Assembly: GCA_003352285.1 (NCBI GenBank)
Contig: QQVN01000005.1
Span: forward strand, 410,380-474,379
Source of the DNA: Thermoproteota archaeon
GTDB lineage: Archaea; Thermoproteota; Nitrososphaeria; Nitrososphaerales; Nitrosopumilaceae
Length of the DNA stretch: 64,000 nucleotides
Reading direction: 5' to 3'
Every line of letters begins with the position of its first letter. The stretch's first letter is position 1. The notes beneath the pieces are model-generated. The model did no database searches, was not told where the DNA came from, and was given only the letters and a program-made list of their open reading frames with translations. Positions 1-64,000 of the stretch are shown here, in pieces. A program made the position numbers and the translations under genes.

Positions 1-1
1 A

Positions 2-217
2 TCAACTAGTCATGGTGGCATCATTCATCCAGAAACAGATGATGAGGACATTAGAATAATATCAAATGTGTTAAAGACAGAGATAGAGCCTGCAACTATT
101 AATGGAGGAATTCCATTTGTGGGTTCCGGCGTTCTAGCAAATAACAATTCAGTCGTAGTCGGTTCATTTACCAGTGGGCCTGAAATAATGATGCTCACAA
201 GAGCATTTCAAAGTTGA
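2..217 (+). CDS. eif6: Translation initiation factor aIF6, C-terminal part
   Basis: The window opens inside this gene; 71 codons in frame remain before TGA. The readable part has a Gly-Gly-Ile-Ile-His-Pro segment near the start, then a run ending in a Gly-Ser-Gly-Val-Leu and a VVVGSFTSGPE stretch, which match the last repeats of the aIF6/eIF6 pentein fold. aIF6 binds the large ribosomal subunit and prevents premature joining of the small subunit. The last 10 bases overlap, convergently, the end of hisS on the other strand. The start lies upstream of the window, so promoter and length cannot be judged. Confidence 0.8.
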   Translation, partial: STSHGGIIHPETDDEDIRIISNVLKTEIEPATINGGIPFVGSGVLANNNSVVVGSFTSGPEIMMLTRAFQS

Positions 218-1491
218 AGAAAAGATTTTGGATTCGATACTAATTCATCTAGATTAATTTTAGATTCATTTCCATCTTTCATATTACGTAGTACAATTTT
301 TTTCTCTGCAAATTCGGCAGGTGCGACAATAATACTAAACATGGATTCAGATGCTGCATCCATCTGTTTTTTTAGCTGTCGGCCAACAAGATCCACAAGT
401 GTAGGAATTTTTGCTTGTCGTAGTTTTGATGCAAGATTCATTGCATGAGGGAGCATCTCATCATTTACATATAAAACCGAAACTCTGGGTGGATTTTGTT
501 TATTTTCAATTCCTTGATCCTTCATAGTGAGAATTATTCTCTCCACACCTCCTGCAACACCAGTTGCACCAATATCATTTCTTCCAAATGCTTCCGTTAA
601 TGCATCGTATCTTCCTCCACCTGCCAATGCACCAAGATCTGAAGAGTCATCAAATACTTCAAAGACAGTACCGGAGTAATAATCCAGTCCGCGAACTATT
701 CCAAAATTAATTCTAATATTTGATATCCCTCTATTGTGTAAAGAATTCCACAGTCGCTTAAGATAATCCCATGATTCAATAGAGGAGACGTCTATTTTTT
801 TCTCAATCTCTTCAGGGTTACCCTTGATACTGGCAAAATCAAGTAGTTTTTGAGTAAATTGATGACCAAGGGATTCTTCGTATTCTTTGATTAGTTCATC
901 ACGGGATTTTTTTGCTACTTTGTCAATCAGTCTAAAGGAATCAGCAAGAATTTTGTCATCAACAAATGAGGATTTTGTTTGAGGTGTTTTTCTAACAAAA
1001 GATTCTACAAGCTTTCTATGATTAATTTCAATGACAATGTTTTTGAGTCCTAGTTTTTCAAAAAGTCTTGAAGTAAATTCTATTACTTCAGATTCAGATT
1101 CTAAGCTTGGTTTGCCAAATAATTCAATGTTCCATTGGTGAAAGAATCGATATCGTCCTTTTTGGGGTTCATCATAACGCCATACTCCTCCAAAGGAGCC
1201 AAGTTTTGCAGGAAGTTTCAATGATTTTTGTGATGCAACGTACCTTGTCAGTCCCACGGTGAAGTCAAACCGTAATGCAATCTCACGTTCCCCTTTGTCT
1301 TTGAAAAAATAAATCTCTTCACGAATAGCTGGACCAGACTTTGCCTCCAATGTGGAAAGGGATTCGATTGGAGATGGATCCATTAGTGAAAAACCGAAAA
1401 TTTTTGCAGTTTCTATGAATTTTTCTCTTACATATTCTATTTGGGATAGTTCTTCAGGATCAAAGTCCTTCATACCTCGAGGTAGTTCCAA
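208..1491 (-). CDS. hisS: Histidyl-tRNA synthetase
   Basis: Class II aminoacyl-tRNA synthetase that charges tRNA-His. At 427 residues it has the usual length. The N-terminus (MELPRGMKDFDPEE) is the classic HisRS opening. Motif 2 is seen around residues 105-125, the histidine-specific motif as GLDYYSGTVFEVF near residue 270, and the GGGRYDAL motif near 295; an anticodon-binding domain fills the last ~95 residues. ATG start at 1491. The gene converges on aIF6 with a 10-base overlap and stands alone on its strand. Confidence 0.95.
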   Translation of the reverse strand: MELPRGMKDFDPEELSQIEYVREKFIETAKIFGFSLMDPSPIESLSTLEAKSGPAIREEIYFFKDKGEREIALRFDFTVGLTRYVASQKSLKLPAKLGSFGGVWRYDEPQKGRYRFFHQWNIELFGKPSLESESEVIEFTSRLFEKLGLKNIVIEINHRKLVESFVRKTPQTKSSFVDDKILADSFRLIDKVAKKSRDELIKEYEESLGHQFTQKLLDFASIKGNPEEIEKKIDVSSIESWDYLKRLWNSLHNRGISNIRINFGIVRGLDYYSGTVFEVFDDSSDLGALAGGGRYDALTEAFGRNDIGATGVAGGVERIILTMKDQGIENKQNPPRVSVLYVNDEMLPHAMNLASKLRQAKIPTLVDLVGRQLKKQMDAASESMFSIIVAPAEFAEKKIVLRNMKDGNESKINLDELVSNPKSFLQL

Positions 1492-1548
1492 GTTATCATG
1501 TCATTTCATGATTATGATTTAAGACTTTGCTGTAATGTAATTTTCAAT

Positions 1549-1911
1549 TCATTTGAGAAGATTTAACTCTGCCATGGTAATCTCACCAGATATTCTTACC
1601 TGTAGGTCATTGGCATCATGGAAAGTAATATTCTCATTTGGATTGTCAATTTTTTGCTTAATATCTAATATGTGTTCATCTACTTGACTCTGAATTTCAT
1701 ATAATGCTTTGAGATATTTCTCATCATCAATCTCACCCATGTAATATTGATTCATCTGCTTCTCTAGGCTTCTCTGAAGTTTGTAATTATCATCTGCTAG
1801 TTGTTTTTTTACTTCTAATACTTCATCATATGTGGTAGAGTCATAAAGAAAAACAAACAGCACAGAGCCTACTGCTGTCAGAATTAGTAGCATTAATGAT
1901 ACAGGGATCAT
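1549..1911 (-). CDS. Small membrane-anchored coiled-coil protein, unknown function
   Basis: A 120-residue protein with one hydrophobic segment at about residues 4-24, followed by a charged, Gln/Lys/Glu-rich helical region (about 30-90) that looks like a coiled coil, and a short C-terminal domain. The layout suggests an N-terminally anchored protein with most of its chain on one side of the membrane. I do not recognise a family. It stands between hisS and a polytopic membrane protein on the same strand, with about 70 bases to the latter, so shared transcription is possible but not shown. Confidence 0.7.
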   Translation of the reverse strand: MIPVSLMLLILTAVGSVLFVFLYDSTTYDEVLEVKKQLADDNYKLQRSLEKQMNQYYMGEIDDEKYLKALYEIQSQVDEHILDIKQKIDNPNENITFHDANDLQVRISGEITMAELNLLK

Positions 1912-1980
1912 TAAACAATTTTTGAGATAAACTCCATTTAAGAAACTAGATGTCCAGAATATACAGAATGGGTTGAGAGG

Positions 1981-3024
1981 CTAATCTACAATCATTTTCT
2001 TAATCAGTAATGAGCCAACTAATCCAAATATGGCACCTGGAACCATGGTTAATCCCCAGTATTGAAAAACAAGATTAGGATATAGGTGTAAAACATCATA
2101 AGCTAATACATCTGGAGACAATTCAAAGAGAAGAAAAGTCATAGTTACCAGAGGAAAACAGTAGACAAAGAACATTGAGCCTATAATTGCTCCAGATATA
2201 TTTTCAGAGTATCTTATTCTCTTTTTAATAATAATTTCTGCAATCACTGATGCAATAATTGGTGCAGCGTACAACGGAATGTATTGGTAAAGTAATTCAT
2301 TTGTAAGAATATCAGAAGTGATGTTTAGAAGAACTAGAGATATAATGGATAAAATCCCTGCCCCAAATCCAACAAATCTTACCGCAGAAAGAAATATCAT
2401 AGAACCGACAAGTGGCAGCCCAAAAGATAATCCAACTGCGACGTATGGATCTGGATTAAAGTTGTGAGTATCCCCTTCAGAAATTGGAAGAGTAAACATG
2501 AAATTAAATGAAATTGAAATAAACCAAAAAACTCCAAAGGAAACCGGTAGAATAATTTTATAAAAATTGACGTTTCCACCAAAATGTATTTTCATTCTGG
2601 TAATTCCTATAACAGAACCTAATGCAACCATCATCATTCCAAGCAAAATGACAATATGAGTAGGACTAAGAAGTCCATCTATACCAAATGCCTCATGCCA
2701 GTAAAAATCTCCAGGTCCTGCAATCAATTGCAAAACAGCACCGATGATAATCATTTTTAGACCTAGTGAAACAGAGTTTTGTCGTATCTCTTTATTAAAA
2801 AATAAAATTCCTAATCCTAGAACTGCACCAATTACACTAACTCCGACTCCAGAATACAAAATCAAATGAGATGGAGTAAAGAAGGTATCTGGAATGTTTA
2901 GAAGATGAGAGGTAACATCCCAGCTGCCACCCCATATTGCTATGACAGAGCCAGACATGGCAATTAGAAACGAAATTAAAAGTAGATTTTGAGATTTAGA
3001 GTATTCTAGATTTCTAGATTCCAT
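1981..3024 (-). CDS. Polytopic membrane protein, unknown function
   Basis: A 347-residue protein with about eight to ten hydrophobic stretches and short loops, so an integral membrane protein. Conserved-looking polar residues sit next to membrane segments: His-containing TSH, FWH-like and PTHIV groups near residues 40, 108 and 122, which could bind metal or a cofactor. That reading is speculative. The start ATG at 3024 is followed by a short charged stretch and then the first segment at about 15-33. It is divergent from the archease gene across a 96-base gap. No family could be named from sequence alone. Confidence 0.75.
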   Translation of the reverse strand: MESRNLEYSKSQNLLLISFLIAMSGSVIAIWGGSWDVTSHLLNIPDTFFTPSHLILYSGVGVSVIGAVLGLGILFFNKEIRQNSVSLGLKMIIIGAVLQLIAGPGDFYWHEAFGIDGLLSPTHIVILLGMMMVALGSVIGITRMKIHFGGNVNFYKIILPVSFGVFWFISISFNFMFTLPISEGDTHNFNPDPYVAVGLSFGLPLVGSMIFLSAVRFVGFGAGILSIISLVLLNITSDILTNELLYQYIPLYAAPIIASVIAEIIIKKRIRYSENISGAIIGSMFFVYCFPLVTMTFLLFELSPDVLAYDVLHLYPNLVFQYWGLTMVPGAIFGLVGSLLIKKMIVD

Positions 3025-3120
3025 ATTTTTACGCCTTTAAAGATCTGATTTAAGACTTGGGATTTGATTACATCATCCATCTTCCTATCTATTAATACTG
3101 CATAGTATTTTGAAAAGTAG

Positions 3121-3537
3121 TTGAGCTACAAATTCCTTGAACATGCAACAGATGCAATCATTGAAGTGACTGCCCAAAATTTGAATGAGGCATTTACTCA
3201 AGCAGGATTGGCAGTAGTCGACACTACACTAGATATAAAATCTGTTAAAGAAGAAGAGGAAAGATACATAGCTGTAGCTGGCTCCACCCTAGATTATCTC
3301 TTATTTGATTGGCTTGAGGCAGTAATTTACCAATTAATTACCGAAGGATTTGCAATCTGCAGATTTTCTGTAAAGATTACAAAAGAAGAATCATACACCC
3401 TAGAAGCGACAGTGTATGGAGAACAGATTGATTTGAAGAAGCATCACTTCAAAGTAGAGATAAAGGCACCAACATTTCATGAAATGGAAATAAAGCAAAA
3501 TGATGAGATATACATGAAATTTTTGCTAGACCTGTAG
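3121..3537 (+). CDS. Archease, RtcB activator
   Basis: Archease supports the tRNA-splicing RNA ligase RtcB by promoting formation of its guanylylated intermediate. The 138-residue length fits. The N-terminal YKFLEHATDAIIEV segment carries the family's His and Asp near residues 7-11, and the DYLLFDWLEAVIY segment near 58-70 is the characteristic helix. The C-terminus ends in a short FLLDL tail with an Asp next to the end, as in the family. The start is TTG at 3121; no ATG in frame would preserve the conserved N-terminus. No RtcB gene lies in this window. Confidence 0.88.
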   Translation: MSYKFLEHATDAIIEVTAQNLNEAFTQAGLAVVDTTLDIKSVKEEEERYIAVAGSTLDYLLFDWLEAVIYQLITEGFAICRFSVKITKEESYTLEATVYGEQIDLKKHHFKVEIKAPTFHEMEIKQNDEIYMKFLLDL

Positions 3538-3571
3538 ATTATTTTATAATGGAATACGTTGTCCAAAATAC

Positions 3572-3982
3572 ATGGAAGATGAAGAGTTAGAGAAGATAAA
3601 GCAAAGAAAACTTCAAGAGATGATTTCTGCTCAAAAAGAGATGCAAGAACAATCTCAGGTAAGTGTTTTGGAATTAGATTCTACAAATTTTGATAGCACT
3701 ATTGCTTCAAATAATCTTGTTTTGGTAGATTTTTGGGCCGAATGGTGTGGTCCATGCAAAATAATGCATCCAGTTTTTGAGAGAATGGCAAAAAAATATC
3801 GTGAAATTAAATTTGTTAGAGTTAATGTTGATTCAAACCAGCCTATTGCCCAGAAATTTGGTGTTCAGGCAATTCCAACTTTTATTATGTTTCAGGGAGG
3901 CCAAGAGGCAAAGCGCATGATGGGAGCAGTTGGTGAGCCTGGAATACACATGATTGCAAAAAAATTCTTAAGCATTAATTAA
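3572..3982 (+). CDS. Thioredoxin with charged N-terminal extension
   Basis: Thiol-disulfide oxidoreductase with the WCGPCK active site, cysteines at about residues 59 and 62, and the cis-Pro loop as AIPTFIMF near 96. The thioredoxin fold starts at about residue 31. It is preceded by a ~30-residue Glu/Lys/Gln-rich helix that ordinary thioredoxins lack, making the chain 136 residues. No signal peptide is seen, so it should act in the cytoplasm. It follows archease after 34 bases on the same strand and may be co-transcribed. A second thioredoxin of usual length lies at 50868-51200. Confidence 0.9.
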   Translation: MEDEELEKIKQRKLQEMISAQKEMQEQSQVSVLELDSTNFDSTIASNNLVLVDFWAEWCGPCKIMHPVFERMAKKYREIKFVRVNVDSNQPIAQKFGVQAIPTFIMFQGGQEAKRMMGAVGEPGIHMIAKKFLSIN

Positions 3983-4091
3983 AAATCAGACAAATTCATC
4001 TGAAGTATCTACTTTTGTTGTAGAACTATACGTGTCTGGTTTACTTTCTTTAGCTTTGATAATTAAGAATAAACCATATGATTCATAGAAA

Positions 4092-4736
4092 ATGGCTAAT
4101 TTTGAGCAATCTTGGTCAAAACCACAATCACCCGGAATGGCTGATCAAATTCGTGGAACGATCAAAAAAGAAGGTCCGTTGAAGCCCAAAGTAGAAAATG
4201 CAATGAGAAAGATGTCTCAACCAATTGCAAAATTGGATTACATGTCAAATAAATTGGCAGAAAAAGACTCTAAACTTTTCAAACGCATTGTTGAGGCAAG
4301 ACAGAGACATGATTTAGGGATGGCAAGAGCACTTGCAAACGAACTTGTCGAATTGAGAAAAAACGAGAAGAAAGTTAGCGGTATGCGTGTCGCTCTAGAA
4401 CAAGTACAGCTTAGATTAACTACAGTAAACGAAGTTGGAGATGTTGTTGCATCATTACAGCCAGCATTAGAAACAATGCGTGTAATGGGCCCAGCTCTTG
4501 CAAAATTCATGCCAGAAGCAAGTGCAGAATTTGAATCAATGGGAAGTGCATTAGGCGGCATGATGTCCAATACATTTGAAGGATCATTTGATTCTGATGT
4601 TGGAACGTCAGCTGATACAGATGCAATATTGAGTGAGGCTTCTGCAGTTGCAGGTGCACAGATTGGTGAAAAATTCCCATCTGTACCGACTTCAATTCGT
4701 TCATCACTAGATGAATCATCTGCTGAAAGCTACTAA
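4092..4736 (+). CDS. cdvB: ESCRT-III-like protein, CdvB family
   Basis: A 214-residue Snf7/ESCRT-III homologue. CdvB proteins polymerise on the membrane and, with CdvA and the AAA ATPase CdvC, carry out cell division in thaumarchaea. The region at about 20-150 is a basic then mixed-charge helical core (KPKVENAMRKM, FKRIVEARQRHD, LRKNEKKVSGMR), typical of ESCRT-III helices 1-4. The tail is acidic and Ser-rich. I see no clear proline-rich MIM motif for CdvC, nor a winged-helix CdvA-binding domain, so this is probably one of the shorter CdvB paralogues. A TATA-like AT-rich box lies at about 4054-4064. CdvA and CdvC are not in the window. Confidence 0.85.
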   Translation: MANFEQSWSKPQSPGMADQIRGTIKKEGPLKPKVENAMRKMSQPIAKLDYMSNKLAEKDSKLFKRIVEARQRHDLGMARALANELVELRKNEKKVSGMRVALEQVQLRLTTVNEVGDVVASLQPALETMRVMGPALAKFMPEASAEFESMGSALGGMMSNTFEGSFDSDVGTSADTDAILSEASAVAGAQIGEKFPSVPTSIRSSLDESSAESY

Positions 4737-4786
4737 GAATTACTTTTTTTATTTTTTATATTCTAAAAAATCTCTAATGATATTGA

Positions 4787-5437
4787 TTACCATGATGAAA
4801 ACAATGCCTTTGCAAAGCTTTCTGCTCTTGAAAATCTAGAGTTTATCTCTTGCCAATCTACAACATTCCACCAGGCAGCAATATAGTCAGGTCTTTTGTT
4901 TTGATATTTTAGATAATACGCATGCTCCCATACATCCAATCCCAAAAGTGGAACAAGTTGCTCTATTACAGGGTTATCCTGATTTTCCATTGCTTTGTAT
5001 TCAACATTTTTTGATTTTGGATTGTAAACAAGCCAGCCCCATCCACTTCCCTGGATTGTTGCAGTTTTATTAGAAAATTCTTCTTTGAATTTATCAAAAC
5101 TTCCAAATGATTTGTCTATTGATTTTGCAATATTTCCATCTGGTTTTCCCCCTGCACCTGGTGCCATACTCTTCCAAAACATTTCGTGGTTAACATAACC
5201 ACCACCATGAAAGTTTATCTTTCCGCGAATTTCTGGCTTAACTTGATCCAAATCAGCAAGTATTTTGATTACTCCTTGATCTTGATTTTCTTCAGACATG
5301 TCTTCCCAAGCATCATTTAATCCATTGGTGTAAGCCTGATGATGCTTTGTATGATGAATCTCCATAGTCTGAGCATCCAAATGAGGCTCTAGTGCATCAT
5401 ACGCATAAGGCATCTTTGGAAGCTTGTGTTCAACCAC
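4787..5437 (-). CDS. Superoxide dismutase, Fe/Mn type
   Basis: Converts superoxide to hydrogen peroxide and oxygen. The 216-residue chain has the N-terminal helical domain with the first metal His in IHHTKHHQAY (about residue 28), the second in VNHEMFW (about 82) and the Asp/His pair in DVWEHAYY near residue 168. The usual Fe/Mn SOD length and order are kept. Metal preference cannot be assigned by eye. No signal peptide is present, so it is cytoplasmic. It likely protects against superoxide made during aerobic ammonia oxidation; that role is inferred. The first codon could also be a little downstream, since the conserved part starts at about residue 8. Confidence 0.95.
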   Translation of the reverse strand: MVEHKLPKMPYAYDALEPHLDAQTMEIHHTKHHQAYTNGLNDAWEDMSEENQDQGVIKILADLDQVKPEIRGKINFHGGGYVNHEMFWKSMAPGAGGKPDGNIAKSIDKSFGSFDKFKEEFSNKTATIQGSGWGWLVYNPKSKNVEYKAMENQDNPVIEQLVPLLGLDVWEHAYYLKYQNKRPDYIAAWWNVVDWQEINSRFSRAESFAKALFSSW

Positions 5438-5497
5438 GATGATAATACGTCATACTTTGTTTTAAACCCGTTGAGAACAAAAAAGTATAGAATGTTT

Positions 5498-6931
5498 CTA
5501 GCTAATTGCAGTTTTGGGCTGTTCCCGCACTACAAATCCTCCTTCTGTATATTCAGGAGGAGGAATCTTCTTTGCACCGCCTAGACCAAGTGTCGTAATA
5601 ATTACTGATGCCATGATTATTGTAAATACTATCTGCGGATAGGCCTCAGCATTAGGAAGACCCATAGTTAGAGGAAATGTTGCCAAGACTGCTGCTGCCA
5701 ATCCACGTGGGATCATTATTGTAGTCACTTTCTTGTCAAGCTTTGAGAAGGAATTTGTTAGAGTCATCTTACTTAGAATAACTCTACCAATGTAAATTGC
5801 TACAGTTGCAATTATTCCAAATATGACATATTCTATATTTCCAAAGCTTGCTAATAGTCCTACAAAGACAAAGAAGAATGTTCTAACCAGGAATGTCAAT
5901 TGATTATGCATGGAATCATTTGTGTCAATGTGTGGCATTTTGAATCGGAATAATTTTGCAAAACGATGCTTGTTTCCCACCATCAGGCCAAACACTAGTG
6001 CCGTTAATGCTCCAGATTCTCCATAATGATTTGCAAAGAAGTATAGTACAAACAAAATGCCCAAAGTAAGCATGTAAACGTGTTGACCTTTCATGAATTT
6101 GCTTGAAAGATACATCCAAGGCAATCCAACTCCTAGACCAAGGACTAATCCCACTGCAATTGAGCTTCCTATTGTATCACCAAGGGTTTGCATATCCAGC
6201 GTTCCAACAACTATTGCTCCAAACATTACAAATGCAACAATAGTGGCCAAGATGTCAGTAAGGGCAGATTCAAAACTTAGTAGAGATTTTGCTTTATCAG
6301 AGATCTTAAGATTTCTAACCAAGCCAAACACAATTGCAGAGCTGCTTCCACCAACAATAGAGCCAAGCAAAATGCTATCAAGCCATTCCCATCCAAATCC
6401 AAAGTGAGCTAAGGCAGCTACAATTCCTACAGATATTGCAAAACCTACAACGGATAATATTACTGCAAAATGCGCAGTCTTTGCCATACTCTTAAGATCA
6501 AGATTTAGACCTCCATCAAACATGATGATGATTAATGCAATGGCAGCAAAGTAGGGAACAATTTCAATTACTACATCAGGTTGGATTAATCCCAAAACGG
6601 GTCCTATGACAACGCCCAGAATCATCAAGAATGCAACATCTGGAATTCCTGTTTTTTTGAAAAATGCCTCACCTGAGACTCCTAGAAATATTGTCACACC
6701 TGCAGCAAGTAGTAAAACCGGGGCTGAAACGATAGAATCAGAAGCAAGAGAATGAACTATATTATTTATCCAATCTATTGCAGGTCCAATTACGGCAGTG
6801 CCAGATGATTCACCAGATGTGGGAAAAATACCACTAAGGTCTATTGAAAAATTACTGCCATCAATTTGTGGAAGAGATAATCCCCCGACATACTGATTAA
6901 GGATCTCTAGTATGCTTAGTACAAACTGCAT
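5498..6931 (-). CDS. Sodium (or potassium)/proton antiporter, CPA family
   Basis: A 477-residue membrane protein with about 12 or 13 hydrophobic segments and the cation/proton antiporter fold. It shows the FDGGLNLD motif of the fourth core helix and a FESALTDI segment where CPA1 members usually have Glu-Ser-x-Leu-Asn-Asp. The pore Asp is kept but the preceding Asn is Thr. An N-terminal extension of ~60 residues precedes the first core helices, and a ~30-residue Pro-rich hydrophilic tail follows the last. It probably exchanges Na+ or K+ for H+ to hold pH or salt balance. The ion is not known. Confidence 0.88.
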   Translation of the reverse strand: MQFVLSILEILNQYVGGLSLPQIDGSNFSIDLSGIFPTSGESSGTAVIGPAIDWINNIVHSLASDSIVSAPVLLLAAGVTIFLGVSGEAFFKKTGIPDVAFLMILGVVIGPVLGLIQPDVVIEIVPYFAAIALIIIMFDGGLNLDLKSMAKTAHFAVILSVVGFAISVGIVAALAHFGFGWEWLDSILLGSIVGGSSSAIVFGLVRNLKISDKAKSLLSFESALTDILATIVAFVMFGAIVVGTLDMQTLGDTIGSSIAVGLVLGLGVGLPWMYLSSKFMKGQHVYMLTLGILFVLYFFANHYGESGALTALVFGLMVGNKHRFAKLFRFKMPHIDTNDSMHNQLTFLVRTFFFVFVGLLASFGNIEYVIFGIIATVAIYIGRVILSKMTLTNSFSKLDKKVTTIMIPRGLAAAVLATFPLTMGLPNAEAYPQIVFTIIMASVIITTLGLGGAKKIPPPEYTEGGFVVREQPKTAIS

Positions 6932-7027
6932 CCGAATCAGTTTTAATTTAAAATTTGACTAATAGCAAACCGTGTCAAGAATATTTGATTCCGATGGGTC
7001 AAAAACAGTGCATTTAGTGCTAGGTCA

Positions 7028-7276
7028 TTAGAAGTTCATTAGGCGCTGACGATATTCTAGGATCAGAGATTTTAACTGAGGCTTGTACTCAGAGATGAAC
7101 TGTTTTACCATTGATTCACTTTCAATGTCTTCCATGTCTAACTGCATATCGTCAGGTAGTTGTGCATTCATAGAGTATAGTACTTTTATTGCATCTATAG
7201 GCTGCCCCAGATTCATGGCATAATCAAAGGCACGTTCCATTCTATCAATTACAGTATCAAATTCTTGTAGCGACAT
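7028..7276 (-). CDS. Small helical protein, unknown function
   Basis: An 82-residue, acidic, apparently all-helical soluble protein with no Cys motifs, signal peptide or membrane segment. Its pattern of repeated Met, Asp and Glu (for example MQLDMEDIESESM) gives no recognised family. A methionine start at 7276 is followed by good coding composition. It lies between the antiporter and a zinc-ribbon protein, all on the minus strand, with 62 bases to the latter. Confidence 0.6.
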   Translation of the reverse strand: MSLQEFDTVIDRMERAFDYAMNLGQPIDAIKVLYSMNAQLPDDMQLDMEDIESESMVKQFISEYKPQLKSLILEYRQRLMNF

Positions 7277-7338
7277 AGTGGAAAAATGTTTGATGAGATA
7301 AAAAAGGCAGGGTTATGGTATTATCTTGCTTATTTCGT

Positions 7339-7626
7339 TTAGTAGGTAACTTTTCGAATAAGGTGTGGTTCTTTTAAAAGTAAAATGTCATCATGCCTAC
7401 TTGCCAAATTAACTCTCTTCAAATTTAGATTCGTTACAACGGTTAGTGCCTCACATCTTGTGCAGAGAAAGGTTTTACCACAAGAGATGTTTTCAGCTAT
7501 GACATTTTCTTCTAGCCTATCGGATTTGTTACAGGTAGGACACAACCTAGGATCAGAAAGAATCGTAATGATTTCCTTAACGTAAAATGTTCTTGCCAAT
7601 TTCAATACAGGGTTTTGTCCTACCAT
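7339..7626 (-). CDS. Small zinc-ribbon protein, unknown function
   Basis: A 95-residue protein with two Cys pairs, CPTC at about residues 29-32 and CTRC at about 55-58, spaced like a zinc ribbon. A further Cys lies at about 49. The tail is basic and ends in a hydrophobic/Arg mix. Such proteins often bind nucleic acid or other proteins, but nothing in the sequence says which. ATG start at 7626. The neighbouring small gene on the other strand starts 71 bases away, so the two probably have separate promoters. Confidence 0.65.
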   Translation of the reverse strand: MVGQNPVLKLARTFYVKEIITILSDPRLCPTCNKSDRLEENVIAENISCGKTFLCTRCEALTVVTNLNLKRVNLASRHDDILLLKEPHLIRKVTY

Positions 7627-7697
7627 TAAGAGTTTACAAAAAGGCAGGCCACAAATTGCTCGCCATCCTATAATATTTCTCTGCCATGATACTATTC

Positions 7698-7856
7698 ATG
7701 TCGCTAACAGTTCTAACCTGTTACCCCCAAAAGCCAGACATAGAGTCATTTCCTGGTGGAAGTGAGGCCAAAAACCCTCTTCCAACAGGAGTGAATGAAC
7801 CTTGGATGGAAGTTGCAGGGTTATCATGGATTTTTCTTGAAGACGATTTCACTTAG
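7698..7856 (+). CDS. Short protein of the GLSWI pair, unknown function
   Basis: Found by hand. ATG at 7698 gives 52 residues ending in GLSWIFLEDD. An in-frame ATG at 7686 exists too, but a TATAATAT box at 7669-7676 puts a leaderless transcript start close to 7698, so I chose that. The protein starts MSL, has a Pro/Gly-rich middle and ends with the same motif as the short gene at 47083-47247 (GLSWIMLDD). Sharing this motif, length and TATA box supports both being real. No function is known to me. It runs 19 bases ahead of the secreted protein gene at 7876. Confidence 0.55.
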   Translation: MSLTVLTCYPQKPDIESFPGGSEAKNPLPTGVNEPWMEVAGLSWIFLEDDFT

Positions 7857-7875
7857 AATACTATGAGGAGGTGTT

Positions 7876-8307
7876 ATGATGAATAAAACTAGAAACATAA
7901 TTCTAACATTGGTGCTTTCCTTAGGTTTGATATTTACTGGTTCTCATGTTACTGAAGCATATGCACTATCCACAGCAAAATATGTCAATACAGATGTTGC
8001 AATAAAAACTCAAGCAGATAGAATCAAAGATACTGTAGCAGTCAACAAAAAATTTGAAATGAAAAACATGATTCTTGAGGCAAACTTTGCAAAGTCAAAG
8101 GCCGATGCAAAGCTGACGCTAGACAAGGATTTGAAGAAGGCTTCCAGCAATACGGTAAAGATCAAAAAAGCTTATGAGAAATATGATGCAGAAATAACGA
8201 AAATCAAAAGCGCCTATGATAAGCAATTCAAACAGCTAAAATTTGATCATTACCAAGATCTTCAAAGTCTAAAAAAGATGTACTCTACCAAAATACAGTA
8301 CTCCTAA
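7876..8307 (+). CDS. Secreted Lys-rich helical protein
   Basis: A 143-residue protein with an N-terminal signal peptide (Lys/Arg, then hydrophobic residues to about 21, Ala-Tyr-Ala site near 28-30). The mature part is rich in Lys, Asp and Ala with a heptad-like pattern (KSKADAKLTLDKDLKKA), so probably a long helix or coiled coil outside the membrane. A clear GGAGGTG sits a few bases before the ATGATG start, so unlike most genes here it is probably translated from a leader with a Shine-Dalgarno site. Function unknown. Confidence 0.7.
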   Translation: MMNKTRNIILTLVLSLGLIFTGSHVTEAYALSTAKYVNTDVAIKTQADRIKDTVAVNKKFEMKNMILEANFAKSKADAKLTLDKDLKKASSNTVKIKKAYEKYDAEITKIKSAYDKQFKQLKFDHYQDLQSLKKMYSTKIQYS

Positions 8308-8381
8308 TCACTAATTTTTTCAAGTGATTTTTCTCATTTTATAGAAAACGATATTTATCATAAATTATTATACTCATACTA

Positions 8382-8522
8382 GTGGGTAATGATACGATAA
8401 AAATAAGATTCAAACTGAAGGGAGAATCAGAAATTAGAATAGAGACAATATCAAAAAATCAATTTGATAAAATAAAAAAATTACCAATAATGGAATTTTG
8501 TGAGATTTTTAAAGAGGACTAG
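8382..8522 (+). CDS. Putative short basic protein, unknown function
   Basis: Found by hand. GTG at 8382 opens a 46-residue frame (KIRFKLKGESEIRIE near the start, then a KKLPIMEFCEI tail). The alternation of charged and hydrophobic residues looks like two or three strands and a helix. A TATA-like TAAATTATTATAC stretch lies at 8361-8373, rather close to the start codon. The end overlaps the histidine kinase gene on the other strand by four bases. It may be real, but no homologue is visible in the window. Confidence 0.4.
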   Translation: MGNDTIKIRFKLKGESEIRIETISKNQFDKIKKLPIMEFCEIFKED

Positions 8523-10822
8523 AACGAGATCTCTTTTTCTTGGATTTCTGAAGTATTCAAAAATTCATTCCATTCTTTGTTTTTTGGAAGTTTGATAGTG
8601 AATTTTGTTTCTTTACCAACAATACTTGAAACAGAGATGGTTCCTCCGTGTTTTTCAATAATGTTTTTACAGCTTGGCAGTCCCAAGCCGGTTCCTACCT
8701 GTCTTGTAGTAAACAAAGGATCAAAGATTTTTGGAATTATTTCTGGTGGAATTCCTGGTCCAGTGTCTTTGACTTCAATTAAGACAAAATCTCCTCTATC
8801 AGATATTTCCTTTCCAGTTACAGTTATTGCTCCTTTTTGTCCACCTATAGCTTGAATAGCGTTCATGAACAAGTTTACAAAAACTACTTCGAGTTTTTCT
8901 GAATCACAATGAATTGTAATGGATTCTAAAGGAGGATGTATTGTTATGTGTTCTGGTACATGAATCCTGTCTATGCTATCGGAAACTATCTGCGATAAGT
9001 AGTGATCTTTCTTTGTCAACGGAGTATTTCTTAGATAATCCAATACGTCTTCAATCTGATGTTGCATTCTATCAATTGCTCTGTTGACTCTAGTCCATTG
9101 TGAATTTTCATGTTCATCCATTTTTCCTTCTCGTTTGAGAATTAACATCTCGACAGTGTTTTTTAAAACACTGAGTGGGTTTCTCATATCGTGTGCGATT
9201 CTAGCTGTCAGCTCTCCAATTACAGAAAGTCTCTTCATTTGTAGTTCTTCAATAACTTTTTGAGCACTTCGAATATCAGAAATATCACGAATCACAGTGT
9301 TGCTTCCAACCAAATTTCCTTTTTCATCATGCAGATTAGATGCTGAAAGTAATCCCGGAAAAGTTGTACCATCACGACGTTGAAAAATCATTTCTTGATT
9401 AACTACTTCACCATCATTTTTCCAAAGTTCAAATGATCTTCTAATGTCTGGAATACTATCCTTGGAACAAAAATCAAATATTGATTTGCCAATGACTTCA
9501 TCTCTTTCATATCCAAATGCTCTTGCATATGGAATATTGCAATCAGTGATTATTCCTTCAAGATTTATTGTTCTATTCAAACCAGGTGACTTTTCATACA
9601 AGTCTTGATATTTTTTTACTGCAGATTCATGTAGAGATTGTGATTCCTTTAGGGAATTTACCATTTTATTAAACGATTTAGCTAATGCGCCAATTTCATC
9701 ATTAGTTGCAGGTAGGTTTACATCAAAATTGCCACTTTGAACCTGAAGTGTCGCCTGTTTGAGATTTTTTATTGGTCTCACAAGGTGGTTAGTAAAAACA
9801 AGAGAGCCGCCAATTACAGAGATGAGGATTAAAGATATTGCAGAGGTTAGAATTATTTGTAAATATTGGATTTCATAAAAGGCTTCATCTTTGCTAATTT
9901 CAACAACATAGTACCAATCAGTTCCAGAAATAGGAGTAATTGAGCCTACAACATTTTTCCCAAGATAGTTATTGTATCCATCAAGATTCGAAGTTTTTCC
10001 TTCTGATAATCCGCTCAAAATTTTTGATTTATCACCTGTTTGTGGATCAATCATTTGAATTTCAAGCTCGGGTCTGTTGTTAATTGAATCAATGAGTTGT
10101 TTTGTGGGATTTGGTTTTGATAGCATGAATCCTTCCGAATTAATTACAAATGTATCAACAGTACTATAATCATCGATTAAGCTTTTCAGGCTTGGATTCA
10201 TTTCAAAAACATTAATTCGAATAGTTAGAATTCCTTCTAAGCCGACTTCCCCACGAATTGGTGCAGAAATGAATAATGTTGGAACTCCAACTTCATAAAA
10301 TCCATATTCATTTTCGATTGCTCCTTCAGATGGATGAATATCACTTGCAGAGATAATTCCTTGTTTTGCGAGTATGAAGTGTTCTTGTGTATTTAGATTG
10401 TAACTAATGGGTTCAATGCCTGTAAAAAATAATATTTTGTTTGTGTGTGGATCAGTAATCATAATTTGAGAGAGCCAATTATAATTGTTAATTAGTACAT
10501 CGGCTTGTCTTTCCAATACAAATTGAGAATCAAAAAAGTCAGTCGAATGTGGATCAGAAATACGTAATTGCTTTGTATTCAAGATAAAGAGCTGATTTGT
10601 GGCAATGTTTTCAGTATTTGACTTTCGCTCATTAATCCATTTTTCAACATTTTGTGCACCAATTCCCGATATAGAGTTTAACTGATTCTTTAAGGAGTTA
10701 GTTTCATTGTTTATCTTTTCAACATAGAATGAACCACCGATTAGTGCAATCGGAATTAAGCTTAGAAGTAGCATTAGAGAAATTAATTTTTTTGAGTAGC
10801 TAAAAGAACCGAATATCATCAT
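8519..10822 (-). CDS. Membrane sensor histidine kinase (Cache-HAMP-PAS-HisKA-HATPase)
   Basis: A 767-residue sensor kinase. A first membrane segment is at about 11-30. A large extracellular Cache-like domain follows to about 315. A second membrane segment is at ~322-345, HAMP at ~346-400, PAS at ~405-520, the HisKA phosphoacceptor in ARIAHDMRNPLS near residue 545, and an ATPase domain with NLFMNAIQAIGG (N box), DTGPGIPPE (G1) and GTGLGLPSCK (G2). The start overlaps the stop of the binding-protein gene by four bases (ATGA), so the two are translationally coupled. The ligand bound by that protein, or by the Cache domain itself, is the likely signal. No response regulator is adjacent. Confidence 0.92.
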   Translation of the reverse strand: MMIFGSFSYSKKLISLMLLLSLIPIALIGGSFYVEKINNETNSLKNQLNSISGIGAQNVEKWINERKSNTENIATNQLFILNTKQLRISDPHSTDFFDSQFVLERQADVLINNYNWLSQIMITDPHTNKILFFTGIEPISYNLNTQEHFILAKQGIISASDIHPSEGAIENEYGFYEVGVPTLFISAPIRGEVGLEGILTIRINVFEMNPSLKSLIDDYSTVDTFVINSEGFMLSKPNPTKQLIDSINNRPELEIQMIDPQTGDKSKILSGLSEGKTSNLDGYNNYLGKNVVGSITPISGTDWYYVVEISKDEAFYEIQYLQIILTSAISLILISVIGGSLVFTNHLVRPIKNLKQATLQVQSGNFDVNLPATNDEIGALAKSFNKMVNSLKESQSLHESAVKKYQDLYEKSPGLNRTINLEGIITDCNIPYARAFGYERDEVIGKSIFDFCSKDSIPDIRRSFELWKNDGEVVNQEMIFQRRDGTTFPGLLSASNLHDEKGNLVGSNTVIRDISDIRSAQKVIEELQMKRLSVIGELTARIAHDMRNPLSVLKNTVEMLILKREGKMDEHENSQWTRVNRAIDRMQHQIEDVLDYLRNTPLTKKDHYLSQIVSDSIDRIHVPEHITIHPPLESITIHCDSEKLEVVFVNLFMNAIQAIGGQKGAITVTGKEISDRGDFVLIEVKDTGPGIPPEIIPKIFDPLFTTRQVGTGLGLPSCKNIIEKHGGTISVSSIVGKETKFTIKLPKNKEWNEFLNTSEIQEKEISF

Positions 10823-12204
10823 ACATCATCCATTTCTACGATCCCAGGATTTGCCCAGTTTCCATCCCATTTCACATACAAATCGTTTAGAAATTCATCC
10901 CATTCAGATTTAGAATGATAATCTGGGTATGGAATTGGCCTTATAGGATCTTCTGAGCTTGCAACTATTTTGAATTGCCCATTATCTAGAATCTGACCAA
11001 TTCGAATTACTTTGGCCAAATGTTGGTTAGTTGGATCTATGCCAACTGTTCCCTCAGGTGCAGATAAGGTAAGGCCCTTTATTGCATTTCGAACATTATG
11101 TAAACTCGTTGTTTCTGCCTTTTCAACGGCCTTTGCATAAAGGAAGATTCCATTGTATGCAGCCTCCATTGGATCATCCGTTACACGGTCTTGTCCATAT
11201 TCATTCTTGAAGCTTGTAACAAAATCCCTATTTGATTCATTTTCTAAACTTTGAAAATAATTCCATGAAGCATAATCCCCTTTGACATATTCAGCTCCAA
11301 TGTGTCGTATTTCGTCTTCCGCAATACTAAATGAAATTGTTGGAATGTTTTCAGAAGTTAAACCGTTATTTCGTAAGGTTTTAAAAAAATAGACATTACT
11401 ATCCCCATTAATTGTATTTAATATGACGCTTGGATTGGTTGTAGAAATTTTTTCAATGACATCATCAAAGTTTTTTTCTCCCAGTAGTTTGTATTCTTCT
11501 CCAACAACTTCTCCACCAAGTTTCTCAATCTGATGTTTAATTATCTCATTTGCACTTCTTGGAAAGACATAATCAGAGCCAACCAAGAAAAATCTTTCTC
11601 CCAAGTTTTGGTGTGCCCAAATTACTGCAGGTATAACTTGTTGATTTGGTGCTGCACCTGTATAAACAATGTTTGGTGATTGTTCAAGTCCTTCATATTG
11701 TACTGGATAAAACAAAAGGTGATCATATTTTTCAATTACAGGAAGCATTGTTTTTCTGCTTGCAGATGTCCAACCACCAAAAATTACATCGACTTCTTCT
11801 TGTACAATGAGATGTTCTGCTTGATTGGCAAACGTATTCCAATCGGATTGTCCATCTAAAACTATAGGAGTGACTTTTCTTCCAAGAATTCCACCCCGAT
11901 CATTGAGTTGTTTTATTGCTAACAGTGTAGAATCAACAACTGGTTTTTCACTAATTGCCATGGTTCCTGTTAAGGAATGAATGATTCCAATCTTTATTGG
12001 ATCATCTTCAATAATTGGAACACTGTATGACTTTGGCTGATATTCGATTAGTGTTTCTTGGAAATACTGTTCATTGTTTAAATTGTAAAGTGACAATGCA
12101 GTTGCTGCAAGGATGAATACTCCAATAATGGCAATTGTTGCAAGAACTTTATCCATAGTAAAAAATGGCTTGTTTCTAAGAAATAATTTGTTTGTTTGAA
12201 TCAA
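10819..12204 (-). CDS. Amide/urea-type ABC substrate-binding protein, membrane-anchored
   Basis: A 461-residue type I periplasmic-binding protein of the UrtA/AmiC kind. KIGIIHSLTGTMAISE near residue 71, GGWTSASRKTMLPV near 142 and YNGIFLYAKAVE near 350 are family hallmarks. One hydrophobic segment near the N-terminus anchors it; there is no lipobox. The frame starts with TTG at 12204, and an AT-rich TATA-like stretch at about 12220-12230 fits a leaderless start there. The ATG 48 bases downstream is an alternative. There are no permease or ATPase genes next to it; it overlaps a sensor kinase instead, so it may act as a receptor rather than a transporter subunit. Ligand unknown. Confidence 0.85.
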   Translation of the reverse strand: MIQTNKLFLRNKPFFTMDKVLATIAIIGVFILAATALSLYNLNNEQYFQETLIEYQPKSYSVPIIEDDPIKIGIIHSLTGTMAISEKPVVDSTLLAIKQLNDRGGILGRKVTPIVLDGQSDWNTFANQAEHLIVQEEVDVIFGGWTSASRKTMLPVIEKYDHLLFYPVQYEGLEQSPNIVYTGAAPNQQVIPAVIWAHQNLGERFFLVGSDYVFPRSANEIIKHQIEKLGGEVVGEEYKLLGEKNFDDVIEKISTTNPSVILNTINGDSNVYFFKTLRNNGLTSENIPTISFSIAEDEIRHIGAEYVKGDYASWNYFQSLENESNRDFVTSFKNEYGQDRVTDDPMEAAYNGIFLYAKAVEKAETTSLHNVRNAIKGLTLSAPEGTVGIDPTNQHLAKVIRIGQILDNGQFKIVASSEDPIRPIPYPDYHSKSEWDEFLNDLYVKWDGNWANPGIVEMDDV

Positions 12205-12241
12205 ACATACCTACTAGATTTAGATTTTTTATTGAGATAGG

Positions 12242-12272
12242 ACATGAGGGGGAGTCTTTTGCCCCCTCATGT
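12242..12272. promoter_or_regulatory. Perfect GC-rich inverted repeat upstream of the binding-protein/kinase operon
   Basis: ACATGAGGGGG and its exact complement CCCCCTCATGT, 11 bases each, are separated by 9 bases. The GC-rich arms stand out in this AT-rich sequence. It lies about 12 bases upstream of the TATA-like stretch of the binding-protein gene, a good place for an operator. It could instead be a hairpin at the end of the HAD gene transcript, but no T tract follows it on either strand. Confidence 0.6.
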
Positions 12273-12341
12273 AATAACATGACTTGATATGTATGCTATA
12301 ATCAAATGATATTTTACCATACCAATCCTTTTGCGGTATGC

Positions 12342-12986
12342 CTAAACTTCTTTCTCTTTAGGAAAAACTATCTTCAATAATTCAGTAGGAGAGTCAATGA
12401 CATGTTCGGGATTTTCTTTTATCAAGGCTTCCTTGGTATTGTATCCCCAGGCCACTCCAATAGTGTGTATCTTTGACTTTTTTCCAGCAGTAATATCCCT
12501 GACTTCATCGCCTACAAAGAATACTTGATTAGGGTTCAATTTTTTATCATGAAGAATTTTTTTGATAATTTTGTGTTTGCCAAAAACGCTTGGACCCGAA
12601 TAAAAGAAATCAAAGATATCCAAGTTATTACCTTGTAGAAATTTTTGAACATTTGATTCAACGTTGGTAGTAAGGATGCCTATCTTACATCCCCGCTTTT
12701 TTAATTCCAATAGAGGTTCACGAAGCTCTAAAGGAGGTTTCAGATAGGCTATTTGATTATTGATCTCCTTTCTTGTTTTTCTTACAACAAAAGGTAGTTT
12801 AATCAAAGATATTCCAAGATGTCGAAGAATTTTTCTGGGTCGTTTTCCACGTAGATATTCAATTTCATCATCTTTAATTTTCTTAAAATGAAACTCGTCG
12901 GATAATTTGTTTAATATCTTGATTATTACATCAAGGGTATCAGCTATAGTTCCATCAAAATCAAAGATTACAGTTGGATTTGACAA
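12342..12986 (-). CDS. HAD-family hydrolase, phosphoglycolate phosphatase-like
   Basis: A 214-residue haloacid-dehalogenase superfamily phosphatase. Motif I is FDFDGT with the nucleophile Asp at about residue 9. Motif II is GILTTN near 101, and motifs III/IV are the conserved Lys region and VFFVGDEVRDI near 160. A helical cap lies between motifs I and II. Length and order resemble phosphoglycolate phosphatases, but the substrate cannot be read from sequence. Two weak inverted GGTATG/CATACC arms flank its stop codon. It stands alone on its strand. Confidence 0.88.
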   Translation of the reverse strand: MSNPTVIFDFDGTIADTLDVIIKILNKLSDEFHFKKIKDDEIEYLRGKRPRKILRHLGISLIKLPFVVRKTRKEINNQIAYLKPPLELREPLLELKKRGCKIGILTTNVESNVQKFLQGNNLDIFDFFYSGPSVFGKHKIIKKILHDKKLNPNQVFFVGDEVRDITAGKKSKIHTIGVAWGYNTKEALIKENPEHVIDSPTELLKIVFPKEKEV

Positions 12987-13054
12987 TTCTTAGGCCCCAG
13001 TCTCCCTGAATAAATGTCAACAGATTTGTGTATTAAAAGTGGATGGCTTGAGAA

Positions 13055-13942
13055 TTATTGAGTCCATCCAAAACTAATCAGTCTGGATATACTATTTGGT
13101 TTTACGCATGCAGGCTCATTGCTTGGAGTAAAAATGAGTTCAAGTCCTTCCCTACAAACAACGTCTTCAGGTTCTACACCGGCATCAATTTGTTTTAAGG
13201 GAGGTAGATTAGAGTATACCTCGTCTTCATGTTCTGATTGTACAGATGGAATTCCTGAAAGTTCTTCAAATTCGTAAATTATTGCATCTAAAATATTTTC
13301 AACATCTGATGGATCTGCATTCGAATCAAAGTGTTCCCATGCCTCAGAATATAATTGGTTTAATCGAGAAGAGTCAATTGGATCCAAAGTATCTGCCATG
13401 TCATCAAAAATTTGTTGTGAGCGCCAAACAAAGGATGAGCCGTCTTGGAATTCAGCCATTTCCTTAATAGTTCCATCCTCTACTGCTTCGTGGTATTCTA
13501 CCTTTGCAGTTTCTAGCAAGCCATTGATTAATTGCATTTTAAATTCTGATTCTTGAGAAAGTTCTTGACCAACAACAAGGTCTCGTGCTTCTTGGATGAT
13601 TTCTTTTGCCTCATCAATTGCAATTTGTGCATCTTCACGAGTGACATCAGTATTTGCTTTGTTTTGCAAATCCATTAGTGTCTCTTGTAGCTTTGCATCA
13701 AAGTCAGGATTTTCAGACAGATGTTCTTGCATTGTATCATATAATTCAGATATTGGGTGAGTGGCATGAACTAAAGCTAACTTTGAGTTTTTTTCATCCA
13801 AGTTTAACTCAAGTGCCCAGAAATGTCCCAGGGTTTCTTCTAATGTTCCTGCAAATTCAAATTTTGCATCTCTATCAGAATCTCCGAAAGCAGAAGGTAT
13901 TGTAATTAATAATAACAATGGAATAGTTAAGAGAAATTTCAT
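13055..13942 (-). CDS. Secreted helical protein with C-terminal Cys pair
   Basis: A 295-residue protein with a signal peptide (about 1-20, cleavage after Ala-Phe-Gly). The mature part is acidic and helical, and looks like two related halves at about 25-140 and 150-240 with FWALELNL and FVWRSQQIF helices. The last 40 residues hold two Cys in a VCREGLELIF...PACVKP arrangement, a tail I recall from other exported thaumarchaeal proteins. A disulfide or cell-surface role is possible. Function unknown. A shadow frame on the other strand at 13246-13467 was ignored. Confidence 0.72.
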   Translation of the reverse strand: MKFLLTIPLLLLITIPSAFGDSDRDAKFEFAGTLEETLGHFWALELNLDEKNSKLALVHATHPISELYDTMQEHLSENPDFDAKLQETLMDLQNKANTDVTREDAQIAIDEAKEIIQEARDLVVGQELSQESEFKMQLINGLLETAKVEYHEAVEDGTIKEMAEFQDGSSFVWRSQQIFDDMADTLDPIDSSRLNQLYSEAWEHFDSNADPSDVENILDAIIYEFEELSGIPSVQSEHEDEVYSNLPPLKQIDAGVEPEDVVCREGLELIFTPSNEPACVKPNSISRLISFGWTQ

Positions 13943-14018
13943 TACGACATTGAATTTACGGTTTAATTTAAAATGTTTTTGTTACTTTAGACTAGTATTC
14001 TATCATCCTAGAATGACT

Positions 14019-14495
14019 CTAGTCGTAATAATTTACAATATCTAAGATATGTTTTGCATCTAATGATTCAGCAGTAATTTCATTTGATTCCAAGTTAACA
14101 TTCCATACAAATTCCCTAGATTCCTTATACGTATCAAAGGTAAGAGTAACATCGAAATTATTCTCTCCCTCTGAAGGCATCACGCTAAAGGAGATCTTTG
14201 TGTCTTTTTTATCATAGATTTTTTCATCTGAGTAATCATCATCAATCTGTTGTTTTAGTGCATCAATCACTGTCAGTCCCTTTTGATTTGGTCCATTATA
14301 TGACATCACAGTCCTAAATGCCTGCTCTTCGTTTTGTGGTAAATTTTCTGGATAGAATTTTTCTAAATTGCTTTGTGTTAGCTCTGGAACTACAAAGATA
14401 ACAAACAATCCAATTAATCCAAGATAGATAGGAGCACGCTTTTTTAGAAATTCTTTGAATGATTGTTTTTTTGGTTGCTCTTTATCCTTGACCAT
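14019..14495 (-). CDS. Single-pass membrane protein, unknown function
   Basis: A 158-residue protein. The basic first ~22 residues (KEQPKKQSFKEFLKKR) are followed by one hydrophobic segment (about 24-41). The rest is a soluble domain of alternating strands and charged loops, outside the cell by the positive-inside rule. The FSVMPSEG and VTLTFDTY stretches suggest a beta-rich domain. No named family. It is divergent from the flavin/F420 oxidoreductase gene across 76 bases. Confidence 0.65.
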   Translation of the reverse strand: MVKDKEQPKKQSFKEFLKKRAPIYLGLIGLFVIFVVPELTQSNLEKFYPENLPQNEEQAFRTVMSYNGPNQKGLTVIDALKQQIDDDYSDEKIYDKKDTKISFSVMPSEGENNFDVTLTFDTYKESREFVWNVNLESNEITAESLDAKHILDIVNYYD

Positions 14496-14571
14496 ATGAT
14501 ACTCCCAAATAGTAGTAATTAGAACATTTCTAGATTGTACCTAAATATTACAATAATTTAATGAGGATCTG

Positions 14572-14940
14572 ATGACTAGTTCAAAATTTCTAGAAGATGA
14601 GAAATACATCAATCTAGAGACATACAAAAAAGATGAAACTCCTGTGAAGACTCCCGTATGGTTTGTAGTAGATGGAGAAAAACTGTATGTAATCACAAGA
14701 GAATCTACTGGCAAGGTCAAGCGCTTGGCAAATAATCCGAAAATAAAATTAGCAGCATGCTCATTTAGTGGAAACGTTCATGGGGATTGGTTTTCTGGAG
14801 TTGCTACTTTAATTGGAGGAAAAGAAGCAGAAAATGCAGTAAAACTACGTAAGAAGAAATACGGATTCAAGGCATTATTGGCAGGATTTATGACAAAGGC
14901 AAAGGGCGAGCTTGTGGTTTATTCCATTGTGTTAGAGTAA
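14572..14940 (+). CDS. F420- or flavin-dependent oxidoreductase, PPOX class
   Basis: A 122-residue split beta-barrel protein of the pyridoxamine-phosphate-oxidase-like superfamily. TPVWFVVDGEKLYVITRESTGKVKRLANNPK is the typical cofactor-binding beginning of the F420-dependent PPOX class, here spanning residues 25-57; only these positions are used to assign it. Substrate unknown. ATG at 14572. The end overlaps the convergent secreted-protein gene by 22 bases. F420 use is plausible since the creatininase-like protein at 25152 could serve F420/riboflavin synthesis. Confidence 0.8.
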   Translation: MTSSKFLEDEKYINLETYKKDETPVKTPVWFVVDGEKLYVITRESTGKVKRLANNPKIKLAACSFSGNVHGDWFSGVATLIGGKEAENAVKLRKKKYGFKALLAGFMTKAKGELVVYSIVLE

Positions 14941-15821
14941 AGCCTATCAAGTGACTTTCCCTTTGCATCAAATTGATTCTGAACTGATTCTGTTGCATTG
15001 CCAAATTGTATGTTGGCCTGATTATTTACGGCAATAATTTGCTCTCGATGGGATATTGCCTTTCGTTGGAATGCTTGAGTTGCCTCATAACTGGTGCCTC
15101 CATTTTTTAGCACTTGCTCTTTAGCAGCCTTGCCCTGGTTTGTTAATTGTTGGGTAAAATCAAACTGGGCCCAAAAAATACCCTGAACTGATTCGTCAAC
15201 TCCTTTAACAAAACTAGCAAATGCATTTTGTGGTTGGTATGCAAGATTTTCAGAAGCAAATCGTCCAAGATCTTTTTCCAAGGATTGTTTTGCTAGCATT
15301 CTTTGGGCATTGATGAATTCTTCATTGGTTGATTTTGAGAATTGTTCTGCTTGGTTTTTCATAATCTCTGTTTGCTCTAAAATGAATTTTGATACAGGAT
15401 TGCTTGTAATTCCATCTCCGATAGCAGTAGGAATCTGCTGTATTGGCTCTAGAATTTGTACGGGATTGTTAATATCAATATTAACCGAAGATGATACCGA
15501 AGTAAACCCTTGTTTAGATGCAGTGATAGTAACTTTATGGATTCCAATCTCAGATATTTTGTCTAGTTTAACAAGAAAACTTCCATTATGATCAGTTTTT
15601 GCTGTCTTTACTCCTTTAGAAGAAGCTATAGAGATTGTAACATCAGATAGTCGGTTTTTTGATGCATCCATGACTGTTCCTACAATTGCTGGGTTTGTGC
15701 TTGTAGTGAAGGATGATTGTGAGGCCTTAGCATGAACTGACATGGTACTGCTCTGAGCGCTAGCCATAGGCATTAGCATTACAAACGCAACTAACACTAA
15801 ACCTAGATAGACTGATTTCAT
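14919..15821 (-). CDS. Secreted protein with carboxypeptidase-regulatory-like beta domain
   Basis: A 300-residue protein with a signal peptide (about 1-22, Ala-Ser-Ala site). Residues ~40-120 form a carboxypeptidase-regulatory-like/Ig-like beta sandwich (IVGTVMDASKNRLSDVTISI and DHNGSFLVKL are typical). The second half, ~135-300, is a Gln/Ala-rich helical region (AKQSLEKDLGRFASENL) that may be a coiled coil. The beta domain often helps attach or display extracellular proteins. Converges on the PPOX gene with a 22-base overlap. Function unknown. Confidence 0.75.
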   Translation of the reverse strand: MKSVYLGLVLVAFVMLMPMASAQSSTMSVHAKASQSSFTTSTNPAIVGTVMDASKNRLSDVTISIASSKGVKTAKTDHNGSFLVKLDKISEIGIHKVTITASKQGFTSVSSSVNIDINNPVQILEPIQQIPTAIGDGITSNPVSKFILEQTEIMKNQAEQFSKSTNEEFINAQRMLAKQSLEKDLGRFASENLAYQPQNAFASFVKGVDESVQGIFWAQFDFTQQLTNQGKAAKEQVLKNGGTSYEATQAFQRKAISHREQIIAVNNQANIQFGNATESVQNQFDAKGKSLDRLYSNTME

Positions 15822-15941
15822 GGATGTCGCTTTCAGAGTCTTTGCTTAAGGCTGGAAATCTAAGTTTTTGATCAAATTGTTGTAAAGATTTAAACTAAAT
15901 TTTAATCGTTTTGTTTAATTAAAAAATCATAGAACAGGATT

Positions 15942-16988
15942 TCATTCATGATTTTTTGGAAGTTTGATTTTGAAAGTTGTTCCAACTCCTAATTCAGATG
16001 AAACTGAGATTGAGCCTCCATGATTTTCAATTATGGATTTACAACTTGGTAGGCCTAATCCTGTTCCATGACTTTTTGTAGTAAATAGTGGGTCAAAAAT
16101 TTGATTTTTTGTCACAGAGTCCATACCAGGACCGTCATCTTCGATTTCTACTATTACAAAATCTTTTTTAGAGTCATCTATTCGTATTTGAATACGTCCT
16201 TTGTTTTTTAATGCGTGAATTGCATTTGAGATCATATTGACAAAAACAATTTCGAGTTTTTCGTTATCACAAAGAATTTTTTGATCATTGGTTGGTAATT
16301 TAATTACTATTTCATCAGGAATATCTAAGCGTTCTATCGAATCTTGTATTATCATACACAGTGAATAAAGATTTTTTTCCAAAATTGATGGTCTGACAAA
16401 ATTTAGAACATCTTCAATCTGATGATTCATTCTTAGTATTGAGCGTTCCATTCTATCAAGAATTTCTTGTACTTTTGGATTTTCGTTATTTTCTAATTCA
16501 ATTTTTAAAATTTCATTGGAGTTTTTAATGATTGAAAGAGGATTTCGTAAATCATGGTTTATTCTTGCTGCAAGAGTTCCAACTATGGCAAGTTTTTCTG
16601 TTTTTAATTGTTTAGAGGTATCAGCTTTCATGAAGTGCATTATTCCTACAGTTATACCAGCAAAGGATAGGAGATTCAATGAAAGAAACATTAGAAATAG
16701 ATTTTGAGAGTCATAGATTTTTTTATGATATGCTGAGGAAAACTGTTCTATCTGTCGAAATTTAGATTCATTAACTTGGTTAATACCTTGTGGAACAGAA
16801 GAAATATTGTTGTTATCAGAATTTATGTTTTCAGATATATGATTTGATATGATTTGATAGCTAAAGAAGATTATCGATAATTGAATAATCAATAATGAGA
16901 CAATTTTGATATTTATTTTCAATGTTGATAGATCAATTTTAGAAATAGTAAATGCGTGTATGTTCGAAAATTGAAAATAAATTACCAA
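15942..16988 (-). CDS. Membrane sensor histidine kinase, short
   Basis: A 348-residue kinase. Two membrane segments (about 27-48 and 98-118) flank a ~50-residue outside loop too small for a known sensor domain. Then come HisKA with the acceptor His in ARINHDLRNPLS (about residue 145) and an ATPase domain with NMISNAIHAL, EDDGPGMDS and GTGLGLPSCK. The kinase core is close to that at 8519-10822, so the two are paralogues. The start is TTG at 16988, inside an 18-base palindrome. It follows its probable partner, the response regulator, by 17 bases. Confidence 0.88.
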   Translation of the reverse strand: MVIYFQFSNIHAFTISKIDLSTLKINIKIVSLLIIQLSIIFFSYQIISNHISENINSDNNNISSVPQGINQVNESKFRQIEQFSSAYHKKIYDSQNLFLMFLSLNLLSFAGITVGIMHFMKADTSKQLKTEKLAIVGTLAARINHDLRNPLSIIKNSNEILKIELENNENPKVQEILDRMERSILRMNHQIEDVLNFVRPSILEKNLYSLCMIIQDSIERLDIPDEIVIKLPTNDQKILCDNEKLEIVFVNMISNAIHALKNKGRIQIRIDDSKKDFVIVEIEDDGPGMDSVTKNQIFDPLFTTKSHGTGLGLPSCKSIIENHGGSISVSSELGVGTTFKIKLPKNHE

Positions 16989-16998
16989 ATTTGGTAAT
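16981..16998. promoter_or_regulatory. 18-bp perfect palindrome over the kinase start codon
   Basis: ATTACCAAA joined directly to its reverse complement TTTGGTAAT. It fills most of the 17-base gap between the response regulator and the kinase and includes the TTG start of the kinase. In the mRNA it would fold into a 7-bp stem with a 4-base loop that buries the start codon, so it might tune kinase translation. It could also be a DNA operator. Neither is proven. Confidence 0.5.
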
Positions 16999-17005
16999 GA
17001 ATAGG

Positions 17006-17413
17006 TTAACCATGAACAATTGATCGTACAGATTTTGGAATACTTTTTCCACCATTTTTCACAATAGAGATTGCTTTCATTAATTCATCCATCTCATATG
17101 GTTTGAAAACTATTCCATCGACATCAGATTTGAAGAGTCTTTCTTGAGTTGTTGCATTAGTTGCTGCAGTAACAAAAATTACTTTGGCATTATTATCAAA
17201 TTCTCTAATTCGTTCCAATGCATAAAATCCATCATATCCGGGCATAACAATATCTAGTAAAACTACTTCGGGTTGAAATTTTGTATACATTTCAACTGCT
17301 TCTTTACCGTTTTGAGCTTTTGCTACAACTTTAATTTCCTTCATCTCAAGATATTCGGAAAGAATCTCTCTACTGTCATTATCATCTTCCACTACAATTA
17401 CCTGAGTTGCCAT
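17006..17413 (-). CDS. Single-domain response regulator
   Basis: A 135-residue CheY-like receiver domain and nothing else. The acidic pair is at residues 10-11, the phosphoacceptor Asp at 54 in VLLDIVMPG, the switch Thr at 82 and Lys at 104 in FKPYE. There is no output domain, so it may act through protein contact or a phosphorelay. It is the first gene of an operon with the kinase at 15942-16988, which is its probable phosphodonor. The stand-alone regulator at 19238 is a close paralogue, sharing DGFYALE.IR and KPYE. Confidence 0.92.
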   Translation of the reverse strand: MATQVIVVEDDNDSREILSEYLEMKEIKVVAKAQNGKEAVEMYTKFQPEVVLLDIVMPGYDGFYALERIREFDNNAKVIFVTAATNATTQERLFKSDVDGIVFKPYEMDELMKAISIVKNGGKSIPKSVRSIVHG

Positions 17414-17532
17414 GTTTCTATGATTTGTTCATATTCTAAAAGATCGTAGGATTTTGATTTGAATAAACAGTTTTTGGAAAATAATGGCTAAGACTTTAGT
17501 CATAAATAAGGAAACTTAAGTTACTTTTACGT

Positions 17533-17955
17533 TCAGTTTTTCTTATTTCTAAAGAGTTGTTTTAGTTTGCTGGTTTTTTGTTTATTGTTTTCTGCCCGCA
17601 ACGATTCGGCTCTTGGAACCAGATTTTTTTGCTTTCTTTTTTCTTGTTCGTCCAAAATTCTATCAAGATCTTCATCAGCTAGTAATGGCTTTCTGTTTGA
17701 TGATGGTCTGGGCTCAGACAATGTAAGATGATTTGGTTTGAGGGATTTACTCTCATGCTCGAGTTTTTGAATTTTCTCTAAGAGAAAATCATGCATGTTT
17801 TCTAAATATTTTAAATCGGATTTGAATAGTGTTTTATCTTTTTTTATGTAATTCATTATATGCTCTAATCTTCCAGTATCGCCCAATCCTGAATCAAGTA
17901 GCTCTTGAGCCTTTATCATAAGGGATTCATCCATGCTACACATTGATTCAAACAC
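17533..17955 (-). CDS. Charged helical protein, unknown function
   Basis: A 140-residue soluble protein. Residues ~10-75 look like two helices forming a coiled-coil hairpin (MNYIKKDKTLFKSDLKYLE), followed by a Pro/Ser linker and a strongly basic C-terminus with Lys/Arg/Gln runs ending in FRNKKN. No Cys, signal or membrane segment. I do not recognise a family. It may be translated from ATG 17955 or from the ATG at 17940 five codons on; both are in frame. It lies upstream of the response regulator operon on the same strand. Confidence 0.6.
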   Translation of the reverse strand: MFESMCSMDESLMIKAQELLDSGLGDTGRLEHIMNYIKKDKTLFKSDLKYLENMHDFLLEKIQKLEHESKSLKPNHLTLSEPRPSSNRKPLLADEDLDRILDEQEKRKQKNLVPRAESLRAENNKQKTSKLKQLFRNKKN

Positions 17956-18022
17956 AATTTAGGTTTATGAGACAAAATTAATTGAATAAAAAATCAGCTG
18001 ACATAAGTAAGAAATTTTCATA

Positions 18023-18049
18023 ATGAGGGATCCATCAGTAGGATCTCAT
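18023..18049. repeat. Imperfect inverted repeat in a divergent intergenic gap
   Basis: ATGAGggATCC and GGATCTCAT, nine paired bases with a two-base bulge, spaced by seven bases. It lies between the divergent genes at 17533-17955 and 18120-18323. It may be a regulatory site, but the arms are imperfect and no second copy was seen. Confidence 0.3.
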
Positions 18050-18119
18050 TGGAATTGTTCACTAATATCGACATATTTTTCAATTAGTACATGATCCAAA
18101 GATCCTCTGGGGGTATTGG

Positions 18120-18323
18120 TTGTCGTTTACATGTAAAAATTTGTGTTATAGGCACAAGGCTAAGAAGCCAATGGGCAGTCGCTATGGAATAGGGCAGAAA
18201 AGATGCAATTATTGTGACACATTCATGAAATGGGAGGGATCATACTGCCCTTGTTGTGGCTCTAGACTCAGATTGCGTCCCCGAAATAGCAAGTACAAAC
18301 AAAAGTTGATGGAACAAATCTAA
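18120..18323 (+). CDS. Small C4 zinc-ribbon basic protein
   Basis: A 67-residue, strongly basic protein with a zinc ribbon: CNYC at about residues 29-32 and CPCC at 43-46. Two more Cys lie near the N-terminus (CKNLC, 5-9). The tail LRLRPRNSKYKQK is basic and likely binds nucleic acid. The start is TTG at 18120; there is no upstream ATG in frame. The gene sits alone, followed by a region with two inverted repeats. Function not known. Confidence 0.7.
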   Translation: MSFTCKNLCYRHKAKKPMGSRYGIGQKRCNYCDTFMKWEGSYCPCCGSRLRLRPRNSKYKQKLMEQI

Positions 18324-18358
18324 ATTTCAATTTTGAATTAAACTGCTAAACTAAGATC

Positions 18359-18386
18359 TGTTTATTTTAAATTTAAAAAATAAACA
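18359..18386. repeat. AT-rich inverted repeat after the zinc-ribbon gene
   Basis: TGTTTATTTT and AAAATAAACA, exact 10-base arms with an 8-base AT spacer. It is 36 bases past the stop of the zinc-ribbon gene and about 80 bases before the AsnC-type gene. It could be a transcription-end structure or an operator. The low sequence complexity weakens the case. Confidence 0.35.
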
Positions 18387-18430
18387 ATTGTAAAGGATTT
18401 CAAAAAAATGTGTAAATTCTCATTTAGCAT

Positions 18431-18450
18431 CCTAATTTCATGAAATTAGG
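18431..18450. promoter_or_regulatory. Perfect 20-bp palindrome before the AsnC-domain genes
   Basis: CCTAATTTCA followed at once by its reverse complement TGAAATTAGG. It ends 15 bases before the TTG start of the first AsnC-domain gene, where a promoter element for a leaderless transcript would be. It is a strong candidate operator for the two-gene unit. Confidence 0.6.
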
Positions 18451-18465
18451 AGCGGATAGATAGTT

Positions 18466-18705
18466 TTGGCAATAGCTTATGTTTTGATTAACTGTGAGCT
18501 GGGTTCAGAGGAAGATATCATCAAGCAGTTAAAGGCAATATCAGGAGTAAAAGAAACGCATGGAACATTTGGTGCATATGATATTTTAGTAAAATTAGAA
18601 TCCGATAATGTTGAAAAGCTAAGAGAGACAATTACTTGGAACATAAGAAAAATTCAAAACATTAGATCAACTCTTACATTAATGGGAGTTTCAGGGCAAG
18701 AATAG
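18466..18705 (+). CDS. AsnC/Lrp ligand-binding domain protein without DNA-binding domain
   Basis: A 79-residue protein equal to one RAM (regulation of amino acid metabolism) domain: an AYVLINCELGSEEDI strand-helix start, GVKETHGTFGAYDILVKLE with the Gly-x-Tyr-Asp turn, and a C-terminal helix and strand. The N-terminal helix-turn-helix of Lrp/AsnC regulators is missing. Such proteins bind small effectors and can assemble with full regulators. TTG start at 18466, because the conserved fold begins at once. The next gene starts 1 base after its stop. Confidence 0.82.
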   Translation: MAIAYVLINCELGSEEDIIKQLKAISGVKETHGTFGAYDILVKLESDNVEKLRETITWNIRKIQNIRSTLTLMGVSGQE

Positions 18706-18706
18706 C

Positions 18707-19234
18707 ATGGCACGTGCATATGTTCTTTTGACTGGAGATATTGGTGCAGAAAAAGACATCATAGCCCAGCTTAGAACAATTGAAAACGTCAAAGAAGTTC
18801 ACGGAACTTTAGGTCTTTACGATATAATTCTAAAAGTTGAAGCAGATACAGAAGACAAGATAAACAAGACTATAACATCAAAAATTCGTAGTATGAATAA
18901 AATTCATTCTACAATTACGTTGATGCGAGTAGAGGGTGGCGAAGAGATCTCTCAGGGTGCAGATAAATTGATGGGCTCTATCTTGGGCAAAAATAAAGCT
19001 CAAGCGTATGTCATACTACACACAGACAAAGGACAGGAGTTTTTTGTATTAAGAAATCTAATGAGAATTCCAGAAGTAAAAGAGGGAGATGTAATTTTTG
19101 GTCACTATGATGTCATAGGCAAGATAGAAGCAGAGAATCACAAAGATTTGGAAAGAATCATTACAAAGTTTGTTAGAAATTTGCAAAATGTTAGAACGTC
19201 AATGACATTAAACGTAATATCAGAACAAGATTAG
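18707..19234 (+). CDS. Tandem AsnC/Lrp ligand-binding domain protein
   Basis: A 175-residue protein with two RAM domains, at about 1-78 and 96-173, and no helix-turn-helix. Each repeats the pattern of its neighbour: VKEVHGTLGLYDIILKVE in the first and VIFGHYDVIGKIE in the second. A ~18-residue linker connects them. The family usually forms dimers through this domain, so a tandem copy may form an intramolecular pair. Gene spacing of one base indicates co-translation with the single-domain gene. It converges on the response regulator at 19238. Confidence 0.85.
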   Translation: MARAYVLLTGDIGAEKDIIAQLRTIENVKEVHGTLGLYDIILKVEADTEDKINKTITSKIRSMNKIHSTITLMRVEGGEEISQGADKLMGSILGKNKAQAYVILHTDKGQEFFVLRNLMRIPEVKEGDVIFGHYDVIGKIEAENHKDLERIITKFVRNLQNVRTSMTLNVISEQD

Positions 19235-19237
19235 CGA

Positions 19238-19624
19238 TTATAATTCAGCATACACTTTTTCGCCAACTAGCACACTGTCAATTGCTTTGAGTACTGCGTC
19301 TATCTCATATGGTTTGTAAACAATTGCATTTGCATCCATTTTGTATAGTCTATCGCGCGTCTCTCTTGTCTTATCTGCCGTAGCCATTACAATTTTGGCA
19401 TTTGGATCATGTTTTCTAATATTCTCTAGAGCATAAAATCCGTCAAAATCAGGCATCATAACATCCAAAAGTACAACGTCAGGTTTCTTTATTTTGTATA
19501 GAGATACTGCAGTTTTTCCATCAAAACCTGTACCAACTACATCAATTCCTTTCCATTTTAGATATTCTTCGTATACTTCTACGGTATCTTGATCATCATC
19601 AATGATAATTGCCCTACATGACAT
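19238..19624 (-). CDS. Stand-alone response regulator receiver protein
   Basis: A 128-residue receiver domain: acidic residues at 9-11, acceptor Asp at 54 in VLLDVMMPD, Thr at 82 and Lys at 104 in YKPYE. No output domain. It is about as long as, and clearly similar to, the regulator at 17006, sharing DGFYALE and KPYE. No kinase lies beside it, so the unpaired Cache kinase at 8519 is one possible partner. That is inference. Three bases separate its end from the convergent AsnC-domain gene. Confidence 0.9.
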   Translation of the reverse strand: MSCRAIIIDDDQDTVEVYEEYLKWKGIDVVGTGFDGKTAVSLYKIKKPDVVLLDVMMPDFDGFYALENIRKHDPNAKIVMATADKTRETRDRLYKMDANAIVYKPYEIDAVLKAIDSVLVGEKVYAEL

Positions 19625-19714
19625 AGACTGGATTTGGTTTGTGAATAATTAACTCAAAAGTTGTTTAAATCAAACGGACAGTATGAGTATAATATTATAC
19701 GAGAAATTATTGGT

Positions 19715-21496
19715 TTAGTACCCATAAGCAGGGTCAATTTTGCGTTGAATCTCTACTATTTGGTTTAGTATTTCAAATTCCTCAGAAGATAGCTTGTGTG
19801 AGAATTGTTTGAGAAGTTGCTTTGCTTCATGAGAATGCGGTAGAGAATAGTATACGTCTTCTTCGTGAATTTGTCTTCCAATTGTAACTCCTTGGACAGA
19901 GCAAGCCACCTCTGCTCCCTGTTTGACTGACTGGACAGTTTTTTTGTCTTCTTGTAGCTGATGTACCTGGCCAATTTTTTTTCCTGATTCATTCATGAAA
20001 TTTACCTTCTGTCGAAGTGTTCCTGCATCAACACGTATTCCAAATACTGCAGGATCATTATTTCTAAAGATAAAGCCTTTAAGAAAAGTAAATTTTGCAA
20101 TTGGTGTTATTTCGGAGAATATAGCATCTTCTTCATGAAGTGTGTCTTGTTCAACCCATGCTGTGTAATTATCAATTAGGCTGTAAATTACTTGATCATT
20201 GAAAATTTTGATATGATGATTTTCAGATTCTTCCTGTGCATCGGGTAGTGTTTTAACATTAAATGCCAAAATTACTCCAAGATGTCTCTCATTTTCTTTG
20301 ATGGCTTTTGCCTCCATGATGTCACGTCGATTAACTGGTCCAATGTCTGCTTTGGAAATTGGAATTTGTTGTCTGCGAAGCATTTCAGTAATTGCCTCTA
20401 AGGAACCTATTGTATCACATTTTACAATCACACCGTCAGTTTCCGTTTCGATAAATACAGATTTCATTTCAGACTCAATTGCTTTTTTGAGATCTTCTAT
20501 CTCAGATGGTTTTGTTGCAACATAAACTGTACTGCCAGGCAATACACCTTCAAGATCAGGGGATGCAATTTTAATTCCAGCTGCTGCTTGAACAGAATCT
20601 ACTGGTTTGAATTTGTCTCTAGGATCCCGCATCTCATCAAGTGGTTTTGGTAAAAGAATTGCTTTTGGTTTTGTAACAATTACAGAATCTCGTTTTGCAA
20701 CAAGGATTGTGTCACCTTTTTTCATGGAACCATCAATTAGTATCATATTTGCAGTAACACCCAATCCCACTTCATCATTGACTTCTAGTACGATACCACG
20801 GGTTGATTTTTGAGTTTGATCAAGTTTTTTCTTTAGATATTGTTGGGTGAGTCCTACCAATACAGCAAGTAATTCTGGAATTCCTACACCACTTCGGGCA
20901 CTCATTGGAACAATGGAGATCTCTTTTGAAAAGTCCGTAACTCTGTAAAATGCCTCTGACTGGTATCCTAAAATCGAGAGAGTTCCTACTACATCGTAAA
21001 TCTTCTGATCAAGATCGGCTTGAATCGAAGCGTCTTGTTCTTTAATTGACTTTGTGATAAATGCAGTATCGCTCTTTCGCCATCCAGAAATTTGATCAAC
21101 TTTGTTTAGTGCCACTACAAATGGTACCTTACGGGTTTGAAGAATTTTGAGGCTCTCATTTGTTTGTGGTTGGAATCCTCGATTAACATCAACTACTAAA
21201 ATTGCAATATCTGCTGCAGAGCCACCACGTGCTCTAAGATTCGTAAATACTTCGTGTCCAGGTGTATCAATAACCAGCACTCCAGGAATTTGGGTTTCTA
21301 CTTTGCTTAATTTTTCATATAGTGGACCACATCGTTTCTTGATTGTTTCTTGTGGAAGAAAGCTTGCACCAATGTGTTGAGTGATACCTCCAGCTTCTCT
21401 GCCTTGAACACCAGTTCCACGAATTTTATCTAATAAAGATGTCTTACCAGAATCTACATGACCCAGTACGGCCACAATTGGTTGTCTTATTGTCAA
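19715..21496 (-). CDS. infB: Translation initiation factor aIF5B (IF-2)
   Basis: GTPase that joins ribosomal subunits and places initiator tRNA. 593 residues: P-loop GHVDSGKTSLLDKI at about 12-25, switch regions, DTPGHE near 77, NKVD near 131, then domain II beta barrel, domain III and a C-terminal domain IV. Length matches the archaeal factor, and I see no intein. It is the last gene of a run L7Ae-S28e-L24e-ndk-infB; only six bases part it from ndk, so it is probably in the same operon. Confidence 0.95.
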   Translation of the reverse strand: MTIRQPIVAVLGHVDSGKTSLLDKIRGTGVQGREAGGITQHIGASFLPQETIKKRCGPLYEKLSKVETQIPGVLVIDTPGHEVFTNLRARGGSAADIAILVVDVNRGFQPQTNESLKILQTRKVPFVVALNKVDQISGWRKSDTAFITKSIKEQDASIQADLDQKIYDVVGTLSILGYQSEAFYRVTDFSKEISIVPMSARSGVGIPELLAVLVGLTQQYLKKKLDQTQKSTRGIVLEVNDEVGLGVTANMILIDGSMKKGDTILVAKRDSVIVTKPKAILLPKPLDEMRDPRDKFKPVDSVQAAAGIKIASPDLEGVLPGSTVYVATKPSEIEDLKKAIESEMKSVFIETETDGVIVKCDTIGSLEAITEMLRRQQIPISKADIGPVNRRDIMEAKAIKENERHLGVILAFNVKTLPDAQEESENHHIKIFNDQVIYSLIDNYTAWVEQDTLHEEDAIFSEITPIAKFTFLKGFIFRNNDPAVFGIRVDAGTLRQKVNFMNESGKKIGQVHQLQEDKKTVQSVKQGAEVACSVQGVTIGRQIHEEDVYYSLPHSHEAKQLLKQFSHKLSSEEFEILNQIVEIQRKIDPAYGY

Positions 21497-21502
21497 GATT
21501 AA

Positions 21503-21904
21503 TCACTGAAATGCTACCCTCTCTTCCTTTTCAAAACTTTCTGGTGAATCAGATGCATGTATGATGTTATCAGTAAATCCTAATCCAAAGTCTCCTCGAA
21601 TTGAACCAGGAGCTGCTTCAAAGGATTTTGTAGCACCAATCATTATTCTTGTAGTAGCAACTGCATTATTTCCTTCAATGACAGCTGCAACAACTTTTCC
21701 TGATGAGATAAATGAAACTAGTTCTCCAAAAAACGGTTTGTCTTTGTGAACAGAATAGAATTCTTCTGCTTGCGCTTTAGTAAACTCAAACATTTTTAAT
21801 TTGACTAACTTGAAGCCTTTTCTTTCAAAGCGTGCAATTACTTCTCCTACTAAATTACGCTTTACTGCATCAGGCTTTACAATGAATAATGATCTTTCAG
21901 TCAA
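21503..21904 (-). CDS. ndk: Nucleoside diphosphate kinase
   Basis: Transfers the gamma phosphate among nucleoside triphosphates by a phospho-His intermediate. The catalytic His is at residue 116 in [10 protein letters not shown]. The N-terminal [16 protein letters not shown] is a family signature. At 133 residues, the length is normal. Start ATG at 21904, one base after the L24e gene ends (21906). Archaeal ndk often lies next to infB and L24e, as here. Confidence 0.96.
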
Positions 21905-21905
21905 C

Positions 21906-22106
21906 TTACTTCTTTCTAATTCCGCCTTTGACGTACTTTTTGGTCCACTTTAACTTTCTTGGATCACGTTTTAGCTCTAGCATGTTTTTTTTGCATTTTG
22001 CAGAACAAAACCAAAGTACTGTGCCGTCATTTTTTACCAACATTGTTCCAGAGCCTTTTGCTACTGGTCTGTCACAAAAACTACATGGTTTAACTAAGAG
22101 ACTCAT
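21906..22106 (-). CDS. rpl24e: Ribosomal protein L24e
   Basis: A 66-residue large-subunit zinc protein. Cys pairs CSFC (8-11) and CSAKC (34-38) bind zinc. The [14 protein letters not shown] segment is typical of the family. ATG at 22106. It has the place usual in archaea: between S28e and ndk, spacing eight bases to S28e and one to ndk. Confidence 0.93.
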
Positions 22107-22114
22107 GATTTCAC

Positions 22115-22327
22115 CTATCTAATCTTCTTTGCTTCTCTTTCAGTTTCTCGAAGCATTAGAATGTCATCTAATCGAATTGAACCTTTGACATTTCTTGTTA
22201 GAATTCTGCCTTTGTCTTTTCCATCAAGAACTTTGACTCGTACTTGAATAACTTCTCCGGCAATACCTGTTCTGCCGACAATTTGAATAACTTCTGCAGC
22301 AGTTACTTCGTCAGTTTGAGTGCTCAT
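22115..22327 (-). CDS. rps28e: Ribosomal protein S28e
   Basis: A 70-residue small-subunit protein with an OB-type beta barrel. The signature [20 protein letters not shown], residues 21-42, and the C-terminal [12 protein letters not shown] place it firmly in the family. Its start overlaps the L7Ae stop by four bases (ATGA), so translation is coupled. Regulated with the ribosomal operon. Confidence 0.94.
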
Positions 22328-22710
22328 TGATCAGACTTTCCACCTTTCAATTTTGCGATTGATGAAACTACTTGATCAACTATGTGTTGTGCGTCTCCAG
22401 AGTCTAAGATTGCTGCTGCAGCAGATGTGATATCAATACCAAGTGCTTTGCCTAGTTCTTGTTTACTTGGTACAAATGCATATGCTGCACCTTGTTCTTC
22501 ACATAAGATTGGCAAGTGTGCAACTACCTCTGGTGGTTCAACATCTTCAGCAATAACTATCAGTTTACTGGTACCTCTCTCAATAGCCTTTGTAGCCTCG
22601 TTAGTTCCTTTCTTTACTTTACCGCTTGTGGCAGCAACTCGTACTGCTTCCAAGATTGGACTAACCAGGTCTTCTGGCGTTTCAAATTTAACATAATATG
22701 CTTTACCCAT
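22324..22710 (-). CDS. rpl7ae: Ribosomal protein L7Ae, kink-turn binder
   Basis: A 128-residue protein of the large subunit that binds kink-turns in rRNA and in box C/D and H/ACA RNAs and RNase [15 protein letters not shown] and [18 protein letters not shown] are diagnostic. It is the first gene of the L7Ae-S28e-L24e-ndk-infB run and overlaps S28e by four bases. The promoter should lie in the 62 bases between it and the phosphohexomutase gene, which ends at 22773. Confidence 0.95.
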
Positions 22711-22772
22711 ACTAAGTCACCCTAAGGGATCATCTCTCATTCCCTGAATGCAAGCGATTGGTTTTAAAAGTG

Positions 22773-24119
22773 TTATTCGGAAAGTGCCAAAGTTACTATT
22801 TTCATGTATTTAGACATCAGCTCATCAAGTTTTTCTTGGGAGCTAGCTTCGGCATATATTCTAACGATAGGTTCAGTTCCGCTAGGTCTTACCATTATCC
22901 AGTTTTTGCTATCTACGTTGATTTTGATGCCTTCGGTTGTGTCTGCCGACGGGTTTTGTTCCTTTAGGGTTTTGATAAGACGCACTGATTGTTCCTTTGT
23001 ACAGGAAACCTTGTCTTTTGTAGTAAAGCTTGGAGGCAGCTCCTTTGTTAATGCCGATAGTTTTTGCCCAGACTTTGATAAGAGATCTAGTACAAGGCAC
23101 ATTGTCATGGCCCCGTCCCTAACTTGATTATGTTTTCCAAACATAAAACCACCATTTTCTTCAAAACCAATTAGTGCATTCATTGGAACCATCTTTCTTG
23201 ACACCTCTACACTTCCAACCCTTGTTCTGATTACTTGTGAATCTGCTTGTTTTGCAATCTCTTCAATTGCAGAGCCAGAGTTTAAGCAGGTAACAATTTT
23301 TGATGAAGGAAATTTTCCAAGTAAAAATTTTGATAATAACAATGCAGACTTGTCTCCAGTCAGAACATTTCCCAATTCATCGCAGATAAGGCTTCGATCA
23401 CCATCTCCATCAAATGCTACACCAAAGTCACATGAATTTTCTTTAACACATCGAGACAGTGTCTCAAGATTTTGTGGTGTTGGCTCTGAACCTCTTCCAG
23501 GAAAATTTCCGTCAATTGTTTCATGCACAGAATATACCATACAACCAAGTTCTTTGCAAAGTTCTGGTGCGGTGACTGCCTGCGCACCATTACCAAGATC
23601 CAAAGCGACCTTGAATTTTTTTGAAATTATAGAATCAGCATCAATGTGAGACATTATTCCGTCATAGTATACTCTCTTTGCTCTAGTCTCAGTACCTGTA
23701 TTTCCCCAAGATTCACTAGAAATCCATTTTTTGTTAAAGTAAATTTCTTCAATAATCAGCTCATCCTCTCTTGATATCTCTACCCCATCAGATGCTACAG
23801 GCTTGATTCCATTGTACTGAGGAGGATTATGTGATGCAGTGATCATTATTCCGCCAGAATATCCAAGGCTCTTAATTGCATATTCAAGACATGGAGTTGG
23901 AACCAATCCAGCAATTTTGCAATCTAGTCCAGATGAATTAATTGCAGCAGATACGACTTTGGCAATCACAGGACTTGAATCACGTCCATCATATCCAATC
24001 AAGATGGGTCCTTTCTTGAAATACGTTGCAATTGATAATGAAATGTCGTGAATGAATTCTAAATTAAGATCTTGACCGAAAATTCCGCGAATTCCATTTG
24101 TTCCAAATAATTTTGCCAT
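22773..24119 (-). CDS. Phosphoglucosamine mutase / phosphomannomutase family
   Basis: Alpha-D-phosphohexomutase interconverting hexose 6- and 1-phosphates for sugar nucleotide synthesis. The phosphoserine is at about residue 96 in ITASHNPPQYNG, the metal loop is DGDGDR near 235, the sugar loop is GFEENGG near 315, and the phosphate-binding loop is RPSGTEPIVRIY near the end. A longer frame reaches 24182, but its extra 21 codons run into the tRNA-Leu on the other strand. The ATG at 24119 opens with MAKLFGTNGIRG, the family beginning, so I chose it. The exact sugar (GlcN or Man) cannot be told by eye. Confidence 0.9.
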   Translation of the reverse strand: MAKLFGTNGIRGIFGQDLNLEFIHDISLSIATYFKKGPILIGYDGRDSSPVIAKVVSAAINSSGLDCKIAGLVPTPCLEYAIKSLGYSGGIMITASHNPPQYNGIKPVASDGVEISREDELIIEEIYFNKKWISSESWGNTGTETRAKRVYYDGIMSHIDADSIISKKFKVALDLGNGAQAVTAPELCKELGCMVYSVHETIDGNFPGRGSEPTPQNLETLSRCVKENSCDFGVAFDGDGDRSLICDELGNVLTGDKSALLLSKFLLGKFPSSKIVTCLNSGSAIEEIAKQADSQVIRTRVGSVEVSRKMVPMNALIGFEENGGFMFGKHNQVRDGAMTMCLVLDLLSKSGQKLSALTKELPPSFTTKDKVSCTKEQSVRLIKTLKEQNPSADTTEGIKINVDSKNWIMVRPSGTEPIVRIYAEASSQEKLDELMSKYMKIVTLALSE

Positions 24120-24168
24120 ATGCTTTGTGTTAACAATAGATAAATTTGTGTTTAAAGGCAGTGGTGAT

Positions 24169-24253
24169 GCGGGAGTTGCCAAGCCTGGTCAAAGGCGCAG
24201 GGCTTAGGACCCTGTCTCTTAGGGGTTCGTGGGTTCAAATCCCACCTCCCGCA
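24169..24253 (+). tRNA. tRNA-Leu (UAG anticodon)
   Basis: Acceptor arms GCGGGAG and CTCCCGC pair exactly. The anticodon stem is CAGGG/CCCTG around a CTTAGGA loop, so the anticodon is TAG, reading CUA leucine codons. A long variable arm typical of leucine tRNA follows, then a GTGGG/CCCAC T-arm with TTCAAAT. Discriminator A at 24253; CCA is not encoded. No intron. 85 bases. The divergent gene at 22773-24119 starts 49 bases away. Confidence 0.96.
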
Positions 24254-24312
24254 TCTAAAATCTTTGAAAAATTTCTAAAGCATTAATAAAGTATATTCCA
24301 TCAAAAACGTTC

Positions 24313-25155
24313 GTGAAAAAGACCATTGTTGGCATAACAATTGTTGGTAAAGACAGAGAAGGTATTGTTGCTGCATTTACAAATTTTGTATTTCAAAAAG
24401 GAGGAAACATCGAAAAAGTAAATCAGAATGTCATCAAGGGACTGTTTGGAATGTATCTAGAAGCATCGTTTGTGAAAAAATTAGATCTAAAAAAATTTGA
24501 TTTGGAATTACAACGTGAAGCAAAAAAACAAAAGATGGAAGTGGACACACATCATGAAACAAATTCTCAAAAAAATATTGCAGTATTTGTAACTAAAGAG
24601 CCTCATTGCTTGCAAAAAATTCTTGCAGAAAAAAGTAAGATCAAAGGAAAGATCTCAGTTATTGTAGGTACTGAAAAGACATTAGCATCAATTGCAAAAA
24701 AAGCAAAAATTCCATTTGTAGCAGTTGAAGAACGTAATCAAGAAGAGGCAGAAGCGCACCTGATAAGCATCTGTAAAAAATATGATGTGGATGTAATTGC
24801 ACTTGCACGATACATGAGGATCCTTACACCAAACTTTGTGTGGAGATATCCAAATAGGATAATCAATATTCATCCATCGCTATTGCCTGCATTTCCTGGC
24901 GCACTTGCATATGCTCAAGCCTTTGAGAGGGGAACAAAGATTATCGGAGTTACATCGCACTATGTTACTGAAAACCTAGACCAAGGTCCAATTATTTTCC
25001 AAGACTCCTTTACAGTAGATCCAAACGATAGCCTTGAGAAGATTAAGGAAAAAGGACAAAAACTCGAGGCAAGCACACTGCTCAAGGCTCTAAAATTACA
25101 CCTTGAGAACAAGCTAGAGGTCCGCTGGAGAAAAGTTCACATAAAATCCAAGTGA
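24313..25155 (+). CDS. purU: Formyltetrahydrofolate deformylase-like (PurU family)
   Basis: A 280-residue protein in two parts. An N-terminal ACT domain (about 1-85, VGKDREGIVAAFTNFVFQKG) senses or binds an effector. A C-terminal formyltransferase-fold domain follows with catalytic Asn at ~185, His at ~187 (NIHPSLLPAF) and Asp at ~223 (NLDQGP). PurU hydrolyses 10-formyl-tetrahydrofolate to formate and tetrahydrofolate. GTG start at 24313, 60 bases past the tRNA. The next gene starts within its stop codon. Confidence 0.85.
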   Translation: MKKTIVGITIVGKDREGIVAAFTNFVFQKGGNIEKVNQNVIKGLFGMYLEASFVKKLDLKKFDLELQREAKKQKMEVDTHHETNSQKNIAVFVTKEPHCLQKILAEKSKIKGKISVIVGTEKTLASIAKKAKIPFVAVEERNQEEAEAHLISICKKYDVDVIALARYMRILTPNFVWRYPNRIINIHPSLLPAFPGALAYAQAFERGTKIIGVTSHYVTENLDQGPIIFQDSFTVDPNDSLEKIKEKGQKLEASTLLKALKLHLENKLEVRWRKVHIKSK

Positions 25156-25886
25156 ATTTAATGAGAATCAAAGATCAATTTGATCCAGTAATAAGAAAAA
25201 AAATAAGAACAACAAAAATTGCTGCTGTCATTCCCGTCGGTTCACTTGAACAGCACGGGCCGCATTTACCAGTATCTACTGATTCTGATATTGTAACTAA
25301 AGTGTGTGAGAGAATTTCAGAAAAAAACAATTTTCTATTACTGCCCACAGTAAATTACGGAGTTTCATATGAGCACGCCCCCTACTTTAATGTCAGTGTA
25401 ACCAAGTCTACGCTTTCAAAGATTCTAGCAGACATGATACTCTCACTTGAGCAAAACAAAATTTCAAACGTTTTTGTGATAAATGGTCATCATGGAAATA
25501 TTGATGCCTTGAGGACTTTGGAAAAATCAAAGGCTTTCTCAAAAAAGACCAAAGTCTTTACTTTTTCATACTGGCACTTTATGAGTCAAGAGTTTGATCA
25601 TGCTGGATTTGTTGAGACATCGTTAATGCTAGCAATTTCAAAAAATGTCAATATGAAAAAAGCTGTAAAGGGATTTTCTCCAGGAAATATTTCTGCAAAA
25701 CAAAGACAGGCAATCAACAAAAAAGCATCAAAATCATTCATTTCTGTTACAAAAAATGGAGTCTGGGGTGATCCCCGAGATGCTAATTCAAGAGATGGAA
25801 AGAAGATCTTAGCTGAAATAGTCACAAATCTTGGAAAAAAGTGTCAAACTTGCCTCACCGGCAAAAGTCCAAAGTTACACCAATGA
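25152..25886 (+). CDS. Creatininase-family hydrolase, possibly FAPy deformylase
   Basis: A 244-residue amidohydrolase. The metal-binding residues lie in GSLEQHGPHLPVSTD (about 28-42) and in NGHHGN near 115, with a further Glu in FVETS near 155. Archaeal members of this family include the formamide deformylase (ArfB) of F420 and riboflavin synthesis. That role fits but the sequence does not prove it. The GTG at 25152 overlaps the upstream stop (GTGA); ATG at 25161 is the alternative start. Confidence 0.75.
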   Translation: MNLMRIKDQFDPVIRKKIRTTKIAAVIPVGSLEQHGPHLPVSTDSDIVTKVCERISEKNNFLLLPTVNYGVSYEHAPYFNVSVTKSTLSKILADMILSLEQNKISNVFVINGHHGNIDALRTLEKSKAFSKKTKVFTFSYWHFMSQEFDHAGFVETSLMLAISKNVNMKKAVKGFSPGNISAKQRQAINKKASKSFISVTKNGVWGDPRDANSRDGKKILAEIVTNLGKKCQTCLTGKSPKLHQ

Positions 25887-25931
25887 AATTTTAATATAAT
25901 CCCTAGTTACTCACGCCAATAAGTGAAATAA

Positions 25932-26165
25932 ATGTCCGTAGATATGGCAGTAAAAGTACTGGAAGAAAGTATCAACAAGGTAGTCTTGATCAAGCTCAAA
26001 GGCGGCAAGACAATACGAGGTAGTCTTCAAGGATTTGACCAACACATGAACCTGCTACTCGACTCGTCAGAAGAGATCCCTTCTGAAGGCGATTCAAAGA
26101 GTCTGGGAACCATAGTCGTTCGTGGAGATAATGTAGTTATGATCTCTCCACCACCGTCATCATAG
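25932..26165 (+). CDS. Sm-like protein (LSm)
   Basis: A 77-residue archaeal Sm protein, a ring-forming RNA-binding chaperone. Sm1 and Sm2 motifs are both seen: [22 protein letters not shown] at 22-43 and [14 protein letters not shown] at 59-72. ATG at 25932. The following gene, L37e, starts 13 bases past its stop; LSm-L37e pairing is common in archaea and supports both calls. Confidence 0.94.
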
Positions 26166-26178
26166 TGAGGGTATAGGA

Positions 26179-26346
26179 ATGACTAAAGGCACAACTTCAA
26201 TGGGTGGTTTTACCAAAAAGAAAGTACACATCAGATGTAGAAGATGTGGAAAGAACTCTTTTCATAAAAGACACCACACCTGTGCAAGTTGCGGTTTTCC
26301 TGCAGCAAAGATTCGAAAGTACTCTTGGATCAAATGGTATACCTAA
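26179..26346 (+). CDS. rpl37e: Ribosomal protein L37e
   Basis: Found by hand: 55 residues from ATG at 26179 to TAA at 26344-26346. The zinc-binding CRRCG and CASCG pairs, Lys/Arg-rich stretches and the start TKGTTSMG are the L37e signature. The stop is directly followed by the ATG of the coiled-coil gene, with no gap. It is part of the LSm-L37e-coiled-coil-rpiA run. Confidence 0.93.
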
Positions 26347-27285
26347 ATGCAAGAAATTGCGCTTTTTTTAACATCAATTGCTGGTGTAGCCACAGCTGCT
26401 GCTGTTAAAAAATTCCCAAAGTCAAAACAAGAACTTGTATCACTTGGGGCAAGCCCACAGATTCAAAATCAAATTAATTCACTTAGAATGGAAAAGGAGA
26501 TTCTCACAAAGACAATCTCAAGATTATATCAATCCGATGCTGGACTAACAAAGATTCAGCGGGACAAATTACTATTAAAGTATCAACACCAACTTGGAAT
26601 AATTCTTGCAAGAATTGAAAAGCTTGAAGCTGCAAGTAAGCATCCAGACATGGGACCTGTTGGAGATGGCCTCATTACTCTGATGGATCAAAAGCTATCA
26701 CAACTAGACCAAAGACTCTATGAGCTATCCTCAAAGATTGCAGTTGCAAATGTTTCAGTTCCTCAAATAAAGAAACCACAGGAAGAAGAATTAGAGATAA
26801 AACAAAAACAGGAAACAAAACAAAAAGAGCCAACAGTTACAATACCACCAAAACCAGAACCAATAATCATCCCACAGATAGAATTACCATCTTATGCTCC
26901 AAGAAGGAGAGTAGAATTTACAACACTTACAGAGATTCCAAACAGACCAATAGAGTTCCCATTATTTGAGAAAAAGCAAATCGAGCCAAAGCCTGAGGTA
27001 GTAAAAGAGATTCCAAAGCCTCAAGAACAAAAACCAGAACCTGTGCAAACTACACTGCAAGAGATTACACCAACAATTACTCCGCAAACTACACCGTCAT
27101 TACCACAACCAAAGCCTGAGATTGAATCTCCAAAGGCAGAAGAGCTTCCAGAGCCAAAACCCAAACCAAAATTAAACTTACCAGCAGAAGATGAATCAGA
27201 AGAAGATGACACTGATGATCTTGAGAAAATTAAAGGAGAGATTATGAAGACACTCTCCAAACTTGAACAAGCAGAGGTAGAATAG
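26347..27285 (+). CDS. Coiled-coil, proline-rich protein, unknown function
   Basis: A 312-residue protein. A short hydrophobic start (about 3-20) could insert in the membrane. Residues ~35-130 are helical coiled coil with many Gln, Leu and Lys. Residues ~135-270 are a low-complexity Pro/Glu/Lys linker with repeated KPEP-like groups. The tail is acidic, then a short helix with LEQAEVE. I do not recognise a family. Its placement, abutting L37e and rpiA without gaps, indicates one operon, so it may be expressed with translation genes. Confidence 0.7.
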   Translation: MQEIALFLTSIAGVATAAAVKKFPKSKQELVSLGASPQIQNQINSLRMEKEILTKTISRLYQSDAGLTKIQRDKLLLKYQHQLGIILARIEKLEAASKHPDMGPVGDGLITLMDQKLSQLDQRLYELSSKIAVANVSVPQIKKPQEEELEIKQKQETKQKEPTVTIPPKPEPIIIPQIELPSYAPRRRVEFTTLTEIPNRPIEFPLFEKKQIEPKPEVVKEIPKPQEQKPEPVQTTLQEITPTITPQTTPSLPQPKPEIESPKAEELPEPKPKPKLNLPAEDESEEDDTDDLEKIKGEIMKTLSKLEQAEVE

Positions 27286-27963
27286 TTGTCATTTGATGGT
27301 GCCATCAAGGCATTATCAACAGATGCTCTGAAATATGTCAAAGATGGAAATGTTATAGGGTTAGGCAGTGGGAGAGCAGCGACTGCATTTGTAAAATCAT
27401 TATCAGCATATACAAAAGCAAAAAACATTTCAGTACAGGGAGTTCCAACCTCGCTTCAAATCAAATTGATTGCAGAAGAAGGAGGAATTCCATTACTTGA
27501 AGCAGACCAAGTGGACAAAATTGATGTAGTATTTGATGGTGCAGACCAGATTGATTCACAAAAATATTTGATTAAAGGCGGAGGCGGCGCACTGTTAAGA
27601 GAGAACATTTTGATCAGTGCTGCAAGAAAAGTTGTAATCATGGCAGACAGTTCAAAGTTTGTGAAAAATTTTAACAGAAAAATTCCAATAGAGGTTCATC
27701 CACTTGCAAGAAATATTGTTACAAGTACTTTAAAAAAAATTGGAGGCAAGCCTGAGATTCGTTCATTAGACAGAGATTATCCGTTTATCACAGAAAATGG
27801 AAACATCATAATTGATTGTGATTTTGGAACCATAAAAAACCCAAAGAGTCTTGCACAAAAAATTATTGGAATTGCAGGAGTCATGGAAGTTGGCATCTTT
27901 ACAAGAAAGCCAGATGTAATTTACAAAGCAAAGTCTGGTGGAAAATTTGAAGAGATTACTTAA
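27286..27963 (+). CDS. rpiA: Ribose-5-phosphate isomerase A
   Basis: Interconverts ribose-5-phosphate and ribulose-5-phosphate. Signature groups: GLGSGRAATAFV (23-34), GVPTSLQ, DVVFDGADQID (85-95) with the active Asp, and KGGGGALLRE (98-107). At 225 residues, the usual length. TTG start at 27286, directly after the stop of the preceding gene. The last gene of the LSm operon. Confidence 0.94.
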   Translation: MSFDGAIKALSTDALKYVKDGNVIGLGSGRAATAFVKSLSAYTKAKNISVQGVPTSLQIKLIAEEGGIPLLEADQVDKIDVVFDGADQIDSQKYLIKGGGGALLRENILISAARKVVIMADSSKFVKNFNRKIPIEVHPLARNIVTSTLKKIGGKPEIRSLDRDYPFITENGNIIIDCDFGTIKNPKSLAQKIIGIAGVMEVGIFTRKPDVIYKAKSGGKFEEIT

Positions 27964-27968
27964 GGATA

Positions 27969-28484
27969 CTATTGTGAGATATCAAGTGGTCTTGAAATAA
28001 GCCACATTCTTTTGCACAAATCATACATGGTCTTTATCATTCCAGTAGAATTTGTATATAGTAAAGTGTCACCCGAGTCATCCAAATCAAGGGATTGACT
28101 TAGCTCACCGGAAATAGCAAGTTGTGATGACTTTTCTACAATTATTCTTCCTGAAGAAGGCAGAGGGCCAGTTCTAGTCTCAGTTGCTTGCAGCCTTCTT
28201 GTTAAGGAGAGAAAATGATTGCTTTTTGAATCGGTGAGAAGTTTAACAGGAATCCCCCTTTCCTTGCATTGAGATATCTTCTCAGGAATGGGTGTATAGT
28301 ACATTCGCAAAACATCCTCGATCGTCGTTACCATAAAGATCGGATTTTTTGAACTATCAAGCAGATCTCCTATTTTTGAATAAGAGTTTGTTCTTCCTTG
28401 AATCATAGAATATGATGATTCAGGATCATCCGATAGTTTGTAATCAAATGATTTATCAATATTATCTTCTGTCCAATGCCCCAA
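27969..28484 (-). CDS. TrmB-like C-terminal (phospholipase D-like) domain protein
   Basis: A 171-residue protein. IFMVTTIEDVLRMYYT near residue 50, IPVKLLTDS near 78, and VEKSSQLAISGE near 118 resemble the effector part of TrmB-type regulators, which has a phospholipase D-like fold. The N-terminal winged helix is absent; the first 45 residues are a charged, poorly defined stretch. It may be a partner or decoy of a full regulator. The assignment rests on fold pattern only. Five bases separate it from convergent rpiA. Confidence 0.55.
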   Translation of the reverse strand: MGHWTEDNIDKSFDYKLSDDPESSYSMIQGRTNSYSKIGDLLDSSKNPIFMVTTIEDVLRMYYTPIPEKISQCKERGIPVKLLTDSKSNHFLSLTRRLQATETRTGPLPSSGRIIVEKSSQLAISGELSQSLDLDDSGDTLLYTNSTGMIKTMYDLCKRMWLISRPLDISQ

Positions 28485-28588
28485 TGCATTGTAATATCAA
28501 AAAATTGCATTAAGTAGAGAGGAATTTTTCATACATTATGAAGCCCGTAATGGCATAAAACAGGAAAAATTAACCCCATTTTGGACAG

Positions 28589-28972
28589 TTATTTATCAAA
28601 TTGGATTATTTCAAAAATCTTTTGCATTATGGTTGCTTCATCTGCATTTTTCTCAAAGGATACCAACAGTAAAAGACTAGAGTCAATTGGTATAGTTGCC
28701 CTTTTGACATTTTCATATGATGTGATGGAGTATTCGGGTTTTCCAAGATCTCCCTCTGCATCCATACGCGTGGCATGTCTAATTGATGATTTCATTACTG
28801 AAAACTGTAATCCAGAATCAGACAAGAGAGGGGAGACACCATCTGCATATTTTGCATCCAATAGTTGTCCATGAGTTGTACATATTCCAACAAATCTAAT
28901 TGAATCAGAGCACTCAAAGATCAAATCAAAATCTAAATCATGAATCACTTGTTTTTTTGTCTCCTGCGTCAT
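28589..28972 (-). CDS. Roadblock/profilin-like small protein, copy 1
   Basis: A 127-residue soluble protein. The pattern of IRFVGICTTHGQLLDAKY near residues 25-42, then a helix, then a strand pair LLLLVSFEK suggests a roadblock/longin-like alpha-beta fold, as in the DUF6659-type proteins of thaumarchaea that I recall. The protein at 30907-31275 shares the same layout (VRFAGVINDRGNMVAG and a late hydrophobic strand pair), so they are probable paralogues. Such proteins often scaffold small GTPases or sensory proteins; this is inference. Confidence 0.6.
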   Translation of the reverse strand: MTQETKKQVIHDLDFDLIFECSDSIRFVGICTTHGQLLDAKYADGVSPLLSDSGLQFSVMKSSIRHATRMDAEGDLGKPEYSITSYENVKRATIPIDSSLLLLVSFEKNADEATIMQKIFEIIQFDK

Positions 28973-29118
28973 AACTCATTATAGTTAGTTTGCTAATTTA
29001 AGGAATTGCTTCAAAAATTGGAAAACATTACCACTAGAAAAAATATATTTAAAAAAAATTTTCTATATATTGGTACAACATTCGAAGTATTATTATAAAA
29101 AAATAAAATGAAAAAAAA

Positions 29119-29898
29119 TTAGTTGCTTCCGATAATGAATACAACAGTTGCAGTTGTAGATACATCTTGATCGGAAGAGAACACAGGTGTTGGTGCAGAC
29201 TTCATTGCCATTCCTTCAGCCATGTCAAATGCTGCATACATTGGCATTGGTGCAGGGATACCAAATTCAGAGAGACTAACAAACTTTACACCAATGATGT
29301 GGTGCTCAAGTGGTGAAAGTGCTTTTTCTGCCTTTGATTTTGCATTTAGAACTGCTTTTGCCAAAAGATCATCTTTTACTTGTAGATGTTTTGCAGGAGA
29401 CAAAGTAAAGTATACGCTATCAACTCTGTTGACACCGGATGAGACAGCACTATCAATGATATCTGCTGCTAATCCAAGTTTGTTTGTATCAACATTTAGT
29501 ATGTTTGATACTTTGTAGCCTACCAACTCTTGCTTGTAATGACCTGTAAGCTTTTCTTGATAGCTTTCATAGACAGGATAAATGTTCAAAGATGATGTAC
29601 TAATTTCATCTTCTGAGATTCCTGCAGATTTGATTGCAGAAACAACAGTATTCATCAATGAAGAATTTGCTTCAAGGGCTTCTTTGGCAGTTTTTTCTTG
29701 AGTCTCTACTCCAAATGATAGGTGAAGTAGATCAGGCTCTACCTGTGTTGCTGCAGTACCAGTAACTGAGATTGTCTTTTCACGTGAAGGAAAAGGAGTA
29801 ACCTCCTGTGCACTAGCTTCTGTTGGATATACAACGCTTAGTGTAACAGCTATTACAAGTACCGCAGTTATTGTTGCGATGAGTTGTTTGCTTTTCAT
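29119..29898 (-). CDS. Exported SIMPL-domain protein (DUF541)
   Basis: A 259-residue protein with a signal peptide (about 1-29, Ala-Ser-Ala site) and a SIMPL domain from ~42: ISVTGTAATQVEPDLLHLSFGVETQEKTAKEAL at 42-74, GISEDEISTSSLNIYPVYE near 115-134, and repeats of helix and strand. Family members are exported or membrane-bound proteins linked to stress or signalling, with poorly known mechanism. It is divergent from the membrane-bound winged-helix regulator gene, with a perfect inverted repeat between them. Confidence 0.86.
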   Translation of the reverse strand: MKSKQLIATITAVLVIAVTLSVVYPTEASAQEVTPFPSREKTISVTGTAATQVEPDLLHLSFGVETQEKTAKEALEANSSLMNTVVSAIKSAGISEDEISTSSLNIYPVYESYQEKLTGHYKQELVGYKVSNILNVDTNKLGLAADIIDSAVSSGVNRVDSVYFTLSPAKHLQVKDDLLAKAVLNAKSKAEKALSPLEHHIIGVKFVSLSEFGIPAPMPMYAAFDMAEGMAMKSAPTPVFSSDQDVSTTATVVFIIGSN

Positions 29899-29929
29899 CG
29901 AATAAGAATAGTTAGTTTTGAAGATAAGG

Positions 29930-29955
29930 TTTGATTAAAGTTCGATTTAATCAAA
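29930..29955. promoter_or_regulatory. Perfect inverted repeat between divergent promoters
   Basis: TTTGATTAAA and TTTAATCAAA are exact complements, 10 bases each, with a 6-base GTTCGA spacer. On one side lies a CTTATCTTC-like TATA stretch for the SIMPL gene (minus), on the other CCTTAATAAG at 29958-29967, about 25 bases before the plus-strand regulator. Its place between two divergent promoters makes it the likely operator of the regulator gene. Confidence 0.62.
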
Positions 29956-29991
29956 ATCCTTAATAAGACATCGGGGTTTTCCACTGGTTTA

Positions 29992-30711
29992 ATGGCCTCA
30001 GAAGTAAAAGACGAAACAATGTCTATTTCAGACAAAGTAGAGATTCTCACAACAGAGGATGAAAAGATAAAGGCCATAGGCGAGATACTAAGTTCTGATC
30101 CCAGCAGACAAATTCTCAAACTTCTCTTCAATGATTCGTTAACTGCAAATCAGCTAGCACAGAAGACAGGCTCCTCCTTACCGCTAACAATCTATCACCT
30201 TAAAAAAATGCAAGAGGCAGGTGTTGTAAAGATTACAAATGTTGGTAAAAACACAAAGTCCCATGACATGAAATTTTACACAATTGACAAGCTTGCAATA
30301 GTGATTTTGCCAACAGAAATGAAGGATCCCGCAAAGAAGAGCAAGTCATTGTTTAACTCATTTAATAGAATTCATAGGTTAGCTACTTTGGGTGCTGCCT
30401 GTGTTGCAGCATGGTTCTCATCGCAGTTCATTCAGACCACAAAGACTGTTTCTGTAGATACAATTTCAGATGAAACCATGCAGTTTTCTGCACCTGAGAT
30501 GGCTCAAAGAGGCATGGAAGAGACTGCAATTGCAGGATCTGAGATGGCAATTGAGAGCACCGAGATGGCAAGTGCTAAAATGGCACCAGCAGCTCCTGCA
30601 CCACCAACAACAGGCGAGCCGGTAATCGATATCTTCTGGTCCGTAATTGTTGTGTTATCCATTGTAATTATCGGATTGACAATTGAGATCGGAATAAAAA
30701 GTAGAAAATAA
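29992..30711 (+). CDS. Winged-helix regulator with C-terminal membrane segments
   Basis: A 239-residue protein. Residues ~20-105 form an ArsR-type winged helix: LSSDPSRQILKLLF, then ANQLAQKTGSSLPLTIYHLKK as the recognition region. About 130-150 is a weak hydrophobic segment. The middle has a Met/Ala/Glu-rich low-complexity linker, and residues ~208-233 are a clear membrane helix. A DNA-binding domain tied to the membrane suggests that it senses an envelope signal. The divergent SIMPL gene and the dyad at 29930-29955 are its likely targets. Confidence 0.8.
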   Translation: MASEVKDETMSISDKVEILTTEDEKIKAIGEILSSDPSRQILKLLFNDSLTANQLAQKTGSSLPLTIYHLKKMQEAGVVKITNVGKNTKSHDMKFYTIDKLAIVILPTEMKDPAKKSKSLFNSFNRIHRLATLGAACVAAWFSSQFIQTTKTVSVDTISDETMQFSAPEMAQRGMEETAIAGSEMAIESTEMASAKMAPAAPAPPTTGEPVIDIFWSVIVVLSIVIIGLTIEIGIKSRK

Positions 30712-30790
30712 TGTTTCCAGTTTTTGGTATCTGTTGTGAAATTTAGTTAATTCATCTCTGTTTTATCCCAGTAATTTGCTTACGGAAAGA

Positions 30791-30850
30791 ATGGCAGCAA
30801 AGAAAAAAGCAGCAGCAACTAAGAAAAAGGCAGCAGCAAAGAAAAAATAA
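30791..30850 (+). CDS. 19-residue Lys/Ala-rich peptide
   Basis: Found by hand. ATG at 30791 gives a 19-residue peptide made almost only of Lys and Ala in KKKAAA blocks, ending in TAA. A GTTTTATCC TATA-like stretch at about 30760-30768 places a leaderless start close to the ATG. A terminator-like hairpin and T tract follow directly. Such a composition resembles the tails of histone H1-like and other nucleic-acid-binding proteins, so it might condense DNA or bind RNA. It is very short, so it needs direct proof of translation. Confidence 0.5.
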   Translation: MAAKKKAAATKKKAAAKKK

Positions 30851-30852
30851 AC

Positions 30853-30888
30853 GAGATCATAAAACTTAGATCTCAGTTTTCCTTTTTT
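30853..30888 (+). terminator. Terminator-like hairpin with T tract
   Basis: GAGATC at 30853-30858 pairs with GATCTC at 30869-30874, loop of 10 bases, then AGTTTTCCTTTTTT. It lies three bases after the stop of the 19-residue Lys/Ala peptide. In archaea the T-rich run itself is the main stop signal; the hairpin may also stabilise the transcript end. The opposite strand reads into a gene ending at 30907. Confidence 0.6.
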
Positions 30889-30906
30889 CAATAATTATTT
30901 TTCAAT

Positions 30907-31275
30907 TTACAATCCAAATAATTTTCCACATAATCCGGTAATCTCAGAAACACTGCTATCAGGCTCTGCTGAGATGATTATGAGGTGCTCACCCATTGGG
31001 ATGCTGATCATGAGAACCTTTTCTCTTTTTGAGGCAATAAAGGAAATCGAACCGAGAATGTCATCATCCTCTTTTCTCATGGAATGCTCTAAAACCAATT
31101 CGTTAAATCGCATCTTTCTTCTGGCATCAGTATCATACAGCTTTATTCCAGTCTTGATATCACCTGCCACCATATTTCCACGATCATTTATGACTCCTGC
31201 AAATCTTACTTTTGGATGCTCAACAAGCTTATCACACGCATCATCTAATTTTTTTACTTCTTCGGCAGACAGCAC
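30907..31275 (-). CDS. Roadblock/profilin-like small protein, copy 2
   Basis: A 122-residue soluble protein, paralogue of 28589-28972. VRFAGVINDRGNMVAGDIK near residue 23 aligns with the matching segment of the other, followed by a basic helix (RRKMRFNEL) and hydrophobic strands VLMISIPMGEHLIIIS. No Cys or membrane segments. The fold is likely an alpha-beta scaffold of the roadblock kind. A helix near the start (LSAEEVKKLDDACDKL) is an addition relative to the first copy. Partners unknown. Confidence 0.65.
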   Translation of the reverse strand: MLSAEEVKKLDDACDKLVEHPKVRFAGVINDRGNMVAGDIKTGIKLYDTDARRKMRFNELVLEHSMRKEDDDILGSISFIASKREKVLMISIPMGEHLIIISAEPDSSVSEITGLCGKLFGL

Positions 31276-31341
31276 AATATTAGAAAATTCGTTTTAAGAT
31301 TAAAGTATTTTTCAAAATATCAGAAAAAAGAATTAGTTAAT

Positions 31342-31437
31342 TTATTCTGATGCGTCTTCCATGCAATCTGATGAGCAATAATTTTCATCGTAACCCAAGT
31401 CATACTTTTGTCCACAAAACTGGCATGTTTTTTGCAT
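31342..31437 (-). CDS. Tiny zinc-finger protein, 31 residues
   Basis: Found by hand; ATG at 31437, TAA at 31342-31344. It has CQFC near the start and CSSDC near residues 22-26, the two ligand pairs of a treble-clef zinc knuckle with a 13-residue loop. Similar in plan to the 32-residue gene at 62188-62286. No promoter evidence was found beyond an AT-rich upstream region, which is also the upstream region of the divergent gene at 31553. Confidence 0.6.
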   Translation of the reverse strand: MQKTCQFCGQKYDLGYDENYCSSDCMEDASE

Positions 31438-31552
31438 TTTATTTTTAAAAAAATTTTCAAATAATTAAGCAAAATCTTCCAAAAATGGAAATTGCTTCCT
31501 AGAAAAATGAATTATCCAGAAGATACTTAACCAGAAAGAAAAAACCTCCATC

Positions 31553-31864
31553 ATGGCACAATTAAAGCTCAAAGGTTCTGGCGGTTATGTCATAGCTGAT
31601 GTAACTGAGATTCAGGCAAAGAAGGCAGATCTAGGCGTGGGTGAGCTATTTTTGGCACCACTTGGAAGAATAGAAGAGAGTAAAATTTCAAAATATTTTT
31701 GCAAGAACTGTGATGCAGAATTTGATAATGCACCAAAAATAGAATTTGAGAATCCTAATGAGACCGTTGCAGAAGGAATGATTCTAAAAGAAAGAGGTCA
31801 CTATGCATGTGAAAAATGCAATGGTGTTATTGGCGAGTATAGAGAGTTTTCAAAGACGCAATGA
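31553..31864 (+). CDS. Zinc-ribbon protein, paralogue of 51325
   Basis: A 103-residue protein: KLKGSGGYVIADV at 4-16, FLAPLGRIEESKISKYFCKNCD at 33-54, FENPNETVAEGMILKERGHYACEKC at 64-88. Two Cys pairs, at about 50-53 and 85-88, should bind zinc. The N-terminal ~100 residues of the protein at 51325 have the same order of motifs, so the two are paralogues. That copy adds a PRC-barrel-like domain and a second zinc ribbon. An ATACTTAACC-like TATA stretch lies about 26 bases upstream, matching the same element before 51325. Confidence 0.8.
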   Translation: MAQLKLKGSGGYVIADVTEIQAKKADLGVGELFLAPLGRIEESKISKYFCKNCDAEFDNAPKIEFENPNETVAEGMILKERGHYACEKCNGVIGEYREFSKTQ

Positions 31865-31868
31865 AAAG

Positions 31869-33071
31869 CTAGTGGAAAATTTGATTTTGTATTAAAAATT
31901 CCAAAGACTGTGTAAACTCTTCATCAGTGATCAATCCTTGCGACCACCAACCTGCAGAATTTTTAAACCATTTTGGAATTTTAAGTTCATTATCAGATTC
32001 TGTGTTAATGAAATCCTCTTCAATTAAAAAGTCGACACCATTGATGAAACTTTTTTCATCAATCATTCCAGATGACCATGCAGCAGCTCTATCTTTTACC
32101 CACAGTGGGATTACTGTGTTGTCAAACTCATAGTTTTCACTGAACCCATTTATTTTTAAAACTCCGTTTGAGTATGGCTTAACAGTATATGCCACATGCC
32201 AGTTTCCCATCTCATCAATACTTTGCAGAAAATCAACTTGCTCACCATTTAATGTAACATCGAATTTTTCATCCAAAGATGAGACTGGAAATTCAAAATT
32301 TGCATATGTTTCAATTGGATAGCTATTCTGCATTCGCATGGATAATTCTGTTCCTTTATCGTTAAACTCTGCATAAGCATACCAAGCACCAGAATCATAT
32401 CGGAAAAAGAATCTCTCATCATTACGAGTAGTTGATACAGGAATAATTGTATCATCAGCTGGAGCAAAGCAACTATAGTACAAAACTTGAGACGATACAG
32501 ATGAATCAGGATACATGGCAAATTCAGCAATTTCACCCGGCCCAAGATTTGTTATAGGTACAGCATTTTGTCCTACATCTAGAACCACGTTTCCTTTTCC
32601 GTGAATTACAGCAAGCAGTTTTACATCAGAAATTGTTTTTTCACTAGTGTTAATCACTCTCCCTGTTACGTGACCATCATCATGCACGACAAGGGTATTA
32701 TCATAAATTACTTCTAGCCCAGTGGCTTCATTGATACCTACAATGAAATCAATTTCAGCCTCGTTTAGGATAGGATTATCTGTTTTTACCTCAGGGAATT
32801 TGAATTTAAAAGGCAAGTCTTTTGATGGCATGATATTGACATATGGAAAATCCCTTTTGATAATTTCATCTCCATCAAGAATTGTAATAGATATTGTTGG
32901 AATTACGGGATAGGGTTCCCAATTTCTAATAGCTCCGACAACAGTGTAGACTCCATCACTATCAAAATAGCCAACATATTCTTTTTCAGGAATGAATACC
33001 TCTGCATACGCAAATTGCGAAAAAAAGAATATGCCAAATACAAAAACTACAATGATTGAAAGTGTTATCAC
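31869..33071 (-). CDS. Secreted protein with two C-terminal Trp repeats
   Basis: A 400-residue protein with an N-terminal hydrophobic signal (about 1-23). The body is beta-rich, with several Asn-Glu and Tyr-rich stretches that suggest an Ig-like fold in two or three domains. The last ~75 residues contain two copies of a ~35-residue repeat: IPLWVKDRAAAWSSG...F...LI and IPKWFKNSAGWWSQG...EF...LI. The same repeat occurs in pairs in three further proteins of the neighbourhood. The role may be cell-wall (S-layer) attachment or display. Only four bases part its stop from the convergent zinc-ribbon gene. Confidence 0.78.
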   Translation of the reverse strand: MITLSIIVVFVFGIFFFSQFAYAEVFIPEKEYVGYFDSDGVYTVVGAIRNWEPYPVIPTISITILDGDEIIKRDFPYVNIMPSKDLPFKFKFPEVKTDNPILNEAEIDFIVGINEATGLEVIYDNTLVVHDDGHVTGRVINTSEKTISDVKLLAVIHGKGNVVLDVGQNAVPITNLGPGEIAEFAMYPDSSVSSQVLYYSCFAPADDTIIPVSTTRNDERFFFRYDSGAWYAYAEFNDKGTELSMRMQNSYPIETYANFEFPVSSLDEKFDVTLNGEQVDFLQSIDEMGNWHVAYTVKPYSNGVLKINGFSENYEFDNTVIPLWVKDRAAAWSSGMIDEKSFINGVDFLIEEDFINTESDNELKIPKWFKNSAGWWSQGLITDEEFTQSLEFLIQNQIFH

Positions 33072-33082
33072 AGTGTTATTTG

Positions 33083-33589
33083 TTATAACGCGTTAATAAT
33101 ATCTTCCAGTCCGGTTGCAGGCTTATCTAATAATCCAGGCTGATAATCTTCAATTAGTTTATCTACAGAATCTCTATCCTTGACTAGAAATATTTTCTTT
33201 CTATCCTGTAGTGATAGTGATAAAATACCTTCATCAACTAGTTGTGATACATAAAATGATACAGTAGATGGTGCCTTGTTTACTTTATCTACAATTTCAT
33301 TAAATGACAAGCCTTCTTTGTTAATCATTAAGCTGTGAATGATTTTTCTTGTAGTGGTACGTCGGAGATTTTTAATAATCTTTGAATCTGTTTCGGAAAC
33401 TTCTAATGGATAGAATCTAGTCTGTCTTGGTTCACGGACAACTTGGACTAATCCAGATTTTACAAGCTTATCCAAATAGTGACTTAGTACACCGTTTTTT
33501 AGTCCCGTAAAACGCATAATCTCTCTATACTTTATTCCAGGATTTTTTTCAATTACCTGAATCAAATGTGTGGTTCTTTCATTAGTCAT
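33083..33589 (-). CDS. Winged-helix regulator with two DNA-binding domains
   Basis: A 168-residue protein with two winged-helix domains: residues ~6-60 (NPGIKYREIMRFTGLKNGVLSHYLDKL) and ~85-150 (LSFNEIVDKVNKAPSTVSFYVSQL). The frame continues to a GTG at 33601, but the ATG at 33589 overlaps the stop of the preceding gene by eight bases, the usual coupling, so I chose it. It is cotranscribed with the four-segment membrane protein upstream. It is a candidate regulator of the neighbouring secreted-protein genes, including a cupredoxin; that is inference. Confidence 0.85.
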   Translation of the reverse strand: MTNERTTHLIQVIEKNPGIKYREIMRFTGLKNGVLSHYLDKLVKSGLVQVVREPRQTRFYPLEVSETDSKIIKNLRRTTTRKIIHSLMINKEGLSFNEIVDKVNKAPSTVSFYVSQLVDEGILSLSLQDRKKIFLVKDRDSVDKLIEDYQPGLLDKPATGLEDIINAL

Positions 33590-33974
33590 TTCGAAATACA
33601 CCCATAGCCAACAAACCCAAGCTCATTATCATCAAAAGGTGGCCAACCTCTAATAAAGCTAGATCACCCAAGTTATACAAGCTTGGCCATGTTGCATCAA
33701 GCAAAGTAACTATTTCTGCCATAACAAAGGTGGAGAATGCAAAAATTGTTATCAAAAGTCTCTTTGAATGAACTCTGACGTATGCCATGACACTTAGAAT
33801 TGTAAGAAAAGTAGCCAAAGTTATTCCGCCTACATGCAAGAGAATGTGGGCAATATGGAAACCATGAAAGATATGAGGTAAGATTACAGGTGCAGCTAGT
33901 ATTCCTACCACTCCTGCAACCACTATACTAAACAGGGTTGATTTTCTCTCTAAGATCTGACTGGGCCTAAACAA
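33582..33974 (-). CDS. Four-segment membrane protein, unknown function
   Basis: A 130-residue protein with hydrophobic segments at about 16-34, 42-62, 72-93 and 105-126, thus mostly membrane. His residues cluster near the second segment (HIFHGFHIAHILLHVGG), which could bind metal such as copper, or heme; this is not proven. Its stop overlaps the start of the double winged-helix regulator, so it may sense a signal for it. No known family recognised. Confidence 0.72.
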   Translation of the reverse strand: MFRPSQILERKSTLFSIVVAGVVGILAAPVILPHIFHGFHIAHILLHVGGITLATFLTILSVMAYVRVHSKRLLITIFAFSTFVMAEIVTLLDATWPSLYNLGDLALLEVGHLLMIMSLGLLAMGVFRND

Positions 33975-34041
33975 GTAACTACAATGACTCTTCTAGGAAT
34001 TTAAAAAAACTGGTTCAAATATCGAAAAATTGGCTTATTGA

Positions 34042-35931
34042 CTAGCTTCCTACCCTTATGATCCCGTTTGTTATCATCCATTCTACCCCTTGCAAAAATT
34101 CAGAATTTGACAAAGTTCCATCAGACCACCACTTTGCATTTGTTCGAAGCCAATTGGGAATTGTAGTTTCAGTGCTTTCCTGTGTGGTAGTTGATGCTGG
34201 AACGTTGATGATTTTTTCATTTATCAAATATTCTAATCCAGCTGCAAAGTCTTTGTCTGAGATTTGTTCATCAGACCACCATTTAGCATTATTCTTAACC
34301 CATTGTGGGATATCATCGGATGCATTCTTTACAGAAACACTTCCAATCATCCAAGGATGCAATGTACAGAAATAATCAAAGTCACCTGCAGATGAAAACT
34401 TGTATGAAAAACTTTGTTTGGTTGCAATGATTCCGCTATCAAAAACACCCGAAGGCCCAGATGACGGAATTCCAGATGTTACAGTATGAGCAGCATTATC
34501 ATTATTTTTCCAAACTACAACTTCATTTTGTTGAACTGATATTGACTTTGGTTCATAACACGAATCATTTCTTTCGCATCCCGGAGATGATGATCCAGAT
34601 CTAATTGAGACTTCATGATCTCCTTTTGTAGTAACTTCTTTTGCTTCGGATACTCTGAATGAAAATTCTCCAGAGGTATCAAAATTATTCACATTAGAAA
34701 TTTTTACTATTGCTGCACCTGTAGTGTCAAATTTTACCCTGATAGAGTCCTTTCCATCTGGTGTCTCTCTTTGTGTTTGAGACTTTACAGTTTTACCATT
34801 TAGTAACACATCTAGATCGTATGATATCTGTGGTATCAATGCATTAGATACAGGATCATGAAATTCAATGTTCAATGTAACATCATTATTTGGATTGATT
34901 TTGCCCTTTGGGCTCAACCACAAATGAAACTTCCAATCTTCTTGAGTTGATAGTTTGATTGATTTTTCTCCTTCTTCTAGAATTGCATCACTCTTTTCTA
35001 CTTCTCGTTGATTCCCAGATTCAATTCCAAAAACTATTCTGTCACGCTGATTAGCAGGGATTTGGTCATAGAGTTTGAGCAGTTTCTGAGTAGGAATCAA
35101 AAAATGAACTACTATTTCTTCATCACCTGAACGATCTATTGTTCCTAGAATCGAGATATCATTTACAGTCATCAAAATATCGTGATTGTTAAATTCAGTA
35201 ATTGATTTTGGGAGATAATACTCTGCATGAACAAAGGGTATTTTTTCAATGAATTTTTTGTCCCAGTTAAATGGCATGAGTGCAGTTAATTTTTTATTTT
35301 TCTCATCAAATGAAAATTCTTCTATCTTGTCAAAATATGTGGCAAACATAAGGTGATATTTTTTATTTTTAATGTCAATCTCGAATGGAATATACTCACC
35401 AATTGTAAGTAAAGTTTCAAAGGTTCTATCATTACCAGAGATAGTTTTTCCATTGATTGAGAGAATTGTGACTTTGACGTTTACTAGTCCGCCTTCTAAA
35501 AATAATGGGCCCTTAATCACAAGCGGACTTGTAATAGTTCCAATCCATTTTCCGTTAGGAGTTTTTTCTCCAGAATAATTTAGCTTTGAATCTGGAATGA
35601 TCTTTATTGATAATTGCTGTTCTGGTGAGAATGCATCAAATGATGCAATCAAATCATTTGTTTGCCCATCATGGATTTCTATGTTATACTCTATGGATGA
35701 GACAGAATTCATAGAGTCTACGTCGATAGTAGTGACAGAGAAATCGATCTCATTCTCATCGCCCTTTAGTACATCGGGATTTGTTTCAACTTTGACTTTG
35801 AGATAATCATTTCCTATCTTGATTGATTCACTCTCAACACTTCCTAACCCATGTCCGTATACCTCACTAGTTCCAGCTATCAGAATTAATGAGATAATTC
35901 CAAAGAGAAAATAATTATTCAAAGTTATCAA
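34042..35931 (-). CDS. Secreted cupredoxin protein with two C-terminal Trp repeats
   Basis: A 629-residue protein with a signal peptide (about 1-27). The first ~440 residues are beta-rich domains of unknown fold. Then a type I copper domain runs at ~450-540: a WKNNDNAAHTVTSG strand gives the first His, YFCTLHPWMIG the Cys, second His and Met. So it should bind one copper as a plastocyanin-type electron carrier. Two Trp repeats (IPQWVKNNAKWWS and IPNWLRTNAKWWS) end the protein. Thaumarchaeal electron transport is rich in such copper proteins. Confidence 0.88.
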   Translation of the reverse strand: MITLNNYFLFGIISLILIAGTSEVYGHGLGSVESESIKIGNDYLKVKVETNPDVLKGDENEIDFSVTTIDVDSMNSVSSIEYNIEIHDGQTNDLIASFDAFSPEQQLSIKIIPDSKLNYSGEKTPNGKWIGTITSPLVIKGPLFLEGGLVNVKVTILSINGKTISGNDRTFETLLTIGEYIPFEIDIKNKKYHLMFATYFDKIEEFSFDEKNKKLTALMPFNWDKKFIEKIPFVHAEYYLPKSITEFNNHDILMTVNDISILGTIDRSGDEEIVVHFLIPTQKLLKLYDQIPANQRDRIVFGIESGNQREVEKSDAILEEGEKSIKLSTQEDWKFHLWLSPKGKINPNNDVTLNIEFHDPVSNALIPQISYDLDVLLNGKTVKSQTQRETPDGKDSIRVKFDTTGAAIVKISNVNNFDTSGEFSFRVSEAKEVTTKGDHEVSIRSGSSSPGCERNDSCYEPKSISVQQNEVVVWKNNDNAAHTVTSGIPSSGPSGVFDSGIIATKQSFSYKFSSAGDFDYFCTLHPWMIGSVSVKNASDDIPQWVKNNAKWWSDEQISDKDFAAGLEYLINEKIINVPASTTTQESTETTIPNWLRTNAKWWSDGTLSNSEFLQGVEWMITNGIIRVGS

Positions 35932-35953
35932 TTTAGAAAAATTTCAAGGTCAC

Positions 35954-35979
35954 AAAAAGGTTTAGACTTTGATTAAACC
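35954..35979 (-). terminator. Terminator-like hairpin after the 661-residue protein gene
   Basis: On the minus strand GGTTTA pairs with TAAACC across a 9-base loop and is followed at once by TTTTT. The hairpin overlaps the stop codon region of the gene at 35962-37947. The T run lies just inside the gap before the cupredoxin gene, so it should end or thin transcripts before that gene. Confidence 0.5.
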
Positions 35980-37947
35980 AGATGAGATCAGAAACTGGAT
36001 TCCATTTGTAAACTCAATGTCAGAGATGTGACCTTCTGACCACCATACTGCGTTGTTTCTTACCCAATCAGGAATCGATGTTTCACTGATTACTTCTTCA
36101 TCTGTTGTTTCTTCTGATGTTGGAATTTCGATTATTCGTTGTTGAATTAGATACTCTATTCCACTTGCAAACTCTTTATCATCAATTTTAACATCGCCCC
36201 ACCAGGCTGCATTTTTCTTTACCCAATCAGGTATGACTATATCGGTAGCAACTGGAGTAATGAGAACTTTGTTTGGTTTGGTTTCTTGAGTTGGTGTTAT
36301 TACAGAAGGCTCTTCAGATGGAGATGTAATGTCTGTATTTCCATTCATTATTCCTTTGCTGTAGGGTAAATCATAGATTATTGCCTTGGAAGTTATATCC
36401 ACTTGATCTTGACGTGAGAATGGTTTTGGTAGTGTCAAATCAGTATATTCAATGTAGATAGTATCTTGATCAGATACACGTAGTCTGTCTAATTTGTCTG
36501 AGGAATCATCAGTGGTAACACGGAATTCTCCTTTAAGGACATCAATAAAGTGTGCATGTGTACGACCTTCAAACTCTGGTGTTTGACCAGCCTTTTTGAA
36601 AGCACTGTGTTTGCCAACAATTTGTTGTAAAACAGCTTCAGGTGCGACTTGGAAAGAAAAGTCTTCACCTAATCCAGAATTAAACACATTCTTGACTACA
36701 ACTTTGACAGAACCACGTTCATCAAATCTGATTGGCTCAATGCCGTGTCCATCATCAAAGTAGCGGTTGTTTCTAGTTTCAACTAGCTCACCATTAAAGT
36801 AAATTTCCATATCATAGCTAAGCTTCTTTTGGTGAATGTCAGTCTTTCCAGTATGTACCATTAGATTAAGATGGTAATCTTGATCAACTCCAATTACACC
36901 TCCTGGTTCCCACCAAAAGTATATCTTCCATTTTCCATCAGGAGTGTATTTTGTAAGTGATGATGCTGCAGGTTCTGATAATGGTTCACTTATTCCTTCA
37001 TATTCAACGGCTGAACCATGATCATGGTTTGGGATGAACTGTACAGGGACATAAATTCCAGATTCATCAGATTCAGACCAAGCACGAATCCAATATGTGA
37101 AGAATTCTGCATGATGTACCCATAAATCTGCATCATGCAAGGTAAATGTGACTAGTTCATCAGTGGTAAAAGTTTCCTTATCAAAGGATATCTCACCCAT
37201 TCTCCATGTCCATGTTGCAGTCTTTGAAACTACAACATTGTCATTTGCTTCCCATGATACTGTTACAGCACCGTTTTGGAAGTTTGTTGTTAATCTTGCA
37301 GCTACATCATAAGCACTACCAAGTATGGCATCAGAACATGCTGGCTTATGATGCATCATTTGGGCATGTGCTTCAGGGAGGAATGTGTTAAGCATTCCTG
37401 AAAATAAGAAAGAGTGTAATTTGATTAATGGGAATATGAACCCGTGGCCGTGTCCACCACTACTCGATGGTCTACAATTGGGGGTAATATTTTCACCATA
37501 ATTAGATGAGGTGTGACCGTGTGCCTTTACTGTTTGACCATTTTCATTATGAACAATATAGTGTTGACCATTTAGTTTCACAACACCAAAGAAAAGTCCT
37601 GTATCGGGTCCAGTTTCTGAAAAGACTGCTGTTGTAACCTTGTAATCTCTAGTTGCAATTGTAATCTTGCTTCCATATGCCTCACCAATGTGATCAATTA
37701 AGAGTTCATCCTCATTCCATCCTGGAGCATAAATTAAGACATTAACTCTGTCTGTCCATGTGTAGCCTTCATATTTTTCATCACATTCTTGCATCGTCAT
37801 TGCCTGATTTGAACAAAATTTCATAATTACACCTGTTGCCTTTTTTGTATTTGAGAATCCAGATTCAGAAGATGCACTTTGCACTGGGATAGACATCACC
37901 AAAGTTGCTAATAGAACAAATATCATTAGTTGTGATGCCTTTACCAT
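35962..37947 (-). CDS. Large secreted protein with two C-terminal Trp repeats
   Basis: A 661-residue protein with a signal peptide (about 1-26). The first domain (~30-150) is beta-rich with Asn/Gly loops. A His/Gly-rich stretch lies near 165-175. Residues ~215-470 show Ig-like strands and many aromatic residues. Two Trp repeats follow at about 570-605 and 625-660 (IPDWVKKNAAWWG, IPDWVRNNAVWWS). It may be a cell-surface or copper-related protein, like its neighbour. The promoter region contains the exact 25-bp dyad at 37988-38012 just upstream of a TTTAATAAA box. Confidence 0.8.
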   Translation of the reverse strand: MVKASQLMIFVLLATLVMSIPVQSASSESGFSNTKKATGVIMKFCSNQAMTMQECDEKYEGYTWTDRVNVLIYAPGWNEDELLIDHIGEAYGSKITIATRDYKVTTAVFSETGPDTGLFFGVVKLNGQHYIVHNENGQTVKAHGHTSSNYGENITPNCRPSSSGGHGHGFIFPLIKLHSFLFSGMLNTFLPEAHAQMMHHKPACSDAILGSAYDVAARLTTNFQNGAVTVSWEANDNVVVSKTATWTWRMGEISFDKETFTTDELVTFTLHDADLWVHHAEFFTYWIRAWSESDESGIYVPVQFIPNHDHGSAVEYEGISEPLSEPAASSLTKYTPDGKWKIYFWWEPGGVIGVDQDYHLNLMVHTGKTDIHQKKLSYDMEIYFNGELVETRNNRYFDDGHGIEPIRFDERGSVKVVVKNVFNSGLGEDFSFQVAPEAVLQQIVGKHSAFKKAGQTPEFEGRTHAHFIDVLKGEFRVTTDDSSDKLDRLRVSDQDTIYIEYTDLTLPKPFSRQDQVDITSKAIIYDLPYSKGIMNGNTDITSPSEEPSVITPTQETKPNKVLITPVATDIVIPDWVKKNAAWWGDVKIDDKEFASGIEYLIQQRIIEIPTSEETTDEEVISETSIPDWVRNNAVWWSEGHISDIEFTNGIQFLISSGLIKV

Positions 37948-37987
37948 TGTACAATGTTTTTAGATAAAATTTTTATTAAAAGTAGAA

Positions 37988-38012
37988 TGGTTCATTCTAA
38001 GAATGTACCAAT
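37988..38012. promoter_or_regulatory. 25-bp dyad, copy 1, between divergent genes
   Basis: The left arm is TGGTTCATTCT and the right arm AGAATGTACCA, with one base between and AT at the right edge. The stretch is the exact reverse complement of the one at 40817-40841. It sits between a minus-strand TATA-like box at about 37973-37981 and a plus-strand one at about 38014-38021. Leaderless starts for the genes at 37947 and 38045 fit both. It is a candidate operator or activator site for both genes. Confidence 0.75.
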
Positions 38013-38044
38013 TATCTATTAATTTTTTTTCAAAATAAAAAATT

Positions 38045-39367
38045 ATGACATATGAAGAATTATTTTTAATTATTTTCAGCATACTGATTGTTTTTCCATC
38101 TGCATCATCTGTATTTGGTGAAGAGGAATCAATTCTTCCAAATTGGATTAAACAAGTAATAGAATTGTGGGTAAATGAAAAAATTTCTGACCAAGAATTT
38201 ATCGACTTGATTGAGAATGTTCTAAATAGTCAGATTATTCCTTCCGAAGTTACTTTAGATGAATCATCGGTTTTGCTTGTTCCAAAAAATGAAATCAATG
38301 AAAAGACTGGCGTATTTGTAGGAAAAGACAATCAAAGTATACCGCTATGGGCTAAAGAGCGAGCTGCATGGTGGGTTGAAGGAAAGATTACTGATGAACA
38401 GTTTCTTCGAACACTTCATTATTTGAGAAACATGGGAATTATGGAGTATAATCCTGAAATCAGTATATTTTCAGAAGAGGATACGCACGACTCTAGTCTA
38501 GAAAAATATCTCTTGACCCAAGAGGAAATATCTAGATTTACTCAAGGAACGATTTGGAGGTTTGTTTCAACCGAATATGAATTTGAAGAAAAAGAAGGAG
38601 TTGTTGATTCTGTGAAAATTATTCTAAAAGACATCAAGCGTATGCATGATCCGATATTCAACAAATACAAAGTTCCATCAATGATGATGCAGATAACAGA
38701 ATTTAACAACAAAAAAGATTTAGAAAATTATTGGAATTCTTTTGAAAAAGATAGTGAAGGAAGTATTTTTTCAAGAGCATATATGGTAGGATCACCAAGT
38801 GACAACTCGGATTGCTTTTTTAGTTATACATATGAGGGTGCAGTAACCTCATGCAATTATGATAACATGATAATTCAAGTTGTGATTTATGATGAGTATA
38901 ATGAACATTATGAGTATGGCAAAAAAAATCTTCTGATTGACCGAAGTGAGCCATCAACAAGATTCATGAGCGAAATTTTACAAAAGATTGCCAAATACAA
39001 AAATCAAAAAGTAAATGAAAGACTGGATTATGTTTTACAAAAAAATTCATCAGATGAAGATGAAAAAATAATTAATAGAGAGCCAGAAAAATCTAAAATT
39101 TTTGGAATAAAGAATTTTTCATGCCAACGAGATGATTTTGGACTAGTAAAGATTTCAGGACAATACAACAATGATGAAAGGCAAAAACAAAACGTTGATT
39201 TGCAGATCACATTTTTTGATAGTAATAATTTACCGGTAGGAAAAAACACTGTCAGTCTTTATGATGTAAAAGAATTTGAAAGTAGGAAATTCATTGGATA
39301 CACAAAGTGGACTGGTCAATTTTTATCCTGTGATGCATCTGTATTGGACTCAAAGAGTCCTACTTAA
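38045..39367 (+). CDS. Exported protein with two N-terminal Trp repeats
   Basis: A 440-residue protein. A signal peptide lies at about 1-25. The two ~35-residue repeats are at 31-66 and 99-133 here, thus at the N-terminus instead of the C-terminus: LPNWIKQVIELWVNE and IPLWAKERAAWWVEG. The rest (~140-440) has no known family; it includes two Cys near 258 and 268, a long charged stretch near 320-350 and a C-terminal beta-rich domain with Cys at ~360 and 429. Transcribed from the dyad-flanked promoter at 37988-38012. Eight bases overlap the convergent gene. Confidence 0.75.
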   Translation: MTYEELFLIIFSILIVFPSASSVFGEEESILPNWIKQVIELWVNEKISDQEFIDLIENVLNSQIIPSEVTLDESSVLLVPKNEINEKTGVFVGKDNQSIPLWAKERAAWWVEGKITDEQFLRTLHYLRNMGIMEYNPEISIFSEEDTHDSSLEKYLLTQEEISRFTQGTIWRFVSTEYEFEEKEGVVDSVKIILKDIKRMHDPIFNKYKVPSMMMQITEFNNKKDLENYWNSFEKDSEGSIFSRAYMVGSPSDNSDCFFSYTYEGAVTSCNYDNMIIQVVIYDEYNEHYEYGKKNLLIDRSEPSTRFMSEILQKIAKYKNQKVNERLDYVLQKNSSDEDEKIINREPEKSKIFGIKNFSCQRDDFGLVKISGQYNNDERQKQNVDLQITFFDSNNLPVGKNTVSLYDVKEFESRKFIGYTKWTGQFLSCDASVLDSKSPT

Positions 39368-40706
39368 TCAAATGGGCAAAGTTTGACGTAATATCGTTAA
39401 ATCTAGTCATACTAGGCTCTAATTTTGCAAATTCCACACTAGCACAGTGCATTAACCATTGTTGTACAGCGTCAGATTCTGCAATGTTGGATTTTCGAAT
39501 AATTGAGATTAGCTCAATACTAGTCATTTCATAAGTAATGCCAAATCTGTTGCAGTAGTAGTATCTTATTGCCTGACTGAGTTTTTCATATGCATCCTTT
39601 CTTTGTCCGCCATTGAATAGAGAAATTGATTCATCAAGCATTACTGCTGTTTGTTTTTTGAAATCAACTTGGGTTGAAACAGTTTGCAATAACGGTGCCT
39701 CTAATTTTCTTTCCCAAGGCTTTTTGTGCATCAAATATCCCAAAACAATCAATGCAACAACTACGGGTATCATAATCAGTATCACATAGTTGTCAATTGA
39801 TGTTGTTGGTTGTAGTTCAAAGATTGGTCTTTCATTGAGTGCATCTCTGATATGCTTTGTATTTTCAAATTGCGGTCTTTCTAATTTTAGATTATCAAAT
39901 ATCCTGCTCCTAGTGTCTTGAGGTGTTGAAACCATTACCTCTAATTCTTTTAGTGATCCATCAGGTTGAAGTTTCTTACCAGTAAGTAGTTCTTCAAATA
40001 TTTGCTGACTTTGAGCAGTTAGATCCTCTATCATGCGTTCACGCATTTGGGTTTGATCTAATCTCAAGTAGTTAGGTGACAGTTCATTTAGATCAAACTC
40101 TCCACCGTATTTTTGACTGTTAGCAATAATCTCTCTTGCCTTATCTAATGCAGCTGGTGAGAAGACACCGTTTGGAATTGCTTCCAAATCATCAAGATCA
40201 TAACCACGTTCAAGTAGAAATAATTCCAAATTAGAGTTTGGATAATAATCAAATGCAACACCACGAATAATGTATCGTTGTTCTCCTACTGGATCTAAAA
40301 GTGCTTCAGCGACTTCAACATAGCCATCTGAATATCTATCATGATATTTTATTTTGTGTAACCAGTTTTCCTCACTCAGATCTCTTTGATCAATTAAGAC
40401 TTTGTTTAGTATTTGACCTTCTTCGGATTCTATGGTTATTGCATGATCACCAATGCTGTAACCATTACCTGTAACAAATTTATCATAGTACACTTTTTCA
40501 GATTCTTTTTTTTGCTCCTCTATGATGTTTTCATAATTTGAGATGATTTGATTTGAAGATGTTTGTAATCCAGAATTCAGCTGTCCCTCTATCATCCAAT
40601 CAATTTGGATATCAGGATGTGCTGCATAGATTGGATTTGTATAAAGTATCAGTGGTAACAAAAGCAGACAAAGTAGAAATTTTTTGAATCGAATAATTTG
40701 TTGCAT
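39360..40706 (-). CDS. Membrane protein divergent from moxR, DUF4129-like C-terminus
   Basis: A 448-residue protein. A signal/anchor lies at about 9-27, a large outside domain to ~305, a membrane helix at ~311-331, and a cytoplasmic part to the end. The last ~80 residues (AIRYYYCNRFGITYEMTSIELI) resemble the DUF4129 domain that often accompanies MoxR and DUF58 genes. A GGAGAT Shine-Dalgarno site stands before the ATG at 40706. The dyad at 40817-40841 separates its promoter from that of moxR. It probably links the MoxR/VWA module to the envelope. Confidence 0.72.
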   Translation of the reverse strand: MQQIIRFKKFLLCLLLLPLILYTNPIYAAHPDIQIDWMIEGQLNSGLQTSSNQIISNYENIIEEQKKESEKVYYDKFVTGNGYSIGDHAITIESEEGQILNKVLIDQRDLSEENWLHKIKYHDRYSDGYVEVAEALLDPVGEQRYIIRGVAFDYYPNSNLELFLLERGYDLDDLEAIPNGVFSPAALDKAREIIANSQKYGGEFDLNELSPNYLRLDQTQMRERMIEDLTAQSQQIFEELLTGKKLQPDGSLKELEVMVSTPQDTRSRIFDNLKLERPQFENTKHIRDALNERPIFELQPTTSIDNYVILIMIPVVVALIVLGYLMHKKPWERKLEAPLLQTVSTQVDFKKQTAVMLDESISLFNGGQRKDAYEKLSQAIRYYYCNRFGITYEMTSIELISIIRKSNIAESDAVQQWLMHCASVEFAKLEPSMTRFNDITSNFAHLIK

Positions 40707-40816
40707 GATAAATCTCCAAAATCAAGTACACGTGTGTGAATCATGAAAAATGGACAGAAATGATTCCCGTATAGTCAATTTCAAGAATTCAAAGGCAAAA
40801 AACAACTATAATGAAA

Positions 40817-40841
40817 ATTGGTACATTCTTAGAATGAACCA
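40817..40841. promoter_or_regulatory. 25-bp dyad, copy 2, between divergent genes
   Basis: Left arm ATTGGTACATTCT, right arm AGAATGAACCA, sharing a base at the centre. It is the exact reverse complement of 37988-38012, all 25 bases. A CTATAATGA stretch at 40804-40811 is the minus-strand TATA candidate, and TGCTATTAATGC at 40845-40856 that of the moxR gene, whose TTG start is about 26 bases on. The two copies thus lie in the same position between divergent promoters. Confidence 0.78.
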
Positions 40842-40877
40842 CTTTGCTATTAATGCAAAAACTCAGAAAATACAATA

Positions 40878-41900
40878 TTGGCACTGAGAGAGTATGAACC
40901 CGATTTTCAAATATCAAATAAGGACATAGAAGATCTAAATCAGAAATCACAAGAGTATGCTCAAAAATTATCCAGTGTATTAGAAGAGTCCCAGAAGGTA
41001 ATAGTTGGACAACAGAATGTAATTAGAAAAATTCTCATTTCAGTTATTGCAAATGGTCATGTTCTACTTGAAAGTGTACCAGGTTTGGCAAAAACACTCA
41101 TGGTAAAGACAATGGCAAATATTTTCAATGTAGAGGATGTTAGAATTCAGTTTACTCCAGACCTATTACCTGCAGACATTCTTGGAACAAAAATTTACAA
41201 AAATGTTTCAGGAAATTTTGTAACCCAGAAAGGACCAATCTTTCACAACTTTGTTCTAGCTGATGAGATTAATCGTGCACCACCAAAGGTTCAATCAGCA
41301 TTATTAGAAGCCATGCAGGAAAGACAAGTAAGCATTCATGGTGACACATTCAAGCTACCAAAACCGTTTCTAGTTCTTGCAACACAAAATCCAATAGAAA
41401 ATGAAGGAACATACAAGCTACCTGAAGCACAAGTAGACAGATTTGCACTAAAGATTTTGATTGGTTATCCTTCAAAAGATGAAGAAGTATCAATTATTGA
41501 GCGCAATTCAAACGGTTATGAAGAATCAGTAAAGTCATTGATTAAACCAGAAGAGATCATTGAGATTCAGAAATTTAATGAAAACATCTATGCAGACAAA
41601 GTAATTACAGAATACATTGCAGACATTGTAAACGCAACAAGAAATCCAAAAGAGTACGAACTTGATCTAGCTAGCATGATAGAGTTTGGAGCATCGCCAA
41701 GAGCCTCAATTTGGTTGATGAGAGCAGCAAAGGCAAATGCATTACTCAATGGAAGGGGATTCGTAATTCCTGAAGATGTAAAGGAAGTTGCACATGAAGT
41801 TCTCAGACACAGAGTTATTCTGACATTTGAGGCAGAAGCAAACGGAATTAACACAGATAAGATAATCGACTTTGTTTTAGAAAAGATCACTACACCGTAG
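40878..41900 (+). CDS. MoxR-family AAA ATPase
   Basis: A 340-residue AAA+ ATPase of the MoxR branch. Walker A is ESVPGLAKTLMVKT (about 57-70), Walker B is FVLADEINR near 121, sensor 1 is ATQNP near 165, and sensor 2 lies in ASPRASIWL near 275. MoxR proteins act as chaperones that insert metal cofactors or assemble protein complexes, working with VWA-domain partners. Two such partner genes follow. TTG start at 40878; 26 bases upstream lies a TATA-like box preceded by the dyad. First gene of a three-gene operon. Confidence 0.93.
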   Translation: MALREYEPDFQISNKDIEDLNQKSQEYAQKLSSVLEESQKVIVGQQNVIRKILISVIANGHVLLESVPGLAKTLMVKTMANIFNVEDVRIQFTPDLLPADILGTKIYKNVSGNFVTQKGPIFHNFVLADEINRAPPKVQSALLEAMQERQVSIHGDTFKLPKPFLVLATQNPIENEGTYKLPEAQVDRFALKILIGYPSKDEEVSIIERNSNGYEESVKSLIKPEEIIEIQKFNENIYADKVITEYIADIVNATRNPKEYELDLASMIEFGASPRASIWLMRAAKANALLNGRGFVIPEDVKEVAHEVLRHRVILTFEAEANGINTDKIIDFVLEKITTP

Positions 41901-41902
41901 CA

Positions 41903-42784
41903 ATGACTAATTTATCTGAGCTCCTAAAGAAGATAAAAAATCTTGAAATCAATACAAAGACCCTAGTTGAAGGAATGGAATCAGGAGGATACCGCTCTCG
42001 ATTTCGAGGTGGCGGAATAGAGTTCTCAGAAGTGCGTGGTTACATGCCTGGAGATGATGCCAGAAGAATTGACTGGAATGTTTCTGCTCGATACGATAAC
42101 CTGTTTGTCAAGGAATTTGTTGAGGAAAAGGAGCTAAACGTCTATGTGGTAGTGGATTTGTCAGCCAGTAACGATTTTGGCTTTGAGAAGAGCAAAAAAG
42201 AGCTTGCCTTTGAAATTACTGCATCACTGATATTTTCTGCATTAAAAAATAATGATAGAGTTGGAATGGGAGTTTTTACAAATACCCTGGAAAAGTTTGT
42301 TCCAGCCAAGAAGGGAAAAAGGCATATGCTACAGATTCTTCAGCAGCTTTTAGATCATAATCCTTCAAGCAAGGAGACAAACATCTTTCAGTCAATCTCA
42401 GATCTTTACAAAAAATTAAGAAGGCGCAGTGTAGTCATAATTATTTCGGATTTCTTGTCAGATTCATTTTCTAAACCATTGCAGCTCTTAAAATTACAAC
42501 ATCAGGTAATCTTGGTAAATATTTCAGATATTCGTGAAAGAGTAATTCCAGATATTGGACATGCATACTTGGAAGATGCTGAATCTGGAGAACAAATTTT
42601 AGTAAATACTTCGGATAAGAGATTCCAAGAGCAATACACAAAACTAATCGATGATGCATCAAAAAAAATTCATTATGATGCACGAAAGTTAGGCATTGAT
42701 ATGTTGAATTTAAGTAATGAAGAACCATTTGACATTACATTCAATCAATATTTTAGAAACAAGATGAGGTCACACTTACAATGA
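41903..42784 (+). CDS. DUF58-domain protein with VWA-like fold
   Basis: A 293-residue protein. The DUF58 signature GDDARRIDWNVSARYDNLFV lies at 50-69, and the following domain carries a MIDAS-like DLSAS (~88) and a late ISDF group. It has no clear membrane segments. It follows moxR by two bases and overlaps the next gene by four (ATGA), so it is translated together with both. DUF58 proteins are the standard middle partner in MoxR gene sets. Confidence 0.92.
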   Translation: MTNLSELLKKIKNLEINTKTLVEGMESGGYRSRFRGGGIEFSEVRGYMPGDDARRIDWNVSARYDNLFVKEFVEEKELNVYVVVDLSASNDFGFEKSKKELAFEITASLIFSALKNNDRVGMGVFTNTLEKFVPAKKGKRHMLQILQQLLDHNPSSKETNIFQSISDLYKKLRRRSVVIIISDFLSDSFSKPLQLLKLQHQVILVNISDIRERVIPDIGHAYLEDAESGEQILVNTSDKRFQEQYTKLIDDASKKIHYDARKLGIDMLNLSNEEPFDITFNQYFRNKMRSHLQ

Positions 42785-43731
42785 ATATTCAGTTTGAGTT
42801 CTTGCCAGCATTATTGTTACTTGCAATAATTCCAGGATTGTTTTTCTTGTATTCAAAATACAACTCTAGTAAAAAAGAATCACTTTTGAAATTTAGCTCA
42901 TTGAGCATAATAAAAAAAGCAATTTCTGGAAAAAGTTTTCTTAGAAAACATCTTCCATTTGTGTTATTACTGATAGTTGTATCTCTAATAATCATTGCAC
43001 TGGCAAATCCACAGATACCATCATTTTCAGTCGAAAAGGGAATTAATCTAAGTATAGTAATTGATGGTTCGGAAAGCATGTCAGCAAAAGATTATCAGCC
43101 AACGAGAATGGAGGCGGCTAAAAGAGCAGTCAGTAGTTTGGTAGGAAAATTAAATCAAAATGACAATGTTGGAATAGTTCTTTTTGAATCAGGAGCAACT
43201 ACAATCTCATACATGACACCAGTCAAGGAGAAAACCATTGATGCCATTTCATCAATACAACAGAGTCAGGGAGCAACTGCCCTTGGAGACGGAGTGTCTT
43301 TGGGAATTGATATGGTATCATCAATCCCAGACAAGAAGAATATTCTCATTCTTCTTAGTGATGGTGTTCATAATTCTGGCTTAATCACGCCTGATGAGGC
43401 CATAGATTATGCTAAGATGAACAATGTTCAGATTCACACAATTGGTCTAGGTTCTGAAGAGCCAGTATTTCTAAGAAATGACGTGTATGGGGAACCACAA
43501 TATGTTGAGCTAGACGAACAGACTCTGAAGAAAATTGCAGATGAGACAAATGGAAAATATTTCAAATCTGTAGATGAAAAAACTCTAAACGAAATATTCA
43601 CACTTCTTAGCTCAAACATGGAATACCAAATAGAGTGGGCATCAATTAGTCAGTGGTTTATTGGTGCTGCAATGGCTTTGCTTTTAGCTAATGTCTATAT
43701 CATTTATGGTAGATATAGAATTGCAGCTTAA
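42781..43731 (+). CDS. VWA-domain membrane protein, BatA-like
   Basis: A 316-residue protein. Membrane segments lie at about 5-24 and 58-77, then a von Willebrand A domain at ~88-280 with the MIDAS motif DGSES near 96 and conserved Thr and Asp residues later (GATALGDG, LLSDGVH), and a last membrane helix at ~290-311. This topology is that of BatA/BatB proteins. With MoxR and DUF58 it makes the full set of the module. Its substrate may be one of the secreted proteins nearby; that is inference. Confidence 0.9.
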   Translation: MNIQFEFLPALLLLAIIPGLFFLYSKYNSSKKESLLKFSSLSIIKKAISGKSFLRKHLPFVLLLIVVSLIIIALANPQIPSFSVEKGINLSIVIDGSESMSAKDYQPTRMEAAKRAVSSLVGKLNQNDNVGIVLFESGATTISYMTPVKEKTIDAISSIQQSQGATALGDGVSLGIDMVSSIPDKKNILILLSDGVHNSGLITPDEAIDYAKMNNVQIHTIGLGSEEPVFLRNDVYGEPQYVELDEQTLKKIADETNGKYFKSVDEKTLNEIFTLLSSNMEYQIEWASISQWFIGAAMALLLANVYIIYGRYRIAA

Positions 43732-43786
43732 CCATACTTAGAATAAAAAATAAAAAGAAAAGAAAAGTGAAAAAGACTTTGCTGTC

Positions 43787-44404
43787 TTAATCCTTCATTT
43801 TGTGTTTTTTACCTGGAAATTTAGTATCTTTGATGTCACCAATGCAACCATATCCGCCAGAGAATCCTGGAGAGTTGAATTTGGATGCATCACTACAGAA
43901 TCCTGTAAAGTCTACAGGAACGTTTGTACCATCAAAGTATGTTACAGTACCATATACACGGTATCCGTAAATTCCATCAATTACCATTTGTCTTGCAAGG
44001 AACTTTCCTGGTTGACCAAATACAGCACCAGCTGTAACGCCCAAATCTTTAGCATCAGCATCTGTTGGATTAAATGGAACAGAAGCTTTGTCTACTTTCT
44101 TTTGATTTTTGAAAAAGTATTTGTCTACTTTGAGGTTGGCTGTCTTGATTGGTAACTTGGTGTCAGCATCCCTAACTGTGATGTCAACACCGTGAATACC
44201 ATCCCATGTACCTGGTTCATTTCCATAAGATGGTTCATTAGTATGTCCCAAAACGACTTGAACGGTTCTTTGCTCTCCGTTTGCAATAGTCAATGGTATT
44301 TTGATATTACCATGTGCATATGCCTCTTGAGAAGCAATGACAGAGATCAGTGTGACTGCTGCCATTACACCAAGGAGACTAAGAGTAGTATGTTTCATTT
44401 TCAT
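43787..44404 (-). CDS. Secreted protein, unknown function
   Basis: A 205-residue protein with a signal peptide (about 1-30, AYA-type site). The mature part begins with HGNIKIPLTI, is Asp/Gly/Val-rich and probably beta-sandwich. Two Cys near 168 and 186 lie in the last 40 residues and may form a disulfide. The tail is Lys/His-rich (KKHKMKD). I do not recognise a family. It starts eight bases after the stop of the gene at 44412-45068, so the two form an operon driven from the dyad-containing promoter at 45102. Confidence 0.74.
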   Translation of the reverse strand: MKMKHTTLSLLGVMAAVTLISVIASQEAYAHGNIKIPLTIANGEQRTVQVVLGHTNEPSYGNEPGTWDGIHGVDITVRDADTKLPIKTANLKVDKYFFKNQKKVDKASVPFNPTDADAKDLGVTAGAVFGQPGKFLARQMVIDGIYGYRVYGTVTYFDGTNVPVDFTGFCSDASKFNSPGFSGGYGCIGDIKDTKFPGKKHKMKD

Positions 44405-44411
44405 ATTTCTC

Positions 44412-45068
44412 CTATGAATGTCCTAGACCATCATTATGAGGGTCTTCATCGTTGAGGTCATATACTGGGTTGTGGTCACCTGGACCAAATCCTAATACTG
44501 GACCGTCATGGTATTGATCAGTTCCAATGCTTCCTAGTACTTGTTGTATGTTAATATCAACAACATCAACATCACCAAATGAGATTGCCTCATCGGAGAG
44601 GTTAATCAAATCAATATCAGTCACTCTTGGTGCACCACCGTTTAATGGGTCTGGGATGTGTGCATGGTAAATGCAACTACTTGGTTCAGTAGTTTTTGAT
44701 ATTGCGTTGATATAATACAATGGAACTAGCTGCATGTTTGCGTGCTCAAGGTTCTCATCCACATGGCCAGCAATTAGTGCAATTGTTGGTTGGTAGGTAT
44801 CTTCACCTTCAGCTACTGGCTCGCATGGTGCTTTAAGCAAGACGTGTCCTGAGACATAGTTTGGGCTAGAATCATACAATGGGAAGATATCCCCTGGTTG
44901 CATTGTGATATCATTTAGTCTGATGTGTGTGTTATCAGGAATGGTACCTGCTGCAGCTCCTAGTTCAAAGCTATGACTTGCAAAGACTGTTCCGCCATAA
45001 GCAATTGTGATTGCCAAGAATGCTGTTCCAAGTAACAATGGAAGTTTGTTCTTGTTTAGATTAGTCAT
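44412..45068 (-). CDS. Secreted protein with acidic, His-rich tail
   Basis: A 218-residue protein with a signal peptide (about 1-30, VFA-type site). The mature domain is beta-rich with two Cys near 83 and 135, and the tail (~190-218) is Asp/His/Asn-rich (YHDGPVLGFGPGDHN), which could bind metal. Family not known. It is the first gene of a two-gene unit. A TTTTTAATCC-type TATA box lies about 25 bases upstream of the ATG, with the variant dyad at 45102-45135 next to it. Confidence 0.72.
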   Translation of the reverse strand: MTNLNKNKLPLLLGTAFLAITIAYGGTVFASHSFELGAAAGTIPDNTHIRLNDITMQPGDIFPLYDSSPNYVSGHVLLKAPCEPVAEGEDTYQPTIALIAGHVDENLEHANMQLVPLYYINAISKTTEPSSCIYHAHIPDPLNGGAPRVTDIDLINLSDEAISFGDVDVVDINIQQVLGSIGTDQYHDGPVLGFGPGDHNPVYDLNDEDPHNDGLGHS

Positions 45069-45101
45069 TAGACAGGAATTATGTCATGGATTAAAAATCA
45101 A

Positions 45102-45135
45102 ATTGGTACATTCAAAAATTATACCGGTACAATTC
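45102..45135. promoter_or_regulatory. Variant of the dyad, copy 3
   Basis: ATTGGTACATTC at 45102-45113 is identical to the left 12 bases of the copy at 40817. The other half is not the exact partner: after AAAAATTATACC comes CGGTACAATTC, so GGTACA is present twice in the same direction. The site lies directly upstream of the TATA-like box of the 44412-45068 gene, as in the other copies. Confidence 0.6.
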
Positions 45136-45168
45136 TAGAACAGATATGATGAGTATCAGAGTCAGTAT

Positions 45169-45315
45169 TTATTTTGAGAAATATTCGTTTAGTAAAAAAT
45201 TAACAGTGTCTGAAAAACTATACCAGTATTGTTCTTCTTGAACTTTTTTGGCTTGAATCTGGCGAATCTTTTCTTCCAAGGAACTATCTATTGAAAATGT
45301 AACTCTTTTTCTCAT
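45169..45315 (-). CDS. Ribbon-helix-helix regulator, 48 residues
   Basis: Found by hand. ATG at 45315 to TAA at 45169-45171. The start MRKRVTFSIDSSLEEKI is a ribbon strand with the alternating pattern of MetJ/Arc/CopG regulators, followed by two helices (KIRQIQAKKVQEEQYW and SDTVNFLLNEYF). The SFSDTVNFLL helix matches the second helix of the fold. The gene lies between two copies of the dyad (45102-45135 and 45442-45467) and has its own inverted repeat upstream. It is a good candidate for the protein that reads these sites. Confidence 0.72.
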   Translation of the reverse strand: MRKRVTFSIDSSLEEKIRQIQAKKVQEEQYWYSFSDTVNFLLNEYFSK

Positions 45316-45341
45316 GTGGCATCATCTAATACGGGATTTAA

Positions 45342-45395
45342 TGGATGAGAAACAAATGACAACAATGAATAAGCGTGTTAGTAGTTTCTCATCCA
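45342..45395. promoter_or_regulatory. 12-bp inverted repeat upstream of the ribbon-helix-helix gene
   Basis: TGGATGAGAAAC at 45342-45353 and GTTTCTCATCCA at 45384-45395 are exact complements, with 30 bases between. The near arm lies just upstream of the ATTAAATCC TATA-like stretch of the ribbon-helix-helix gene. It may be a pair of binding sites for a dimer of dimers, so an autoregulation site. It could also be a long hairpin. Confidence 0.5.
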
Positions 45396-45441
45396 CTATG
45401 ATCTGAACAAATAGTATTACACGGTTCTGGATAAAAGACAA

Positions 45442-45467
45442 ATTGGTACATTCGAGAGTTGTACCAT
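45442..45467. promoter_or_regulatory. Variant of the dyad, copy 4
   Basis: ATTGGTACATTC followed by GAGAGT and TGTACCAT; the arms ATTGGTACA and TGTACCAT are an inverted pair with one mismatch in the outer bases. The left 12 bases are identical to copies 2 and 3. A TCTTAATAG stretch at about 45479-45487 is a TATA candidate, which puts a leaderless start near 45510, at the ATG of a 20-codon frame. Confidence 0.62.
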
Positions 45468-45509
45468 GATTTTGGATAATCTTAATAGTTTGAAAACAAA
45501 AAGATCCTC

Positions 45510-45572
45510 ATGGAAATTTTCTACTTAATCGCACAGCTTGTTGTGTTGTGTGGTGGAATGCATGTTCCATAG
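45510..45572 (+). CDS. Putative 20-residue hydrophobic peptide
   Basis: Found by hand. ATG at 45510, TAG at 45570-45572. It encodes a hydrophobic peptide (EIFYLIAQLVVLCGG) that could span or sit in a membrane. It begins 26 or so bases after a TATA-like box next to dyad copy 4, so a leaderless transcript would start at its ATG. It could also be merely the leader of the FMN reductase transcript, though that gene seems to have its own TATA-like box at about 45590. Confidence 0.3.
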   Translation: MEIFYLIAQLVVLCGGMHVP

Positions 45573-45618
45573 TATTTTTTGCTAAAATAGTTTTATTGGA
45601 ATAGTACAAGGAAAAATT

Positions 45619-46188
45619 ATGTTCAAGGTAGCAATGATAGTTGGCTCAGTTAGACGTGATAGAAATGGGATAAAGGTTGCCAAATGGATGGAGCAAAAAC
45701 TAAAGGAGCGAGGCCATCAAGTCTTTTTCATAGATCCAATGGAATTGAATTTACCATTACTGGATAGAATGTACAAGGAAATGGAGAATCCTCCTGAAAA
45801 TCTAAAAAAATTAAGACAGATGATTGTAGATGCTGATGGTTATCTTCCAATTACTCCAGAGTATAATCACAGCACTTCATCAGCTATGAAGAATACGCTG
45901 GATTATTTTTTAGAAGAGTACTTTTTCAAGCCTTCTGCAATTGTGTCATATTCTGTTGGTGGTTTTGGAGGAGTAAATGCTGCAGCACATTTGAGGCAGA
46001 TTTTATCAGAGATGGGAACGCCTGCAATTTCTTCTACATATCCCATTTCCAAGGTTCAAACAGTCTTTGATGAAAATGGAAATCTTCTTGATGAAAAGCA
46101 TGAAAAACGAGTAAAGCGATTCCTAGATGAATTTGAATGGTATATGGAAGCTATGAAGCAGCAAAGACAGAAAGGCACTCCATACTAA
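45619..46188 (+). CDS. NAD(P)H-dependent FMN reductase
   Basis: A 189-residue flavodoxin-like oxidoreductase. GSVRRDRNGIKVAKWM near residue 8 binds the FMN phosphate, and the PEYNHSTSSAMKNTLDYF segment (75-92) is the family signature. It probably reduces FMN or a quinone-like substrate with NADPH. A TTTTATT TATA-like stretch lies at about 45590-45597, 26 bases before the ATG. It is on the edge of the dyad region, but is probably driven by its own promoter. Confidence 0.9.
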   Translation: MFKVAMIVGSVRRDRNGIKVAKWMEQKLKERGHQVFFIDPMELNLPLLDRMYKEMENPPENLKKLRQMIVDADGYLPITPEYNHSTSSAMKNTLDYFLEEYFFKPSAIVSYSVGGFGGVNAAAHLRQILSEMGTPAISSTYPISKVQTVFDENGNLLDEKHEKRVKRFLDEFEWYMEAMKQQRQKGTPY

Positions 46189-46278
46189 ACAAATTATAAA
46201 AATTTAAGAAATTTTCTTGTGCATTTTTATTTTATTATATGTTTGAATCTTTTTAAGACGAGAATACATAGCTTCAAT

Positions 46279-46794
46279 GTGGAATTAAAATCAGAAGAAT
46301 CGGTTATAGCTTATCTAAAGACACTGCCTGATGATACAATAATCAGATATTATCTTGATGTAGAGTATTCTCCATTTCCAGTATTACTTCTCAGGGAATA
46401 CCAAAGAAGATTCAAAGAAAAATCCAAAAATGAGATCTTGCAGAAATTAAAAGTCCAAGCAAACTTGGCAAAAAAGAAGACAAAAGAATTAGGAATTTTA
46501 GCAAAAAAGAGAACACGAATCGATGAAATTTCAAAACAAAAATCCCAAGAGATGTTCAAACAGGCTACCAGCAAAGGACATAAGGTAAGTGATTCCCTAC
46601 TCAAAAAAGGAGCAAAATTTAGTGTCAAGATAAAAAAGGATGTCTCAAAAGGAGTCAAAAAGACAAAGTCGATGAAATCATCTGCAAAGGATCAGTTAAT
46701 TCTACTAGAGAAGCTTGGAAAGCTGAGAAAAGAAGGAGTCATTACGGAAAAAGAATTTCGTGAAAAGAAGAAAAAGATACTAAGTAAAATTTAG
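46279..46794 (+). CDS. Basic helical protein with C-terminal SHOCT-like domain
   Basis: A 171-residue protein from GTG at 46279; a longer frame starts at GTG 46219 but adds a run of hydrophobic residues read through AT-rich promoter sequence. A TTTTTAAG box at 46250-46257 is 26 bases from the chosen start. The region ~45-130 is Lys-rich helix (KKTKELGILAKKRTR). The end DQLILLEKLGKLRKEGVITEKEF is a short C-terminal oligomerisation (SHOCT) domain. It likely binds nucleic acid or other proteins. Function unknown. Confidence 0.68.
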   Translation: MELKSEESVIAYLKTLPDDTIIRYYLDVEYSPFPVLLLREYQRRFKEKSKNEILQKLKVQANLAKKKTKELGILAKKRTRIDEISKQKSQEMFKQATSKGHKVSDSLLKKGAKFSVKIKKDVSKGVKKTKSMKSSAKDQLILLEKLGKLRKEGVITEKEFREKKKKILSKI

Positions 46795-46804
46795 TTTTTT
46801 AAAA

Positions 46805-46936
46805 TTAAGGGAGTTCTTCTTCTAAATCACAGCATGCTTTATGAACCCAATTACCTTTAGAATTTTTTAAAATTTCCTTTCCAACTTTGATTGCTTCGCC
46901 GCATTCAACACATTTTCCATTAAATCTTGCCTTCAT
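46805..46936 (-). CDS. Small zinc-finger protein, 43 residues
   Basis: Found by hand; ATG at 46936 to TAA at 46805-46807. CVECG near residue 9 and a WVHKACC group near 30-36 give Cys/His ligands of a PARP- or treble-clef-like finger. The chain has a basic start and acidic end (LEEELP). It converges on the SHOCT protein gene, with its stop ten bases past that gene's end. No other feature suggests its job. Confidence 0.6.
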   Translation of the reverse strand: MKARFNGKCVECGEAIKVGKEILKNSKGNWVHKACCDLEEELP

Positions 46937-47000
46937 TTTGTTCTGAGGCTAATGAATCACTCATCAAATTAACGTGTTGCTATGTGAAAAGGAGGGAGAA

Positions 47001-47081
47001 TTATAGAAATTGTGGGTGCACGAATTTCACATAGACATTTCCATTTCTATGAATCCAGATAGATTTTTTGCTTCTACGCAT
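47001..47081 (-). CDS. Putative 26-residue basic peptide
   Basis: Found by hand; ATG at 47081, TAA at 47001-47003. It begins one base after the stop of the GLSWI-type gene, so it would be translated by coupling. It starts MRRSKKSIWIHRNGN and ends in VKFVHPQFL. It is too short for family recognition, and chance cannot be excluded. Confidence 0.3.
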   Translation of the reverse strand: MRRSKKSIWIHRNGNVYVKFVHPQFL

Positions 47082-47082
47082 T

Positions 47083-47247
47083 CTAATCACTCCAATCATC
47101 TAGCATTATCCAGGACAATCCTCGAAGGTCTTGCCAGGTAACGTTTGAGGGAAGAGAAAGTTTTGTGCCTTCTTGAGCTGGTGTTCTTTCAACCAGTGTT
47201 TTTGTTGGCTCAGGTTGCCAATTTTTGTGAATCTGTACTAATGACAT
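47083..47247 (-). CDS. Short protein of the GLSWI pair, copy 2
   Basis: Found by hand. ATG at 47247 to TAG at 47083-47085, 54 residues. MSLVQIHKNW begins it; the end is LRGLSWIMLDDWSD. The end matches VAGLSWIFLEDDFT of the gene at 7698-7856, after a common Leu-Pro and Trp-x-(Glu/Asp) just before. A TATAATAT box at 47265-47272 (minus strand) is about 21-25 bases upstream, as at the other copy. These shared traits argue for a real family of unknown function. Confidence 0.6.
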   Translation of the reverse strand: MSLVQIHKNWQPEPTKTLVERTPAQEGTKLSLPSNVTWQDLRGLSWIMLDDWSD

Positions 47248-47364
47248 AAAGTACCTTATTCAAAATATTATATGGAAATAGCTCTGCTGTTGTGGTATGC
47301 CTCAAATCTGATCGCTATACCCTAGGCTTTAATTTACAGCAAATTCTCTGTTTGCTAAACTAAA

Positions 47365-47982
47365 TTGGATGATAAAAACAACCTACCAAGTTGGGATGCA
47401 TACTACAAAGAAAATGAGATAAAAAAGATGCCATGGTATGAGGAAGAGCTTGACGCAGACTTGGCAGAAGAGATAAAAAATCAAAGGCTGAGTAGAGGAA
47501 GATTTTTGGATCTAGGAACTGGACCAGGCACTCAAGCAGCACAGCTAGCAAAGTTAGGCTTTGAGGTAGTTGGTACAGACATTTCAGATAATGCCATTAA
47601 CAAAGCAAAAGAGACATCAAAAGAAGCAAAATTTTTTGTAGATGATTTTTTGCATTCTAGGCTGCCAGACCATTCGTTTGATTATGTACTAGACAGAGGA
47701 TGCTATCACATCTTTGATCAATTCCAAAGACGCGATTACATGAGAGAGATTAGGAGAATTATGCGTGATGGTTCCATCTTATTTCTTAAAGTAATGAGCA
47801 AAGACGAAAAAGATCTTCCACAAGATGAAGGACCGTATAGATTTTCAAAAAATGACATCATCAATGCGTTTGAAAACGGATTTGAGATAAACAGCATAAA
47901 ACCAACAGTGTATTATGGGACGCTTGATCCTCTACCAAAAGCATTATTTGCAGTAATGACAAAGAGGGCCACCTTTCTTTAG
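47365..47982 (+). CDS. Class I SAM-dependent methyltransferase
   Basis: A 205-residue methyltransferase. Motif I is FLDLGTGPGTQAAQLAKLG (48-66), the acidic end of strand 2 is VVGTDIS, and motif post I and later segments follow (DYVLDRGCYHIF, LFLKVMSK). The overall length and N-terminal SWDAYYKENEIKKMPWYEEE resemble the TehB/thiopurine methyltransferase branch. Substrate unknown. TTG at 47365; the next in-frame Met is too far in. A short inverted repeat, AGCAAA and TTTGCT, lies 9-27 bases upstream. Confidence 0.88.
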   Translation: MDDKNNLPSWDAYYKENEIKKMPWYEEELDADLAEEIKNQRLSRGRFLDLGTGPGTQAAQLAKLGFEVVGTDISDNAINKAKETSKEAKFFVDDFLHSRLPDHSFDYVLDRGCYHIFDQFQRRDYMREIRRIMRDGSILFLKVMSKDEKDLPQDEGPYRFSKNDIINAFENGFEINSIKPTVYYGTLDPLPKALFAVMTKRATFL

Positions 47983-47984
47983 GA

Positions 47985-48083
47985 TTATTTTTTGAATAAT
48001 ATCCACAAACGTGTTCCAATAAAGATTCCAACAGCTGATGCTATAACTATTGGAACAATATATTGACCAAGATTATCAATCAT
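47985..48083 (-). CDS. Very small membrane protein, 32 residues
   Basis: A longer frame reaches 48224, but its first 47 residues overlap the zinc-ribbon gene in another frame. ATG at 48083, five bases after the stop of that gene, leaves 32 residues with one hydrophobic segment (YIVPIVIASAVGIFIG) and a basic end. The layout is that of a two-gene unit of small membrane proteins. Function unknown. Converges on the methyltransferase gene with a two-base gap. Confidence 0.5.
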   Translation of the reverse strand: MIDNLGQYIVPIVIASAVGIFIGTRLWILFKK

Positions 48084-48087
48084 GAAA

Positions 48088-48270
48088 TCACCTTGTTTTT
48101 CTTTGAGATTCGCCACATCTTGGGCATGACAATCCATTTGTAGGATATCCACAACGTCGACATCCTGCGTTAATGCTAAATCGCTCATATTTTCCCGATT
48201 TGAAAATTTTACGTAATAGTACAATTCCTATTAGAATTCCCACTGCAATTCCAATCCATATCAATACCAT
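48088..48270 (-). CDS. Small membrane-anchored zinc-ribbon protein
   Basis: A 60-residue protein: one membrane segment at about 2-20, a basic link (RKIFKSGKYERF), then a zinc ribbon CRRCG (37-41) and CPRCG (49-53). A membrane anchor with a short zinc domain on the cytoplasmic side. Starts ATG at 48270; followed by the 32-residue membrane protein. The amidohydrolase gene upstream ends at 48312, so these three could share a transcript. Confidence 0.68.
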   Translation of the reverse strand: MVLIWIGIAVGILIGIVLLRKIFKSGKYERFSINAGCRRCGYPTNGLSCPRCGESQRKTR

Positions 48271-48311
48271 ACTGTACTATAGGTCATCATAGGTAAAAAA
48301 CTAATCAATTA

Positions 48312-49700
48312 TCAGATGCTTCTTTGTACCAGTTTACCATAGCCTGGTTTACCAACAACTTGGAAATCTTCTGCAATTATCTCTCCACGAACAATTGTTT
48401 TCACAGGCCATCCCTTTAGATTCCATCCATCATAAACCAAATAATCAGAGAATCCACCAAATAGTTCAGTTGTAACTTTTTTTTCTTTTTTGAGATCTAT
48501 TATGGTAATGTCTGCATCAGTGTTTTTCTCAAGGGAGCCTTTTTGTGGATACATTCCAAAAATTTTTGCAGCGTTGGTACTAGTCAGCTTTACTAGTTGC
48601 TGCAGATTAATTCTATCTTTGTTGACTCCTTCACTAAGCAGAATAGGCAATACAGTTCCAATTCCTGGGAATCCTGCAAGTGCACCCCAGACATCAGAAC
48701 CACCAAGTTTTAGTTTTAGTTGATTAGCTACATGATCAGTTCCTACAGTATCTATTTCGTTTTGTTTTATGCCATTCCAGATGTGTTCTACATCTGCTGA
48801 TGATCTAATTGGTGGCATTACTTTTGCAAGGTAGCCCTTTTGTTTGTCATGTGACAGAGTAAGATAGTGAGGACATGTCTCGACAAAAATTTTAGTTCCG
48901 TTTTTTCGCTCTATGCGAATCTGCTCAAGGGCTTTTGAGGAGCCAATATGAACAAAGTAAATGGTACAGTTGTACTGTCTTGCAAATTCTGAAACAGTTT
49001 TGATTGCTTTTGCTTCATAGTCAGGTGAGCGGCTCTCTGACCATGCACCTAAACCATCTTGCTTCTTTTCTTTTGCAGTTTTGATTCCACATGCACATGA
49101 TTCATAGTCTTCTGCATGAACCAAAACTGGGCATTTTAGCTGAGCAGCCTTTTGGACAACTTTTCGTACAATTTCAGAGTTTACCTCAACTCTTGCATCA
49201 TGCAGTTTTGTAGAGCCTGGAGCCATGTCCATGTAGACATGTCCCACATCACCTCCAAGATTCATGTAAAGCTTGAATGATGTGACTCCCTTTTGGGTGC
49301 AAAATTCCATCTCATTGATTTGCGAATCATTGAAAATTGAGGCATGAATTGTATAATCAACATAGTGCACTTGAGAGCTTGCATCAAGTTGTACTGGTAG
49401 GGACTTTTTGTAAGAGTCTCCCAGTCTTAGCATTCTCATCATAGTTGTAATGCCACCTATCGCTGCTGCATGAGATTCTGTAATGCCTGCCTCATCTATT
49501 GGGGAGTAAACTCCATAGTGAACATGTGTGTCAATTGGTCCTGGAATTGAGACTAGACCGTTTCCGTTAATTTTATGATCAGAGCTTGGTGTGTCATTTG
49601 TAATTTGTACAATTTTGCCCTCATCAATTACAATGTTTTTTTGAACCATTCCTTGCGGTAATATCACATGTGAATCAGTAATTACCAGATCATATGTCAT
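48312..49700 (-). CDS. Dihydroorotase / hydantoinase-family amidohydrolase
   Basis: A 462-residue metal-dependent amidohydrolase with the usual order: DTHVHYG near 58 for the first metal His pair, a Lys in SFKLYMNLG near 142 (carboxylated bridging residue), HAED near 196, FVHIGSS near 251, and GTDH near 319 with the catalytic Asp. It fits the dihydroorotase/dihydropyrimidinase/allantoinase branch; which amide is cut cannot be read here. Start ATG at 49700. It is upstream of the small zinc-ribbon gene on the same strand. Confidence 0.85.
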   Translation of the reverse strand: MTYDLVITDSHVILPQGMVQKNIVIDEGKIVQITNDTPSSDHKINGNGLVSIPGPIDTHVHYGVYSPIDEAGITESHAAAIGGITTMMRMLRLGDSYKKSLPVQLDASSQVHYVDYTIHASIFNDSQINEMEFCTQKGVTSFKLYMNLGGDVGHVYMDMAPGSTKLHDARVEVNSEIVRKVVQKAAQLKCPVLVHAEDYESCACGIKTAKEKKQDGLGAWSESRSPDYEAKAIKTVSEFARQYNCTIYFVHIGSSKALEQIRIERKNGTKIFVETCPHYLTLSHDKQKGYLAKVMPPIRSSADVEHIWNGIKQNEIDTVGTDHVANQLKLKLGGSDVWGALAGFPGIGTVLPILLSEGVNKDRINLQQLVKLTSTNAAKIFGMYPQKGSLEKNTDADITIIDLKKEKKVTTELFGGFSDYLVYDGWNLKGWPVKTIVRGEIIAEDFQVVGKPGYGKLVQRSI

Positions 49701-49772
49701 GTCTGTTAGTCTCTCTTAGGATATTTTAGTTTGAGTAAATGAATAAAAGCAGATCAAAAATCTGTATTTAGA

Positions 49773-49847
49773 GGGCCGGTGGTTTAGGGGTATAATGCCG
49801 CGTTCGCAACGCGGATGTCGAGGGTTCAATTCCCTCCCGGTCCACCA
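49773..49847 (+). tRNA. tRNA-Ala (CGC anticodon)
   Basis: Acceptor GGGCCGG pairs with CCGGTCC, including a G3-U70 wobble, the main alanine identity element. The anticodon stem is CCGCG/CGCGG with loop TTCGCAA, so anticodon CGC reading GCG alanine codons. The T-arm is GAGGG/CCCTC with TTCAATT. Discriminator A is at 49844 and CCA follows in the genome at 49845-49847, unlike the tRNA-Leu here. No intron. Confidence 0.96.
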
Positions 49848-49888
49848 AACTAGAAACTATTATACATAATTCATTATTACTGCTCTCC

Positions 49889-50251
49889 ATGAAGGTTCTA
49901 AACGGAAAGCAGGCTGCAGAAGATTACATGTCAAGTCACACTCTAGCATTTTCCACACCAGAGTTAACACTGATGAGATTTGCATTTTGGTTGGGAGATA
50001 CCATTCCAGATCCAGAAAATAAAGAAAAGACTATCCCCAGAGTATACACATACGTTGAAGAAAAAGACTTTGAGCCTGTCAACATAATTGATGAAGAGCA
50101 TTACGAGCCAACAGGTGCTGTAAGAACTTCTGGCATGTATGGAAATCCAAACAAAGAATCTAGTGGTAGTGGAAAGTTTTGTTCAGATTGTGGTGCAAAA
50201 ATTTCTGCTTCAGCAAAGTTTTGTCCCGAGTGCGGTAGTACTCAGGATTAG
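49889..50251 (+). CDS. Protein with C-terminal zinc ribbon
   Basis: A 120-residue protein. The N-terminal ~90 residues have no recognised motif and are acidic (PDPENKEKTIPRVYTYVEE). A zinc ribbon ends the chain: FCSDCGAKIS (about 97-106) and FCPECGSTQD (about 111-120). This kind of ribbon is often a regulatory or binding add-on. It is back to back in convergent order with another zinc-ribbon protein, with no gap between the two stops. Confidence 0.75.
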   Translation: MKVLNGKQAAEDYMSSHTLAFSTPELTLMRFAFWLGDTIPDPENKEKTIPRVYTYVEEKDFEPVNIIDEEHYEPTGAVRTSGMYGNPNKESSGSGKFCSDCGAKISASAKFCPECGSTQD

Positions 50252-50800
50252 TTATTGAGCTTTAGTACCACATTTGGTACAGAATTTAGCATTTGGTCTT
50301 AGTTGTGCTCCACATGCAGAACATGCAGGGCCTTTAGGTCTTGAGACTAGTGATGGATCAGGTGATGGTAGTGTTCCAATGTCTCCAAATCCTTGTTTTG
50401 CAGAGACAATGCTTGGTGGTGCGCCTGCTGGATTTCCTGCAGTTCCAACTCTAGCTTGGTTTGCTGCTGCCATTCCGCCAGCCATTCCTCCACCCATCAT
50501 TCCAGAGCCCATTCCGGGCATCAGTCCTGGAGATTGAGTTCCGCCAGGTGCCTTGCCTCCAGCGATTCTGTCAATTGACTTTTTTAATTCCAAGATAACT
50601 TTGATTGATAAAAATTCCAAAGCAGAATATGCTACTACGTAATCACCAAGTTTTTGAAAGAATTCAGAATCAGATAGTTTTCCATTCTTGTAGAGATTGT
50701 TTGCATCAAGAAAACTTTCATAGTAACCTTGAGAATCATTGAACAAATTTTCAAGCTTCTCAGTTAACAGGTTAAGTGTATCAACTTCACCAAGCGACAT
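50252..50800 (-). CDS. Protein with Gly/Met-rich middle and C-terminal zinc ribbon
   Basis: A 182-residue protein. Residues 1-80 are helical (LLTEKLENLFNDSQGYYE). The middle, ~85-125, is low complexity with many Gly, Met and Ala. A zinc ribbon ends it: CSACGAQLRPNAKFCTKCG near 160-178. The ribbon closely resembles the one in the convergent gene at 49889 and in the tail of 51325, so the three share a module. Function unknown. The stops of this and 49889 meet with no gap. Confidence 0.74.
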   Translation of the reverse strand: MSLGEVDTLNLLTEKLENLFNDSQGYYESFLDANNLYKNGKLSDSEFFQKLGDYVVAYSALEFLSIKVILELKKSIDRIAGGKAPGGTQSPGLMPGMGSGMMGGGMAGGMAAANQARVGTAGNPAGAPPSIVSAKQGFGDIGTLPSPDPSLVSRPKGPACSACGAQLRPNAKFCTKCGTKAQ

Positions 50801-50867
50801 GATACAATTCTATGAATTGTATTATTAATTACTTTAGATTAAAAAGAATGAAATAAGAAAAAAGGTT

Positions 50868-51200
50868 CTATGCTTTCTCTAGTGCTCTGTCAATCATATT
50901 TTTGTATGATTCCTTTGAAGCAGCACCCACTTGTTGACTGACTACTTGACCTTTGCTAAATATGGCCAAAGTTGGAATGCTAAAAACATTGTATTTTGAT
51001 GCCAATTCGTTGGCCTCATCTACATTTACTTTAACAAAATTTACTTTGCCTTCGTATTCAGCTGCAAGTTCCTCTACAACTGGACTAACCATTCTACAAG
51101 GACCACACCATTCGGCCCAAAAGTCAACAAAGACCGGTAATGAAGAATTCATGACGTCGGTTTCCCATGTTTTGGTATCAGAAATTTGAGTAATTCCCAT
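50868..51200 (-). CDS. trxA: Thioredoxin
   Basis: A 110-residue thioredoxin of standard size. WCGPCRM with cysteines at 32 and 35, preceded by VFVDFWAE; a cis-Pro loop as SIPTLAIF near 76. It keeps cytoplasmic thiols reduced. It differs from the thioredoxin at 3572 by lacking the charged N-terminal extension. ATG at 51200; the divergent zinc-ribbon gene starts 125 bases on. Confidence 0.95.
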   Translation of the reverse strand: MGITQISDTKTWETDVMNSSLPVFVDFWAEWCGPCRMVSPVVEELAAEYEGKVNFVKVNVDEANELASKYNVFSIPTLAIFSKGQVVSQQVGAASKESYKNMIDRALEKA

Positions 51201-51324
51201 AGCAGTTATGCCTTAATCGAACACACCTAAATATGTTCACCAGAATTTGTGCGCTTGGAATTGATAACTTTCTAAATATTACTTTGTGAAATATACTTAA
51301 ATTCCCTTTGAATGAAACTGAATT

Positions 51325-52191
51325 ATGAGTTCTGATCTCCGAATAAAGAAGTTGAGAGGATCAGGAGGCTACATCATGGCAAGCGTCAATGATGACCAAC
51401 AAAGAAAAGGGAATCTTGGAGGCCCTGATTTGTTTTTGGCACCAATTGGGAGATTAGATTCAGATACAATTTCAAAATATTTTTGCAATACATGTGAGAA
51501 AGACTATGAAGGTAGCCCTAGAATCGAATATGAAAATCCAAACGAAGAAGTTGCTGAAAATTTAATTTTACTTGAAAAAGGACAATACATCTGTGCTACT
51601 TGTGGCTCAACACTAGCAGAGTACAGGGAGTTTAGAAAACCAGATGAGATGACAGATGTTGGTAATGCAAGACCAATGGAGCAATCAAATCCATTTGAAT
51701 CACCAGAGCAAACATTTACACCACCACAAACTACAACAGAGCCTCCCTCATTTACAGAGCCAGAACCAGAACCACAAAGCATTCCAGAGCCTCCAATGTC
51801 ACCACCAACTCCAAGCTTTTCCACACAACAGAGTTCACCACCAGCTGCTGAATCTCAACCTGTTGGTTCTGTTAGCTCAATAGTTGGAATGGCAGTATAC
51901 AATGAAGAAGCAAAGAGAATTGGTACTGCAAAACAAATTGGCATTGATTCATCTCAATCACTAGTTTTGGTAATTAGTAATAACAACGGTTCTGATCAAA
52001 CCATTCCTTGGAGTAATATCAAAAAAGTTGGAGAAATTGTTTTGGTTGGAACATCCTCTGCTGCATCTCAAGCACCACCCACAGTTGCTCCACCAGTACA
52101 GACGCCAACTGATTCAGGAAAATGTCCTAGTTGCAATTTTGTTAACAAAGCAGGTTCAAAATTCTGTGAAGAATGTGGAACAAAGATCTAG
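51325..52191 (+). CDS. Zinc-ribbon and PRC-barrel-like protein
   Basis: A 288-residue protein in four parts. Residues 1-105 repeat the whole order of the protein at 31553 (LRGSGGYIMASV, FLAPIGRLDSDTISKYFC, then a second Cys pair), a zinc domain. Residues ~108-185 are a Pro/Gln/Ser linker. Residues ~187-245 look like a PRC-barrel (SIVGMAVYNEEAKRIGTAKQ, TIPWSNIKKVGEIVLVG). A zinc ribbon CPSCNFVNKAGSKFCEECG ends it. Probably a scaffold protein. A TATA-like ATACTTAAA lies about 26 bases upstream. Confidence 0.8.
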   Translation: MSSDLRIKKLRGSGGYIMASVNDDQQRKGNLGGPDLFLAPIGRLDSDTISKYFCNTCEKDYEGSPRIEYENPNEEVAENLILLEKGQYICATCGSTLAEYREFRKPDEMTDVGNARPMEQSNPFESPEQTFTPPQTTTEPPSFTEPEPEPQSIPEPPMSPPTPSFSTQQSSPPAAESQPVGSVSSIVGMAVYNEEAKRIGTAKQIGIDSSQSLVLVISNNNGSDQTIPWSNIKKVGEIVLVGTSSAASQAPPTVAPPVQTPTDSGKCPSCNFVNKAGSKFCEECGTKI

Positions 52192-52235
52192 TCTATCTTA
52201 AGATTTATCTAATGAAAGAATAGGCTGGAATCTAG

Positions 52236-52937
52236 TTGACTGCAATCTCAATTTCAAAGGGTGTCATCAAAGACATTATCATAGTAGTAGTTGGTGTAAT
52301 TATAATTTGGATTGGATTGCAGCTAGTATTTGGAACTCAGAATCCATTCTATGTTGTATCTAGTGGCAGTATGATTCCAGTTTTGCAGGTGTATGATGTT
52401 TTAGTGGTTCAAGGAAACGAGCCGTTTGAAGAAGTTGAGGTTGGGGACATTATTGTCTTTAATCGTCCATCAGATCATGACAGAGTGATTGTTCACAGGG
52501 TAGCTTCAATTATCAATGAGGATCCTCTCACAATTAGAACCAAAGGAGATGCAAATCCTGCCTCAATACCTGGCACTGACTTTCCAATAACAGAAGAAGA
52601 GTATATCGGACAAGTTGCATACGTAATTCCACAAGTTGGATACATTACAAGAATACTACAGCCTCCAATCAACTACATCATCATTGTTATAATCATTGGA
52701 GTCATGGTAGCAAAACAGTTCTCAAAAAAGAAGAATGAAAAGACAAAAGATGCATCAAAAGATATTGATTCTAAATTTACTGATTTGACCCAGCCAAAGC
52801 AAGATGTACAGAACTTGACTGATCTTGATAACATTCCAAAAGATTCTGAATACTCTAAAGAATCAGGGTTAAATTCAAATGAAAAATCCGGTGAGTCTTT
52901 AGATACTAAAGATACAAAATCAGATAAGAAAGACTAG
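52236..52937 (+). CDS. Signal peptidase I, archaeal Sec11 type
   Basis: A 233-residue membrane protease that removes signal peptides of exported proteins. Membrane helix at about 11-33, then the catalytic Ser at 45 in SGSMIPVL and His at 87 in VIVHRV. Lys is replaced by His, as in archaeal and eukaryotic enzymes. A second membrane helix is at ~147-163, followed by a ~70-residue charged tail (Lys/Asp/Ser). TTG start at 52236 with a TTATCTAAT TATA-like stretch about 26 bases before. Its substrates would include the many secreted proteins in the window. Confidence 0.92.
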   Translation: MTAISISKGVIKDIIIVVVGVIIIWIGLQLVFGTQNPFYVVSSGSMIPVLQVYDVLVVQGNEPFEEVEVGDIIVFNRPSDHDRVIVHRVASIINEDPLTIRTKGDANPASIPGTDFPITEEEYIGQVAYVIPQVGYITRILQPPINYIIIVIIIGVMVAKQFSKKKNEKTKDASKDIDSKFTDLTQPKQDVQNLTDLDNIPKDSEYSKESGLNSNEKSGESLDTKDTKSDKKD

Positions 52938-52938
52938 A

Positions 52939-54447
52939 TTATTTTTCAGATGGTAGTTTGAATACTCGCTTAAAGTATTCAGATTGTTCTTTTGGTTCCT
53001 CAAAGTCATCTTTTACTTTTGCAAGATGTTTTGCCAAGTTTTTCTTGTATCCTAGCTGCATCTGTCTTGCAATCTGAATTCTCTGAGCTTGTGGTGAACC
53101 TGCACCATGCATTGATTCAGTAAGATAGCCAACTGCGTTTCTACCCATGGTCATGTTTTCAATTAATCGCAATACTCTCATTCTGTTTTCAACATCCACG
53201 CCCTTTCTTCCCGCTAGATATTTGCGGAGTATTGGTCCAGCCTCTGGATGTCTAAAGTCCTTCTCTGATGGTAGAGTTACAACAAGACCGCCTGCAATGT
53301 CTTGCGCTAGTCTGCCAATCTCATATGGAAATCTAGTAACGTTGTGTTTGCAAACTTGAGCAAGCATGTCATCATTTAGGTAAACTCCTGACTTCATTTT
53401 TTGTCCCTGATAAGAAGATGCAATTCCCGCAGCAAAGATTGATTCGTTAAGATGTGTCATCTCAATTAGTTTATCTTTGATATGAGATACCTTTGGAATT
53501 CCATTATAATCTGCGATGGTAGCAGCTGCACCAATTAAGACGTCACCTAATCCAGTTTTGCATACATAGCTTCTTCTATGATAGCAAGTGAATCTCTCTA
53601 CCAACATTGAGGCAAATTCGTATTCGCCGTGCATGAATACCTTATCCCATGGAATAAACACATTATCTAAAATTATCATGGCCTCCTGACCAGCATACAT
53701 AGAGTTGCCTGCATCAAGATCTCCTTCCTCCATGCTTCGTGTATCACAGGATTGTCTGCCATAGATGTATGTGACACCTTCTGCATCTGCTGGAATTGCA
53801 CCTACAATAGCATAATCCTTGTCGTTTTCCGTTAGTCTAATTGTTGGCATCAAGATAATCCAGTGTGAATTAATGCATCCAGTTTGGTGTGCCTTTGCTC
53901 CTGTAACGTAAACTCCTTTGTCATCTTCTTTTACAATATGAACAAACATGTCAGGATCAACTTGCTCTGATGGTCCAAGACTTCTATCACCCTTAGGATC
54001 AGTCATTGCTCCACCGATTACAAAATTTTCTTCTTGCATCATTTTGATAAAATCTAACAGTCGTTTGTGATAGTTTGTTCCATGCTTTTCATCAATTTCA
54101 TATGTTGTAGAATGTAGAGAGTTGATTGCATCCATTCCTACACATCTTTGAAAACATGTTCCAGTGTTTTGTCCAAGCTTTCTTTGCATTTTATTTTGCA
54201 TTACCAAGTCTTGTGCGCTTTCTGCAATGTGCAAAAATCGGTTTACACGTTTTCCAGAGATTGATGATTGAGCAGATGCAAGCTCTTCTTCACGAACAGC
54301 TAAATCATATGTTTCAGCAAGTGCATTAATTGATGGTCTAATCATTGGATGATCTACATAATTCTCAATTAATTCGCCAAACAGGAAAATTTTCAGCTTT
54401 CTGCCCCTAAGACTCTGAATGTACTCTTCGCCAGTCCTAATGCCCAT
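52939..54447 (-). CDS. 4-hydroxybutyryl-CoA dehydratase
   Basis: A 502-residue flavin and iron-sulfur enzyme that dehydrates 4-hydroxybutyryl-CoA to crotonyl-CoA, a key step of the 3-hydroxypropionate/4-hydroxybutyrate cycle. Cys at 98 and 102 (TGTCFQRCVG) fit the cluster ligands, with CYH...C near 288-296 supplying the further His and Cys. YHRRSYVCKTG is near the known active-site region. It follows the ADP-forming ligase, which makes its substrate, on the same strand, so the pair is one operon. The His and the last Cys are six residues apart as read here. Confidence 0.92.
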   Translation of the reverse strand: MGIRTGEEYIQSLRGRKLKIFLFGELIENYVDHPMIRPSINALAETYDLAVREEELASAQSSISGKRVNRFLHIAESAQDLVMQNKMQRKLGQNTGTCFQRCVGMDAINSLHSTTYEIDEKHGTNYHKRLLDFIKMMQEENFVIGGAMTDPKGDRSLGPSEQVDPDMFVHIVKEDDKGVYVTGAKAHQTGCINSHWIILMPTIRLTENDKDYAIVGAIPADAEGVTYIYGRQSCDTRSMEEGDLDAGNSMYAGQEAMIILDNVFIPWDKVFMHGEYEFASMLVERFTCYHRRSYVCKTGLGDVLIGAAATIADYNGIPKVSHIKDKLIEMTHLNESIFAAGIASSYQGQKMKSGVYLNDDMLAQVCKHNVTRFPYEIGRLAQDIAGGLVVTLPSEKDFRHPEAGPILRKYLAGRKGVDVENRMRVLRLIENMTMGRNAVGYLTESMHGAGSPQAQRIQIARQMQLGYKKNLAKHLAKVKDDFEEPKEQSEYFKRVFKLPSEK

Positions 54448-54514
54448 CAGAAATACCTCACTCTAAGTTGTATAAATATTCTAAAGATCCAGGCAGGAAT
54501 GATACTTCTATCAT

Positions 54515-56611
54515 CTAAAGTCCTATTCGGACATCAAGGATCTTGCATCCTTTGCCTTTTTCCATTACCAAGACTGGATTCATGTCTAGTTCTTTTATTT
54601 CCTTGAAATCAGTTACAAGCTGGGAGAGTCGTTGAATGCATTCAGACAGTTTAGCTTTATCAGATGGCTTTTCTCCCCTTACGCCTTCTAGAATCTTTTT
54701 CATCTTAATTGAAGAGATCATGTCGTCTGCTTCTTTGTTTGTTACAGGTGCTAGCTTGAATGTCACATCTTTTAGTACCTCAACATAGATTCCACCCATT
54801 CCAAGCATGATAACTGGTCCCATTCCTGGTTCTAGTTTAGAACCGATAATCATCTCCTTTCCTCCTTTGACCATTTCGACAATCAAAACGCCTTTGATTT
54901 CGGCTTTTTTGTTGTATTTTTTAGCATTGGATACGATTTCCTTAAAGGCAGACTTTACTTCTTGTTCATTTTTGAGATTAACTTTGACTCCCCCTGCATC
55001 TGATTTGTGAATAATTTGTGGGGATGCAATCTTCATTACAACAGGATACCCAATCTTTTTTGCATTCTTTACAGCATCTGCTTCATTTTTTGCAAGAATA
55101 CTCTTTGGTAAAGGAAAGCCATATGCACGTAAAACCTCTTGTCCTTCTTCTTCTAGAAGATTTGGTCGTCCCTCCTTCTTTACATTATCAAAAATTTTCT
55201 TTACCTTTGCCTTGTCAGCTTTGAATTTTGTAACAGTTCCCAATGGAGAGTTTACAGATTTTGAAAAGGTCAACATTGCGTTTAGTGCACGAATTGCGCC
55301 CTCTGCATAGGTAAAGTATGGAACTCCACCATTTGATAAGACTTCACGATTTGTAACTCCTTCATCTAATCCCATCAAGCTGGCAAGCATTGTCTTTTTG
55401 TATTTTTTTGACATTGCAACAATTACTTCCGCTAGTTGATCATAATCTAGAGTACCAGATGGTGTACACATTGAAATTACAGAGCCAACTTTTGGATGAG
55501 CTAAAACAAGATCCAACACATGATGGAATCTATTAAAATCAGCATCCCCAACGATATCAACGGGATTTCGTGAGCTGCCCCAAGGTGGAATTACTGCATC
55601 AATCTTTGGCCTAATGTTTTCAATCTTTGCCATCTTGATTCCCATCTTTGAGCATGCATCAGTTGAGATAATTGCAGGACCGCCTGCGTTTGAGACAATA
55701 ACTAAATCACCTTTTGCTGGAAGTGGTTGCTTTGAGAATGCCACAGCGTAATCAAAGAGCTCCTCCATTGTATCAACTCTGAGTGCACCAGATTGTTTTA
55801 GTAATGCATCGTAGATTTCATCAGAGCCCATCAGTGCACCAGTGTGTGACATTGCAGCTTTTGCACCTTCAGGACTACGACCAGATTTTAAAATTATAAT
55901 TGGTTTTTTGAGTTTTCTTGTGATATTTCTGCAAACCTTGAGAAATTGTTGACCATTTCCCATGTCCTCAAGATACATCACAATAACTTTGGTTTGTTTG
56001 TGGTTTGCCAGCATGTTTAAGACATCAATTTCGCTCATTGCTGCCTTGTTACCCATGCTGACTACTGCTGAAAATCCAATGTCTTGTGCACTTGCGTCTT
56101 CAACTAGTGCTGCGCAGATTGCACCACTTTGAGAAACAAGAGCAATACTACCTGATTTTGGAGTAACTTTGAGAAATGTAGAGTTCATCATCGTCTTTGG
56201 ATCTAAATTCATTACGCCAAGACAGTTTGGACCAATAATTTTGATATTGTATTGTTTTGCAATGTCTTTTAGTCGTTGTTCTAATTTTGCGCCTTCTTCA
56301 TCTACTTCTTTGAATCCAGCTGTGATTACAATTGCACCCTTGATCTTTTTCTTACCGCATTCTTCTAGTACAGTTGGAACGATTGTATTTTTTGTAACAA
56401 TGACTGCAAGATCAATTGGTTTTGGCACATCTAAAACTGTCTTGTATGCTTTTTTGTAAAATACAGTTGGTCTAGTTGGGCTAATTGGAAAAACAGTTCC
56501 TTTGAATCCATTCATAATATTAGAAGTAATGGTTCGTCCGACGCTTCCTCGTTTATCTGATGCACCAATTATTGCAATTGATTTTGGTGATAGAAAAACG
56601 GATTCAGACAT
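54515..56611 (-). CDS. ADP-forming acyl-CoA ligase (4-hydroxybutyrate-CoA ligase candidate)
   Basis: A 698-residue single-chain acid-CoA ligase (ADP-forming). The order of domains is CoA-binding (~1-130, IAIIGASDKRGSVG), two ligase-type domains with the phospho-His in MSHTGALMG near 255, and an ATP-grasp domain (~480-698, GYPVVMKIASPQIIHKSD). In thaumarchaea such enzymes make 3-hydroxypropionyl-CoA or 4-hydroxybutyryl-CoA with ADP as product. Lying 67 bases upstream of the 4-hydroxybutyryl-CoA dehydratase makes 4-hydroxybutyrate the likely substrate. Confidence 0.9.
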   Translation of the reverse strand: MSESVFLSPKSIAIIGASDKRGSVGRTITSNIMNGFKGTVFPISPTRPTVFYKKAYKTVLDVPKPIDLAVIVTKNTIVPTVLEECGKKKIKGAIVITAGFKEVDEEGAKLEQRLKDIAKQYNIKIIGPNCLGVMNLDPKTMMNSTFLKVTPKSGSIALVSQSGAICAALVEDASAQDIGFSAVVSMGNKAAMSEIDVLNMLANHKQTKVIVMYLEDMGNGQQFLKVCRNITRKLKKPIIILKSGRSPEGAKAAMSHTGALMGSDEIYDALLKQSGALRVDTMEELFDYAVAFSKQPLPAKGDLVIVSNAGGPAIISTDACSKMGIKMAKIENIRPKIDAVIPPWGSSRNPVDIVGDADFNRFHHVLDLVLAHPKVGSVISMCTPSGTLDYDQLAEVIVAMSKKYKKTMLASLMGLDEGVTNREVLSNGGVPYFTYAEGAIRALNAMLTFSKSVNSPLGTVTKFKADKAKVKKIFDNVKKEGRPNLLEEEGQEVLRAYGFPLPKSILAKNEADAVKNAKKIGYPVVMKIASPQIIHKSDAGGVKVNLKNEQEVKSAFKEIVSNAKKYNKKAEIKGVLIVEMVKGGKEMIIGSKLEPGMGPVIMLGMGGIYVEVLKDVTFKLAPVTNKEADDMISSIKMKKILEGVRGEKPSDKAKLSECIQRLSQLVTDFKEIKELDMNPVLVMEKGKGCKILDVRIGL

Positions 56612-56666
56612 TAACGAAAATGGATCAAAACAATTTCCATAATAAAGTTATTCATCAAAGGCCGAT

Positions 56667-57023
56667 CTAGCTTCCAAGCATTTTGCCAGCGAGATTTTCT
56701 TTCCTTGGAACCCAAGTAATTTTCAGATTAGGGAATCTTCCAATTAGCGACCATGCCTCACGGGCCAGCTCCCTAAGCTGCTCATTGTTTATTGCAAATT
56801 CATGATTAAGTTGCGATACAGTATTTTTTGAATCACTGAAAATTTCAAGAGGTTCCTTAGTATCTACAAATTTTTTTAGAGCAGAAATTATTGCCAAATA
56901 TTCTGCTTGGTTATTTGTAATGTCTGGTTTTTTTTCATAAAATGATTCCCCAGTCTCTTTTACAAAGAAGCCATACCCCGAATCAGAGCCTCCGGAACCA
57001 TCAACATAAACGCTAATTGTCAT
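56667..57023 (-). CDS. RNase H-like protein
   Basis: A 118-residue RNase HI-fold protein: Asp at 8 in YVDGSGG, Glu at 41 in TNNQAEYLAI and Asp at 64 in IFSDSKNTV, the first three catalytic positions. The last segment, VPRKENLAGKMLGS, should carry a fourth acidic residue after Asn-x-x-Ala, but has Gly. So it may cut RNA in RNA-DNA hybrids weakly or only bind them. Its start overlaps the stop of the upstream membrane protein by 11 bases. Confidence 0.82.
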   Translation of the reverse strand: MTISVYVDGSGGSDSGYGFFVKETGESFYEKKPDITNNQAEYLAIISALKKFVDTKEPLEIFSDSKNTVSQLNHEFAINNEQLRELAREAWSLIGRFPNLKITWVPRKENLAGKMLGS

Positions 57024-57465
57024 CCTTATACAACCTAGTCAACTTGACACTCAAATTTATTACGATCATATAGACAATTGTAGAAATTCCCTGTGAAACT
57101 ATGGATGCAATGTATGGATCATATTCAATTGTTAACAGATAATATTGTAAAATCCATCGAACTATGGTGTAAACGACTTCTCCAATTCCTAATGATGAGA
57201 CAATTTTGATTAGGTCAGATTTTAAGCGTGCTTTATCAGTCTCTCCTGATTTTAGCTTGTATTTTTTTCTATTATCTAAGTAAAACAATCCACCAAAAAC
57301 GGAAAAAAACACAGTATAGTCGACAATCAATGTATACGTGGTGTTAAGATAATCCTCTTGGCCAGCAAGTAATTGGGCCACAACTGCAGAAATTGTAATA
57401 GATGCTGCAAATGCAATGAGAATGTTTTTGTTTAATCCAAAGTATTCCTTGTATTTTTGTTTCAT
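57013..57465 (-). CDS. Four-segment membrane protein, GtrA-like
   Basis: A 150-residue protein with hydrophobic segments at about 13-31, 44-62, 86-108 and 118-138, joined by short basic loops. The size and pattern match the GtrA-like family of small membrane proteins, which includes polyprenyl-linked sugar flippases, but the assignment is weak. It overlaps the RNase H-like gene by 11 bases. Confidence 0.6.
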   Translation of the reverse strand: MKQKYKEYFGLNKNILIAFAASITISAVVAQLLAGQEDYLNTTYTLIVDYTVFFSVFGGLFYLDNRKKYKLKSGETDKARLKSDLIKIVSSLGIGEVVYTIVRWILQYYLLTIEYDPYIASIVSQGISTIVYMIVINLSVKLTRLYKDDN

Positions 57466-57500
57466 AGAATTTTGTTATTAATCCAGCAAATAAACCAAGG

Positions 57501-57785
57501 CTAGTCCAACGTAATTTTGAGGAATATTAACAAGCCAATAAGTTCTGCAATGCCAACACCTAACATGTATGGAAATATTTCATGCGAAAATATTTCATGC
57601 ATAGAAAAGTATGCCATAGAACCAATGATGTTGTGCAAAAATAACATGCCTGCAACAACAATCAGACCCAGCGGTAGCTGTGCCTTTGTTTTAACATACA
57701 TCTTTCCAAATATTCCAATCAGAATACCAAGAATGACCATATTTGCAATGGACACAATAGAAAGAATAGCTGAGGTAGGTTCCAT
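57501..57785 (-). CDS. Three-segment membrane protein, unknown function
   Basis: A 94-residue protein with hydrophobic segments at about 5-27, 36-55 and 71-91. His residues in the middle (MHEIFSHEIF) are next to the membrane. It follows the ArsR-type regulator gene by 24 bases and is probably in its operon. Such pairs are often a sensor and its regulator, or a regulator and its target. Family unknown. Confidence 0.65.
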   Translation of the reverse strand: MEPTSAILSIVSIANMVILGILIGIFGKMYVKTKAQLPLGLIVVAGMLFLHNIIGSMAYFSMHEIFSHEIFPYMLGVGIAELIGLLIFLKITLD

Positions 57786-57809
57786 TAGAAAACTTTCGAC
57801 CTCGTAGAT

Positions 57810-58112
57810 TTATGTACTTTTATCCAATTTCCTTGCAATTTCCTCAAACGTCTCCAGGTTCACTTCTAAAAAAGGAGATACAAAATATGTGATTGCATAT
57901 TTTTCACCCTCTTTGATTATCATGTTATTTTTTTCTAAAACTTTGATGTGATGCTGAATTGCTTTGTAATCTAATCCAAATTCTTTTGCCAATTGGTTCG
58001 TATTTGATGGTTGATTTTTCAATGATTGAATAATTTTTAATCGATTAATTCCGCCTCGAGAGCCTGCAAAGACAAACCACAAAAGACGTTTGGCATGAGG
58101 ATCATTGGCCAT
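57810..58112 (-). CDS. ArsR-type winged-helix regulator
   Basis: A 100-residue protein with one winged-helix domain: GGINRLKIIQSLKNQPSNT near 19-37, then NQLAKEFGLDYKAIQHHIKVLE as helix-turn-helix and wing (EGEKYAITY). No metal-binding Cys are seen. Start at ATG 58112. It probably controls the small membrane protein gene that follows. Confidence 0.85.
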   Translation of the reverse strand: MANDPHAKRLLWFVFAGSRGGINRLKIIQSLKNQPSNTNQLAKEFGLDYKAIQHHIKVLEKNNMIIKEGEKYAITYFVSPFLEVNLETFEEIARKLDKST

Positions 58113-58219
58113 AAATAATTCAAGATTTCTTAAGTGACTCTACTAAAAGGTATTTTGGGCTTAATTGATCAAAAAAATTCATAGTAAGAATAAATTAATG
58201 TAATTACTAATGTAGTATT

Positions 58220-59101
58220 ATGATGCTAAATTATGACTATCCATTATACAGACCACCATCTGAAGCAAGATCATTAATCTTTCAAGTAACACTAGGATGT
58301 TCTTTTAACGAATGTTCTTTCTGTGACATGTACAGATCAAAAGAGTACAGCGAGCGCCCTTGGGACGAAGTAAAATTAGAAATCGACATGATGGCAAAAC
58401 AGCTTCCAGATACTCAAAGAATCTTTCTTGCTGATGGGGATGCATTAAATCTAGATACGGAATACATGGTCAAAGTTGTAAAATATATCAAAGAAAAATT
58501 TCAAAATCTTGAAAGAATATCATGCTATGCAATGCCAATGAACATCTTAAAAAAAACTCCTGAAGAGCTAAAAAGAATGCATGATGCTGGATTAACAATG
58601 TTTTATCTTGGAATTGAGAGCGGCTCTGATGTAATTCTAAAAAAAGTAACAAAAGGTGCAATAGCTAAAACAATAATCAAGGCAGTCAACAAAGCAAAAG
58701 ATGTAGGATATACAATGTCGTGCATGGTGATATTGGGACTAGGCGGTTCCAAGTACTCAAAAGAACACATTCGAGGAACTGCAGAAGTAATCAGTGCATG
58801 CTCTCCAAATTATGTTGGGGCATTAACATTATACTTGGAAAATGGAATCAAGGATGAATTCCTAACAAAGTTTGGTGAGGAGTTTGTTCCAGTATCAGAT
58901 GAACAAGCACTAGATGAGCTTGAGGATCTAATTTCTCAGATTGATGTTAAAGATGAGGTTGTCTTTAGGGCAAATCACGGTTCTAATGCTTATACAATAA
59001 AGGGCACATTTCCACAAGATAAGCAGGATATGCTGGATAAAATTTCATGGATGAAAAAACATCCTGAGGTAATCAGACCAAAAGGACTGCGAGGATTTTA
59101 G
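58220..59101 (+). CDS. Radical SAM protein
   Basis: A 293-residue radical SAM enzyme. The cluster Cys are at 27, 32 and 35 (GCSFNECSFCDMY), thus CX4CX2C, not the more usual CX3CX2C. A (beta-alpha) barrel follows, with FLADGDALNL near 73 and FYLGIESGSD near 133 as substrate or SAM contacts. No C-terminal cluster domain was seen. The reaction is not known. Its stop overlaps the convergent exported-protein gene by four bases. Confidence 0.88.
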   Translation: MMLNYDYPLYRPPSEARSLIFQVTLGCSFNECSFCDMYRSKEYSERPWDEVKLEIDMMAKQLPDTQRIFLADGDALNLDTEYMVKVVKYIKEKFQNLERISCYAMPMNILKKTPEELKRMHDAGLTMFYLGIESGSDVILKKVTKGAIAKTIIKAVNKAKDVGYTMSCMVILGLGGSKYSKEHIRGTAEVISACSPNYVGALTLYLENGIKDEFLTKFGEEFVPVSDEQALDELEDLISQIDVKDEVVFRANHGSNAYTIKGTFPQDKQDMLDKISWMKKHPEVIRPKGLRGF

Positions 59102-59571
59102 GCAGTATCCAAGTTTGGATGCAGATATACTACTTTGTAAATCACAACAGTATAGTCGCCTGTAAATGAGCGAGTAACCTGTCCATCATCCACACTTCTT
59201 ACTCGAAATTTGTATTCATACGTTCCATCTTCATTTACTACAGCTTGAGCAAAGCGTGCAGGTTCACCATTCTGGTACATTTGGATAATTACAGGGTAGT
59301 CCTTTACATGATTTGCAATTTTTCCCTCAACAAATGCCCATGGAAGAACGTTGTCTGCAGGTGCGTGAAAGAAAACAGTTGACTTTTCAACTCCCATAGT
59401 AGCATCTATTGGAAAGATTTCAGTTTGGGGAGTATGTGTATGACCATTAACTCCAATCATTCCGGAGTGTGGGTGCGCAAAGGATACCGACGATAAAGGT
59501 AAAATCAGAAAAGCAATCAAAATGCTTGATAGTACGAGAGTTTTTTGCATGGCTGTTCTAAAGGGATTCAA
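59098..59571 (-). CDS. Exported protein, unknown function
   Basis: A 157-residue protein with a signal peptide (about 1-32). The mature part starts with His-rich HPHSGMIGVNGHTH, which may bind copper or another metal, and continues as a beta-sandwich (YPVIIQMYQNGEPARFAQAVV, YEYKFRVRSV). There are no Cys. No named family. It converges on the radical SAM gene with four shared bases. Confidence 0.72.
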   Translation of the reverse strand: MNPFRTAMQKTLVLSSILIAFLILPLSSVSFAHPHSGMIGVNGHTHTPQTEIFPIDATMGVEKSTVFFHAPADNVLPWAFVEGKIANHVKDYPVIIQMYQNGEPARFAQAVVNEDGTYEYKFRVRSVDDGQVTRSFTGDYTVVIYKVVYLHPNLDTA

Positions 59572-59591
59572 TATTAAAAATTTTCACTAGT

Positions 59592-59843
59592 TTATAATCC
59601 ATCAATAATTGGTTTTAGTTTTTCAGGAAGTTCAGGCAGTTCGGTATGGCTTTCGTTGTTTTGAATTATTTCAGGTCCAATTCGTCTGACTCTTTGAGTT
59701 CCAATCAAAGTATCGATGTTTCTTTGGACGTCCTTTTCTGGCAAGATTGTTTTCAGCTTTGAAAGTACCTCTTCCTCATTTTCGTATTTTTTTATTGCAT
59801 ACTGGATTAGAATTATTTTTTCATCAGCGGTAAAGTCTGCCAT
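59592..59843 (-). CDS. Small helical protein, unknown function
   Basis: An 83-residue soluble protein. A longer frame starts at 59978, but the first 45 residues read through AT-rich promoter sequence; ATG at 59843 gives the clean start MADFTADEKIIL. The pattern is helical (LIQYAIKKYENEEEVLSKLK) with a charged, Pro-rich end. No family recognised. It shares a divergent region with the next gene. Confidence 0.62.
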   Translation of the reverse strand: MADFTADEKIILIQYAIKKYENEEEVLSKLKTILPEKDVQRNIDTLIGTQRVRRIGPEIIQNNESHTELPELPEKLKPIIDGL

Positions 59844-59917
59844 ATTTTGAGTATCAGGTTTGTGGCTAAATATCTTTACAGAGCAAAAACGGTTAAAATA
59901 GCAGATTTGGTAATTTA

Positions 59918-60421
59918 GTGTACTTGGCAACAAAACTACAATTAATTTCAAGCGTATTGAAGATGAAAAAATATTCAATGATTGCTATAGTAAGTGGTCT
60001 TGGATTGGGAATAATTTACTTTTTCCTGACAATGTCAATGCTGCCAATTCATTTTAATGCTGAATTAGAACTTGCACCATCTTATGTTATTACATCTGTT
60101 GCGCTTACTGTAGTCATCTCTGCATTAGCTGGAATAAATTTTGCAATGATTGCATACAAGATGAAGAGAATGAAGATGATGAATTCAGTAAAATCAAACT
60201 CTTCTGCAGTCTTAGGTGGAGCATTTGCTGCATTTACACCTGGCTGTCCCGCATGTACTGCTCCATTGGCAGTAATCCTTGGCGCAATAGGAGGACTATC
60301 ATTGTTTCCCATGCAAGGTTTGGAATTAAAATTCATTTCAGTAGGAGTTTTAATTTTTTCAGTATATTGGGTGGCACGTGGCCTTCAAAACAATAGCTGC
60401 TGCAGTATTAAGAAGAATTAA
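59918..60421 (+). CDS. Four-segment membrane protein with CPAC motif
   Basis: A 167-residue protein with hydrophobic segments at about 20-40, 53-80, 93-128 and 135-155. TPGCPACTAPL (C110 and C113) stands in the third segment and a Cys pair (SCCS) is near the end. The pattern suggests thiol exchange or metal binding in the membrane. GTG at 59918 lies 20-27 bases after a TTAAAATA stretch, fitting a leaderless start. ATG at 59963 would drop 15 residues without losing a segment. Its family is not named. Confidence 0.72.
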   Translation: MYLATKLQLISSVLKMKKYSMIAIVSGLGLGIIYFFLTMSMLPIHFNAELELAPSYVITSVALTVVISALAGINFAMIAYKMKRMKMMNSVKSNSSAVLGGAFAAFTPGCPACTAPLAVILGAIGGLSLFPMQGLELKFISVGVLIFSVYWVARGLQNNSCCSIKKN

Positions 60422-60424
60422 GAA

Positions 60425-61327
60425 TTATACTTCTTTTAGTCCCTTGTAACGATTTCGGATAGTAACTTCAGTAACATTTGCTGCTTCTGCTACATCCTTC
60501 TGAGTCTTGTCTTCGCCATTTTTAACACAAGACAGGTATAATGCTGCAGCAGCTAACCCCATTGGATCTTTTCCTGCAGATTCTTCATTTTGTTGGGCAG
60601 TTTTTAAAACCTTGATTGCATAACGTTTTGTTTTTTCGGATATGTTAATTGTACTTGCAATTCGTGCAACACATTGAATTGAATCAGTAACTGGCATTTT
60701 TAGGTCCAATTCTTTTACAAGTAGACGATAACATCTTGCGATGTCTTTTTTCTTAATGTTAGATGCTGCTGCAACATCTTTGATAGTTCTTGGTACTGCT
60801 GTATCACGACATGCAGCATATAGTGCAGAGCCAATCATTCCGGAAATAGAACGGCCTCTTACGAGTTTTTTATCAATAGCTTTTCTGTAAATGTATGCTG
60901 CTTTTTCTACAACTGAATCAGAAAGAGAAAGTTTGTCTTTTAGTCTGTTGAGTTCACCAAACGCTATTCGAAGATTCCTATCTGATGCATCATGTGTCTG
61001 GCTGCGGCTATCCCATGTTCGCAGTCTTTCAATTGTTGTACGCATAGAGGATGTAAGGGGCTTGCCTGTTGCATCACGGTTAACAGGATTAATCACGGTT
61101 GCAAGTCCCATGTCGTGCATTGTCAATGATGTTGGAGAACCTGCACGGGCTCTATCTCCGGTGTCATCAGAAAACGAACGCCACTCTTGACTTGAATCTA
61201 CTATCACACCAGAATCAACATATCCACAACTTCCACAAAATTTTTCTCCAGTTACATTATCTGTAACCATTGAATTTTTTCTACAACGTCCACAAATGCT
61301 ATCTGCTTGATAATTTTTCAAAACCAT
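60425..61327 (-). CDS. tfb: Transcription initiation factor TFB
   Basis: A 300-residue archaeal TFIIB. Zinc ribbon Cys at 12, 15, 31 and 34, then the B-finger linker (GVIVDSSQEWRSFSDD) and two cyclin-like repeats at ~105-195 and 205-295, each with a DVA-x-A recognition helix (KDVAAASNI, KDVAEAANVTEVTIRNRY). It recruits RNA polymerase to TATA-bound TBP. Thaumarchaea often have several tfb copies; only one is in this window. Confidence 0.96.
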   Translation of the reverse strand: MVLKNYQADSICGRCRKNSMVTDNVTGEKFCGSCGYVDSGVIVDSSQEWRSFSDDTGDRARAGSPTSLTMHDMGLATVINPVNRDATGKPLTSSMRTTIERLRTWDSRSQTHDASDRNLRIAFGELNRLKDKLSLSDSVVEKAAYIYRKAIDKKLVRGRSISGMIGSALYAACRDTAVPRTIKDVAAASNIKKKDIARCYRLLVKELDLKMPVTDSIQCVARIASTINISEKTKRYAIKVLKTAQQNEESAGKDPMGLAAAALYLSCVKNGEDKTQKDVAEAANVTEVTIRNRYKGLKEV

Positions 61328-61526
61328 AGATAATATTCACTATATCATAGATTTTCAGATTATAAGTACTAGTGCATTATGCGTGTTTTCTTGGTTTTAG
61401 CATGTTTTTGGATACTCACGCCTAGTTGCAAATAGGCATAGATTACTCTATAATAAAAAATAGAAAAAAATGTAGTAAATTTCTGATAAGATAATTAAAT
61501 TTAAAATTAATTTAAACTAGAATTTC
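61328..61526. other. Intergenic region between tfb and a zinc-finger gene
   Basis: About 200 bases with no convincing gene. It holds a GCCTA/TAGGC inverted pair near 61420-61437 and AT-rich stretches that may include the tfb promoter (an ACTATATCATAG stretch at about 61341-61352). An 18-codon frame from 61379 (MRVFLVLACF) was noted and not accepted. Confidence 0.4.
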
Positions 61527-61664
61527 TTAAAATCTTTTACTTCTATGTTTTGGTAAACATTCTCGGCAATAAACCGGTCGTCCTTCTTTTGGTTGGAAAG
61601 GAACTTCTGATTCTTTGCCGCAGTCTGAACATGTACAAGGGTACATTTTTCTGTCTTCTGACAT
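61527..61664 (-). CDS. CxxC zinc-finger protein, 45 residues
   Basis: Found by hand; ATG at 61664 to TAA at 61527-61529. CSDCGKESEVPFQPKEGRPV (12-31) followed by YCRECLPKHR is the CxxC...CxxC zinc finger found alone in many archaea, with the family's VPF and GRPVYC groups. It is probably a small nucleic-acid or protein-binding factor. A frame on the same strand from 61758 to 61543 is a shadow in another reading phase. Confidence 0.75.
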   Translation of the reverse strand: MSEDRKMYPCTCSDCGKESEVPFQPKEGRPVYCRECLPKHRSKRF

Positions 61665-61799
61665 GCCCTGAATGAATTACTCTGTTATAAGAACTAATCA
61701 CAGTAAATGGGCCTGAATTTGATTTAGATTTACAAACTTTAATGTATCCTGTTTTCACTCGATGTTTATGATATTTTCAAAGATGTTAACGGGGATAAT

Positions 61800-62186
61800 T
61801 TGAAAGGAAGGCAGAGTCATGAATCATTACTCAGGGAGTTGATTGAGTATTTTGAGTCAAAAAAGATCAAAGTTCATTATGCAAATTATCCAGGCTACAA
61901 AAAACCAATGGAGCTAAAAAGGCATGCTCCAGACATCATAGGAATTCATTCAGAAACTGGTCAGGTATACATTGGTGAGGCAAAGATGTGCAGTGAGTTA
62001 ACTGATCAAATTACAAAGGAAGAGTTTCAAGATTTTCCAAAAACAGTCATTACTAGTGGAAAATCTGCTGGAAAATTAATGCAGTTTTACATTGCTGTTC
62101 CTTCTGATTGCGCTTCAAAAATAAAAGAAGTCTTCAACAAGGCAGACATTGCTTGGAGTGACAACATACAGGTTCTGGGATTCTAG
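61800..62186 (+). CDS. PD-(D/E)XK nuclease-like protein
   Basis: A 128-residue protein. The start is helix-rich (ESLLRELIEYFESKKIKVHY), then Pro-Asp at 44-45 (HAPDIIGIH) and GEAKMC with Glu at 60 and Lys at 62: the PD...(D/E)XK nuclease core, followed by FYIAVPSDCASKI as the next strand. Such small domains occur in Holliday junction and restriction enzymes. TTG start at 61800, directly after a run of T. The function in DNA repair or defence is unknown. A tiny zinc-finger gene follows in the same direction. Confidence 0.72.
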   Translation: MKGRQSHESLLRELIEYFESKKIKVHYANYPGYKKPMELKRHAPDIIGIHSETGQVYIGEAKMCSELTDQITKEEFQDFPKTVITSGKSAGKLMQFYIAVPSDCASKIKEVFNKADIAWSDNIQVLGF

Positions 62187-62187
62187 C

Positions 62188-62286
62188 ATGAATGTAAAGT
62201 GTAAAAATTGCCAGAAGGAGTTTGATCTTTTCACAAGTGAGTTTTGCTCCCAAGAGTGCGCTGCAAAGTACTATATGTCAAACTGA
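62188..62286 (+). CDS. Tiny zinc-finger protein, 32 residues
   Basis: Found by hand; ATG at 62188, one base after the stop of the nuclease-like gene, TGA at 62284-62286. CKNC near residues 5-8 and CSQEC near 20-24 give a treble-clef knuckle like the 31-residue gene at 31342. It seems to be translated together with the nuclease-like gene and could be a partner subunit. Confidence 0.62.
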   Translation: MNVKCKNCQKEFDLFTSEFCSQECAAKYYMSN

Positions 62287-62369
62287 CTTTGATCGAAGTA
62301 AATTTTACCTTACAAGGCAGAATTAACTCACCAACTTCTTCTAATCATCGAGTGATTATTTTTGGTAAT

Positions 62370-62474
62370 ATGGCTTGCAAAACAGGATACATACACAATT
62401 ATACATTTTTCCCATTACAAGGAAAGCATCTTTGCATAAATTGCCTACAAGAGCAGAATTCGGAAGATAATTAG
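62370..62474 (+). CDS. Putative small Cys-containing protein, 34 residues
   Basis: ATG at 62370 leads to a 34-residue frame with a Cys at residue 3 and CINC near 24-27, so a possible zinc site with few ligands. An in-frame TTG at 62289, right after the zinc-finger stop, would give 61 residues and may be the true start. There is no clear promoter. Listed as low confidence. Confidence 0.35.
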   Translation: MACKTGYIHNYTFFPLQGKHLCINCLQEQNSEDN

Positions 62475-62499
62475 CATCTAGAATAGACATAGAAGGAAG

Positions 62500-62799
62500 A
62501 TGGAAATTCTAGGAGAAAAAGTGCAATTGTGGTTGGATAGTGCAAGGTTTGTAAAACCAAAACCAGCAGTTTATGTCCTTTATGATAAAAAATTAAACGT
62601 ATTATTCATTGGAGATAGTGAGAACTTACAAAATCAATTTACAAAATATCTTGATACAAATTTTGAGAATAATGAATGCAAACAAAAAACCCATACGTAT
62701 CAGAAGCTTTTCGTTGAAAATCCAGTTGAGAAAAAGGAACAGCTCTTAAACAGCTACAAAAGTGAGTATGGGAAACTTCCTGACTGTAACGAGGTTTAG
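62500..62799 (+). CDS. GIY-YIG-like small protein
   Basis: A 99-residue protein. AVYVLYDKKLNVLFIGDSENL (23-43) has the GIY-YIG layout, with AVY for GIY and FIG for YIG. A Lys/Glu-rich helix and a late FVENPVEKKEQ follow. The usual catalytic Arg and Glu are not both evident, so it may bind nucleic acid but not cut. Similar stand-alone domains occur in archaea. No partner is clear in the vicinity. Confidence 0.6.
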   Translation: MEILGEKVQLWLDSARFVKPKPAVYVLYDKKLNVLFIGDSENLQNQFTKYLDTNFENNECKQKTHTYQKLFVENPVEKKEQLLNSYKSEYGKLPDCNEV

Positions 62800-62806
62800 T
62801 CAGGTC

Positions 62807-63202
62807 TTATTTTGAAGAATATTTGTCAGATAATATCACGCATACGAATATTCCTTTTCCTGATATAGCCTGGGCACTGTGCCTAAGTCCTTTTGGGATA
62901 AAGATTGTCGATGGGGAAGTTACTGTGTAAGATTCATCCTCAATTTGTATTTGATATTTTAATTTTGAACTCTCAGAGAGTATGAGATTAATTTCATCAT
63001 GGTTATGCTTATGCAATTGACTATACTCTGGAAGTTTTTTTGAGGCATCAACAAAGTGTACTGCAATATGAGTATCAGATTCTGGAATTATTGATTTACT
63101 AAGCATAGACAGACGTTTTATTGGAGCTTTTTTATGAAATGGGATTTTTTCTAGTGATTCATTGATTCCTTTTTTAATTAAGTTCTGATATTTTTTCAAC
63201 AA
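62807..63202 (-). CDS. Cupin-domain protein
   Basis: A 131-residue protein with the cupin fold: QLHKHNHDEINLIL near 77-90 gives the first His/Glu group and VTSPSTIFIPKGLRHSAQAI (positions 109-128) the second. The first ~30 residues are a basic helical lead. Metal binding is likely, but the substrate or reaction is unknown. ATG start at 63202; it converges on the GIY-YIG-like gene with seven bases in between. Confidence 0.82.
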   Translation of the reverse strand: MLKKYQNLIKKGINESLEKIPFHKKAPIKRLSMLSKSIIPESDTHIAVHFVDASKKLPEYSQLHKHNHDEINLILSESSKLKYQIQIEDESYTVTSPSTIFIPKGLRHSAQAISGKGIFVCVILSDKYSSK

Positions 63203-63283
63203 AAATAATTGTTTTTTCTATTAAATAACATGACTCTTTTGAAGCATCTTATCATATAAGCAATGAATCCCTATTGATATCCA

Positions 63284-63979
63284 TTGCAAGTAGACAGAAC
63301 ATCAGAGTGGTTTGTTCCAAAATTTGGATCAAATAGATTTCGTAAAAGTATAGGAATTTTATTTTTGCCTTACACTGCAATTGTTACTTGTTTTGCAGCA
63401 CTTGGTGCAATTTCTGGACCAATGGATATAGAAAGAATTGTTGCAATATGCATAATCTATTTTTTGGCACTTGGAATAAGCGCTCATTTACTTGATGCAG
63501 TAGGAGGAAAGACAAAACCATGGGGAAACTTGCCAAAGAGAAAAGTATGGAGCATTGCTCTAGGGGCTCTAGGAATTTCATTTGCAATTGGAATCTATTA
63601 TGCATTCTTAGATTCGCCGTTACTATTTCCCATTGGAATTTTAGAAGGATTTTTCCTATTTGCATATAATCTAGAGTGGTTTGGTGGAAAATTTCACAAC
63701 AAAACTTCTACAATTATTTCATGGGGAGTATTACCGGTATTTGCAGGATCTGCTATTCAGACAAATTCAATATCCTATGAAACCATAATCATAGCGGCAA
63801 TAACAGCTCTGATTACATATGCTTTGATATCTACATCAAGGCCCTACAAATTACTAAAACTCAACGATGGTGATATCAATCTCATTAAACGAAAGGAATT
63901 AGTCTTGAAAATGCTATCTCTGGGGGTGGTTTTAGGAACGATTTCGTACTTTGTTTTAAAATTCTATTTTATTTCGTAG
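63284..63979 (+). CDS. Polytopic membrane protein, UbiA-like layout
   Basis: A 231-residue protein with about seven hydrophobic segments. An Asp-containing HLLDAVGGKTKPW near 68-80 and FAYNLEWFGGKFHNKT near 127-142 recall the polar loops of UbiA prenyltransferases, though the paired Asp-rich motifs are incomplete. So the enzyme call is tentative. TTG at 63284 is the start; the stop is at 63977-63979, 21 bases before the window ends. Confidence 0.55.
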   Translation: MQVDRTSEWFVPKFGSNRFRKSIGILFLPYTAIVTCFAALGAISGPMDIERIVAICIIYFLALGISAHLLDAVGGKTKPWGNLPKRKVWSIALGALGISFAIGIYYAFLDSPLLFPIGILEGFFLFAYNLEWFGGKFHNKTSTIISWGVLPVFAGSAIQTNSISYETIIIAAITALITYALISTSRPYKLLKLNDGDINLIKRKELVLKMLSLGVVLGTISYFVLKFYFIS

Positions 63980-64000
63980 ATTGAGGCTTTTCTGCATACA

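Follow-up and report, generated by a model that had tools for sequence, protein, structure and literature searches.

A candidate copper-sparing antisense small RNA beside a small ribbon-helix-helix-like gene in the Nitrosopumilaceae

Electron transport in ammonia-oxidizing archaea (AOA) relies on copper proteins. The nitrite reductase gene nirK is among the most transcribed genes of these organisms (PMC11334935). In Nitrososphaera viennensis, the motif TTCSGSMTTTGWACYANT was reported 12 times at positions -35 to -70 of genes that are induced by copper limitation, near CopC/D, DsbD, and an ArsR regulator, and the regulation of the Cop genes was described as an open question (PMC7785015). The same study states that the copper response of N. 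viennensis differs from that of N. maritimus. Metal sparing by antisense small RNAs (sRNAs) is represented by the RyhB type and by IsrR of Staphylococcus, in which a promoter responding to iron limitation is combined with a small RNA that silences mRNAs of iron-using enzymes (PMC9410917). An archaeal sRNA, sRNA162 of Methanosarcina mazei, acts on mRNAs in trans via base pairing (PMC3510493). The open-access literature searched here contained no description of an sRNA and its target in ammonia-oxidizing archaea.

The DNA analyzed here, a stretch of 64,000 nucleotides referred to as the window, belongs to a 1.69-Mb genome whose relatives are Nitrosopumilaceae, ammonia-oxidizing archaea. One locus in it probably specifies an antisense sRNA which is induced by copper limitation and would spare copper by silencing nirK, with a gene for a ribbon-helix-helix (RHH)-like protein directly downstream. 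The hairpin sRNA next to the RHH gene is previously undescribed. Similarly to RyhB and IsrR, it appears to join a metal-limitation promoter to a small RNA that would silence the mRNA of a metal-using enzyme (PMC9410917). However, it is archaeal, the metal is copper (inferred) instead of iron, a single hairpin carries the antisense segment in its loop, and there is neither Hfq evidence nor a sequence relation to these RNAs. With sRNA162 it shares the predicted action on an mRNA in trans, but it belongs to another lineage, has a different structure and target, and no homology was shown (PMC3510493). Two features of trans-acting antisense sRNAs were found in it: a covarying structure and, in the window genus, extended complementarity to a distant mRNA start, that of nirK.

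The putative promoter of the sRNA contains one of four dyads that were located in the window by pattern scanning. Two of them flank the RHH frame, as had been noted in the first-pass annotation: GGTACATTCAAAAATTATACC at 45105 to 45125, 36 bp upstream of a secreted-protein gene (44412 to 45068), and GGTACATTCGAGAGTTGTACC at 45445 to 45465, the proposed driver of the sRNA. Both are conserved in the sister genome G001. Another (37989 to 38009) is situated between divergent secreted-protein genes (35962 to 37947, minus strand, and 38045 to 39367, plus strand), and the last (40820 to 40840) lies 37 bp upstream of a MoxR ATPase gene (40878 to 41900). The distant genome G124 keeps these latter two dyads at the same places, between the s661/s440 and the s448/MoxR homologues. 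Allowing up to 2 mismatches, 6 matches to the dyad were detected in the window, against 0.64 expected. When the dyad was extended and up to 3 mismatches were allowed, only four places remained in the whole genome, all within 7.5 kb of the window, and the control yielded 0. The spacing to the downstream element is almost fixed. Distances from the dyad edge to the four start codons are 41, 35, 37, and 36 bp, and 39 bp separate it from the putative 5' end of the sRNA; the corresponding value for the RHH start is 129 bp.

The distance of the dyads to the start codons is the same as the -35 to -70 placement of the N. viennensis motif. Moreover, the right half of the dyad, TTCnnnGAATGTACCAAT, fits TTCSGSMTTTGWACYANT at TTC and TGWACYANT with equal spacing, and both elements occur near an ArsR-type regulator and DsbD (PMC7785015). 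This outer pattern of TTC and TGWACYANT was found 6 times, with 0.18 occurrences expected per 64 kb. It should be noted that the motif, which comes from another AOA order, finds no counterpart in the dyad at its three SGS positions or its middle MTT, and that the central SGSMTT is partly fitted at 34009 to 34026 only. In addition, the Nitrosopumilaceae dyad is a fuller palindrome, GGTACATTC-N3-GAATGTACC, with another center, and the study that reported the motif mentions no small RNA (PMC7785015). Judged by these matches, a link of the dyads to copper is probable.

The partly fitted site on the minus strand (34009 to 34026) resembles the copper-limitation motif and lies 34 bp upstream of an operon that extends from 33974 to 33083, which suggests autoregulation. 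As seen downstream of the stretch from 34026 to 33974 on this strand, the operon consists of a 130-aa membrane protein and a winged-helix regulator (33083 to 33601, minus strand). The latter is an ArsR-type winged helix according to Pfam HTH_24 (9.6e-18) and HTH_5 (1.4e-11), HTH_metalloreg remaining below the cutoff. The protein was matched in 24 of the 25 sRNA genomes examined, more weakly in G179 and in G194, where it contains a stop; the genome without a match is G085, in which the sRNA is present. Several genomes carry the winged-helix gene within a few kilobases of the sRNA, and it is also found in genomes with no detected sRNA. The RHH protein exhibits neither this co-occurrence nor this proximity. 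The winged-helix protein is the most likely candidate for binding the dyad.

The same cluster encodes a secreted protein with a plastocyanin-like copper-binding domain (34042 to 35931, minus strand; Pfam Copper-bind, 9.2e-8). The whole secreted-protein cluster (31869 to 43731) comprises repeated W(V/F)KNNAxWWSxGxIxDxEF-type segments, the plastocyanin-like domain protein, MoxR, and vWA proteins, and other Nitrosopumilus genomes keep part of it near the sRNA or the dyads. Another motif-like site, TTCGAATGTTGTACCAAT, was observed at 29069 to 29086 (minus strand), about 97 bp upstream of an open reading frame on the same strand (28589 to 28972) and followed by a TATA-like stretch. Between the TATA-like box and the start of the winged-helix operon, GAGTCATTGTAGTTAC resembles, in the same sense, the common sRNA loop of other genera.

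The sRNA might be real and yet respond to something other than copper shortage, such as oxidative stress or stress to the envelope, and a different protein might then occupy the dyad. We assign this alternative a limited but appreciable probability. Most genes of the presumed regulon encode secreted proteins of unknown function, and G085 combines the sRNA with the lack of a winged-helix match. The similarity to the copper-limitation motif, the plastocyanin-like and DsbD genes, and the predicted target, a copper enzyme, argue against it.

The sRNA itself was assigned to 45339 to 45405 on the minus strand and consists of a 5' leader (CAGATCATAG), a 12-bp stem that can be extended, and a 30-nt loop. 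Its transcription start was placed where an archaeal TATA box would put it, with CTTTTATC (45430 to 45437, minus strand) as the putative box; this position matches the onset of conservation, and that of the box is conserved in all homologues. The two arms of the stem, at 45384 to 45395 (5' arm) and 45342 to 45353 (3' arm), are exact copies of TGGATGAGAAAC in inverted orientation. This is the 12-bp repeat which the first-pass annotation had described correctly and placed in the promoter of the RHH frame. The sequence comparisons identify it instead as an RNA stem with compensatory changes; the conserved small RNA to which it belongs occurs, together with the dyad, in many genomes without an adjacent RHH gene. 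As a dispersed operator, TGGATGAGAAAC was discarded: apart from the two stem arms, one exact copy only exists in the genome.

To delimit the RNA family, 250 genomes of the Nitrosopumilaceae were searched with a pattern composed of a dyad half, a spacer, and CATAG. One locus each was identified in about 27 genomes from four genera, a count that applies after removal of unrelated matches; the reversed-pattern control gave at most 1 per genome. An independent scan detected the locus in named Nitrosopumilus genomes as well, including Ca. N. salaria BD31. About 25 sRNA homologues are available from elsewhere in the family. Their layout is constant: the dyad is followed by the TATA-like box, approximately 25 unconserved bases, a conserved leader (ACAGGCCATAG or relatives), the hairpin, and often a T run. 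Over 25 distinct loci, the stem pairs covary by exchanges of A-U/G-C, C-G/A-U, G-C/G-U/A-U, and A-U/U-A/G-C. The RNA of the window folds with -22.7 kcal/mol (z = -5.3), and the fold z values overall were -5.3 and -6.35. Searches over 37 to 47 kb returned only chance-level matches to known Rfam families, including the C/D-box sRNAs.

A part of the loop (45363 to 45383, minus strand) is antisense to the start-codon region of nirK, a gene outside the window (contig G000:C5, start codon at 165102, minus strand). On the sRNA strand, complementarity covers 20 to 21 nt, comprising the start codon and the five codons after it. Twenty bases of the loop correspond exactly to the nirK-type gene start of many other Nitrosopumilaceae. 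The nirK start of the same genome matches with 1 mismatch and is the only other site in this genome at up to 2 mismatches. The resulting duplex, which contains one C-A mismatch, has a predicted energy of -25.9 kcal/mol, a value reached by 0 of 5,000 shuffled loops. When the loop was compared with all 1,868 open reading frames of G125, another species, the nirK start ranked first with -28.3 kcal/mol, followed at a gap of 7.5 kcal/mol by a site with -20.8 (mean, -10.6; standard deviation, 3.0). The target gene is NirK-like, as indicated by TIGR02376 (E = 1.7e-39) and Cu-oxidase_3.

The first sRNA with a loop of the nirK type is carried by two genomes of one genus. A second dyad-driven hairpin sRNA was identified in one of them, G001, beside a DsbD_TM gene (L175:979-1050; G001:C10, about 46.2 kb). 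Its loop, UAGGAGUCAUUUAGCUUAUUCAUACCAGUA, joins AGGAGUCAU, an element common in other genera, to a shorter nirK-start antisense, GCUUAUUCAU. Since the loop differs in other genera, the nirK reading rests on the two genomes of the window genus and on this second sRNA. The homologues in G073 and G161 hold shorter UUAUUCAU elements, which are too short to weigh. The nirK start region was also observed on two short contigs each in G191 and G177 (contig ends, L168 to L171). Being nearly identical, these copies are probably assembly duplicates or paralogues and not sRNA copies.

Alternatively, the hairpin could act only in cis, as a 5' leader for the RHH mRNA that serves as a translational switch or stability element, with an incidental similarity to nirK. 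The poly-T run of the homologues is missing from the sRNA of the window genus, and the RHH start is located about 26 nt 3' of the stem with no poly-T terminator separating them; therefore, the transcript could run on into the RHH gene. This alternative is nonetheless unlikely. Homologous hairpins in other genomes are not followed by an RHH gene, many of them terminate in a T run, which would fit free sRNAs, and a 20-nt match at the nirK start codon is far beyond chance. Even less probable, in our estimation, is that the loop represents a functionless nirK fragment captured by recombination. Read on the plus strand, the matching segment has the sense orientation and could encode MNKRVS, and loops differ between genera, as such an origin would allow. 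However, a block of 83 bp (45328 to 45410) exhibits zero changes between the window and G001 despite flanks that differ by 16 to 20%, and the second sRNA of G001 independently bears a nirK-start antisense next to AGGAGUCAU.

In other genera, the loop is of the GGAGUCAU type, unlike that of the window genus, and the nirK start is not its target. No clear target of this loop emerged from a pattern search in 15 genomes or from a duplex ranking over all G125 starts together with 777 ortholog pairs with G124 (0.8 Mb of G124). The start of a fatty acid desaturase gene in G125 offered a 12-base fit and was rejected, the gene being absent from 24 other sRNA genomes; the nirK interior and the start of the winged-helix gene were unsupported as targets. 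The start of amoX pairs with GGAGGAGUCAU via AUGACUCUUCC (11 pairs, one G-U) and ranks 3 to 31 of 1,868 in most species with that loop. Because its mean rank across all loops is 16 and the pairing was noticed after the fact, amoX can be considered a lead only. One might extend the argument to a family of copper-limitation-induced hairpin sRNAs in the Nitrosopumilaceae, with loops as exchangeable antisense cassettes against the start codons of the dominant copper enzymes, nirK in the window genus and amoX of the ammonia monooxygenase cluster via GGAGGAGUCAU in others, but we regard this generalization as doubtful. As a separate observation, a loop piece of other genera, CATCTTAGTACC (for example, L151 near 6060), recurs in the same sense in an apparent 23S rRNA segment of G125 and G124 (TGGTACTAAGATG, opposite strand), probably by chance.

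The 48-aa frame (48 codons, 45169 to 45315, minus strand) is a real protein-coding gene, though not the center of the locus. Its ribbon-like MRKRVTFSID segment and its two helical stretches had been pointed out previously, and the frame is unbroken in G001, the sole genome of the same genus, with 98% identity. Ten of the 11 nucleotide changes between the two occupy third codon positions, and one amino acid is changed, corresponding to a dN of 0.0085, a dS of 0.53, and a dN/dS of about 0.016. Homologues with 30 to 50% identity were detected in 15 of the 61 genomes searched, frequently in several copies each, and have R4, T6, D10, R18, Q21, S33, S35, and L42 in common. The family is multicopy in the Nitrosopumilaceae and, in this homologue search, seems to be confined to them.

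Assignment to a known fold was less direct. The protein itself had no match in Pfam or NCBIfam, and its paralogues gave weak matches, each below the Pfam cutoff, to RHH_3, RHH_1, RHH_5, CcdA, and TraM. The top match of the family profile against the PDB was the N-terminal strand of NikR (E = 0.46). An AlphaFold2 monomer based on a two-sequence alignment was predicted as a single helix (residues 11 to 46) with no strand, residues 1 to 10 having a pLDDT of about 61. With the CopG/RHH superfamily, the protein shares its length of 48 aa, a K/R-R-V/I-T-x-x-I/L-D strand, two helical stretches, and a conserved SxS turn; it differs by scores below the Pfam thresholds and by a longer stretch from helix A to the turn. 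RHH is the best reading of this sequence because the paralogues touch several Pfam RHH models below the cutoff and the K-R-V-T-x-x-I-D strand is present.

The first-pass annotation had proposed an RHH regulator flanked by its operators. The small conserved RHH-like gene stands, and the role of the dyads and of the 12-bp repeat as its operators is not supported. Although a real RHH-like gene does lie between two dyads that the sister genome conserves, such a local circuit is highly improbable: the dyad and the hairpin are present in genomes that lack an RHH gene beside them, and even in G012 (99% complete), where no RHH match was obtained at E <= 0.01; changes in the inverted repeat come in pairs, the pattern of an RNA stem; and RHH homologues elsewhere sit in other gene contexts without a good dyad, the nearest orthologous group in other genera being flanked by genes for a response regulator and a TPR-like protein.

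For the nirK-silencing sRNA, which we favor, we infer the following course from transcription and copper control to the binder and the translational block. Under copper scarcity, the dyad immediately 5' of the TATA box would be bound by a regulator, for which the winged-helix protein is the most likely candidate. The dyad promoters would be switched on, and secreted and copper-related proteins as well as the sRNA would be made. The sRNA loop would pair with the start of the nirK mRNA and block initiation, so that the copper of the abundant nitrite reductase is saved. In the window genus, read-through might yield an mRNA in which the RHH reading frame is preceded by the hairpin as a 5' leader, and the RHH protein could be a co-induced small regulator.

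These sequence relationships suggest RNA-based copper saving in a marine ammonia-oxidizing archaeon, a main nitrifier of the ocean. If true, archaea would have a riboregulator that spares a metal. An RNA whose promoter element is known and whose target is predicted to the single base would make the question of how ammonia-oxidizing archaea ration copper directly testable.
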